A stretch of 38,866 bases of DNA from Gammaproteobacteria bacterium (lineage in GTDB: Bacteria; Pseudomonadota; Gammaproteobacteria; Steroidobacterales; GCA-2729495): NCBI GenBank assembly GCA_029245525.1, contig JAQWPD010000054.1:1-38866 (forward strand), read 5' to 3'. Position 1 is the first letter of the stretch. Each line of letters begins with the position of its first letter. A model generated the notes under the pieces. The model was not told the DNA's origin. It saw nothing but the letters and a program-made list of their open reading frames with translations, and made no database searches. The translations under genes and the position numbers were made by a program. Positions 1 through 38,866 of this stretch are shown piece by piece.

Positions 1-312
1 GGAGGTGAGTTCAAACCACAACAGCGATGTGTTTGGCTGAGCGCAAAACTTGCCGTACTGGTCGGCCAGCATGAGCTGTTGACGTTTTAGCGGCGGCTCG
101 GGAGCCCGCCAACGCAGTTCGCCAATAGGCGGGGCCGCAAATGGAATACCCTTAAAGGAAATAACACCGCCTTCCTTGGTTCCCTGCACCGGACCTTCGC
201 TGGTATCAACTTGCAGCTCGGGGACAGCCGTGCGCGAGCACCCTGCGGCACCAAGCGCAATGGAGGCGGACAAAATAAGCGCCAGGGTTATGGTTCTTGG
301 ACGAACATTCAT
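1..312 (-). CDS. Carboxylesterase type B family lipoprotein, N-terminal part only
   Basis: The reverse strand reads open for 104 codons from an ATG at 312 to the window edge, so the C-terminal part, including the catalytic residues, lies outside. The N-terminus is a hydrophobic signal peptide ending in a lipobox (A-A-G-C, Cys25), which predicts a lipid-anchored envelope protein. Residues 41-74 carry the hallmark start of type B carboxylesterases: GPVQGTKEGG followed by FKGIPFAAPPIGELRWRAP. Family members hydrolyse carboxylic esters with a Ser-Glu-His triad under an alpha/beta-hydrolase fold; here the triad cannot be seen. AAGG lies just before the ATG. Substrate is unknown. The family call is firm for the visible part; whether the full gene is intact cannot be judged. 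Confidence 0.85.
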   Translation of the reverse strand, partial: MNVRPRTITLALILSASIALGAAGCSRTAVPELQVDTSEGPVQGTKEGGVISFKGIPFAAPPIGELRWRAPEPPLKRQQLMLADQYGKFCAQPNTSLLWFELTS

Positions 313-393
313 GCCCTTATTCTGCCTTACTGCGGGGAGAAAAGGACCTCTTTTTGCAGAACTGAAAGGCGCATTGCTTTGTGCGACGCAGGG

Positions 394-750
394 CTAATGA
401 GAGGCCTCTTCGGGGTGCCATAGGTGCTTGTGCAGATCGACAGTGCCATCGCTGCGGAAGCTGACGCCCTCTTCTTCGAGCAACATGCGCTGTATTTCGA
501 CGGCGCCCGCTTTGGCACGCGGGCTGATGGCGCCTGCGGCGTTAATCACCCGCTGCCAGGGAACGGGGGTATCCTGAGGCAATCCCGCCAGCACCGCCCC
601 GACCTGTCTGGCGGCTCTGGGGCTGCCAGCATAGGCGGCGATCTGTCCATAGGTGGCAACACTGCCTGCGGGTATCAGACGAACCAACTGACAGACGGCG
701 GTGCGCAGAGGTGTGCTTGAGGCGAATTGATGCACAACGTTGTCTCGCAA
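394..750 (-). CDS. Alkyltransferase-like protein (ATL), MGMT-related DNA repair protein
   Basis: A 118-residue protein with the DNA-binding fold of O6-alkylguanine-DNA alkyltransferases. The active-site motif PCHRV is replaced by PWQRV (residues 64-68), so the alkyl-accepting Cys is Trp65. This substitution defines the ATL family (YbaZ in E. coli). Such proteins bind and flip O6-alkylguanine without repairing it and are known to hand the lesion to nucleotide excision repair. The helix containing ARQVG (residues 46-50) supplies the conserved Arg finger that replaces the flipped base. Size matches ATL proteins rather than full Ogt/Ada domains. The open frame begins with TTG at 750; a GTG at 733-735 is an equally possible start and neither has a clear ribosome site. 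It is followed leftward by the esterase gene after 81 bases. Confidence 0.88.
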   Translation of the reverse strand: MRDNVVHQFASSTPLRTAVCQLVRLIPAGSVATYGQIAAYAGSPRAARQVGAVLAGLPQDTPVPWQRVINAAGAISPRAKAGAVEIQRMLLEEEGVSFRSDGTVDLHKHLWHPEEASH

Positions 751-786
751 TAATTTAAAGGGCCGCGGGGCAGGTTGTATTGTCGC

Positions 787-1740
787 CTAGGGGCTCTCCA
801 GAGCACCAATGAGCTGCCGCACAGAGGCCATCTTGTGCTGGGTTAAATAATCACCAATCCCCCGATTAATATCAATGCACACCAGCGGGTCGTAAAACAA
901 AGCGGTGCCGATCCCGACTGTTGTTGCCCCGGCCAGCAGAAACTCGATGGCATCTGTTGCGTTGCAAATACCGCCTTGACCGATGATTGGCACATTGTGT
1001 TTGCGGGCCACCTCATAAACCTGTTTAACCTTCAGCAGAGCGATCGGCTTAATTGCCGGGCCAGACAAGCCGCCCTGGACGTTGCCAATTATCGGCCGGC
1101 GCTTTTCGATATCAATAGCCATGCCCATCATCGTGTTAATAACCGCCAAGCTGTCAGCGCCCGCCTCAATGCACCGGCTGGCGTTATAGGCGATGTCGGT
1201 TTGGTTGGGAGAGAGCTTTGCGATCAGAGGTTTGGTCGTGACGTTGCGGCACGCCTCAACGACTCTGGCAGACATATCAGGGTCATTGCCGAATGACACA
1301 CCGCCTTCTTTAACGTTCGGGCAGGAAATATTAATTTCAATGGCGTCGATATTGGAGTCGTTGAACCGCTTTGTGACATAGACATACTCTTCAATGGTCG
1401 AGCCGCAGGCATTTGCAATAAAGCGCGTCTCAGAGAAATCCAGATCTGGCAGAATGGTGTCCACGACAGTATCGACCCCGGGGTTTTGCAGGCCAATTGC
1501 GTTTAACATACCATCCGGCGTTTCATACACACGGTGGGGCGAATTGCCGTGGCGGAGCTTGCCGGTGGTGCCCTTGAGGCAAATTGCTCCGACATCCGTG
1601 TTCGAGAAACCTTCAATACGGGTGTATTCTTCGCCAAACCCTACACAGCCCGAAAGCAGCACTGTGGGCGACGCCAGCGGTAAACCGCAGAACTCTGTGG
1701 TCAGCCTGGGATCGAGCTTATTGGAGCCATCTGCGACCAT
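787..1740 (-). CDS. pyrD: Dihydroorotate dehydrogenase, class 1B catalytic subunit
   Basis: A 317-residue TIM-barrel flavoprotein of pyrimidine biosynthesis that oxidises dihydroorotate to orotate. Class 1 is shown by the FMN and substrate segment [16 protein letters not shown] (56-71) and [12 protein letters not shown] (78-89). [11 protein letters not shown] (137-147) carries the catalytic base Cys140, which replaces the Ser of membrane-bound class 2 enzymes. GQGGI (254-258) and [10 protein letters not shown] (271-280) form the phosphate-binding end. The motif set fits class 1B, which normally works as a complex with the iron-sulfur flavoprotein PyrK and passes electrons to NAD; no pyrK is in this window. 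Most gammaproteobacteria use class 2, so this is atypical. The start codon is only 4 bases from that of trmL on the other strand. Confidence 0.88.
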
Positions 1741-1744
1741 AACG

Positions 1745-2203
1745 ATGTTTAACCTTGTTCTCTATCAGCCCGAAATTGCGCCGAATACCGGCAATATCAT
1801 ACGCCTTTGCGCCAACACAGGCAGCAGTCTGCACCTGATTCATCCTTTAGGCTTTACTCTTGATGATAAGCGGATGCGACGAGCAGGCTTAGATTATGCC
1901 GAGTTTGCAGAAATGCATCAGCATGATTCGTTGGAGGAGTGCTTCTCGGTATTGCCGGGACGGGTGTTTGCGCTAACGACAAAAGCGACGTTGGCGCACT
2001 CTGAGCCCAATTTTGAACCCGGAGACAGCTTTATTTTCGGCCCCGAAACGCGCGGCTTACCGGTGGCTTTTCTTGAGTCGCTTAAGCCCGACCAACGCTT
2101 GCGTATTCCGATGTTCGCCGATAGCCGAAGTTTGAATTTGTCAAATTCGGCGGCGGTAATGATTTATGAGGCCTGGCGTCAGCAGGGTTACGCTGGCGGT
2201 TAA
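1745..2203 (+). CDS. trmL: tRNA (cytidine/uridine-34 2'-O)-methyltransferase TrmL
   Basis: A 152-residue SPOUT-class methyltransferase that methylates the ribose of the wobble base in tRNA-Leu isoacceptors using S-adenosylmethionine. The start [18 protein letters not shown] and the following RLCANTG are the typical N-terminus. The trefoil-knot cofactor loops are visible as FGPETRGLP (residues 97-105) and the C-terminal segment around [18 protein letters not shown]. The open frame extends 117 codons upstream, but that part lies antisense to pyrD and has no family similarity, so the ATG at 1745 is chosen; no good ribosome site precedes it. Its stop overlaps the gpsA stop from the other strand. 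In E. coli trmL is also near secB-gpsA, which supports the call. Confidence 0.92.
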
Positions 2204-3213
2204 TTGAACTCATCGCCACTGGGGCGGCTCATGAGACTTTCTGCCGCATCGTCGGTAGACATCCCTTCATAGAGCAGCTTGTATACGGCTTCACAAATAG
2301 GCATCTTCACGCCCATTGCTTGCGCGACGCCATGCACGGCTTTCGCCGCCTTCACGCCTTCTACAACTTGCCCGATTTCCTCCGAGATGTCTTCCATGCT
2401 CCTGCCCTTAGCCAGAGCCAGTCCCATGCGTCGATTGCGCGACTGGTTGTCGGTGCAGGTAAGCACTAAATCGCCCATGCCCGATAAGCCCATAAAGGTG
2501 GATTCTTTCGCGCCGAGCGCAATACCGAGGCGCGAGAGCTCCCGTAAACCACGGGTGATTAGTAGCACACGCGTATTAGCGCCATAGCCCATCCCATCCG
2601 ATAAACCCGTTGCTATAGCCAATACGTTTTTGATGGCGCCACCCACCTCCACCCCAATGATGTCGTCTGATGTGTAGGCTTTAAATGTTTTGCTGGTAAA
2701 TGCCCGTGAAAGATCATCGGCAAAGACCTCATCGGTAGCCGCAATAGTCATTGCTGTTGGCAGGCCATTGCCAACCTCTGTTGCGAAAGTAGGTCCGGAA
2801 ACAACAGCCAGCGGTATCGATGTGCCGAGCACCTCTTCGGCAACCTCGTGAGCCAGCTTGCCGGTGCTCAGTTCAAAGCCTTTGGTTGCCCAGGCGATGC
2901 GGGCATCGCTTCGTAACCATGGTTTTATCTGCTGCAGAACCAAACGGAATACATGGCTGGGCACCACCAAAAGAATGTCGCGATGTGCCCCGATATTTTC
3001 CTCAAGGTCTGCCGAGATACGAAGGTTTTTGGGGACCCTGATACCGGGCAGAAACCGATGGTTAACACGGTCAGTGGTGAGCGAGTCGATCACTTCCGGC
3101 TCCATGCCCCAGAGGCAAGCATCGGTGCCAGCGCGCGCCAGCTGAATTGCCAGCGCGGTGCCCCAGGAACCGGCGCCAATAACCGCAATTGTTTGTGTGT
3201 GCTTGCTGCTCAT
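2200..3213 (-). CDS. gpsA: Glycerol-3-phosphate dehydrogenase [NAD(P)+]
   Basis: A 337-residue cytosolic enzyme that reduces dihydroxyacetone phosphate to sn-glycerol 3-phosphate, the backbone of phospholipids. The N-terminal Rossmann fold has [11 protein letters not shown] (residues 12-22). The catalytic domain carries SGPTFA (139-144), the active-site Lys195 in VGGAIKNV, and [12 protein letters not shown] (211-222). Length is normal for the family. It is the last gene of a leftward run yibN-like, grxC, secB, gpsA, the same order as in E. coli, with 26 bases separating it from secB. Its TAA overlaps the TAA of the convergent trmL in a shared TTAA. Confidence 0.97.
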
Positions 3214-3239
3214 ACGCGTCGCCCCGGAAAATAGTGCGT

Positions 3240-3704
3240 TTAGGCCTGAGGCTTGCCGTGCTGTATTGATTGGGCATACAGCGCCTCGAAATTAATGGGC
3301 TGCAATACCAGCGGCGGAAAGCCTCCGCGGGTTGCTGTGGATGAAATGGTCTCACGAACATAGGGGAACAATGTGGCAGGGCAATGGGTGCCGATAATCT
3401 GGCCAAGCTCTTCCTTGTGGAAGCCCCGCATCTCAAATATACCGGCCTGATCAATCTCAATAAGAAAAACGGTTTGTTCGCCTCGTTTGGCATGGACGCT
3501 TAGGTGCAAAATGACTTCAAAGCGATTTTCTCCCAGTTCCCGATGCGAGTTTTTAATGTTGAGCTTGGTCTCCATCTCGGCATCAACTTGCTTAAATACC
3601 TCCGGTGTGTTCGGCGACTCAAATGAAAGATCTTTGATGTACATCTGGTGCAGTAAAAATTGCTTGCTTGCTGCATTGCTGTTTTCGGTAACGTTTTCGG
3701 TCAT
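3240..3704 (-). CDS. secB: Protein-export chaperone SecB
   Basis: A 154-residue acidic cytosolic chaperone, almost the same size as E. coli SecB (155). SecB forms a tetramer that keeps precursor proteins unfolded and delivers them to SecA. The early segment QFLLHQMYIKDLSFESPNTP (residues 15-34) is the standard conserved N-terminal strand, and the core FEVILHLSVHAK and the later HCPATLFPYVRE are also typical. The C-terminus is rich in Gln and Ala. The gene sits between grxC (11 bases upstream) and gpsA, so it is probably co-transcribed from a promoter ahead of the yibN-like gene. Confidence 0.97.
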   Translation of the reverse strand: MTENVTENSNAASKQFLLHQMYIKDLSFESPNTPEVFKQVDAEMETKLNIKNSHRELGENRFEVILHLSVHAKRGEQTVFLIEIDQAGIFEMRGFHKEELGQIIGTHCPATLFPYVRETISSTATRGGFPPLVLQPINFEALYAQSIQHGKPQA

Positions 3705-3715
3705 GGGTAATCCTG

Positions 3716-3976
3716 TTAGCGGCCGAGGCGCGAATCAAGTTCGCCGGCTTTTTCAAGGGCCGCCATATCATCATAGCCGCCGATATGCTCGTCATTGATG
3801 AATATTTGTGGAACCGTGGAGCGAGCCGAGCGAGCGATCATTTCGTCACGCAGAGCGGCCTCGCCGCCAATATTGATTTCGGTATAAGCGACGCCTTTCT
3901 TTTTGAGCAGCGCTTTCGCCGCGGCGCAGAAGCCACAGAAGGGCTTCGTGTACATAATGATTTTAACTGTTGGCAT
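3716..3976 (-). CDS. grxC: Glutaredoxin 3
   Basis: An 86-residue single-domain thioredoxin-fold protein that reduces disulfides or glutathione-mixed disulfides with glutathione. The redox motif is C14-G-F-C17, the cis-proline loop is T54-V-P56-Q-I-F, and the glutathione-binding IGGYDD is at 65-70. Dithiol glutaredoxins usually have CPYC; the Gly in place of Pro is uncommon and could shift the redox potential (inference). Size matches GrxC (about 83-87 residues). It lies between the rhodanese gene and secB with gaps of 14 and 11 bases, as in E. coli. Confidence 0.93.
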   Translation of the reverse strand: MPTVKIIMYTKPFCGFCAAAKALLKKKGVAYTEINIGGEAALRDEMIARSARSTVPQIFINDEHIGGYDDMAALEKAGELDSRLGR

Positions 3977-3990
3977 GAACAGGCCCTCCG

Positions 3991-4404
3991 TTAGCTGCGC
4001 TCGGTTGGCAGGTTATCCTGCTGCCAGCCGGCTATACCGCCTTTAAGGCTGAAACTGTTGTCAAACCCGGCTTTGCGCAATTCAGCCAGCGCGCGTGCGC
4101 TCTTGGCGCCATTTTCACAGACTAACAGCACGCCCTTGTTTGACTTGAGCTTCTTGCTGTTCGCCAGTTCTTGCGGGTTGAGGTTGAGCGCGTCAATGAG
4201 ATGCCCCTGTTTGAAGGCCTCGGGATCCCGCAGGTCAACCACGGTGGCGCCATTGTTAATAAGCCCGACGGCCTGCGGCGCTGAAATACTGCCCATCGCC
4301 TGCGATCTAAGTCGCAATTCGTTAAAAATAACGGCCAGCAGGCTGCCGACAAGAGCCAAGGCAAGCCAGATATTGGCGTTCGCAAATTCAATAAGTCTAT
4401 CCAT
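3991..4404 (-). CDS. Membrane-anchored rhodanese-domain protein (YibN-like)
   Basis: A 137-residue protein with one N-terminal membrane helix (about residues 11-28) followed by a single rhodanese domain (about 40-133). The domain has VVDLRDPEAFKQGHL (55-69) and the active-site loop VCENGAKSARA, with Cys96 as the likely persulfide-carrying residue, and ends in KGGIAGW. Rhodanese domains carry sulfane sulfur or bind thiolates; the substrate of YibN-type proteins is not settled. It is the first gene of the operon that continues with grxC, secB and gpsA, matching E. coli yibN. A good -10 box lies about 40 bases upstream. Confidence 0.9.
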   Translation of the reverse strand: MDRLIEFANANIWLALALVGSLLAVIFNELRLRSQAMGSISAPQAVGLINNGATVVDLRDPEAFKQGHLIDALNLNPQELANSKKLKSNKGVLLVCENGAKSARALAELRKAGFDNSFSLKGGIAGWQQDNLPTERS

Positions 4405-4444
4405 GGGAGATTCTGCTTCGATTTATGCTTAATTAAGAAGGGCA

Positions 4445-4472
4445 ATTATACCCTGCTTCATTTGATGGTGAA
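4445..4472 (-). promoter_or_regulatory. Predicted sigma-70 promoter for the yibN-like/grxC/secB/gpsA operon
   Basis: On the reverse strand a perfect TATAAT lies at 4450-4445. A weaker -35 element, TTCACC, lies at 4472-4467 with a 16-base spacer. Transcription would begin near 4438 and give a leader of about 34 bases. The -10 box is embedded in a short inverted repeat (AGGGC, GCCCT-like arms). This is a prediction from consensus only. Confidence 0.5.
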
Positions 4473-4521
4473 TGGTTGTGAGCGTGTTTCCGTCATCTTG
4501 TTATTGCCCTACACTCAGCGG

Positions 4522-5658
4522 ATGAAACCCCTCTTTAGCATCCTAATAGCGGTGGCCATTTTGTCGGGCGCCGCACAGGCAGAGCCGACAGAAGCAGAGG
4601 CACGGGCTGAATTAGAGGCGGTACGCCAGCAGATTCAGCAGCTGCAAAAGCAACGCCAGCGTGACGGCGAGAAGCTCAGCCAGGTCGAGCGCGACTTAAA
4701 AGACAGTGAAATTGCGGAACAGGGGGCTCGTAACGCGTTAAGCACAGTGCAGGCCGACCTAAAGACGGCGCAGAAGGCCAACACAACACTATTGGCGCAG
4801 CAGCGCAAGCAGCAAAGCGAGCTCACTGATATGCAGGCTGATCTGGCATCGCAGATGCGTCTTGCTTATATCCAGGGTCAGGAGCAATGGTTGAAGCTGG
4901 TTTTGAGCCAGCAGGACCCGGGTGTGATGGGGCGACGCCTTACCTGGTATGAGTATCTGACTCGGCAACGGACGGCGCTTATTGGCCAGGTGCAGAAGCA
5001 GTTGGTTGATTTGCAGCGGATTGCCGAGGAGCTTAAAGCTGAAGCGAAGCGCCTAACGGCGCTTGAGCTCAACCGCACAACGGCCCTTAATGAGGTCAAG
5101 GCGGCACGTGCAGAGCGCGAGAAGGCTGTGACAAAACTAAAAAAAGACGTGTCATCCCGGGAAGCTCAGCTCGCAGCGCTGACCAAGCAGGCAAAGGAGC
5201 TCGATAAACTGGTGATCGAGCTAGCCAGTGTATTGCCGGACATGCCGAGACTGCCTGCCGGGCCGTTCGCGAATCAGAAAGGCAAGCTGTCGTGGCCCGT
5301 GAAAGGCCGAGTGTTAAAGGGCTATGGTGAGCTTCGCAGTAGCGGGCAATTGCGCTGGAATGGCGTCTTAATTGCGGCGCCTTCGGGCAATAATGTTCGT
5401 GCGTTTTTTCATGGTCGGGTGATTTATGCAGACTGGTTGCAGGGGATGGGCTTGCTGATGATTGTTGAACACGGTGATGGCTACCTGAGCCTCTATGGGC
5501 ACAATCAGGAGTTGTTGCATGGTGTCGGCAGCTGGGTGCAGCCCAATGAGGTTATTGCCCGCGTCGGCGACAGTGGCGGTCAAGCAGAGCCGGCAGCGTA
5601 TTTCGAGCTGCGCAAAGCCGGCCAACCCATTAGCCCGGCCCCATGGATCAAAAAGTAA
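4522..5658 (+). CDS. envC: Murein hydrolase activator EnvC
   Basis: A 378-residue periplasmic protein. The start chosen is the ATG at 4522, because it gives a clean signal peptide (MKPLFSILIA...GAAQA, about 20 residues); an ATG 60 bases upstream would bury it. After the signal comes a long charged coiled coil (about 25-230) and a C-terminal LytM/M23 domain (about 260-378). In the LytM domain the zinc ligands of active peptidases are missing: RWNGVLIAAPSG stands where HxGxD is expected and AYFELRKAG where HFE is expected. That is the state known for EnvC, which activates amidases AmiA/AmiB at the septum rather than cutting peptidoglycan. It lies upstream of ctpA and a yibQ-like gene as in related bacteria; the usual upstream gpmI is absent. 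Confidence 0.92.
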   Translation: MKPLFSILIAVAILSGAAQAEPTEAEARAELEAVRQQIQQLQKQRQRDGEKLSQVERDLKDSEIAEQGARNALSTVQADLKTAQKANTTLLAQQRKQQSELTDMQADLASQMRLAYIQGQEQWLKLVLSQQDPGVMGRRLTWYEYLTRQRTALIGQVQKQLVDLQRIAEELKAEAKRLTALELNRTTALNEVKAARAEREKAVTKLKKDVSSREAQLAALTKQAKELDKLVIELASVLPDMPRLPAGPFANQKGKLSWPVKGRVLKGYGELRSSGQLRWNGVLIAAPSGNNVRAFFHGRVIYADWLQGMGLLMIVEHGDGYLSLYGHNQELLHGVGSWVQPNEVIARVGDSGGQAEPAAYFELRKAGQPISPAPWIKK

Positions 5659-5809
5659 GCCTTAAACCATTAAAAATGAACCGTTTTTATCAGATTTAAT
5701 GAAAGCATCTATGATCGGCTGAATGTTGGGTTTTGCGACACAGTCGCTGCGGCAATAGAGGTGAAATAGCTATTCTAATAGCCCGTTTTAGACTCTGGAC
5801 CCGCCGCTT

Positions 5810-7057
5810 ATGCGCACAGGCAACAAGACCGTTTTAACGTTAATTATTGGCGCAATGATTGGCTTTGCGCTCTCCTTTGGTTCCAGCGTACTTGCTCAGC
5901 TTGAGCCTGCCCGCGATCCGCTGCCATGGGATGAAGCCCGTTTGTTGACCGAGGTATTGGAGCGAGTCCGCCAGGAGTACGTTGAGCCGCTTGAGGATCG
6001 CGACCTTGTTGAGGGCGCGGTGCGTGGCTTAGTCACCGAGCTGGATCCTCACTCACAGTTTCTCGACAGCAACCAATACGAAGAAGTCCGGATCAACAGC
6101 AGCGGCAATTATTCAGGTGTCGGTCTTGAGATTAGTCTCGATAGCGATCGGGTAAATGTGGTGGCGCCTATTGCCGGATCACCGGCAGCCTTGGCCGGCA
6201 TCCGGGCGGGCGATCAAATTCTCACCATTAACAACCTCGATGTCAGCCCGGCCAACTCGAATAACGCGGTTGGCCTGATGCGCGGCAAGCCCGGCACCCA
6301 AGTGCACATTCGTATCGCCCGCAGTGGTGAAGCAGAGCCGATTGATTTCACCCTGACGCGCAGCCACGTCAAGGTCAAAAGTGTCAGCGCCAATTTGCTC
6401 GAGCCGGATTATGGCTACGTGCGGATCAGCCACTTTAGTGACACCACCTACGCGGATATGCTCGATGCCCTGAATGAACTGCAGCATGATAATCACGGTC
6501 AGCTTAAGGGCCTGCTGCTCGATCTTCGCAACAACCCGGGTGGCGTGCTAGCCGCAGCGGTTGACGTTTCCGATGCGTTTCTGGACGGCGGTACAATTGT
6601 CAGTGCGAGCGGGCGGGCTATCGATGCAAGTTTCACGCATGAAGCGAACCAGGGCGATTTGGCAGAGGGCGCCCAAATGATTGTTCTGGTGAACAAAGGC
6701 TCGGCATCGGCATCTGAAATTGTGGCCGGCGCGTTGCAGGATAATAACCGCGCATTGATTGCCGGCATGCGCACCTTTGGTAAGGGCTCTGTGCAAACGG
6801 TTATTCCCTTGTCCAGCGGCCGAGCCATAAAATTGACTACCTCGCTGTACTTTACCCCGTCAGGCGTCTCGATTCACGGCGAGGGCATTTCTCCTGACAT
6901 CCGCATTGAGGCCGATAAGGTGGCCGATATGCAGGCAGGCGTAAACAGCCATTTCACCAACAAAGCACTGGTGTTATTGCAGACCGATTCGCAGCTCCAA
7001 GCCGCGGTGAATTTTTTGAAAGAGCCCCGTCTTTTGCAAAGCCAGGTCGTTCACTGA
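5810..7057 (+). CDS. ctpA: Carboxy-terminal processing protease (S41 family)
   Basis: A 415-residue exported serine protease. Residues 8-30 form a signal peptide or anchor. A helical N-terminal domain (about 40-95) precedes a PDZ domain (about 100-185, with GVGLEISL and AGIRAGDQILTINN), and the S41 catalytic domain follows. The Ser-Lys dyad is Ser300 in GSASASEI and Lys325 in TFGKGSVQT, with Gln329 four residues after the Lys as in Prc. Such proteases trim or degrade envelope proteins from the C-terminus and often control peptidoglycan hydrolases, which fits the neighbour envC. The gap from envC is 151 bases, so it may have its own promoter. No strong ribosome site is visible before the ATG. 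Confidence 0.94.
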   Translation: MRTGNKTVLTLIIGAMIGFALSFGSSVLAQLEPARDPLPWDEARLLTEVLERVRQEYVEPLEDRDLVEGAVRGLVTELDPHSQFLDSNQYEEVRINSSGNYSGVGLEISLDSDRVNVVAPIAGSPAALAGIRAGDQILTINNLDVSPANSNNAVGLMRGKPGTQVHIRIARSGEAEPIDFTLTRSHVKVKSVSANLLEPDYGYVRISHFSDTTYADMLDALNELQHDNHGQLKGLLLDLRNNPGGVLAAAVDVSDAFLDGGTIVSASGRAIDASFTHEANQGDLAEGAQMIVLVNKGSASASEIVAGALQDNNRALIAGMRTFGKGSVQTVIPLSSGRAIKLTTSLYFTPSGVSIHGEGISPDIRIEADKVADMQAGVNSHFTNKALVLLQTDSQLQAAVNFLKEPRLLQSQVVH

Positions 7058-7136
7058 GCCTCGGGCCGGGTTGATTTGGCCCACACTGGTTTTGCGTTAC
7101 TAGGCGCTACCACCAAAACAGCGTAGTCTTCACGCT

Positions 7137-7949
7137 GTGAGCCGACTCCAATATTGCCGTTATGCATGCTTTCGCCTTAGCGGTTTTTTGGCGTTGGCGT
7201 TGAGCGCAGCGGTCTGCGCAGCGCCCCCTGCGGATCCGATGATCGCCATCATCATCGACGACCTTGGACAGCAGCGTGATTACAGCCTTGCCGTTACCCG
7301 CCTGCCCGGACCGGTCGCTTGTTCTGTGCTGCCGCACACGCCTTGGGCGGCACAAGTATCCGCGGCGGCCACCGCCTCAGGGAAAGAGGTGATGTTGCAC
7401 CTGCCTCTGCAGGCAATGGATATAAGTCGCCTCGCCGGCGTTGGCGAAATTAGTCTCGATAACAGTCGCCAGGAGTTGCAACAAATTCTTGCGGCGGACC
7501 TTGCGTCAGTGCCGAATGCGGTCGGTGTTAATAATCATATGGGCAGCTTAATTACACGACATCCTGGCCATATGGCGTGGTTGATGTCAGAGATCGCTGC
7601 GTATCAACATTTGTTTTTTGTCGACAGTTACACCACAGCCCAGAGTATTGCCGGCGACATGGCGGCCGACTATGGAATACCCGTAACCCGCCGAAATATA
7701 TTTCTGGATAACCAGTCCGGTGAAGACCAGTTGATGTACGAGTACCGTCGTCTGCTTAGCCTTGCCCGCAAGCAAGGTTCCGCTCTAGCTATCGGACATC
7801 CATACCCAGAAACAACAGCATTTCTGCAACGGGTTTTGCCGCATTTGCCCGATCAGGGCATACGGCTGGTGTCAGTGGCCGAATTAATTGCTTACCAGCA
7901 AGCGCTTCAGCCTGCCAAGGTCGGACCTGGCGAATCCGCGGGGTTATGA
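7137..7949 (+). CDS. Divergent polysaccharide deacetylase family protein (YibQ-like)
   Basis: A 270-residue protein with a signal peptide (cleavage near residue 28, after AVCAA). The start is GTG at 7137; no in-frame ATG gives a full signal peptide, and a 5-bp hairpin (AGCGT/ACGCT) directly precedes it in place of a ribosome site. The mature part is a (beta/alpha) barrel of the NodB-like superfamily: AIIIDDLGQQ carries the first metal Asp pair and NNHMGSLITRH (about residues 133-143) carries the His-containing second motif. Family members are predicted periplasmic deacetylases; the natural substrate is not established. The order envC-ctpA-yibQ is conserved in proteobacteria and suggests a cell-wall role. 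Confidence 0.85.
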   Translation: MSRLQYCRYACFRLSGFLALALSAAVCAAPPADPMIAIIIDDLGQQRDYSLAVTRLPGPVACSVLPHTPWAAQVSAAATASGKEVMLHLPLQAMDISRLAGVGEISLDNSRQELQQILAADLASVPNAVGVNNHMGSLITRHPGHMAWLMSEIAAYQHLFFVDSYTTAQSIAGDMAADYGIPVTRRNIFLDNQSGEDQLMYEYRRLLSLARKQGSALAIGHPYPETTAFLQRVLPHLPDQGIRLVSVAELIAYQQALQPAKVGPGESAGL

Positions 7950-7980
7950 TGCGGCAAGAGCGTCACAAGGAATGCTGAAC

Positions 7981-8373
7981 ATGAATGGAATTACATTTGG
8001 TCAGGTGCTGATTGTGGGCATGGGCGGCTTTGTGGGCTCTAGTCTGCGTTTTGTCATGCATCATTGGGTGCAAAAGGCGTGGCTTCCGAGTGCTTTTCCG
8101 CTGGGTACTTTAGCGGTGAACATGATCGGTTGTTTATTGATCGGCTTGGTAATCGGCCTAAGCGATGTGCGCGGCCTTCTCGATCAGCAATGGCGCTTGT
8201 TTCTTGCTGTCGGCGTTCTCGGTGGTTTTACCACCTATTCCAGTTTTGCCTATGAAAATTTCGCGCTTCTAAGCGGTGCCGAGTTTTTTAAGGTCGGCCT
8301 CAATATTGTTGTGCAGATTGTTCTCGGGCTATTGCTCGCTTGGGCCGGCTATCAGCTTGCACGGGTTATTTAG
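7981..8373 (+). CDS. crcB: Fluoride exporter CrcB (Fluc)
   Basis: A 130-residue membrane protein with four predicted helices. Fluc channels are dual-topology dimers that let fluoride leave the cytoplasm. Signature segments are GGFVGSSLRF (helix 1), GTLAVNMIGCLLIGL (helix 2) and GGFTTYSSFAYE (helix 3 break with the Phe and polar track lining the pore). The start at 7981 is preferred to 7972 and to a far upstream ATG, because AAGGA sits 9 bases before it. I looked for a fluoride riboswitch in the upstream 100 bases and did not recognise one. It begins 31 bases after the YibQ-like gene and may be read with it. Confidence 0.94.
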   Translation: MNGITFGQVLIVGMGGFVGSSLRFVMHHWVQKAWLPSAFPLGTLAVNMIGCLLIGLVIGLSDVRGLLDQQWRLFLAVGVLGGFTTYSSFAYENFALLSGAEFFKVGLNIVVQIVLGLLLAWAGYQLARVI

Positions 8374-8390
8374 AGGCTCTTTAGCAGGGG

Positions 8391-8810
8391 CTATATCAGC
8401 GCATCGCGGATTTTTGAAGCGCGCTCCTCAAGCACGGCTGGGTCAGCCATGGCGCCCGAATGACGCCGTAATGGCACGCCTTCCCAGCGCGGCACCACAT
8501 GCATGTGCACATGAAACACGCTTTGCCCGGCCGCCTCATTGTTGAACTGCTGAATCATGATACCGTCCGGTTTCATTGCTGACGCCACTGCCCTGGCGAT
8601 CTTCTGTGTCGTTTGAATAAGCCGTGTGGCGCCTTCTGTAGATAGGTCCAGAAGATTACAGGCAGCTTCTTTTGGAATGATTAGCGTATGGCCCTCGGCC
8701 TGGGGCATAACATCCATAAAGGCGAGCGTGTGCTCATCTTCATAGACCCTGACCGCGGGAATTTCATCCCTAAGAATTTTTGCAAAAAGGTTATTGCTGT
8801 CGTATGCCAT
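8391..8810 (-). CDS. HIT family (histidine triad) nucleotide-binding hydrolase
   Basis: A 139-residue cytosolic protein with the histidine triad HVHMHVVPRW (about residues 99-108). The N-terminal FAKILRDEIPAVRVYEDEHTLAF and the GHTLIIPKEA segment are typical of Hint/HinT-like proteins. These act on nucleoside phosphoramidates or related nucleotide conjugates. The start at 8810 is supported by a strong GGAGG five bases upstream; a longer reading from 9035 would overlap the divergent thioesterase and adds no recognisable sequence. Convergent with crcB, 17 bases apart. Confidence 0.92.
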   Translation of the reverse strand: MAYDSNNLFAKILRDEIPAVRVYEDEHTLAFMDVMPQAEGHTLIIPKEAACNLLDLSTEGATRLIQTTQKIARAVASAMKPDGIMIQQFNNEAAGQSVFHVHMHVVPRWEGVPLRRHSGAMADPAVLEERASKIRDALI

Positions 8811-8882
8811 GCCGGCCTCCTTTGTTTTCTTCATTATAACCCTTGCAACAGAGCGGGCAGAGGATAGTGGTAGCATAGCGGC

Positions 8883-9302
8883 ATGAATACTTCCCGCAGA
8901 GATGGTTCCCGTTGCTTTGTTTGTGGTCCGGATAACCCGAACGGCCTGCAACTGATTTTTTCTCTCGATAACGATGTGTGTCGAGCAAGCTTTAGGCCGG
9001 AGCCTCATACGGTAGGATTTGACGATCTCGTGCATGGGGGGATTTTATTTGCCGTATTGGATGATGTAATGGCCAACTGGCTTTTTTTAAAAGGCGTGCG
9101 GGCGCATACGGCAAAATGTGAGATCCGCTACCGTGAGCCGGTGCATCTGGGCACAGCGCTTGCTCTGGAAGGGCGTGCGACGCGCGTTAAAGGGCGCATG
9201 GTAATGATGGAAGGCAAGGCGATTCGCGCTGAAGATGGCGTTGTTGTTGCCGAAACCATGGCGTCATTCATGATTGTGGATGGTGCGCTGCAGCTTGGGT
9301 AG
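8883..9302 (+). CDS. Hotdog-fold thioesterase (PaaI/YigI-like)
   Basis: A 139-residue protein of the hotdog superfamily. The N-terminal C11-F-V-C-GPDNPNGLQL motif is found in a subgroup of PaaI-like thioesterases. HGGILFAVLDDVMANW (about residues 51-66) is the conserved helix that carries the catalytic acidic residue next to the glycines. The later ALEGRATRVKGRMVMMEGKA strand is also typical. Likely activity is hydrolysis of an acyl-CoA thioester; the acyl group cannot be predicted. It is divergent from the HIT gene with 72 bases between the starts, so the two promoters share that gap. Confidence 0.85.
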   Translation: MNTSRRDGSRCFVCGPDNPNGLQLIFSLDNDVCRASFRPEPHTVGFDDLVHGGILFAVLDDVMANWLFLKGVRAHTAKCEIRYREPVHLGTALALEGRATRVKGRMVMMEGKAIRAEDGVVVAETMASFMIVDGALQLG

Positions 9303-9360
9303 TCGCGTAGGGTATCGCTGCGGCTCAAGACACCCTAGCGTTGTCTGTTTCGGCAGGCGA

Positions 9361-9389
9361 AAAAAAAGCCGCTTTATGCGACCTTTTTT
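9361..9389. terminator. Possible bidirectional terminator hairpin
   Basis: A run of seven A, an imperfect GCCGC/GCG stem around a TTTAT loop, and a run of six T lie in the 115-base gap between two converging genes. The stem has mismatches, so this is a weak candidate. Its A/T flanks would allow action in both directions. Confidence 0.35.
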
Positions 9390-9417
9390 ATTCTTTATGC
9401 AGGGCCTCAGCTCACGT

Positions 9418-9708
9418 TCAGCCTTCATAAATAGCAACGTCGTATGTGCCGGTGCCATCGCGCAAATGTTTAATGGCATTGTATTCTTCGCTCGCCCAGA
9501 ACGCCTTCATCTGATCCATAGTAGGAAAGGAGGTTATCAGCACAACTTTGCCTTTCAGGAAGTCGCCCTCTTTGATTTCGGCAGCAGGGCCGCGAACCAG
9601 ATATGAGCCGCCCATATTGGCGACAATCTCAGCAGACGTTGCTGCGTAGGTTTTCATTTCCGGGGTTGGGTTGGTGATATGACAAATTGCCACCTGATAC
9701 GCTGCCAT
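9418..9708 (-). CDS. DUF1330 family protein
   Basis: A 96-residue protein of the small dimeric alpha+beta barrel type. The pattern AAYQVAICHITNPTPEMKTYA, the central GGSYLVRGP (residues 33-41) and the FPTMDQMKAFWASEEYNAIKHLRD segment (61-84) are typical of DUF1330. No enzyme activity is established for the family. AGGAG precedes the ATG by about six bases. It follows the OPT transporter gene in the opposite spatial order (its start is 61 bases left of the OPT stop), so it may be the last gene of that transcript. Confidence 0.88.
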   Translation of the reverse strand: MAAYQVAICHITNPTPEMKTYAATSAEIVANMGGSYLVRGPAAEIKEGDFLKGKVVLITSFPTMDQMKAFWASEEYNAIKHLRDGTGTYDVAIYEG

Positions 9709-9769
9709 TTAAACTCTCCTTGAATAGACGAATGCGACCGCAGTCGATGATTGACCGTATTGTGTGTGT

Positions 9770-11665
9770 TTAAGACCGTTGCGGCAAGCCGCGCTGCTGC
9801 GCTGTCCAGAACAGGCACAGCGCCACTAGTGCCAGAACGATCAGTCCGAGCCCACTGCCCACTTGCCATGCTTTCGGCAAAGCAAGAAAGGCAGTATCAC
9901 CGGTGATGACAATAGGAACGGCCAGCAGAATACCGATAAGTGCCTCGCCGGTAATCAGGCCGGCCGCCAACAACATGCCGCTATTGGCGGCGGTGCCACG
10001 CCGGCTAACAAGCCAGTGAATCAGCCCGCCAAGAAATATAGGCACAGCCAGCTCCAGCGGCAGATAAACGCCAATGGCCACCGCCAGCACCGGAGCCCGG
10101 AATGACGCCCTGCGGGCGGCCAGCCATTCATCAATGAGAATAATACCGATACCGATACCTGCACCCATAGCCACCATGGTCCAGGGCAGGTTGCCGGAAA
10201 AAACACCTTCAGCAACTGAGGCCATCAGAGCCGCTTGCGGCGCCAGCAAGGCATCGGGTTGTTCGGCCGTGGGTAAGCCGATGCCGTAGGCTTTTAGCAG
10301 CAGGTTAAGAATAGGCGCCATCACCAGCATTGATGAGAGCACACCAACACACTGCATAAGCTGCTGTTTCCAGGGGGTCGCCCCCAACAGGTATCCGGCC
10401 TTTAGATCTTGCATGTTGTCACCGGCAATGGCTGCGGCACAACACACCACCGCGCCAATAACAATTGCTGCTGTCGGCCCAATGTCATCGTTGCCCGTGA
10501 GCCATAGCAGCAGCAGCGAGGCGAGCAGGATTGTGGAAATAGTAATGCCGGAAATGGGGTTGTGTGATGAGCCAACAATGCCGGCCATGTAGCCGGCGAC
10601 AGCCGAAAACAGAAAGCCTGCTATGCCCATTACCAGCGTCATAGCCAGCGCGATGCCTACACTGTTAACGATCTGCAGATACAGCATAAACAATGGCACG
10701 GTAAGCACTAACGATACGCCAATGACCAAGGCCATGGGCGCATCGTTGGCGGCCGCTTTGCCTGATGACCTTTGGCCGGCGCTAAGCCCGCCACGAAAGC
10801 CATTGATGATAGAGCTGCGCACCGATATTAAGGCCCAGAGACCGCCGGTTAGCATTGCCCCAACGCCAAGATAGCGAATCTTGCTGGTCCAAATTTGAAA
10901 CGCGACATCTACCGCGCTGGCATTGTTCTTTAACATATCACCGAGCACGGGATCGCTGGTTGCAAACCAAGTGCTGTAGATTGGAATTGCAACGTACCAG
11001 GAGATTACGCCGCCGATCAGAATTAGCGCTGCTACATTAATGCCGACGATATAGCCAACGCCTAAAAGCGCCGGCGATAAATTAGTGCCGGCATAAAGCG
11101 CCGTGTTCTGACCCACCCATGTGCCGCCTGCCGCGCTTGATGGCCAGAGCTTTAGACCCGCTTCGCAGAGTTTAACCACGGCACCAATGCCGCCACCCAC
11201 GGCCAGAGCTTTTATTGCCGCGCCACGAGCTTCCCCGGCTCTGAGCACCTCGGCAGTGGCCGTCCCTTCCGGGTAAATCAGCGCCTGATCAACGATAAAT
11301 GAGCGCCGTAAGGGCACTGTAAACATCACCCCAAGCAGTCCGCCGATGCCCGCGATCATGCACACCCACCAGTAGTCGAAGCTTTCCCAGTAGCCCAATA
11401 TAATGAGCGCGGGCAGTGTAAAGATTACGCCCGCCGCCAGCGATTCGCCGGCAGATGCGGCGGTTTGCACAATGTTGTTTTCGAGAATATTGCTGTTGCG
11501 GAACAGCTTAAGCAGCCCCATTGAGATGACGGCGGCTGGAATTGATGCAGAAACCGTCATCCCGGCAAACAGGCCAAGGTAGGCATTGGCACCGGCAAGC
11601 AGCATGGCTAAAGCAATGCCCAGAGCAACAGCCTTGACGGTGAGTTGCGGCAAGGGCCGGCTCAC
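9770..11665 (-). CDS. OPT family oligopeptide (or metal-chelate) transporter
   Basis: A 631-residue integral membrane protein with about 15 hydrophobic segments. The family pattern appears early: GANAYLGLFAGMTVSASIPAA near the N-terminus, then NNIVQTAASAGESLAAG (about residues 62-78) and YPEGTATAEVLRAGE (about 131-145). OPT carriers are proton-coupled importers of small peptides or metal chelates; substrate cannot be read from the sequence. The start is GTG with AGGA just upstream. It begins 15 bases after tatC, so it is probably transcribed with the tat genes, although no functional link to Tat is known. Confidence 0.9.
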   Translation of the reverse strand: MSRPLPQLTVKAVALGIALAMLLAGANAYLGLFAGMTVSASIPAAVISMGLLKLFRNSNILENNIVQTAASAGESLAAGVIFTLPALIILGYWESFDYWWVCMIAGIGGLLGVMFTVPLRRSFIVDQALIYPEGTATAEVLRAGEARGAAIKALAVGGGIGAVVKLCEAGLKLWPSSAAGGTWVGQNTALYAGTNLSPALLGVGYIVGINVAALILIGGVISWYVAIPIYSTWFATSDPVLGDMLKNNASAVDVAFQIWTSKIRYLGVGAMLTGGLWALISVRSSIINGFRGGLSAGQRSSGKAAANDAPMALVIGVSLVLTVPLFMLYLQIVNSVGIALAMTLVMGIAGFLFSAVAGYMAGIVGSSHNPISGITISTILLASLLLLWLTGNDDIGPTAAIVIGAVVCCAAAIAGDNMQDLKAGYLLGATPWKQQLMQCVGVLSSMLVMAPILNLLLKAYGIGLPTAEQPDALLAPQAALMASVAEGVFSGNLPWTMVAMGAGIGIGIILIDEWLAARRASFRAPVLAVAIGVYLPLELAVPIFLGGLIHWLVSRRGTAANSGMLLAAGLITGEALIGILLAVPIVITGDTAFLALPKAWQVGSGLGLIVLALVALCLFWTAQQRGLPQRS

Positions 11666-11680
11666 AGTCCTGCGCCGTGC

Positions 11681-12475
11681 TTAGTCAGCGTTGCTGTCAT
11701 TATCTGCGGAGGTGCTGGCGTCCTTTTTATTCACCATAAGCTTCGACATCACAATGCCCACCTCGTACAGCAGGTATACCGGCACGGCCAGCAAGGTTTG
11801 TGAGATGACGTCGGGAGGCGTTAATAGCATGCCGAAAACAAACGCCCCCAGAAACACATAGGCGCGTTTTTGGCCCAGGCTTTTGGTGGTTGTTAGTCCG
11901 GACCACACGAGCATCACCGTGGCAATAGGCACTTCAAAGGCGAGCCCAAAGGCAAAGAAAATAGCCAGAACAAAATCGAGATAACTGTTGATATCAGTCA
12001 TCACCGCCACGCCATCGGGAGCGGCGGCAGTAAAGAAGGCAAACATCAGCGGAAACACCACGCTGTAGGCAAACAACACACCGATATAAAACAGCAAAAT
12101 GCTTGATGCGACCATTGGTATCGCAAAGCGTTTCTCCTGCTTATACAGACCGGGCGCAACAAACGCCCAGACCTGATAGATAACAACCGGCATGGCAATG
12201 AACAACGCCACCCACATACAGGTTTTGAATGGCACCAGAAACGGAGAGGCCACCTGAGTGGCAATCATCTGCATTTGAGTTCCGCCAGCGCCGTTTAGGT
12301 TCGCCATTTGCGCCATCAGCGGGTTGGCAACGACCTTAAAAACGCTATCGGAGAACGGTGCCAGACAGACAAAGATTGCCAGAACGGCAAGTGATGCCCG
12401 AATTAAGCGAGTGCGCAGCTCAACCAGATGAGAGACAAGGGTCCCTTCTTCGAGCATTTCCCCGGCTTTACTCAT
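11681..12475 (-). CDS. tatC: Sec-independent protein translocase TatC
   Basis: A 264-residue membrane protein with six predicted helices, the core receptor that reads twin-arginine signal peptides together with TatB. The conserved N-terminus LVSHLVELRTRLIRA (about residues 13-27) and the FAFGLAFEVPI segment (about 174-184) are clear. A Lys/Asp-rich cytosolic tail follows the last helix. It overlaps the tatB stop by 4 bases (ATGA), which suggests translational coupling in a tatABC operon. Confidence 0.97.
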   Translation of the reverse strand: MSKAGEMLEEGTLVSHLVELRTRLIRASLAVLAIFVCLAPFSDSVFKVVANPLMAQMANLNGAGGTQMQMIATQVASPFLVPFKTCMWVALFIAMPVVIYQVWAFVAPGLYKQEKRFAIPMVASSILLFYIGVLFAYSVVFPLMFAFFTAAAPDGVAVMTDINSYLDFVLAIFFAFGLAFEVPIATVMLVWSGLTTTKSLGQKRAYVFLGAFVFGMLLTPPDVISQTLLAVPVYLLYEVGIVMSKLMVNKKDASTSADNDSNAD

Positions 12476-12885
12476 GACCCGCTCTGATTGCCAGATTTAA
12501 TTGAGGGCTCTTTGTCCGGTGCAGGCTGCTTATCTTCTGCCGGGTCATATTCGCCGTGGCCGACCTCTTCGGAGATGCCGTCTGCTTTGGCCTCTTCTTC
12601 CGTCGTTGCCTCAGCTTCGCTCGAGTAGCCGGGGCGCAAGCCCGCAGAAGTTTGCCAGGCCGGTTTTACTTCCTGAGGTTCTTTCGGTGTGTTTGACGGT
12701 GGGTTGATCGCGTCTTCAAGGTTTATTTCGGCTTGCATTTGGGCCGATAGATTGCGGGCCATGCGGCGAGCCTGCCCGGCCCAGTTGCCTATCTGGCTGG
12801 CCACTTTAGGCAATTTTTCAGGGCCAAGAACGACGAGTCCAAGGCCGAATAAAATAGCCAGCTCCCAAAAACCGATGTCGAACAT
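12472..12885 (-). CDS. tatB: Sec-independent protein translocase TatB
   Basis: A 137-residue protein. MFDIGFWELAILFGLGLVVLGPEKLP is the standard N-terminal membrane helix with the Gly-Pro hinge at about residues 21-22. An amphipathic helix follows (to about 60), then a long acidic, probably disordered tail. TatB joins TatC to bind Tat signal peptides. Asp3/Glu8-type residues typical of TatB rather than TatA are present. It lies between tatA and tatC. Confidence 0.96.
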   Translation of the reverse strand: MFDIGFWELAILFGLGLVVLGPEKLPKVASQIGNWAGQARRMARNLSAQMQAEINLEDAINPPSNTPKEPQEVKPAWQTSAGLRPGYSSEAEATTEEEAKADGISEEVGHGEYDPAEDKQPAPDKEPSIKSGNQSGS

Positions 12886-12916
12886 GTGTGCTTAGGTCGC
12901 GTAACCGTGAAGAGGC

Positions 12917-13156
12917 TTAAGAAGCCTTATCACCGGCCTTTTCTTCGCTGTTCGCTTCAGAAAACTGTGCGTCCGGTTGGTCTTTAATCTGTTTGGAGTC
13001 TTCCCCTTTGTCTGCGTCATCCATAGCACCGCGGAAGCTCTTCACTGCACCACCAAGATCTTTGCCCAAGCTGCCCAAACGCTTGGTGCCAAAAATGAGC
13101 ACGACAATGACCAACACAATCAGTAGCTGCCAAATGCTAATTCCGCCGAGTCCCAT
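12917..13156 (-). CDS. tatA: Sec-independent protein translocase TatA
   Basis: A 79-residue protein with a short N-terminal membrane helix ([22 protein letters not shown]), the FGTKRL hinge, an amphipathic helix containing [15 protein letters not shown], and an acidic tail. TatA oligomerises to let folded proteins cross the membrane. A GGAGAAAGG stretch precedes the ATG. It starts the tatABC run; a TATTAT sequence (13234-13229, reverse strand) 73 bases upstream could be a -10 box but has no clear -35. Confidence 0.95.
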
Positions 13157-13260
13157 AGCCTTTCTCCATATTCGCGACGTGTCGGTGATGCCGGCAAATC
13201 GCTTGATTTATTCGTAAACAGGTCTCTAATAATACGCCATATCGATGCTGAGGCGTTGAT

Positions 13261-13698
13261 TTATGTCTGTAACCAAAAGGTAACCGGTCCGTCATTGGTC
13301 AGGCTTACCTGCATATCAGCGCCGAAGCATCCAGTTTCAACCCTGCCCAGACGCTTGCGGCACTCTGCAACAAAGTAATTGAACATCCGCTCAGCGGTTT
13401 CCGGATCTGCACCTTTGGAAAAGCCCGGGCGCGTGCCTTTGCGGGTATCTGCGGGCAGCGTGAACTGGGGTACCAGCAACATGCCACCCTGAATATCGAG
13501 CAGGCAGCGATTCATTTTTCCGGCTTGGTCTGGAAACACGCGATAACTCAGCAAGCGTTCAAGCAGTCGGTCGGCTTTGGCTTCGGTATCGTCACATTCG
13601 ACTCCCACGAGCACCATTAGCCCGGTATCGATCTCGCCGATAGTCGTATCGCGCACCACCACCTGCGCCTGACTTACCCGTTGCAACAATCCAATCAT
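13261..13698 (-). CDS. dtd: D-aminoacyl-tRNA deacylase
   Basis: A 145-residue enzyme that removes D-amino acids (and Gly wrongly attached to tRNA-Ala) from tRNA, a chiral proofreading step. [15 protein letters not shown] is the conserved start. The catalytic-site segment [21 protein letters not shown] (about residues 74-94) carries the SQFT-like motif, here PQFT, and the cross-subunit Gly-cisPro motif region [10 protein letters not shown] is at the C-terminus. The usual motif is SQFTL; Pro in place of Ser is a visible variation. The ATG at 13698 is preferred to one 30 bases upstream because it matches the family N-terminus. It lies 104 bases upstream of tatA. Confidence 0.93.
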
Positions 13699-13796
13699 GC
13701 AGCGAGTTTGCCTGAGTCGGCGCGTCATGCAAGCGCGGCGCGCTATGTTGCAGGGTTTTTTGTGCGCATCTTAATGCACTACTATGGGAGCCATAC

Positions 13797-13817
13797 TTGT
13801 CCGGTGCTATTGTCCGG
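13797..13817. repeat. Pair of TTGTCCGG direct repeats upstream of the transporter operon
   Basis: TTGTCCGG occurs at 13797-13804 and again at 13810-13817, a 13-base period, 27 bases before the first gene of the transport operon. It could be an operator half-site pair or chance. No regulator gene is adjacent. Confidence 0.4.
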
Positions 13818-13843
13818 CGGCTTACAAATAGAAGAAACGCTTT

Positions 13844-14941
13844 ATGAAACGCAGAGATTTGATAATGGGCGCTGGCGCTCTCGGAGTAACCGCCTGTGCT
13901 CAAAGCGATAACGATAGTGCTGAGGCGTGTGCCGACGGCCAGACTTACAACTGGAAGATGGTGACCACCTGGCCACCGAATTTTCCGGGCTTAGGCACGC
14001 ATGCACAGAAGCTCGCGGATGATATTCAGACGGCATCGAATGGCCGGATAAAAATTCGCCTGTTTGCGGGTGGTGAGCTGGTGCCTCCGTTTGAAGTATT
14101 CGGTGCGGTATCGCAGGGGATGGCCGAAATGGGTCATGGCGCGGCCTATTATTGGAAAGGCAAATCCGAAGCCGCGCAGTTTTTTACCGCGCTGCCGTTT
14201 GGCTTAAGTGCCACCGAACTGAATGGCTGGTTTTACTACGGTGGCGGTTTGGAGCTGTACCGCGAGTTGTATGCCCCGTTTAATTTGGTGCCGTTTCCGG
14301 CGGGCAATACCGGCGTTCAGATGGGCGGCTGGTTTAATAAAGAAATCAATGGCTTAGAAGACCTTCAGGGCCTAAAAATGCGCATCCCGGGCTTGGGTGG
14401 TGAGGTGCTGGCCCGCGCTGGAGGTACGCCGGTGGCGACGCCTGGCTCGGAGATATTTACTGCGCTGCAAACAGGTGCTATTGATGCGAGTGAGTGGGTA
14501 GGGCCCTACAACGATATGGCTATCGGCCTGCATCAGGCCGCGCGCTATTATTATTACCCCGGGTGGCAAGAGCCCGGCCCTGCGCTGGAAGCTATTTTTA
14601 ATAAAGAGGCGTTTGACTCTCTGCCACCGGATTTGCAGAAGATTGTCGAATTGGCTTGTAGCGCAGCCAATGATCAGATGCTCGCCGAGTACGTGGCGCG
14701 TAACGGTCAGTCTTTGGAGCAACTGCTGGAACTGGAAGCCGAAGGCGAGATAGAAATCCGTCAGTTTCCTGACGAAGTATTGATTGAATTGCGGCGCCTA
14801 TCGGACGAGGTTGTTCTGGATATGGTGAATAGTGACCCCGCTGCGGAGAAAATCTATGCATCATTCGATGCGTATCGAAAGCGCACGGCACAGTGGACGG
14901 CAATTTCTGAGCAGGCCATGCTGAACGTGCGGGACCTGTAA
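13844..14941 (+). CDS. TRAP transporter solute-binding protein (DctP family, mannitol/chloroaromatic-type), Tat lipoprotein
   Basis: A 365-residue periplasmic binding protein. The N-terminus MKRRDLIMGAGALGVTAC combines a twin-arginine motif (Arg3-Arg4) with a lipobox ending in Cys18, so export by Tat and lipid anchoring are predicted. The mature part has YNWKMVTTWPPNFPG, FAGGELVPPFEVFGAVSQG, the MRIPGLGGEVLARAGG hinge segment and GAIDASEWVGPYND, which match the TakP/FcbT1-like group. Such receptors pass carboxylate-type solutes to a DctQ-DctM membrane pair. No QM pair is next to it; a fitting pair lies at 22005-23916 on the other strand. Its TAA overlaps the next ATG by one base, which ties it to an ABC peptide transporter operon. 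This is unusual. Confidence 0.9.
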   Translation: MKRRDLIMGAGALGVTACAQSDNDSAEACADGQTYNWKMVTTWPPNFPGLGTHAQKLADDIQTASNGRIKIRLFAGGELVPPFEVFGAVSQGMAEMGHGAAYYWKGKSEAAQFFTALPFGLSATELNGWFYYGGGLELYRELYAPFNLVPFPAGNTGVQMGGWFNKEINGLEDLQGLKMRIPGLGGEVLARAGGTPVATPGSEIFTALQTGAIDASEWVGPYNDMAIGLHQAARYYYYPGWQEPGPALEAIFNKEAFDSLPPDLQKIVELACSAANDQMLAEYVARNGQSLEQLLELEAEGEIEIRQFPDEVLIELRRLSDEVVLDMVNSDPAAEKIYASFDAYRKRTAQWTAISEQAMLNVRDL

Positions 14942-16734
14942 TGGCGATGTGGCGTTTTATTGGCACAGTAACGCTAAGCTCATTGCTGCTTGCCTGCAGC
15001 GCGTCGGACGATGCGGGCAACAGCCGCGCTGCCGTTAATGATAAAAAGGTATTCCGTTATGCGATGGGCGGCTCGCCTACCAGCCTTGATCCTGTTCAGT
15101 CGGGTAACGCGTACGCAAACGTTATTGTCAGTAATGTTTTCGATACGCTATACAACTACAAGTACCTGGCCCGTCCGCCTGAGTTGAAGCCGGGGCTGGC
15201 TGAGGCAATGCCTGAGGTGTCTGATGACGGTCTGGTTTACACCATTCCGCTAAAGCAGGGCGTGCTGTTTGCGGATGACCCCGCATTTCCGGGCGGCAAA
15301 GGTCGTGAAGTTACTGCCGCGGATTTTGTTTATTCCATTAAGCGGCACTTCGACCCGACCACTCGTCCCCAGGGTGCTTGGTTGTGGCAGGACCGCATCA
15401 AAGGCTTGGACGAGTGGAAGGCAGCTGGTTCGGATTATTCGGCTGAAATTGCAGGTTTGCGCGCAGTGGATCCTTACACCGTTCGTATTGAACTGACCAG
15501 GCCTTACCCTCAGTTGTTGTACACATTAGCAATGGGTTTTTCCGCGGTGGTTCCCGCCGAAGCGGTTGAGACGTATGGGCGTGAGTTTGGTATTCGTCCG
15601 GTAGGCTCTGGCGCATTCCGGCTGGAGTCATTTAACACCGCGAAGGCGGTGTTATTACCCAACAGCAATTATCGCGATGAGCCATTTAATTTGATTGAAG
15701 AGGGTTATGACCCCGCCACTCAGGCTTATACACGCGTTGCCGAACTCGAAGGTCGTTCCCCACCGTTTCTTGATCGTCTCGAAATCGATTTTATTCAGGA
15801 AGGATCGGCATTGTGGAGTTCGTTTACCAAGGGTGATGAAGTGCAAATGGCATCTTTGCCTGATGAGCAGGTTGAGTTTGTGCTTGACTCGACCCGTCCG
15901 GTGATCCTTAAGCCGGAGTTTGCGGAAAAATACCAGCTTGCCACCGGTCCTGAAGCCGGTTTTGTGTATAGCAATTTTAATCTCGACTTTCCTGAGATGG
16001 GCTATAACCCAGATCCTGAGCGCAATGCGCGCAACAAAGCTTTACGCTGTGCGGTGATTCGCAGTTTCGATTGGCCGGCGCGGAATGACAGTTTTTATAT
16101 GGGGCTTGGTCAGGTCTTTCCGGGAGTCATACCACCCGGCGTGCCAGAGTTTGATGAGGCAATGCCCCGCGACAGCGTGACCCGTGATGTTGCATATGCC
16201 AAACAGTTGTTGGCGGATAACGGCTGGACGCCCGATAACCTGCCTACGCTGACCTATGGCACTGTTGCCGGCGTAAAGAGCAGATTGTTCTTTGAGCAAT
16301 TCCGTGCGTTTTTGAAAGACATTGGCTACCCGTCGGAAAAGGTTGTGCTGAAACGTTATGCCACCTTCGGCGATATTGTTCGCGCCTGGTCGCGAAGTGA
16401 ACTGCCCTTTGTTAGCAAAGGCTGGGGCTTGGATTACCCGGATGCAGAAAACACTTTGCAGTTGTTTTATGGTCCAAATGCGTCGCCGGGGTCAAACGAT
16501 GCAAACTATGCCAACCCCAAATACGATGCATTATTTGAGCAGGCAGCAACGATGGCCCCTTCTGATGAGCGTACGGCAATTTATCGTCAGATGAATCAAA
16601 TGCTGGTGGATGACTGTGTTGCAGTCACGGGCCTTACCCGGATGCGAATTACTCTCTGGCACAACAATGTGATTGCCGTGCCTGATTCGTCAATTGTGGG
16701 CGGTGGTTTTCTGCGCTACGTGGATGTTGATTAG
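14941..16734 (+). CDS. ABC transporter peptide-type solute-binding lipoprotein (SBP_bac_5)
   Basis: A 597-residue extracytoplasmic receptor of the OppA/DppA class. A signal peptide ends in the lipobox L-L-A-C (Cys19). The family opening FRYAMGGSPTSLDPVQSGN is at about residues 38-56 and GLAEAMPEVSDDGLVYTIPLKQGVLF follows, where the conserved W/Y-T-F-x-L-R/K pattern is seen. Members bind peptides, opines, nickel or other solutes and deliver them to OppBC-type permeases. Substrate cannot be assigned. It overlaps the TRAP receptor gene upstream by one base and is followed three bases later by the first permease gene. A second unrelated receptor in the same operon could widen the substrate range or be a relic of rearrangement. 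Confidence 0.92.
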   Translation: MAMWRFIGTVTLSSLLLACSASDDAGNSRAAVNDKKVFRYAMGGSPTSLDPVQSGNAYANVIVSNVFDTLYNYKYLARPPELKPGLAEAMPEVSDDGLVYTIPLKQGVLFADDPAFPGGKGREVTAADFVYSIKRHFDPTTRPQGAWLWQDRIKGLDEWKAAGSDYSAEIAGLRAVDPYTVRIELTRPYPQLLYTLAMGFSAVVPAEAVETYGREFGIRPVGSGAFRLESFNTAKAVLLPNSNYRDEPFNLIEEGYDPATQAYTRVAELEGRSPPFLDRLEIDFIQEGSALWSSFTKGDEVQMASLPDEQVEFVLDSTRPVILKPEFAEKYQLATGPEAGFVYSNFNLDFPEMGYNPDPERNARNKALRCAVIRSFDWPARNDSFYMGLGQVFPGVIPPGVPEFDEAMPRDSVTRDVAYAKQLLADNGWTPDNLPTLTYGTVAGVKSRLFFEQFRAFLKDIGYPSEKVVLKRYATFGDIVRAWSRSELPFVSKGWGLDYPDAENTLQLFYGPNASPGSNDANYANPKYDALFEQAATMAPSDERTAIYRQMNQMLVDDCVAVTGLTRMRITLWHNNVIAVPDSSIVGGGFLRYVDVD

Positions 16735-16737
16735 GTC

Positions 16738-17691
16738 ATGGAGTTGCTTCAATACACACTGCGTAAATTGATCGCGGGCATTCCGCTGATTTTTGGTGTG
16801 ACCTTTATCAGCTTTTTGCTCATGGTGTACTTTGGGCCTGACAAAACGTATGACTTATTGGGCAAGAATCCGACAGAACAGCAGATCGCGGAGATACGGA
16901 GCGAGCTGGGCTATGACCAGCCCTTTGTGGCCCGCTACTTTAACTATGTTACCGAGCTGGCAACGCTGAATTTCGGGCGTTCGGAGTCCACGGGCGAAAA
17001 AGTTAGTGACCTGCTCGCCCGCACGATTCCTGTGTCGTTGGCGCTGGTAACACCTGGTTTTGTCTTGGGAAATCTGTTCGGTGTATTGCTGGCGTTATTT
17101 GCGGCTAGCAGGCGCGGCAGTTGGGTTGATAAAACCATTATGGGCTGCTCCGCGGTGGGTATGAGCATTAGCTTTCTAATCGCCATTATTGCTTTTCAAT
17201 TGGTGTTTTCATCGAGTTATGGCTTAGGTTGGTTTCCGGTGCGTGGTTGGAATATCCACAGCCCGCTTGATTACTTGCGCTATGTGACGGTGCCAACTCT
17301 GGCAACAGTGTTTGTGGCTCTGGGCTACAACACCCGCTTTTATCGTGCAGTTATTGTCGAGGAGCTGTCTCGTGATCACGTTCGGACCGCAAAAGCGTTT
17401 GGTGTATCACCGGCAAAAATTCTTTCGGTGCATGTGCTGAAAAATTGCGCGATTCCAATTATTACTCGTGTGGTTTTTTCGATCCCCTTTATTGTCATTA
17501 GCGGCAGTCTATTGCTCGAAACTTACTTCGGTATTCCGGGGGTGGGAAAAGTTGCATTCGATGCCATCACTACCGGCAATCAGCCGGTGCTTAAAGCTGT
17601 GGTTGGTTTGACCGCGGTGTTGTTTGTGCTGGCACAGATATTGACCGATATCCTGTATCGCGTGGCTGACCCGCGGGTCAGTCTTAACTGA
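16738..17691 (+). CDS. ABC peptide-type transporter permease (OppB/DppB class)
   Basis: A 317-residue inner-membrane permease with about six helices. MELLQYTLRKLIAGIPLIFGVTFISFLLM is the standard N-terminus of the OppB class, and SELGYDQPFVARYFNYV precedes the extracellular loop. The EAA loop that docks on the ATPase is VRTAKAFGVSPAKILSVHVLKN (about residues 217-238), with the conserved A-x-G-x-x-x spacing. It forms a heterodimer with the next gene product. AGG sits just before the ATG. The gene overlaps the next by one base. Confidence 0.93.
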   Translation: MELLQYTLRKLIAGIPLIFGVTFISFLLMVYFGPDKTYDLLGKNPTEQQIAEIRSELGYDQPFVARYFNYVTELATLNFGRSESTGEKVSDLLARTIPVSLALVTPGFVLGNLFGVLLALFAASRRGSWVDKTIMGCSAVGMSISFLIAIIAFQLVFSSSYGLGWFPVRGWNIHSPLDYLRYVTVPTLATVFVALGYNTRFYRAVIVEELSRDHVRTAKAFGVSPAKILSVHVLKNCAIPIITRVVFSIPFIVISGSLLLETYFGIPGVGKVAFDAITTGNQPVLKAVVGLTAVLFVLAQILTDILYRVADPRVSLN

Positions 17692-18581
17692 TGGCCGCGG
17701 CACCTGAAACTATTGCGCGTGTTGCCGCTCCGCCCCACCAGGGGCTTTGGTCCAAGGCCTTCCACAAGTTTTGTCGTGATCGTGCAGGGCTAGTGGGCCT
17801 TTGGGTTGTCGTGCTTTACGCCATTGTGGCGTTGGGCGTGTGGTTGGGCCTCTGGGCGAGCGATTGGGCCGAGGTTACCGGTCCAAAATGGGGCCCGGTA
17901 TCGGCCGAGCATTGGTTCGGCACCAATTTGATCGGTCAGGATATTTTTGCCCGTGCGCTGTACAGCACGCGAACCGCTTTTGAACTGGGGCTGGTGGTTG
18001 CCGTGCTGTCGACATTTGTTGGCGCTGTGTTGGGTGCCTTTGCCGGGTTTTTCAGCGGGGGTTGGATCGATGAGCTGGTGCTCTGGTTTATGGGTGTGAT
18101 TGATTCGATACCGTTTTATTTATTGGTGGCGGCGATAGCTTTTTCATTGGGAGACAGTCCCTACGCTATGTATATCGCAATGATTGCGACCTTTTGGGTC
18201 GGTACCAGTCGCCTGGTGCGCGGCGAAGTTATTAAGCTTAAAGAGCTTGAGTTTGTTGAGGCAGCGCATGCGATTGGCTTGAGTGAGGTGGCTATTATTT
18301 TTCGGCATATTCTGCCTAATACTTTTCACATTCTGCTGGTGCAGGCCACCATTACTTTTGTTGCTGCAATCAAGTCCGAAGTTATTTTAAGCTTTCTTGG
18401 TATCGGCATTCAGGATGGCATGAGCTGGGGGCTGATGATTGCGGAGAGCACCATTGAGGTGCTTGCCGGCTTCTTTAACAATTTTATTGCGGCATCACTG
18501 TTGATGTTCGGGCTGGTGATGGCGTTCAATATGTTCTCCGACGCGTTGCAGGATGCGTTGGACCCAAGGTCGGTCCGTTGA
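17691..18581 (+). CDS. ABC peptide-type transporter permease (OppC/DppC class)
   Basis: A 296-residue permease partner. The N-terminal WSKAFHKFCRDRAGLVGLWVV segment and HWFGTNLIGQDIFARALYSTRTAFELGLV are typical of the OppC class; the latter corresponds to the family pattern HPLGTDxxGRDxxSR. The EAA loop EFVEAAHAIGLSEVAIIFRHILPN (about residues 187-210) contacts the ATPases. It overlaps the previous gene by one base and the next by four, so translation of the set is probably coupled. Confidence 0.93.
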   Translation: MAAAPETIARVAAPPHQGLWSKAFHKFCRDRAGLVGLWVVVLYAIVALGVWLGLWASDWAEVTGPKWGPVSAEHWFGTNLIGQDIFARALYSTRTAFELGLVVAVLSTFVGAVLGAFAGFFSGGWIDELVLWFMGVIDSIPFYLLVAAIAFSLGDSPYAMYIAMIATFWVGTSRLVRGEVIKLKELEFVEAAHAIGLSEVAIIFRHILPNTFHILLVQATITFVAAIKSEVILSFLGIGIQDGMSWGLMIAESTIEVLAGFFNNFIAASLLMFGLVMAFNMFSDALQDALDPRSVR

Positions 18582-19564
18582 GCCGGCCAGTGCTGGAAGT
18601 GCGTGATCTTGCCGTGGAGTTCGATACGGAGCACGGCCGTGTGCGTGCCGTAAATAACGTGAGCTTCAGTGTCAATGCCGGCGAAGTGGTAGGCCTGGTG
18701 GGCGAATCCGGCTGCGGTAAGACCGTCACAGGCCTGTCGTTACTCGGGTTGGTGCCATCGCCGCCCGGCAAAGTGGTGCACGGGGAAATCCTTTTGGACG
18801 GGGATGATCTGTTGAAGCTCGACGAAGCCGGCATGCGGCGCATTCGTGGCAGCGAGGTTTCTATGATCTTTCAGGAGCCGATGACGGCGCTGAATCCCGT
18901 GCTAACCGTGGGTTATCAAATGACCGAGGTGCTGCGGCTGCACAAATCGCTTTCACAGCAGCAGGCCCGTCACGCGGCAATCGATATGCTCGGCATTGTG
19001 GGCATTCCGGCACCGTCGAAGCGAATTGATGAATACCCGCATGAGATGTCGGGCGGAATGCGTCAGCGCGTGATGATTGCTATGGCACTCAGCTGCGGAC
19101 CTAAACTGCTGATTGCGGATGAGCCAACCACGGCGCTGGATGTGACGACGCAGGCGCAGGTGTTGGATGAGATAGTCCGCTTGCAGCATCAGTTTGAGAT
19201 GGCCGTCATTCTCATTACTCACGATTTGGGGGTGGTGGCACAGACCTGCCAGCGTGCCTTGGTTATGTACTGCGGCCAATTGGTGGAAGCCGCGCCTATA
19301 AACTCGTTATTTGCGTCTCCCCTTCACCCTTATACCCAAGGGCTCATCGGTTCAATTCCGCGAATTCGTGAACACAAAATTGAGCGTCTCCCGGTTATTG
19401 AAGGCATGGTGCCTGATATTGCCGCGTTGCCGGACGGCTGTCATTTTGCCGATCGTTGCAACCGGGTGCAGGCTGATTGCCATGAGCGCAGTCCGGTATT
19501 AACGCCCTCGGCAGACGCCGGTGCGGTTGCCTGTTGGCACCCGCTGGAGCCGCAGCATGACTAA
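18578..19564 (+). CDS. ABC peptide-type transporter ATPase (OppD/DppD class)
   Basis: A 328-residue ATPase starting with TTG inside the stop region of the previous gene (TTGA overlap); no ATG exists near the family start [15 protein letters not shown]. Walker A is GESGCGKT (residues 42-49), the ABC signature is MSGGMRQR (157-164), Walker B is LLIADEP (177-183) and the switch His is in LITHDLG. The C-terminal oligopeptide-type extension has the Cys pattern CHFADRC...C. It drives transport together with the following ATPase. Confidence 0.94.
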
Positions 19565-20540
19565 GCCATTGCTCGAGGTGCGCAATCTGGTCAAACACTT
19601 TCCGGTGCGCGGTGGCGGCTTTAGCGTCGTGCGGCAGCAGGTCAAAGCGGTTGACGATGTGAGTTTTACGCTGCTGCCCGGTCAGACTCTGGGCCTTGTT
19701 GGCGAGAGTGGCTGCGGCAAATCAACCTTGGGCCGGGCGCTGTTGCGTTTGCAGGAGCCCAATTCAGGGCAGATCTTTTTTGAAGGCCGCGATATATTGC
19801 AAATGAACCGCGCCGAGCTCAAGGCGCAACGACGCGATATGCAGATCATTTTTCAGGACCCGTTTGCGTCTTTAAGCCCTCGTCGAACGGTTGCGCAAAC
19901 GGTTTGCGAGCCATTGGATGTTCATGGCATAGGTTCCCCGTTAGAGCGGCGCAAGCGGGTTGAAGAGTTGATTGAATTAGTCGGCTTACGCGCGGCGGTT
20001 TTGAATCGTTACCCGCATGAGTTTTCAGGTGGGCAGAGACAGCGCATTGGTATTGCCCGGGCGTTGGCGTTGAACCCCAAGTTGATCGTTGCCGATGAGC
20101 CAGTATCGGCGCTGGATGTTTCGGTGCAGTCTCAGGTGTTAAATCTCATTAAAGATTTACAACGGCAATTGGGCGTGTCATTCATTTTTATTTCGCACGA
20201 CCTGGCGGTGATTCAGCACATTAGCGATGTGGTGGCCGTTATGTATCTTGGTCGCATTGTTGAACAGGCGGCTGTTAGCAGCCTGTACACAAGCCCTAAG
20301 CACCCTTATACCCAGGCGCTGTTATCGGCTGTACCTTCGCCACACCCGGCTAGCGGAGCAAAGCGAATCATTTTGCCTGGCGATGTGCCATCGCCAATTT
20401 CGCCACCGTCTGGCTGTGCATTTCACCCCCGCTGCCCCGCTGCGCAAGCAAAATGCCAAATAACTGAGCCGCAGCAAACAACGCTTCACAATGGCGGTCA
20501 CCAGCGCCATTTTGCGTGTCATTATCCGCTTGGCGACTAA
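19557..20540 (+). CDS. ABC peptide-type transporter ATPase (OppF/DppF class)
   Basis: A 327-residue ATPase. The start at 19557 fits the family opening [17 protein letters not shown] and overlaps the previous gene by eight bases; the frame is open 36 bases further but that lies inside the previous gene. Walker A is GESGCGKST (49-57), the signature FSGGQRQR (156-163), Walker B LIVADEP (176-182), and the switch His is in FISHDLAV. The C-terminal CAFHPRCP...C extension is typical for the class. It ends the six-gene transport operon; no clear terminator is visible before the convergent MFS gene 42 bases on. Confidence 0.94.
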
Positions 20541-20582
20541 CCGTTTTTTGCCTGTTAGCTACGGCTCATCTGCGTATTGCAC

Positions 20583-21962
20583 CTAAACAACGTCTGCTTG
20601 CGATGCCTTTGGCGCGTTGCGTTTTAAGCCTAGAGAGACCAAAAAAATTACTGCAGCAAGTACGCCAAGCACCAGGAATGAGGCTTGGTACCCGGCAGTT
20701 CCCCCGCCTTTTGAGGTTGCCACGGCTCCGACAATCGCTGCACCGGAAAGCTGGCCGATGGCAAGAAATATATTCAGTAAGCCCTGTGCTGAGGCGCGAT
20801 CATCGGCGGTTGATTCCTCAATAATGATGTAGCGCAAGGGCGCTCCGAGTAGCGCAGCAAGACCGATGCCGGCGATAAGCCCTGCACCAATAAAGCTAAC
20901 AAACGTCAGCGGCATTAAGGCCCAGATCATTACGCCGACGACGATAAAGGCAATGGCCTGTTGAATGATGATGCCAGCGCCCAGTTTATCGACGGCTTTT
21001 CCAGCGAGAGGCGAGACCACCATCATTACAAATACGCCCGGCAACATCAGCCATGCCGCCATGCTCTCTGTTACCCCAAGCGATGCGACGGCAAGTGCCG
21101 GAAGAAACACCTGAGCGCATTCGATAGTGCCAACAACAGCAGCAATAATCATGACTAGGCGGATCTGCTTTGCAGCGAAAAATGAAGGCCGGATGATGGG
21201 GTCAGCGGCAGTCTTTTCATTTTTCCAGAAAGCCGGTAGCAGCACGATGCCCGTTATAAGAAATGGCCAGACAGCAAGCGTTTTAAGACTGGGCACCAGA
21301 TCAGCAGTATCGAGATTGGTAACACCAATGGCCAACCCAAGCAATAACGTCGTCAGCAAAACACCCCCTGCCCAGTCAAACGGCAGCGGGCTCGATTTGC
21401 CTGCTCGAGGAAGCAGTTTCCAGCCGGCTATTATCAGCGCAATGGCAATTGGGAGGTTAATAACGAACAGCCATTGCCATGAAAACTGCAACAGTATGCC
21501 GCCGAGAACAGGGCCGATCAGGAACGCCAGACCAAATACCGCACCGATAAGACCGAGCGCGCCGCCCTGCTTTTCTTTTGGGAAGGTGTCGCCGATCACG
21601 GCAGCAGCAACGGGGAAAATGCCGCTCGCACCGAAGCCCTGAACCGCCCGGCCGATCATTAGTATTTCCTGATTACCGGCAAGCACCAGCATTAGTGAGC
21701 CAATTCCGAAGCCCGACACACAAAGCACATAGATGAGCCGCCTGCCATGACGGTCGGACAGTTTTGCCAGCAGTGGTGTGCCAATAAGCTGAGCCAGGAC
21801 ATAGATATTGAATAGCCATGATAGCTGGCGGTTATCCAAGCCGAACTCGGCTTGGATTGCAGGCAGTGCCGGCCCGATGATGGCGAGATCAAGCGCGCCC
21901 ATCAAAACACCGACAAAAAGCAGGGCCATAACGGCCTTGGAGTTAGGGGCTCTGTCTGGCAT
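20583..21962 (-). CDS. MFS transporter, DHA2-like drug/solute exporter
   Basis: A 459-residue permease of the major facilitator superfamily. ALDLAIIGPALPAIQAEF and the loop KLSDRHGRRLIYV (motif A, G-x-x-x-D/R-x-G-R-R) are clear. GPVLGGILLQFSWQWLFVINLPIAI is motif C plus the W-x-W-x-F-x-I-N-x-P pattern of proton-driven drug exporters with 12-14 helices. The start at 21962 is preferred over an ATG 12 bases upstream, because that ATG's own bases provide a GGAG six bases before it. The gene is transcribed toward the ABC operon. The substrate cannot be predicted. It is 42 bases downstream of dctM and might be read from the same transcript. Confidence 0.88.
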   Translation of the reverse strand: MPDRAPNSKAVMALLFVGVLMGALDLAIIGPALPAIQAEFGLDNRQLSWLFNIYVLAQLIGTPLLAKLSDRHGRRLIYVLCVSGFGIGSLMLVLAGNQEILMIGRAVQGFGASGIFPVAAAVIGDTFPKEKQGGALGLIGAVFGLAFLIGPVLGGILLQFSWQWLFVINLPIAIALIIAGWKLLPRAGKSSPLPFDWAGGVLLTTLLLGLAIGVTNLDTADLVPSLKTLAVWPFLITGIVLLPAFWKNEKTAADPIIRPSFFAAKQIRLVMIIAAVVGTIECAQVFLPALAVASLGVTESMAAWLMLPGVFVMMVVSPLAGKAVDKLGAGIIIQQAIAFIVVGVMIWALMPLTFVSFIGAGLIAGIGLAALLGAPLRYIIIEESTADDRASAQGLLNIFLAIGQLSGAAIVGAVATSKGGGTAGYQASFLVLGVLAAVIFLVSLGLKRNAPKASQADVV

Positions 21963-22004
21963 ATACGACTCCATGGTTAACGCGCTGCGCCATTGTATGC
22001 GGCA

Positions 22005-23384
22005 CTAATAATTATTGCTGAGCAAGTTCGGTAACCAGCTAACGATTTCCGGCCATATTGCTAACATCCCTAGTGCCAGTAACTGAATGCCAATAAAGGG
22101 TATAACACCTTTGTAGATTGCCGATGTCGGGAGCTGTGGGGGCGCCACGCCGCGCAAATAGAACAGCGCAAAGCCAAACGGCGGCGTTAAGAACGAGGTT
22201 TGCAAATTGATCGCAATCATTATGCCAAGCCATACCGGATCAATTCCCATTGCCAGCAGCACCGGCCCGACGATGGGCACCACCACAAAAGTAATTTCGA
22301 TAAAATCGAGCACAAAGCCCAATAAGAACATCACCAGCATTACCAGCACAAAAGCGCTCACCTGCCCGCCCGGCAAGGCGCTTAAAAAACCACGAATGGC
22401 GTCGTCGCCTTCATAGCCGCGAAACACCAGTGAAAACATGGACGCGCCGACCAGAATTAGAAACACCATGCTGGTCACGCGGGTGGTATTGCGGGCTATC
22501 TCGCGGAGTCGGGTTAAATTAAGCTGCTTCTTGGTTCCGGCGAGCAGTAAGGCCCCCATCGCACCCACTGATGCCGCTTCAGTGGGTGTGGCAACGCCAG
22601 CAATAATAGAGCCGAGGACCGCTAGAATAAGTATCAGCGGCGGGAACAGCACCAGCGCCACGCGTTTTAGCAGACGGTCGGGGGGTGTGTCTGTTTTTGC
22701 GGTGGGCGGCATGGTTTCGGGCTTAAAAATGGCAAGCAGTGCCAGATAGCCCAAGTACAAGGCCACCAAGAGCAGACCCGGCACAACCGCACCAACAAAT
22801 AAATCACCAACGGATATGGTATCCGGCGCAAAGTTGCCTTGTTCCAGCTGTGCTTGTTGGTATGCGGATGACAGCACGTCGCCGAGCAGCACCAGAATAA
22901 TAGAGGGCGGAATAATCTGACCCAGTGTGCCTGAGGCACAAATAGTGCCGCAGGCCAGCGCCGGCGAGTAGCCGCGCTTGAGCATGGTGGGCAACGACAG
23001 CAGTCCCATCGTGACCACGGTGGCGCCAACAATGCCGGTACTTGCCGCCAACAACATACCCACAATAATGACAGCAAAGCCGAGACCGCCCGGGCGCGGG
23101 CCGATGCACTCGCTTAGCGTAGTCAGCAGGTCTTCAGCAATGCGGGCGCGCTCCAGCGTCACTCCCATCAGCACAAACAGCGGCACCGCAATGAGAGTTT
23201 CGTTATTCATAATGCCGAACAAGCGACTGGGCATGGTTTCGATAAAGGCGATTTCAAAGCCGCCACCGATGACGCCCCCAAGCGCAAACAGCAGCGCGGT
23301 GCCGGCGAGAGTAAACGCCACCGGGTAGCCAGCCAACAGCACCAGCACCACGGTAAAAAACATCAGAAATGCGTAGATGGCCAT
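22005..23384 (-). CDS. dctM: TRAP transporter large permease subunit DctM
   Basis: A 459-residue membrane protein with about 12 helices, the transport channel of a tripartite ATP-independent periplasmic transporter that uses a sodium gradient. Conserved segments include VLLAGYPVAFTLAG, VPLFVLMGVTLERARIAEDLL, STGIVGATVVTMGLLSLPTMLKRGYSPALACGTICASGTLGQIIPPSI and a C-terminal LQTSFLTPPFGFALFYLRG. The pattern fits the DctM branch that pairs with mannitol/chloroaromatic-type receptors. One base separates it from the upstream dctQ. No receptor gene is adjacent; the likely partner is at 13844-14941 on the other strand. Confidence 0.95.
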   Translation of the reverse strand: MAIYAFLMFFTVVLVLLAGYPVAFTLAGTALLFALGGVIGGGFEIAFIETMPSRLFGIMNNETLIAVPLFVLMGVTLERARIAEDLLTTLSECIGPRPGGLGFAVIIVGMLLAASTGIVGATVVTMGLLSLPTMLKRGYSPALACGTICASGTLGQIIPPSIILVLLGDVLSSAYQQAQLEQGNFAPDTISVGDLFVGAVVPGLLLVALYLGYLALLAIFKPETMPPTAKTDTPPDRLLKRVALVLFPPLILILAVLGSIIAGVATPTEAASVGAMGALLLAGTKKQLNLTRLREIARNTTRVTSMVFLILVGASMFSLVFRGYEGDDAIRGFLSALPGGQVSAFVLVMLVMFLLGFVLDFIEITFVVVPIVGPVLLAMGIDPVWLGIMIAINLQTSFLTPPFGFALFYLRGVAPPQLPTSAIYKGVIPFIGIQLLALGMLAIWPEIVSWLPNLLSNNY

Positions 23385-23385
23385 A

Positions 23386-23916
23386 TCAGTCGGCGGCTTT
23401 CGTGTTGCGGCCGCGCCTAATTGTTTGCAGCGACTGAACGAGCATAAGCACGCCTTGTAACAGCAGCAGCAAAGAGGCGGCCGGAATGAAGCTCTTCATT
23501 AGTGGTATCCACGGGTACGGCAGCCCGCCGGATTCGAAGCTGGTTTCGCCAATGGCCCAGGAAACGCTAACGTATTGCCAGCTAATCCAGGTAATGAAGC
23601 CCGTAAAGGGCAGCAGAAAGATCAGCGTGCCAAGCATATTGACCCAGGCCTTGTGAACCGCGGTCATATCCCGATAGAAAATATCGACGCGCACATGGGC
23701 ATCATCGGCAAGGGTGTATGCAGCACCCAGCATGAACACGGCCGCGTGCATCCAGGTAACGCTCTCCTGCATCCAGATCCAGCCGGTATCAAACCAGTAG
23801 CGCAACGCCACCAGCATGAACATCACGACAACCATCGCCAGCGTTAGCCAGCTAACGATTTCGCCGGTTTTGCGGATAAGCCCTTCTGTCAGCTGCAGTA
23901 AGACGTTGCTGCGCAT
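23386..23916 (-). CDS. dctQ: TRAP transporter small permease subunit DctQ
   Basis: A 176-residue protein with four predicted membrane helices. The segment VALRYWFDTGWIWMQESVTWMHAAVFMLGAAYTL (about residues 36-69) with W-x-x-E is the DctQ hallmark, followed by AHVRVDIFY. DctQ binds DctM and is required for transport in these systems. It starts only 10 bases after the trkH stop codon, so it is likely co-transcribed with trkA-trkH, an uncommon neighbour. Confidence 0.93.
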   Translation of the reverse strand: MRSNVLLQLTEGLIRKTGEIVSWLTLAMVVVMFMLVALRYWFDTGWIWMQESVTWMHAAVFMLGAAYTLADDAHVRVDIFYRDMTAVHKAWVNMLGTLIFLLPFTGFITWISWQYVSVSWAIGETSFESGGLPYPWIPLMKSFIPAASLLLLLQGVLMLVQSLQTIRRGRNTKAAD

Positions 23917-23926
23917 GGGTACAGGT

Positions 23927-25378
23927 TTAACGATTCCAAAAACTGCGCGAGACCAGTACGAGCAGCGTAAAGATTTCGAGGCGGCCTAACAGCATGGCCA
24001 GAATGCAGACCCATTTAGACAGGTTGCTGAGTCCACCAAAGCCGGTCGATATGTCGCCGAGACCCGGGCCAAGATTATTCAATGATGCCGCGATGGCAGA
24101 AAATGCCGTGACCTGATCAAGACCATCGGCCAACAGCACCACCATCATGAAGGCAAACAGCACAACGTAAACTGCAAAAAACCCCCACACCGATTCGATG
24201 ACTCTCTGGGCAATAACAATCTTGCCCAGTTTCACTGGAATTTCACCATTTGGGTGCACCAAGCGCTTCACTTCACGCACGCCCTGCAGATACAGCAGCA
24301 ACCAGCGGATCACCTTCATGCCGCCACCGGTAGAGCCGGCGCAGCCACCAATAAAGCTGCTAAAAATTAGAATTACCGGCAAGGCACCTGGCCATATCCA
24401 GAATTCATCGGTCGTAAAACCAGTGGTGGTTGCCACTGACACCACCTGAAACATGCCCCGGATTACTGTGTCACCGAGGCTGTCATACACATCGGTAACG
24501 TACAGATAGGTGAGCGTGACGGCGCAAATAGAGATCAGTAATTTTATGTAGGCGCGGAACTCCGGGTCAGCCAAGTAGCTGCGAAAGCTTTTGTCGCGCC
24601 AGGCCACAAAGTGCAATGAGAAATTCGCACCAGCGGCAATCATGAAAATAATCGCCACTAAGTCAATCAGGTCTGAATCAAAGTAGCCAATGCTTTGATC
24701 GTGAGTCGAAAACCCACCGATGGCGATTGTACTGAAGCTGTGACAGATGGCGTCGAACAGCGACATGCCGGCGCCCCAGTAGGCTAGCGCGCAGGCAATG
24801 GTTAAACCGACATAGATGTACCACAGCGCTTTGGCCGTTTCGGTAATTCGTGGGGTGAGCTTGCTGTCTTTCATGGGGCCGGGGGTTTCGGCCTTATACA
24901 GCGCCATTCCACCGACGCCGAGCATCGGCAGAATCGCCACGGCCAGAACAATAATACCCATGCCGCCCAGCCATTGCAGTTGCTGGCGATAGTAGAGAAT
25001 AGATCGCGGGAGATCGTCGAGGCCAGTGAGTACAGTGGCCCCGGTGGTCGTCAGTCCGGAAATCGACTCGAAGATTGCATCGGTAAAGCTCAGATCCGGA
25101 AGCTGGGCAAAGAACAAGGGCACCCCGCCCATGGCACCGAGCCCTAACCAGAAGGCGGCAACAATCAAAAAGCCGTCGCGAAGCCGAAGTTCCTCTATTT
25201 GATCACGCACCGGCAGCCACACCAGAGTGCCCACACCAAAGGTGACGGCAAAGCCATAAACAAATGCTGCCATCGCGCCATCGTTAAAATACCAGGAGAC
25301 CAAAACAGGGGGCAGCATGCTGAAGCTGAACAGCATTAGCAGAAGACCAAGTATTCGTTGTACTACTGTCAGATGCAT
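23927..25378 (-). CDS. trkH: Trk system potassium uptake protein TrkH
   Basis: A 483-residue membrane protein with the four-fold M-P-M channel-like repeat of the Trk/Ktr family. The first filter loop is visible in SISGLTTTGATV (about residues 105-116), and others in FSTIAIGGFSTHD, VATTTGFTTDEF and LNNLGPGLG. The loop Gly residues select potassium. GGCAGSTGGGMKVIRWLLL is another conserved segment. TrkH needs the cytosolic regulator TrkA, encoded 48 bases upstream. Confidence 0.96.
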   Translation of the reverse strand: MHLTVVQRILGLLLMLFSFSMLPPVLVSWYFNDGAMAAFVYGFAVTFGVGTLVWLPVRDQIEELRLRDGFLIVAAFWLGLGAMGGVPLFFAQLPDLSFTDAIFESISGLTTTGATVLTGLDDLPRSILYYRQQLQWLGGMGIIVLAVAILPMLGVGGMALYKAETPGPMKDSKLTPRITETAKALWYIYVGLTIACALAYWGAGMSLFDAICHSFSTIAIGGFSTHDQSIGYFDSDLIDLVAIIFMIAAGANFSLHFVAWRDKSFRSYLADPEFRAYIKLLISICAVTLTYLYVTDVYDSLGDTVIRGMFQVVSVATTTGFTTDEFWIWPGALPVILIFSSFIGGCAGSTGGGMKVIRWLLLYLQGVREVKRLVHPNGEIPVKLGKIVIAQRVIESVWGFFAVYVVLFAFMMVVLLADGLDQVTAFSAIAASLNNLGPGLGDISTGFGGLSNLSKWVCILAMLLGRLEIFTLLVLVSRSFWNR

Positions 25379-25426
25379 GCGTTCGTGCTATTCCGTATTA
25401 ACTCAGGTGCCGGCGGGTAAGATAAT

Positions 25427-26791
25427 TTACATTGCAAACAAGCGTTCAACATTGTCGGTTTGGCGCCTGTCCGTCATGAATAGAATCAGGTGATCGTCTT
25501 CCTCAACCATTGTGTCATGGTGTGCTTGCATTATTTTCTCACCACGAATAATCAGGCTTATATTGGTGCCGCTGGGCAGCTTGATGTCTTCAATGGTTTT
25601 GCCGACAACTTTCGATTCGCCCGGCTTGCCATGGGCAATGGCCTCAATAGCTTCAGCACGACCACGGCGCAGCGAGTGCACTTTAACCACGTCACCCAGG
25701 CGGATGTGTGCCAGCAGCGAGCCAATCGTGATTTGTTGCGGTGAAATCGCCACATCGATGCCGCCACTGTCTTCAACCAGTTCGGCATATGCCGGACGAT
25801 TAATCAGTGCCATAACTTTTTTGCAGCCGAGTTTCTTTGCCAGCATGGCGGATAAAATATTAGCCTCTTCGGCATTGGTGAGAGCGCAGAACACATCGGC
25901 ACTGTCGATATTTTCTTCAAGCAGCAGATTTTCATCTGCTGCATCACCCGTTAGCACGACGGTATTTTCAAGGCGTTCGGAGATGAGCTTGGCGCGACCT
26001 TTATTGCGCTCAATAAGTTTAACCTGGTTGGTGCCTTCCAGCGCTTTGGCCAGACGGAAACCGATGTTGCCACCACCGGCAATAACAACACTGCGCACCG
26101 AGCGCTCCAGTTTGCGCATTTCCGGCATAACACCATGAAGGTCTTTAGCGCCCGCCACGAAGAACACTTCGTCGTCTTCTTGAATTAGGGTATCGCCTTC
26201 GGGAGGAATGCTTAAGCTGTCGCGATAAATGGCAGCCACGCGGGCTTCCACAGTGGGCAGGTGATTCTGGAGTTCGCGCAGTTCTTCACCCACCAGACGC
26301 CCGTCACGGCGGGCTTTTACGCCGGCCATCTGGACTTTGCCACCGGCAAATTCGAGCACTTGAAAGGCGCCCGGAAAAAGAATGAGCTGCTGAATATGCT
26401 CAGTGACGAGCTGCTCCGGGCTGATCCACACGTCGACGGGCATCGCGTTCTGATGGAACAGGTTGGGTGCGTTGCTGTATTCCGCCGCGCGGATCCGGGC
26501 AATTTTAGTTTTGGTACCAAACATCGTGAAAGCAATCTGGCAGGCGATCATGTTCACTTCATCGCTGCGGGTGAGCGCAATGATCATGTCTGCATCGGCA
26601 ACGCCGGCACGTTGCAGGGTTGATGGGTAAGCCGCATGACCAATAACCGTGCGTACATCGAGACGATCAGACAGGCTTTTTAGCGCGGCTGGGTCTTTAT
26701 CGACAATAGTGACTTCGTTCGCTTCTTCGCGAGCGAGTTGGTAGGCAGCGGTTGAGCCGACCTGCCCGGCTCCGAGGATGAGTATTTTCAT
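25427..26791 (-). CDS. trkA: Trk system potassium uptake regulator TrkA
   Basis: A 454-residue cytosolic protein made of two RCK units, each an NAD-binding Rossmann domain plus a small ligand-binding domain. The glycine motifs are ILGAGQVGSTAA (residues 5-16) and VIAGGGNIGFRLA (about 237-249). TrkA gates TrkH in response to nucleotides. Length is normal for the family. In many gammaproteobacteria trkA follows fmt and rsmB; here those are absent and uvrD lies upstream with a 117-base gap. It is probably the first gene of a trkA-trkH-dctQ-dctM unit. Confidence 0.97.
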   Translation of the reverse strand: MKILILGAGQVGSTAAYQLAREEANEVTIVDKDPAALKSLSDRLDVRTVIGHAAYPSTLQRAGVADADMIIALTRSDEVNMIACQIAFTMFGTKTKIARIRAAEYSNAPNLFHQNAMPVDVWISPEQLVTEHIQQLILFPGAFQVLEFAGGKVQMAGVKARRDGRLVGEELRELQNHLPTVEARVAAIYRDSLSIPPEGDTLIQEDDEVFFVAGAKDLHGVMPEMRKLERSVRSVVIAGGGNIGFRLAKALEGTNQVKLIERNKGRAKLISERLENTVVLTGDAADENLLLEENIDSADVFCALTNAEEANILSAMLAKKLGCKKVMALINRPAYAELVEDSGGIDVAISPQQITIGSLLAHIRLGDVVKVHSLRRGRAEAIEAIAHGKPGESKVVGKTIEDIKLPSGTNISLIIRGEKIMQAHHDTMVEEDDHLILFMTDRRQTDNVERLFAM

Positions 26792-26824
26792 GAGTTAATA
26801 ACAACTGTGAACCTGAGTAAGCGC

Positions 26825-26881
26825 TGCGGGCACGGAATGCCTGACGCTAAAACCTGTGCTCACGGAATCCTGCGTTAACAC
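26825..26881. repeat. Imperfect tandem repeat, about 30-base unit, in the uvrD-trkA gap
   Basis: Two diverged copies lie back to back: one contains CACGGAATGCCTGACGCTAA (26831-26850), the other CACGGAATCCTGCGTTAA (26861-26878). They differ by small indels and single bases. The repeat lies in the leader region upstream of trkA. Function unknown. Confidence 0.6.
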
Positions 26882-26908
26882 CAGCTTTTGATTCTACAAC
26901 AGTTAGTG

Positions 26909-29086
26909 CTACAGGAGTTCAAGCTTCGCATAAGACATAACCAGCCACTTCATGCCTTCGTATTCAAAACTCACCTGCACCCGCGCATGCGGACCCGTGC
27001 CCTCGTAATTCATGATCACGCCTTCGCCGAACTTGGCGTGGCTGACTCTCTGGCCCAGGTTTATCGGCGCATCGGAGCGGGTGGCAGCACCGGGACGGCG
27101 GACCGGCTGCCTTTTGCCGCTATTGAAAGCGGGCGCAGACACCGCAATTTTCGGGCGAATGTCTTCGACAAGCTCTACCGGTATCTCGTTAATGAAGCGT
27201 GATGCCTGAGCATAGGTTTCAGAGCCCCACATGCGACGTTGTTCGGCATGGCTGATATACAGCTGCTGCATCGCGCGGGTAATGCCAACGTAGCAAAGCC
27301 GGCGTTCCTCTTCGAGCCCACTGGCGTCATTGAAAGAGCGTTTATGCGGAAACAGGCCTTCTTCAATTCCGGCCATAAACACCAGCGGAAATTCAAGGCC
27401 CTTTGCCGAATGCAGCGTCATCATTTGCACGCAGTCTTCCCACTTGTCGGCCTGATCATCACCGGCTTCAAGTGCCGCATGGGCCAGAAATGCCATTAGG
27501 GGAGGTAACTCCAGCTCGGCATCATCGGGCTCAAAGCCCTCCGCTGCAGTGACCAGTTCATCTAAATTTTCAATGCGCGCTTCGCCGCGTTCGCCCTTTT
27601 CTTTTTTGTAGTGCGCGATTAAGCCACTCTGGTTAATGGTGCGATTCACCTGTTCATGCAGATCGAGCCCTTGGGTGTCTTCGTCGATTTTTTCAATCAG
27701 TGCCAGAAACGCCTGTACGGCATTCGCTGCACGCGCCGACAGTTGTCCGCCCGCAGAGCTAAGTGCGGCATGCCACATCGGCACTGCATTAGCACGCGCG
27801 TAGTCACGAATAAGAGTGATGGTGGCGGCACCAATACCGCGGGTGGGCAAGTTAATAATTCGTTCCAAGGAGGCATCATCATCGCGATTTTGAATAAGTC
27901 GCAGGTACGCCATAGCGTCTTTAATTTCAGCGCGCTCGAAGAAGCGTAAGCCGCCATAGACCCGGTAGGGGACGCTGTTTTGAAAGAAGGCTTCTTCAAA
28001 CACGCGCGATTGTGCGTTGGAGCGGTATAAAATAGCGATATCAGCACGGGCATTGCCCTGTGCCACCCAATCCTGAATACGGGCCGTAATAAATTCAGCT
28101 TCATCGCGCTCGTTGTAGGCGTTGTAGATCCGAATCGGATCGCCTTGATTGCCGTCTGTCCACAGTTTCTTGCCGAGTCGTCCCGCGTTGTTATCGATGA
28201 CAGCATTGGCCGCATTTAGAATATTGCCGGTGGAGCGATAGTTCTGCTCCAATTTAATAAGGCTAATGCCGGGAAAGTCAGTTTGCAGCCGCTGCATGTT
28301 TTCGACCCGCGCACCGCGCCAGCCATAAATAGATTGGTCATCGTCACCTACCGCGAACGGTATTCCAGTTTTGCCGGTAAGCACCCGCAGCCAGGCGTAC
28401 TGAATGGTATTGGTGTCCTGAAACTCATCCACCAGCACATGCTGAAACCGACGTTGATAGTGGCCTAAAATATCGGGGTTTTTTAGCCACAGTTCGTGGG
28501 CCCGCAATAGCAGCTCGGCAAAGTCGACTAAGCCTGAGCGTTCGCAGATATCCTGATAGTTTTGATACAGCGTAATCATTTGCGCACGGGTGTAGTCGCC
28601 GCGATCGTCCATGTTGGCAGCGCGGCGGCCTTCATCTTTTTGCGCATTAATGAAGTACTGCACCTCACGCGGCACCCAGGCGGTCTCATCGAGTTCCAGA
28701 CCTTTAATCATGCGTTTTATAATTCGCAGTTGGTCATCAGAATCGATAATCTGGAAACCCTTCGGAAGCTGGGCTTCTTCGTAATGAAACCGGAGCAGCC
28801 GGTGTGCCAGGCCGTGAAACGTTCCTACCCATAGATTGCCCACCGGCATATTGAGCAGCGTTTCGATGCGCGCCCGCATTTCAGCCGAGGCCTTGTTGGT
28901 GAAGGTGACTGCCAGAATACTCAGCGGGGACACCCGCTCAACCTCAATGAGCCACGCAATCCGGTGCACAAGCACCCGGGTTTTACCGCTGCCTGCGCCG
29001 GCCAGCACCAACATGGGCTCAGCGGCAGCCGTTACTGCCTGTCGTTGAGCGTCGTTCAGGCCATCAAGTATTGGCGTTACATCCAT
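26909..29086 (-). CDS. uvrD: DNA helicase II UvrD (superfamily 1)
   Basis: A 725-residue 3'-5' helicase of nucleotide excision and mismatch repair, close in size to E. coli UvrD (720). Motifs in order: Q-motif LNDAQRQAV (10-18), Walker A AGAGSGKT (29-36), TFTNKASAEMR, Walker B DEFQDTN, GDDDQSIYGWRGA, LEQNYRS, TLHSAKGLEFP and VGITRA. The C-terminus ends with the Tudor-like part (LGQRVSHAKFGEGVIMNYEG...). No LexA-type CTG-N10-CAG box is seen upstream, unlike in E. coli. It ends 117 bases before trkA. Confidence 0.96.
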   Translation of the reverse strand: MDVTPILDGLNDAQRQAVTAAAEPMLVLAGAGSGKTRVLVHRIAWLIEVERVSPLSILAVTFTNKASAEMRARIETLLNMPVGNLWVGTFHGLAHRLLRFHYEEAQLPKGFQIIDSDDQLRIIKRMIKGLELDETAWVPREVQYFINAQKDEGRRAANMDDRGDYTRAQMITLYQNYQDICERSGLVDFAELLLRAHELWLKNPDILGHYQRRFQHVLVDEFQDTNTIQYAWLRVLTGKTGIPFAVGDDDQSIYGWRGARVENMQRLQTDFPGISLIKLEQNYRSTGNILNAANAVIDNNAGRLGKKLWTDGNQGDPIRIYNAYNERDEAEFITARIQDWVAQGNARADIAILYRSNAQSRVFEEAFFQNSVPYRVYGGLRFFERAEIKDAMAYLRLIQNRDDDASLERIINLPTRGIGAATITLIRDYARANAVPMWHAALSSAGGQLSARAANAVQAFLALIEKIDEDTQGLDLHEQVNRTINQSGLIAHYKKEKGERGEARIENLDELVTAAEGFEPDDAELELPPLMAFLAHAALEAGDDQADKWEDCVQMMTLHSAKGLEFPLVFMAGIEEGLFPHKRSFNDASGLEEERRLCYVGITRAMQQLYISHAEQRRMWGSETYAQASRFINEIPVELVEDIRPKIAVSAPAFNSGKRQPVRRPGAATRSDAPINLGQRVSHAKFGEGVIMNYEGTGPHARVQVSFEYEGMKWLVMSYAKLELL

Positions 29087-29116
29087 TTAACGGGTTCCGG
29101 GGTGATCACGGGTTGG

Positions 29117-29139
29117 GCGGCAGGCGAGCGACCTGCCGC
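29117..29139. other. Perfect 8-bp stem-loop between the Sel1-like gene and uvrD
   Basis: GCGGCAGG (29117-29124) and CCTGCCGC (29132-29139) form an 8-bp GC-rich stem with a 7-base loop, 30 bases upstream of the uvrD start. Neither strand has a following T run, so it is not a standard intrinsic terminator; it may act in the uvrD leader or at the 3' end of the upstream transcript. Confidence 0.55.
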
Positions 29140-29184
29140 GAACGCCAAAGTTTATCTTAAATACTCACTAAAAAACGTCGAGCT

Positions 29185-30195
29185 TCAGTCACAGCGCCAT
29201 AATGTTTGATTGGGGTTAATGAGTCCGGGCACAGTGATTGCTCGGCACATGCTGGTATCGATAATAGGCTGCAGCGAGCCTTCGCAGGGCAGTGCGTCGC
29301 TAATGTTTGGGACGCTGACAAATAGGGGCGGTGGTTCAGTGGAAAAAACCAGCCTGCCGTGGGAGCGGCGTTCGGCTGCAAGATCAAGCAGCAAACGACT
29401 GGCTTTATTGCAGGCACCAACGGTGTCGTATTCGCCAAGACCAGCACTTAGTTTTTTAATGTTTTGCGCAAGCTCAGGTTGCGCGACCGGCAACCCCCCT
29501 GCCAGCAAGCCTGTAATAGCCCAGGCCAGCGCATCGCGTTCTATCAGTGGGTTGTTGTTGCGGAGCACAGCGAGTCGCGCTCTATAAGTCGGATCACTGT
29601 TAAAGGCATCGAGCTGCCGGTTAGCAAATATCTGCAACAGTTCGCTTAAGCGGAACATAGCGTACACCGAGCCATAACTTGCCGCTTGCCGATACCATTC
29701 GATGGCTTCCGGAGGGCTCTTATTATCACCGCTCATACTCAGTTCGGCGAGTGCCTGTGCAGCAGCAATATCCCCGTTGCCGGCAAGCGTGAGCAAGTCA
29801 CTTGCGGGGGTGGCGGCATAGACTGCCAGCAGAGTGCTGTCACCGATGCGGCCCAATACTGGCAGCGGGCCAAGATAACCGCGCTGCTCGTACCAATCAG
29901 TGCTGGCGGCTAATAGCGTATTAAGTTCGGCCACTCTATTGCCCAGCGCCAACTCAAGGTCGGTGCGGGTGCGGATGGCCGGCGGTACGACGTTGTCCGG
30001 CGTATCACCGGTATCCAGCGTGAAGGGCTCGGGGTCGATTGATTGGGCTACCAGGCTCAGCACCACGTACAGCAAAATGCCCAGCAGCAGCGTCGCAAGC
30101 AATATCGAAACGTTGGTTCGGTTAAGAGTTTTTACTTTTTGTTTCAGGGCGAGTCCCGGTTTATTGCTTGCCAGCCGGCGCACGTAACACCGCAT
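29185..30195 (-). CDS. Uncharacterised membrane-anchored protein with Sel1-like repeat segment
   Basis: A 336-residue protein that I do not recognise as a named family. From the ATG at 30195 it overlaps the end of ctaA by 35 bases; a TTG at 30216 and a GTG at 30183 are other possible starts. One membrane helix (VSILLATLLLGILLYVVLSL) lies about 35 residues from the N-terminus, so the rest is probably periplasmic. Near the middle, LAGNGDIAAAQALAELSMSG and EAIEWYRQAASYGSVYAMFRLSELL read like a Sel1/TPR-like helical repeat pair, often used for protein contacts. The last 80 residues hold four Cys (GAC, LPC, SMC, WRC), suited to disulfides. It follows ctaA directly in an oxidase-assembly operon, where heme O synthase is often found; a role there is only inferred. 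Confidence 0.7.
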   Translation of the reverse strand: MRCYVRRLASNKPGLALKQKVKTLNRTNVSILLATLLLGILLYVVLSLVAQSIDPEPFTLDTGDTPDNVVPPAIRTRTDLELALGNRVAELNTLLAASTDWYEQRGYLGPLPVLGRIGDSTLLAVYAATPASDLLTLAGNGDIAAAQALAELSMSGDNKSPPEAIEWYRQAASYGSVYAMFRLSELLQIFANRQLDAFNSDPTYRARLAVLRNNNPLIERDALAWAITGLLAGGLPVAQPELAQNIKKLSAGLGEYDTVGACNKASRLLLDLAAERRSHGRLVFSTEPPPLFVSVPNISDALPCEGSLQPIIDTSMCRAITVPGLINPNQTLWRCD

Positions 30196-31162
30196 GGTTG
30201 AGGTTAATGACGGCAAGCAGCAGCAATGCGGCTACCATGTTGTGTGCGGTCGCAACCAGCAGCGGCAGGCCAAACCAGACGGTGGCTATGCCTAAACTTA
30301 TTTGTGTAATCAGTGCCGCAAGTACCAGCATCGATGCAGCGCTTACCCGGCGACCCAAACCGGCACGCAGGTATTTGTGCGTCGCGAAGACAATGACCAA
30401 CAATGCAATTAATGCGCCGATTCGATGCGTGTAGTGAATAGCCACCCGCGCCGGCGCCTCAAGAATGCCGAACTCATAGTTCACACCAAGGCCGCGCCAC
30501 ATGACAAAGCCTTCGCTGAAGTCCACTTGATCTGGCCACCATTGACCCTGACAGGTCGGCAGGTCGGGGCAGGCTAAGGCCGCGTAGTTGGAGCTGGTCC
30601 AGCCGCCCAAGGCAATCTGACACACGAGTACCGCCAGCGCGACAATGCCCGCAATTGGCGCCGCCGTTTTTCGGCCGGAGGCCGGCCAACGATTTTCACA
30701 GACACACCAGAACAACAGCCCCAGCGTTGATAGCCCGCCGAGCAAATGCGCCATCACGATTAACGGTTTTAATAACAGCGTGACCGTCCACATGCCGAGC
30801 AGACCCTGAAAGCAGACCAGAAAGAACAGCAGCACCGGCACCTTTACCGGCTGTCCGGGGTCTTTGCGGTTAAATACCGCAAGCCCTGCAAGCAGCATGA
30901 TAGAAAAACCCAACGTCGAGGCTGCGTAGCGATGAATCATTTCGCGCCAGGCTTTTTGTGCTTCGAGCGGGCGCTCGGGGAAGGCTGCTTCCGCGGCGTC
31001 TATAGCCAGATCTGTTGATGGAACAACGATTGAACCGTAGCAGCCCGGCCAGTCAGGGCAACCGAGACCGGCATCGCTCAGACGCACCCAGGCGCCCATC
31101 ACCACCACAACCAATGCCAGTAAGCAGGCAAACACACACAATCTTTGATACCAGACTTTCAT
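30161..31162 (-). CDS. ctaA: Heme A synthase (COX15/CtaA)
   Basis: A 333-residue membrane protein with eight predicted helices in two four-helix halves. It oxidises the C8 methyl of heme O to make heme A for aa3-type cytochrome oxidase. Candidate heme ligands are His77 (MIHRYA), His139 (MAHLLGG), His246 (YTHRIG) and His307 (TAHNMV). The paired periplasmic cysteines Cys35/Cys41 (LGCPDWPGCYG) and Cys198/Cys204 (ACPDLPTCQG) are present. It follows the SCO-like gene after an AT-rich 85-base gap, so it may have its own promoter. Confidence 0.94.
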   Translation of the reverse strand: MKVWYQRLCVFACLLALVVVVMGAWVRLSDAGLGCPDWPGCYGSIVVPSTDLAIDAAEAAFPERPLEAQKAWREMIHRYAASTLGFSIMLLAGLAVFNRKDPGQPVKVPVLLFFLVCFQGLLGMWTVTLLLKPLIVMAHLLGGLSTLGLLFWCVCENRWPASGRKTAAPIAGIVALAVLVCQIALGGWTSSNYAALACPDLPTCQGQWWPDQVDFSEGFVMWRGLGVNYEFGILEAPARVAIHYTHRIGALIALLVIVFATHKYLRAGLGRRVSAASMLVLAALITQISLGIATVWFGLPLLVATAHNMVAALLLLAVINLNHAVLRAPAGKQ

Positions 31163-31197
31163 GTTTTTATTTCGTGTAAATAATTTAAATGTATTGA

Positions 31198-31239
31198 GCT
31201 ATCAATATTAAACGACATGGAATAAGCGATTTTGATAGC
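31198..31239. repeat. Perfect 8-bp inverted repeat in the ctaA leader
   Basis: GCTATCAA (31198-31205) and TTGATAGC (31232-31239) are exact inverted copies separated by 26 bases in an AT-rich gap. On the reverse strand the left arm reads TTGATAGC, which includes a near-consensus -35 (TTGATA), but no matching -10 is clear. It could be an operator or a weak hairpin. Confidence 0.5.
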
Positions 31240-31247
31240 AGATGCGG

Positions 31248-31823
31248 TTAACCGATTTGCGACAACTTCAGCAGTTTCTTAATGTCTTTACGCACGTCTG
31301 CAATGGGCATATCTGATGGGTACTTGAGAATTACATTGCCTTGCGGGTCAACCAAATACAGATCGCCGGCAGCGTATTCTTCCAGCACGGCCAGCTGCGC
31401 CCCGGTGTTTTCCGGCTCCGCCACCAACAGTGCGGGGTGTTCTGCGGTGATATACGAGCGATCGACAGAACCACTGTCGGCTAAAAATACCAGCTGCAGT
31501 CGATTTGCATCTTTGCCAAAGGTGAGCCGCATTTGTCGCATATCAATTAAGCGGTTTTTGCAGCTGTCATCGCAATTGCCCGGTCCGGTGTAAAGCAGAT
31601 TCCAAACGTCTCGCAGGTGCTTGCGCGGGTTGTTGTCGCTGGCTGGCTGCAAAGTAATGTCAGGAATGGTAACCGGAGGCCACAGTAGCTCGCCATTTTC
31701 GGTGCTACCACCGGGTCGCCAGCCACCCGTTGCATAGATAAAAACAGCAAGGGCCAAAGGACCGAAGAATAAAAAGTTGATCAGCAGGAAGGCTCGCCTT
31801 CCGGATTTTTGACGTTCGCTCAT
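31248..31823 (-). CDS. SCO1/thioredoxin-like oxidase-assembly protein
   Basis: A 191-residue protein with one N-terminal membrane helix (about residues 11-31) and a periplasmic thioredoxin-like domain. GPGNCDDSCKNRL (81-92 region, Cys84 and Cys88) gives the CxxxC spacing used by SCO1 proteins to bind copper, though the usual following Pro is Lys. The later LYLVDPQGNVILKYPSDMP resembles the SCO/AhpC C-terminal strands. It is placed between SURF1 (17 bases) and ctaA, so a role in copper or thiol handling for cytochrome oxidase assembly is likely. The canonical SCO His is not obvious. Confidence 0.78.
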   Translation of the reverse strand: MSERQKSGRRAFLLINFLFFGPLALAVFIYATGGWRPGGSTENGELLWPPVTIPDITLQPASDNNPRKHLRDVWNLLYTGPGNCDDSCKNRLIDMRQMRLTFGKDANRLQLVFLADSGSVDRSYITAEHPALLVAEPENTGAQLAVLEEYAAGDLYLVDPQGNVILKYPSDMPIADVRKDIKKLLKLSQIG

Positions 31824-31840
31824 AGGGCACGGCTTATTGC

Positions 31841-32671
31841 TTAAGTGTTTCTTTCGCGACGCTTGCGGGCGTTACGAAAATGAAGAAGTGTGTAAATAAT
31901 GAGGGCTAACGCCGCAAAAGAAAACCATTGCACCGCATAGCCGAGGTGAGTTTGGGGTCTCATAATGTCGGGTTGCCAGTTGCGACGGTAGCCATCGGGC
32001 TGATCGTCATCAAGCAGCAATTGCCATTCGAGCAGGGGTTCTTGGATCAATGTGCTGATTTGTGCGGCAGTGGGCCACGTCATTGGCAGTGGCCAGTTAA
32101 CGCTGCTTGCCTCAGGCAGTGGTGTATCCAGCCGAATGCCCGGAGCCGGCAAGTAAGCCAATCGCCCACGAACCTCGCGCGCGTTATTGGCGACGCCAAT
32201 GTTGGGCAGTTGCCGGCGATCTGCACTGCCCTTGACCCAGCCCCGGTTGACCAGCACAACCTGGCCACCCAGTTCTGCATCGAGCCGGAATGGCGTGAGC
32301 ACCTGATAGCCGACTTCACCGTCCGACACCATGTTGTCGAGCAACACTTGCCGTTTGGGCAGGTAGGTTCCGCGCAGTGAGAAACGCCGATAGAGCATTT
32401 CGCCGGCATTGCTATCAGCCGGTGCAGAGAGCGCGGGCGTTTGAGTTGCGTCATTAAAGCTGGTGATAAATGCGCGTTTTTCTGCTGCCCGATTTAGCTG
32501 CCAGAAACCAGCGGATAGAAATACGGCGAGACCTGCCGCCAGTAATAATGTTGACCACACCAGGTGTTTAGTTCCTGAGTCTTGTGGGGTTTTTGATGCT
32601 GCCGGACTGGCTTTGGGTTCACCATCCGGGGCGTCACTGTTATGATTTGTATTCATTGATTTAAGTGGCAT
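31841..32671 (-). CDS. SURF1 family cytochrome oxidase assembly protein
   Basis: A 276-residue membrane protein with two terminal helices and a periplasmic loop. GFWQLNRAAEKRAFI (about residues 56-70) is the SURF1 signature after helix 1. Other family segments are LRGTYLPKRQVLLDNMV, VLVNRGWVKGSADRRQLP and the C-terminal HLGYAVQWFSFAALALIIY. SURF1 assists heme a3 insertion into oxidase subunit I. Two ATGs (32671, 32656) are possible; neither has a good ribosome site. The 39-base gap to the divergent DUF2909 gene must hold both leaders. Confidence 0.92.
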   Translation of the reverse strand: MPLKSMNTNHNSDAPDGEPKASPAASKTPQDSGTKHLVWSTLLLAAGLAVFLSAGFWQLNRAAEKRAFITSFNDATQTPALSAPADSNAGEMLYRRFSLRGTYLPKRQVLLDNMVSDGEVGYQVLTPFRLDAELGGQVVLVNRGWVKGSADRRQLPNIGVANNAREVRGRLAYLPAPGIRLDTPLPEASSVNWPLPMTWPTAAQISTLIQEPLLEWQLLLDDDQPDGYRRNWQPDIMRPQTHLGYAVQWFSFAALALIIYTLLHFRNARKRRERNT

Positions 32672-32710
32672 TTCAGCCGCGTGGCTGCCTGTGGAGCAGC
32701 GGAGTTTTTA

Positions 32711-32953
32711 ATGTTAATTAAAGTTCTGATTTTGGTGCTGCTGCTCGCCATCATTGCCAGCCTGGGTTCAGGCCTGTTTTTTTTGGTAAAAGACAAGCCG
32801 GGTGACAGCAAACGATTGGCCAACAGTCTCACCTTGCGCATTGTATTGTCTATTGCGCTGTTTTTGCTGCTTATTCTTGCCTACCAGCAAGGATTGATTC
32901 AGCCGCACTCAGCACTGAGAACCGTTCCGGGGGCTCAGCAGCTAGCCCCATAG
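32711..32953 (+). CDS. DUF2909 (twin transmembrane) protein
   Basis: An 80-residue protein with two membrane helices (about residues 2-27 and 44-64) joined by a short charged loop (KDKPGDSKRLANSL). This layout and its position next to SURF1 match the DUF2909 proteins found in aa3-oxidase loci; no activity is known. The ATG at 32711 is chosen over one at 32681, because GGAG lies six bases before it and the protein then begins with the first helix. In relatives it is often downstream of coxC; no cox structural gene is here. Confidence 0.85.
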   Translation: MLIKVLILVLLLAIIASLGSGLFFLVKDKPGDSKRLANSLTLRIVLSIALFLLLILAYQQGLIQPHSALRTVPGAQQLAP

Positions 32954-32966
32954 ACCCTTTTGGGTC
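32953..32966. terminator. Small hairpin between converging genes, possible terminator
   Basis: GACCC, TTTT loop, GGGTC: a perfect 5-bp stem that begins in the DUF2909 stop codon and lies 16 bases before the stop of the converging methyltransferase gene. No T run follows on either strand, so intrinsic termination is uncertain. Confidence 0.35.
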
Positions 32967-32981
32967 AATTGCCCGAAAGAT

Positions 32982-33872
32982 TTAGTCTTCGTCAGTGGGG
33001 TCATCAGTGGTCATCTTGCGCGGCCCGCGACCCAACAGCCGCGAGAGCGGAACGCTGTACTCTGCGGGTTCGGCAGGTTTTGGTGCCTCGCCTCCGCGGG
33101 CGTGGGCATAAACAAGCTCTATGGTTACCGGTAGCTTGTCATCGACATTGCGCTGGCTCTCATAATTGAGTCGGGTTTGTTGCCAATAGGCTTTGCCCCC
33201 TAATCCCTTTCGTCTTCTGCTAATTTGACGGGTGGCACTTAGCGCTCTTAACTCGTGAATGAGTTTGTCAAAGCTGCTGTAGGTGATAGTGAGCAGTTCG
33301 GTATCCAGTACCGGATCACGGAATCCGGCTTTTAGCATTTCATCACCGGCATTGTGCAGGTCGGGTAGCGCATCGAAGTGCTCGTAGTTATCGCGGGCGC
33401 AACTTTGGCGGAGCTCAGCGAACGAGCCATTGCCGCAAAAAGCGGTGAGCAGTAATCCGCCGGGCTTCAGCACTCGGTTAATTTCATTCAGCACTGATTG
33501 CAGGCTCCCCTGCGCGTTAGCCCCATATTGAAGGGCGAGATTAGAGACAATTAAATCCACGCTGTTGTCGGTTAATGGCAGCTCGAGCATGTCGGCGCAG
33601 AGCACGTCACCCTGCTGTTGAGCGAGCTCGCTCATCGCTTCTGAGCTATCAATAGAGACGCAATTGGTGTTTGGGTATAGCCCTCGCAGTGCCGTGGCAA
33701 GCTCACCCCCGCCGCCACCAAGAACCAGGCTATGCAAAGGCTTTAGCCTAAACATCGACAATCGTTCAAGCAGTTCGTCGCGCACTATAGGGTGCAGAAA
33801 ATCGACGTTGCTAAAGTTCGCGGCTTTGCGGTTAAAGGCGCGTTTCAAGTAGTTTTTATTTTTATCGGCCAT
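32982..33872 (-). CDS. Class I SAM-dependent methyltransferase, BioC-like
   Basis: A 296-residue cytosolic protein with a Rossmann methyltransferase domain. VLGGGGGELATAL (about residues 50-62) is the S-adenosylmethionine loop. CVSIDSSEAM carries the acidic ribose ligand, ADMLELPLTDNSVDLIVSNLALQ matches motifs II-III, and EINRVLKPGGLLL is the post-motif. The C-terminal part FDKLIHELRALSATRQISRRRKGLGGKAYW matches the pattern seen in BioC malonyl-ACP O-methyltransferases, which start biotin synthesis. It lacks neighbours bioB/F/H/D, and the last 35 residues are an extra Pro/Arg-rich tail, so the BioC role is possible rather than shown. Twelve bases separate it from apbE. Confidence 0.75.
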   Translation of the reverse strand: MADKNKNYLKRAFNRKAANFSNVDFLHPIVRDELLERLSMFRLKPLHSLVLGGGGGELATALRGLYPNTNCVSIDSSEAMSELAQQQGDVLCADMLELPLTDNSVDLIVSNLALQYGANAQGSLQSVLNEINRVLKPGGLLLTAFCGNGSFAELRQSCARDNYEHFDALPDLHNAGDEMLKAGFRDPVLDTELLTITYSSFDKLIHELRALSATRQISRRRKGLGGKAYWQQTRLNYESQRNVDDKLPVTIELVYAHARGGEAPKPAEPAEYSVPLSRLLGRGPRKMTTDDPTDED

Positions 33873-33884
33873 TGCTTTTCGGGT

Positions 33885-34889
33885 TTAGTTGTTTAGTAAT
33901 GCGGCAAATGCCGGCGACAGTTGTTCAATCAGTTCACCGTCGGCGCCGCGCCGAATAATACTAATGGCAAGAGCGTTTTCCTCTGCCAGTTGCAGTGCTT
34001 CATCTGAGCCTTTAACTAACAATGCGGTGGCCCAGGCATCTGCGCTCATGGCATCGTTGGCAATCACACTTATTGAGCCGATGTTGTCGGTAACCGGCCA
34101 GCCCGTCAATGGGTTAATGCTGTGTGAATAACGCACGCCATTAAATTCAAAGAAGTTGCGGTAGTCGCCGGAGGTGGCGATAGCGGCGTTGTTAAGCGTG
34201 ATAACTCTTTGGGCACTGCGTTCGTTGGTGATGGGTTTTTCTATGCCGATCTGCCATGTCTGTCCTGTCACTTTGTTGCCGCGGCTGCGCAGCTCTCCAC
34301 CGATGTCAATCAGCCAAGCATCAACACCGGCATCATCCAGCAGGTCCGCAAGCTGATCTACGGCATAGCCCTTGGCAATGGCCGAAAGATCGATTGCCGT
34401 TGCCGGGTGACTTTTGCGTAATGCCGGTGGGTTGTTTCGGACTGAAATATTTTGATAGCCCACGTGGCTGAGTCGCTCAAGGATAAGTGCGGTAGGCGGC
34501 GGCTCGCTTTGAAGCGGCCCACTACCGAAGCCCCAGAGCTCAACCAGCGGTCCGATGGTGATGTCAAAAGCCCCATCGCTGCGCTCGCTTATTGACTGCG
34601 CCAGAGTCACTATTTGCGCGGTTGAGGCGCTTACCGGAAACCATTGGTTTGCGCCGGAGGCGTTAAATAGACTCACTTCCGAGCCGGCTTTGTACGTTGA
34701 CAGGCTGGCATCCAGCTGTTGCAGCCGGCGATCAAGCGCTGCATCCAGCGCCAAGCGCGCCGGCCCAAAGTACTTTACGTTATAGAGAGTGCCCATGGTT
34801 TCGCCACGGATGCTGTGCGCTTGCTCCTGAGGTGCGCAGCCGCTTAGGGCGGCATAGGCCATAAAGAGCCACATGCCTATGGTTTTCAT
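33885..34889 (-). CDS. apbE: FAD:protein FMN transferase (ApbE), lipoprotein
   Basis: A 334-residue envelope lipoprotein (lipobox A-L-S-G-C, Cys18). ApbE proteins covalently attach FMN from FAD to Thr of target proteins such as NqrB/C or RnfG/D, using magnesium. RGETMGTLYNVKYFG opens the mature domain; VELWGFG, LSAIAKGYAVDQLADLL, LIDIGGELRSRG and HSINPLTGWPV are the conserved nucleotide-binding and metal segments. No Nqr or Rnf genes are in the window. Its ATG overlaps the stop of the small upstream gene by four bases, which suggests coupled translation. Confidence 0.93.
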   Translation of the reverse strand: MKTIGMWLFMAYAALSGCAPQEQAHSIRGETMGTLYNVKYFGPARLALDAALDRRLQQLDASLSTYKAGSEVSLFNASGANQWFPVSASTAQIVTLAQSISERSDGAFDITIGPLVELWGFGSGPLQSEPPPTALILERLSHVGYQNISVRNNPPALRKSHPATAIDLSAIAKGYAVDQLADLLDDAGVDAWLIDIGGELRSRGNKVTGQTWQIGIEKPITNERSAQRVITLNNAAIATSGDYRNFFEFNGVRYSHSINPLTGWPVTDNIGSISVIANDAMSADAWATALLVKGSDEALQLAEENALAISIIRRGADGELIEQLSPAFAALLNN

Positions 34890-35149
34890 CGACTGCTGCC
34901 CAGGCCATTATCACCCCGGAGCTTGCGGGCCCGCAGCGCCTTCAGCTGAAAACGCGGGAAGTCGACAGTGCGGATGGATTGGGAGAGCAGTCCGGGGCCA
35001 AAAATTAGCCAGACAGTTTGCCGCCGCCATTCTATTGGTAGTGCCAGCATTTGGAATTCCGGAGATAGCCCCGATGTCTCTGCCGCCGCAGAAGTAACCT
35101 GTGACACTGCAACACCGTATAATTCGCGATAATCTTTGACAATAACCAC
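34886..35149 (-). CDS. Small uncharacterised protein coupled to apbE
   Basis: An 87-residue open frame starting with GTG; an in-frame TAG lies 21 bases upstream, so no longer start exists. Its TGA overlaps the apbE ATG (ATGA), the main reason to believe it is translated. The protein has no signal peptide. A central segment LALPIEWRRQTVWLIFGPGLL mixes hydrophobic and Trp residues and could be a strand-rich core, followed by a basic tail (LKALRARKLRGD). I do not recognise a family. A substrate or helper for ApbE is one guess; a non-coding leader is the alternative. Confidence 0.5.
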   Translation of the reverse strand: MVIVKDYRELYGVAVSQVTSAAAETSGLSPEFQMLALPIEWRRQTVWLIFGPGLLSQSIRTVDFPRFQLKALRARKLRGDNGLGSSR

Positions 35150-35320
35150 TTGCTCGCTGTCAGTCTATCCGTATCTGGCCGGCGTAGGTTCGGTTAAATG
35201 TGCTGCATGCAATACAGAAACTCCGTTAGACTCCATTTTCAGGAAAGCCCTAAATCGTTCCATCAAAACCAATCATGTTGATTTTTTACGCGGTACTTCA
35301 GCAAGGATGCAGTAAAAATA

Positions 35321-36631
35321 ATGAGCGTCGCTAAACTCAGTACTCACCAGAAAGCATTGGCCATTAACCTCGACCGCCATCTTTATGGTGCTATAGCAGA
35401 AATCGGCGCAGGTCAGGAAGTGGCCCGTTGGTTTTTTAGGGTTGGCGGTGCGGCAGGTTCCGTCGCTAAAACCATCTCCGCCTATGACATGAAAGTGTCG
35501 GATGAGGTTTATGGCAAAGCCGGCCGGTATGTTTCGCGGGAGCGCGTGGAGGCAATGCTCGATAAAGAGTATTCGCTGCTTATTTCACGCCTGGGCAATG
35601 ACCGTCCGGCCGAGACCCGCTTTTTTGCATTTGCCAATACCGTATCTGCGCGGAATTTTGATGGCACCAACGAGTGTCATGGTTGGGTGGGGCTGAGATT
35701 TCAGCACGAGCCTGGTGCCGAGCCCAGCACCGCTATCATGCACGTTAATATGTTGGATCCCACCAATTTGCAGCAGCAAGAAGCGCTGGGTGTGTTGGGC
35801 GTAAATCTCATTCACAGCGTGTTTCTGGCGGGCGATGATCCTGTGGATGGCTTGAAGTTTGTCTCTGACAACATAGATGCCTACGATATTGAGGTTGATG
35901 TGGCCGCTTTATCCGGTCCTGCGTTTGAATCGGTCGACGCAGCACATACCGGCATGAGCATGCTTGCAAGCGGACTGGCAAAAGTGGTTCTGTTTGATAA
36001 AGAAGGTCAGATGCGGCCGCCATCAGAAGTGTTGCGCCAGCGACCCTTGATTATTCGTCGTGTTGCGATGAGTCAACCGTTGGTTGCGAACGAGCGCGTC
36101 ATGGAAATGGCGAGCCAAAAGTTCTTAAGTGAAGATGGTGCACATGAGAAGCCTTTGTGCACGGTCGACTTTTCTTTCTCGACGGTGCACGCCGATAAGC
36201 CCAAAAAAATTGAACAGTATGCACAAAAGGTGCGTGAGACTCTGGCTCAGGGCGAGTGGGTGATGGTGAGTCGTCTGAGGCATAACTACGCGTTTACTGA
36301 CTACCTGCGGCGGTATTCACATCAGCCCCTGCGCTTTGTTGTAGGCACCTCGGCATTTGCGATGCTGCTTAACGAAGGCTACTACCGCGATCTCTCCGGC
36401 GGTATTTTGGAAGCCACCGGTCGTTTATTTACCAATGACGTGAAGCTCTATGTGCACCCGATGAAGAGTGAAAACTTCTACAAGCACATTGAGTCTTCAG
36501 AGATAGACCCTAATTGGATATCGGTTGGCGGGAATGCGCTGATCTCGCTTGGCGACCTGGAGTTTCGCCCTCCGACTAACCTCCTTTACGAGTATGTTCG
36601 CGAGGCAGGCTGGGTGTTTGAGGTTCGTTAG
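35321..36631 (+). CDS. Uncharacterised 436-residue protein, conserved-looking
   Basis: The longest gene here without a function I can name. It has no signal peptide and no membrane helix, so it is probably cytosolic. Gly-rich and invariant-looking stretches are YGAIAEIGAGQEVARWFFRVGG (residues 22-43, given in two parts: YGAIAEIGAG and QEVARWFFRVGG), AAGSVAKTISAYDM (44-57), ARNFDGTNECHGWVGLRFQ (110-128) and QEALGVLGVNLIH (153-165). The GAGQE segment resembles a nucleotide loop but lacks a following Lys-Ser/Thr, so it is not a Walker A. From memory, similar proteins occur widely in bacteria without a verified role. It stands alone, divergent from the small apbE-linked gene by 171 bases; AAGGA is 13 bases before the ATG, rather far. 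Confidence 0.85.
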   Translation: MSVAKLSTHQKALAINLDRHLYGAIAEIGAGQEVARWFFRVGGAAGSVAKTISAYDMKVSDEVYGKAGRYVSRERVEAMLDKEYSLLISRLGNDRPAETRFFAFANTVSARNFDGTNECHGWVGLRFQHEPGAEPSTAIMHVNMLDPTNLQQQEALGVLGVNLIHSVFLAGDDPVDGLKFVSDNIDAYDIEVDVAALSGPAFESVDAAHTGMSMLASGLAKVVLFDKEGQMRPPSEVLRQRPLIIRRVAMSQPLVANERVMEMASQKFLSEDGAHEKPLCTVDFSFSTVHADKPKKIEQYAQKVRETLAQGEWVMVSRLRHNYAFTDYLRRYSHQPLRFVVGTSAFAMLLNEGYYRDLSGGILEATGRLFTNDVKLYVHPMKSENFYKHIESSEIDPNWISVGGNALISLGDLEFRPPTNLLYEYVREAGWVFEVR

Positions 36632-36727
36632 TCAGGCTTCTATCCCAAAGGCCCCGCACTCCGCGGACAGCCTTGCGCTTGCACCTTTAGGAATTGGTGT
36701 CTCACCGCTGTGTATCAGAAGTTAGGT

Positions 36728-37213
36728 CTACGCTTTCTTGCGTCTTCCTACTCCAATCAAGCCAACAAGGGCTGAACCGAACAGCCAGATTGCTGCTGGG
36801 AGGGGTACTACGGCGCTCGGGGTAGCAATTCCCGCACTGATATAACCAAACGATACGCCGTTCAAGGATGAGGCGATCACCACGCTAACCGTCTCGCCCG
36901 CAACTCCCAAATAGTTGCTAAACGTAAGCCGTTGCAAAGCGTTTGGAAATTCAGATTCCAGACTATTAAAGTCGATAGTAATAATCGGATTTCCGGGGAC
37001 GTCGAAGCCAGGAACGTAGCCGTTGACCTCAAAAAATGGCTCGCCTAACGGACTAGCAGGCGTAATTGCAATATTTCGAAATACCCCACCGTTGTAGTCG
37101 AACGTCCCGCCTAAGCCATTGCCGTTCGTGCCGCTCAGGGTGTAATGGATGTTAGCCGCATGGCTGCCGGCAGAAACTGTCAATGCGACCAATACTAATA
37201 AAGTTCTTAACAT
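36728..37213 (-). CDS. Exported protein with VPLPA-type (PEP-CTERM-like) sorting signal
   Basis: A 161-residue secreted protein. The ATG at 37213 gives a clean signal peptide (MLRTLLVLVALTVSAGSHAA), so it is preferred to one 30 bases upstream. The mature part is Gly/Asn-rich and strand-like. The C-terminus has the tripartite sorting signal: VVPLPAA (135-141), a hydrophobic helix IWLFGSALVGLIGVG, and the basic end RRKKA. Such tails are recognised by exosortase-type enzymes that cut and anchor or release surface proteins. No exosortase is in the window. The function of the mature domain is unknown. It is divergent from the next similar gene. Confidence 0.85.
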   Translation of the reverse strand: MLRTLLVLVALTVSAGSHAANIHYTLSGTNGNGLGGTFDYNGGVFRNIAITPASPLGEPFFEVNGYVPGFDVPGNPIITIDFNSLESEFPNALQRLTFSNYLGVAGETVSVVIASSLNGVSFGYISAGIATPSAVVPLPAAIWLFGSALVGLIGVGRRKKA

Positions 37214-37304
37214 AAGCTCACACTCTTGTTTACCAATTAGCAATTACCGTAAGACTACAAATAGCATAGATAGGTCAATGCCGCATTACTGCATCGCGGC
37301 GGAC

Positions 37305-37332
37305 CATATGTGGTGTGGCATATGTGGTGTGG
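37305..37332. repeat. Perfect 14-bp tandem duplication upstream of a sorted-protein gene
   Basis: CATATGTGGTGTGG occurs at 37305-37318 and again immediately at 37319-37332. It ends 37 bases before the start codon at 37370, in the 156-base gap between two divergent exported-protein genes, so it lies in or near the promoter. Confidence 0.9.
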
Positions 37333-37369
37333 TAGGATGCATAAATAATAAATTGCGTAAGGCTAATCA

Positions 37370-38125
37370 ATGAGAATCTCTTTGTCATATTTCACCATGC
37401 TGCTGGCCATTGGCGGTCTGCTCAGCGGAGCGGCCAACGCAGCAGCGCTTCAGTTTGATATCTCAACTACGGTGTCACTGGCAGACGATAGTTATGACGG
37501 GCCTTATCAGGTTGGTGACACCATCACTGGCACGTTTATTGTCGATGACGATACAGCGAATGGCGGCCCTGGTTCTGATCCAGGTCCGGGAACAAATCCG
37601 GGCCATGAGTACACGTCCTTCTGGGAGTTTAACGGAGCACCCTATAGCGTGAACTTGCTGGATGTACAAGAAGGCACGAGCTTTAGCAGCGATACACAAG
37701 CAGTAGTGGTGAATGACGGTTTAGCTATTACCGCGGACGACACTGGTGGCATGATTCCCGATGGTACGTACGACTGGATAGAAATTTTGGGCGCTACAAC
37801 CTCCGACTACTGCCCTTTGCCCGGCGGTGACTGCTCTGGAGACCCCAATTCTATCCTTGTTGCCGATGGTGAAGAGTGGACTTTGGCAATATTCGCCACA
37901 GACGACTCTTGGTTTACGGGTGGAGGCATTCCGCAGAGCCTGCCTGGAAGTTACACTGCCTTTCTGATTGGTTTTGACTTTGATGCGGTCGGTAATGAAA
38001 TAGGGGTGGTTCTAGCGCCGGTAGATACGTTGACGGTAACAGCTGTTCCTGTGCCAGCTGCTGTGTGGCTGTTCGGCTCGGCTCTTGCTGGTTTAGGCTG
38101 GCTACGTCGCAAGCAAACAACATAA
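37370..38125 (+). CDS. Exported protein with VPVPA-type (PEP-CTERM-like) sorting signal
   Basis: A 251-residue secreted protein with a signal peptide ending near ANAAA (residue 24-26). The mature part is acidic and rich in Asp, Gly and Thr, with a Gly/Pro/Asp-rich loop (DTANGGPGSDPGPGTNPG, 61-78) that could bind calcium. One Cys pair (Cys148, Cys155) may form a disulfide. The tail is VPVPAAVWLFGSALAGLGW followed by LRRKQTT, nearly the same as that of the divergent neighbour, and predicts the same sorting enzyme. TAAGG lies seven bases before the ATG. A good terminator follows. The biological role is unknown. Confidence 0.87.
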   Translation: MRISLSYFTMLLAIGGLLSGAANAAALQFDISTTVSLADDSYDGPYQVGDTITGTFIVDDDTANGGPGSDPGPGTNPGHEYTSFWEFNGAPYSVNLLDVQEGTSFSSDTQAVVVNDGLAITADDTGGMIPDGTYDWIEILGATTSDYCPLPGGDCSGDPNSILVADGEEWTLAIFATDDSWFTGGGIPQSLPGSYTAFLIGFDFDAVGNEIGVVLAPVDTLTVTAVPVPAAVWLFGSALAGLGWLRRKQTT

Positions 38126-38150
38126 GCGACGTTGTTAACGATTCATAAGA

Positions 38151-38173
38151 CCCTGCCTAGTGCGGGGGTTTTT
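38151..38173 (+). terminator. Intrinsic terminator of the VPVPA protein gene
   Basis: CCCTGC (38151-38156), a CTAGT loop, GCGGGG (38162-38167) with one G-T pair, then GTTTTT. It lies 26 bases after the stop codon and fits a standard rho-independent terminator. Confidence 0.75.
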
Positions 38174-38340
38174 ATGGCTGGCTGTGCAGGCATGGCTGTA
38201 TTTAACATAACTGGCAGTCACAAATAAGCCGGAAACGCTTTACGGCACCTAGCTCCAGTATTGAGAGCCCATAGGCCTGATCCATTATTTAAGTCGGCTC
38301 AAAAGTCTATTGTGTATAGATCACTTCAGGGGAATAACAA

Positions 38341-38866
38341 TGAAAAGAATTATCCTCGCGCTTGTTCTGAGTTCTCTATCTTTTGGTGCTAATGCAGCGC
38401 TGATCGAACGCGGTGACGGTTTTATCTACGACAGTGATCAAGATATCACCTGGACGGAGAATGGCAGCATCAATGGTTTGGGTAACTGGTACGGTCAGGT
38501 GGCCTGGGCGGATGGTTACAGCCAGACCCACTCAGTGTATGGAACCTTTGACGACTGGCGGTTGCCGACGACGTTGCAGCCAGATCCAAGCTGTGATGTG
38601 CAATATGACCCGGGCGGTGGTTTCTCGGTTCAAGGTCGTGGAGACGGATGCACTGGCAGTGAAATGGGACATTTATTCAATGTTTATGGCATCAGTAGCG
38701 GTACGTGGGGTCCATTTTCCTACGTTGAGAACTATTTCTACTGGTCCGGTACGGATTACGCGCCCAATAACTCCAGCGCTTGGACCTACTATACACATGG
38801 TAGTCAATTTCCCCAGGATAAGCTCGGGTACTTCGTTGCATGGGCAGTAATGGACGGCGATGTCGC
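38341..38866 (+). CDS. Exported DUF1566-like protein, cut by the window end
   Basis: The frame from the ATG at 38341 stays open for 175 codons to the last base, so the C-terminus is outside. AGGGGA lies six bases before the start. A signal peptide (MKRIILALVLSSLSFGANA) precedes ALIERGDGFIYDSDQDITW, and FDDWRLPT (70-77), YWSGT (134-138) and the last visible WAVMDGDV are hallmarks of DUF1566/Lcl-type domains, thought to be surface-exposed folds. Related proteins often end in a VPxPA sorting tail; given its two neighbours this is expected but cannot be seen. A different reading frame inside it (38413-38850) is a shadow. The 215-base gap upstream holds only the terminator of the previous gene and no clear promoter. 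Confidence 0.85.

Follow-up and report, generated by a model that had tools for sequence, protein, structure and literature searches.

A conserved protein of Gammaproteobacteria and Bacteroidota is apparently an undescribed CinA-like/NMNAT-like fusion with a probably repurposed pocket

What kind of protein is encoded by a full-length, apparently conserved gene that resembles no known enzyme, and what might it do? The question is raised by the gene at 35321-36631, on the + strand of the window (the whole stretch of 38,866 nucleotides analysed here), which the initial annotation had described as monocistronic and as encoding a cytosolic protein of 436 residues. Indeed, the ORF begins with ATG and runs for 436 codons plus a stop; its nearest relatives (L001 and L002) are 96% identical to the window protein across residues 1-436, and whole-gene dN/dS against them is 0.049 and 0.054, with values of 0.029 to 0.072 for each of the two domains recognised below, in three pairs that include both relatives. 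Such values (about 0.05) point to strong purifying selection and, together with the near full-length relatives in two phyla, mark a real gene and not a chance ORF. The neighbouring ORFs on both sides (34886-35149 and 36728-37243) lie on the opposite strand, which makes a single-gene transcript plausible. The promoter scan returned one promoter-like site, within the gene, against 1.5 expected, and nothing convincing; the terminator scan gave three terminator-like sites against 1.6 expected. A cytosolic location is likewise plausible, as the 19-residue mean hydropathy peaks at 1.23, and is not proven.

Upstream of the gene, on the minus strand (26909-34889), lies an ordinary set composed of a UvrD helicase, COX15/CtaA, SURF1, a methyltransferase, and ApbE, and two ORFs of this block (29188-30216 and 31251-31823) are without a Pfam match. 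Downstream, ORFs 36728-37243 and 37370-38125, also without a Pfam match, end in C-terminal tails (VPLPAAIWLFGSALVGL... and VPVPAAVWLFGSALAGL...) that resemble PEP-CTERM-like sorting signals of exported proteins.

Sequence searches agreed with the initial view that no known enzyme could be assigned. For the window protein, Pfam (best E 0.13, SNO), NCBIfam (best E 0.2), and the PDB sequence search (best E 0.17) returned only noise; CinA (PF02464) was absent among the Pfam matches at E up to 10, as was any COG1058-type match, and the weak matches to SNO, DUF3482, RsmE, RNA-editing MP42, and others were dismissed. When 52 members of the family were scanned with Pfam and NCBIfam, nothing exceeded the cut-off in any of them, PF01467 appearing below threshold only. 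At E up to 1, the archaeal NMN adenylyltransferase model TIGR01527 matched six members (best 0.016), PRK01153, also an NMN adenylyltransferase, four, and CoaD two; hence adenylyltransferase models do recur, but the unrelated L-ribulose-5-phosphate 4-epimerase PRK13213 recurs equally often (six members, best 0.0059). Each Pfam model was found in at most two of the 52 members, with CTP_transf_like in one, at 0.22, and a match of DUF87 to L009 (E 0.0028, under the cut-off) was read as chance. PHROGs gave short matches of unknown function only (best 0.0091), a PDB search with the family alignment profile (A2) gave a single row at E 0.2, and the literature searched held, judging by titles and abstracts, no paper on this family or on a CinA-NMNAT fusion.

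The way out of this impasse was offered by L035, a marginal match (E 3.1e-4) among the 147 genomes of the order, which clears the Pfam cut-offs for both CinA and CTP_transf_like. This domain pair suggested by eye that the window protein could be a CinA-like/NMNAT-like protein, and the guess was then tested by structure. The AlphaFold models of the window protein (alignment of 52 sequences) and of a longer relative (alignment of 45 sequences) reached pLDDT 86.2 and 90.2, respectively. Residues 1-175 of the window model matched ten CinA-family entries in VIA (Z 14.4-16.4), and its second half matched NMNAT/NadD entries (Z 8.1-11.0), the next folds reaching at most 7.1; for the longer-form model, Z rose to 18.3 for NMNAT and was 16.2 for CinA. 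With Foldseek, the top match of the window model was CinA 2a9s (E 4.1e-5), and NMNAT 5z9r followed at rank 23 (E 1.1e-2), with the longer form giving an NMNAT match at E 1.0e-6. The protein, which had seemed impossible to place, is thereby modelled as a CinA/PncC (NMN deamidase) fold followed by an NMN/NaMN adenylyltransferase fold in one chain. The predicted layout comprises a CinA/PncC-like domain at about residues 5-171 (35333-35833, + strand), a linker at residues 172-238 (35834-36034, +) that lies between the two VIA-aligned domains, and an NMNAT/NadD-like domain at residues 239-436 (36035-36628, +), which ends without the C-terminal ISSTxxR part.

Profile comparisons pointed in the same direction by way of L035. 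The CinA+cytidylyltransferase fusion to which it belongs (L035 664-1779, with the related loci L140-L149, L150, and L151) occurs in one gammaproteobacterial family (10 of 11 genomes); a search with L035 gave no match at 1e-5 in 299 Pseudomonadota genomes, and a scan of viral contigs confirmed none. Two uncultured phages also gave matches, one of 485 kb over 95% of L035 at 26% identity and the other of 595 kb over its second half only. In hhalign comparisons, which are single pairs whose E-values are not equivalent to database E-values, the family alignment matched that of the L035-type fusions at 95.2% over 324 columns, collinearly; the fusions in turn scored 84.4% with CinA and 94.1% with NadD, and for five unrelated control families the values stayed at 0.0-0.3%. 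Directly compared, the family gave a null result against CinA (0.1-0.4%) and, against NadD, 23.2% with all members, 27.4% with the long form, and 0.6% with the short form; the same series against L035 alone was 29.5%, 26.8%, and 68.6%, and the short form alone matched the fusion alignment at 11.5%. The claim of ancestry is drawn from the two AlphaFold models and the L035-type intermediate, not from the direct hhalign comparisons or the 11.5% of the short form. From fold and profiles taken together, it is highly probable that the window protein descends from a fusion of CinA/PncC with an NMN/NaMN adenylyltransferase.

Such a descent would leave the question of whether the old chemistry was retained. 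In the CinA of Agrobacterium tumefaciens, the S31A and K63A variants are described as without detectable activity, Y58F as losing most of it, and R145A as inactive, with stability also lowered (PMC5384747). These positions were located in the family by aligning 52 of its members with 12 fusion proteins and 31 CinA sequences; with 31 more members, the total rose to 83. The column of the catalytic serine (S31) holds Ser in 31/31 CinA and Ile28 in 52/52 and then 83/83 members, and that of the catalytic lysine (K63) holds Lys in 31/31 CinA and Ser60 in 52/52 and then 83/83 members. The substrate-binding tyrosine (Y58) occurs throughout the alignment and is Tyr55 in all 83 members. On the DNA, the block AEIGAGQEVA (residues 26-35; 35396-35425, +) occupies the place of the CinA 'AESCTGG' motif, and YDMKVS (residues 55-60; 35483-35500, +) carries Tyr55 and Ser60. 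Furthermore, E27, G29, A30, Q32, M79, W122, H141, and N162 are fixed in 83/83 members, and the new invariant set of the pocket includes Gln32, Arg69, Arg75, Glu83, Trp122, His141, and Asn162. Two CinA positions are harder to follow: at Thr105 the family shows a gap (52-member alignment), with Thr107 nearby by eye, and Arg145 has no safe place in the alignment, with Gln152/Gln153 nearby by eye.

In total, 31 positions are identical in 83/83 aligned members, which bears out the conserved glycine/aromatic-rich blocks reported initially, and 29 of them fall in the CinA-like half. Ten positions published as conserved in CinA could be mapped onto the family, and eight of them are invariant, compared with 21/157 elsewhere in the domain (p 1.2e-5); the pocket is thus not drifting, but conserved around a different set of residues. 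This invariance fits catalysis and binding alike and does not distinguish the two. Judging by the aligned residues, deamidation through the known Ser/Lys dyad is unlikely. That the protein might still act as an NMN deamidase and/or NMN adenylyltransferase through non-canonical residues would be consistent with the retention of both folds and of the CinA Tyr and Met in 83/83 members, and with a last His of the adenylyltransferase motif that survives in 7/66 members of 450 aa or more; we regard it as quite improbable, since the residues whose replacement abolished activity in A. tumefaciens CinA (S31A, K63A; PMC5384747) are replaced here, the ISSTxxR Arg is found in 0/83 members, and the genome already has a CinA and a NadD.

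The second half has lost its motifs in a graded way. Within the 66 members of at least 450 aa, GxFxP has its Pro in every one and the first H/T position is Thr in 65, whereas the final His of GxFxPx(H/T)xGH is mostly gone and the ISSTxxR Arg is absent, the latter region being missing altogether in the short form. The cyanobacterial NMNAT-C is, by its description, an NMNAT homologue whose activity depends on the H/TxGH motif (PMC13036487). The window form retains neither adenylyltransferase motif; residues 247-258 (36059-36094, +) mark the place of GxFxPx(H/T)xGH, and the only residue there in common with the longer form is Arg247, which is also the single invariant position of the second domain out of 31. 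Compared pair by pair, short and long forms have a mean identity of 0.517 in the first domain, 0.298 in the linker, and 0.234 in the second domain. Four Bacteroidota proteins of 437-439 aa (L175-L178) have likewise lost the adenylyltransferase motif. In a FastTree analysis of 81 rows, from which L174 (a fragment) and L025 (cut by a contig end) were left out, they group among other Bacteroidota (support 0.937) and not with the short form of the Gammaproteobacteria, which suggests at least two separate losses of the NMNAT site. Since dN/dS of the second domain among close relatives is as low as that of the first, the NMNAT-like domain itself has been kept.

The family is patchily distributed. 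Counting in each case the window's own genome, it was found in 16/60 near relatives, in 18/147 genomes of the order (17 after setting aside G319/L035, the distant fusion), and in 34/369 sampled Gammaproteobacteria, and it was present in 36/198 sampled Bacteroidota, including the carrier used as centre. One further candidate (G129/L011) reached E 4e-4 over about 50 residues only, with 12.6 bits against A1, looked by eye like a peptidase-type protein, and was not counted. The short form (436-446 aa) comprises ten sequences from the window's own family of genomes, in which a longer sequence (L023) also occurs; the longer form is mostly of 465-497 aa, the length of L179 being left unused because its sequence is possibly incomplete. 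In a tree built from 52 sequences, one branch (100/100) holds the short form and another (97/96) the 30 Bacteroidota rows, a separation that does not point to any recent exchange between phyla. Neither plasmid nor phage records matched the window protein, and the L009 protein was unmatched in plasmids. Two loci on viral contigs did match: L138 over 43 residues at a contig end, and L137, which falls together with L040 and L043, both of Bacteroidota, and is possibly host DNA. In BFVD, the window model matched A0A3G4ZJY5 of Terrestrivirus (340 alignment columns, E 3.6e-9) and A0A6J5RR79 of an uncultured Caudovirales phage (400 alignment columns, E 6.5e-11); the fusion may therefore have relatives among viruses.

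Loss of the known catalytic motifs, together with the absence of the gene from most sampled genomes, could be taken to indicate a decaying gene without function. Two genomes, in fact, carry the family copy in two pieces (G952:C75:1526-2974, with an internal TGA, and G542:C13:971103-972280), which are broken genes or assembly errors. Nevertheless, decay is contradicted by the low dN/dS, both overall and per domain, and by the 31 invariant positions across 83 members, and we consider it extremely improbable. Nor is the family filling in for missing enzymes, as the same genome encodes an ordinary CinA (L066) and an ordinary NadD (L108), both above the cut-off.

Gene neighbourhoods were compared at 63 of 64 loci (34 gammaproteobacterial and 29 Bacteroidota; L198 was left out because the focal gene was not found), and neighbour clusters were listed if present in at least three loci within three genes. 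A PhnP-like metallo-hydrolase lies within three genes in 15/29 Bacteroidota loci (L133 5999-6805 and 14 others; adjacent and divergent in 14) and in 0/34 gammaproteobacterial ones; its best NCBIfam model is PRK02113, with PhnP at E 1.5e-37, both below the cut-off. PhnP acts on ribosyl cyclic phosphates. A ligand of ribose-phosphate type would agree with this pairing, which is however seen in only a part of one phylum; as other genes of one clade are conserved there too, nothing was built on it. Among the Gammaproteobacteria, the commonest neighbour is a signal-transduction-type cluster, found in 5/34 loci. Neighbours of signal-transduction type include a hybrid histidine kinase directly upstream in L009 and an HDIG-domain gene upstream in L121.

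Such neighbours would suit a pseudoenzyme, which would bind an NAD precursor or a different nucleotide in its rebuilt pocket, leave it unconverted, and serve as a sensor, a regulator, or an enzyme partner. The vanished CinA dyad, the degenerate NMNAT motifs, and the ordinary CinA and NadD of the genome all speak for this possibility. However, signalling neighbours are scarce, with one cluster in 5/63 loci at varying positions and strands, and the 29 positions kept invariant within a single domain in both phyla are, in our judgement, more than binding usually needs; we hold the pseudoenzyme somewhat unlikely, while taking it seriously.

Since the usual catalytic residues are gone in both halves and the first half keeps another fixed set, the job of the protein is probably new. 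In the repurposed enzyme that we favour, Ile28 and Ser60 stand in place of the NMN-hydrolysing Ser/Lys pair, in a CinA-like pocket where Glu27, Tyr55, and Met79 stay fixed. Tyr55 may still hold a mononucleotide-like ligand in this rebuilt pocket, and the chemistry would differ from Ser/Lys amide hydrolysis; Glu27 and His141 come first as possible acid/base residues. The NMNAT-like half, whose motif loss removes it from the normal adenylyltransferases, would be a scaffold or partner surface. Taken whole, with non-deamidase chemistry in the rebuilt pocket and an accessory NMNAT half, this reading is put forward tentatively, at slightly less than an even chance. Its more specific form, a new class of CinA-fold enzyme with the pocket EIGAxQ...Y....S...W...H...N, catalysing a new reaction of a metabolite that resembles a pyridine or a ribose phosphate, and with an accessory NMNAT half whose active site was erased on at least two branches, is possible and somewhat more speculative.

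In brief, our data point to an apparently undescribed family in which a CinA pocket, probably repurposed, is joined to an NMNAT domain whose motifs have eroded. A name taken from the architecture, CinA-like/NMNAT-like fusion, is to be preferred; naming by remote similarity as NMN deamidase or nicotinate-nucleotide adenylyltransferase would mislead. An NAD-recycling fusion that keeps its architecture and changes both active sites implies either new nucleotide chemistry or an unrecognised NAD-precursor sensor, and a strongly conserved family of two phyla, with no Pfam or NCBIfam match above the cut-off, is now open to specific assays. With regard to the confident match to a characterised family of known activity, which the initial annotation had named as refuting its proposal, the outcome is divided: the folds match, but the known catalytic residues do not.

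This division becomes clearer against the known systems. From CinA/PncC (PF02464) the family has the fold and the pocket Glu, Tyr, and Met at matching places, but the Ser/Lys dyad is Ile/Ser and the invariant set is new. From NMNAT/NadD (PF01467, TIGR00482) it keeps the fold, and the longer form retains a GxFxP-like trace with the first-position Thr; yet the last His is mostly and the ISSTxxR Arg always lost, and the window protein is without either motif. The L035-type fusion has the same domain order, with a collinear profile match, and adenylyltransferase motifs that look intact (GAFNPLHEGH and DISS in L035), unlike those of the window family; its CinA half keeps the catalytic Ser in 11/12 proteins, with Met or Thr in the place of the catalytic Lys. 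Finally, CinA proteins of the COG1058-PncC type, such as that of Thermus thermophilus, are described as fusions built around a PncC-type NAD-recycling domain (PMC3680494, PMC4246079). There, the partner is an N-terminal COG1058 pyrophosphatase; in the window family that domain is absent, the CinA-like fold starts at the N-terminus of the protein, and the partner is a C-terminal NMNAT fold.
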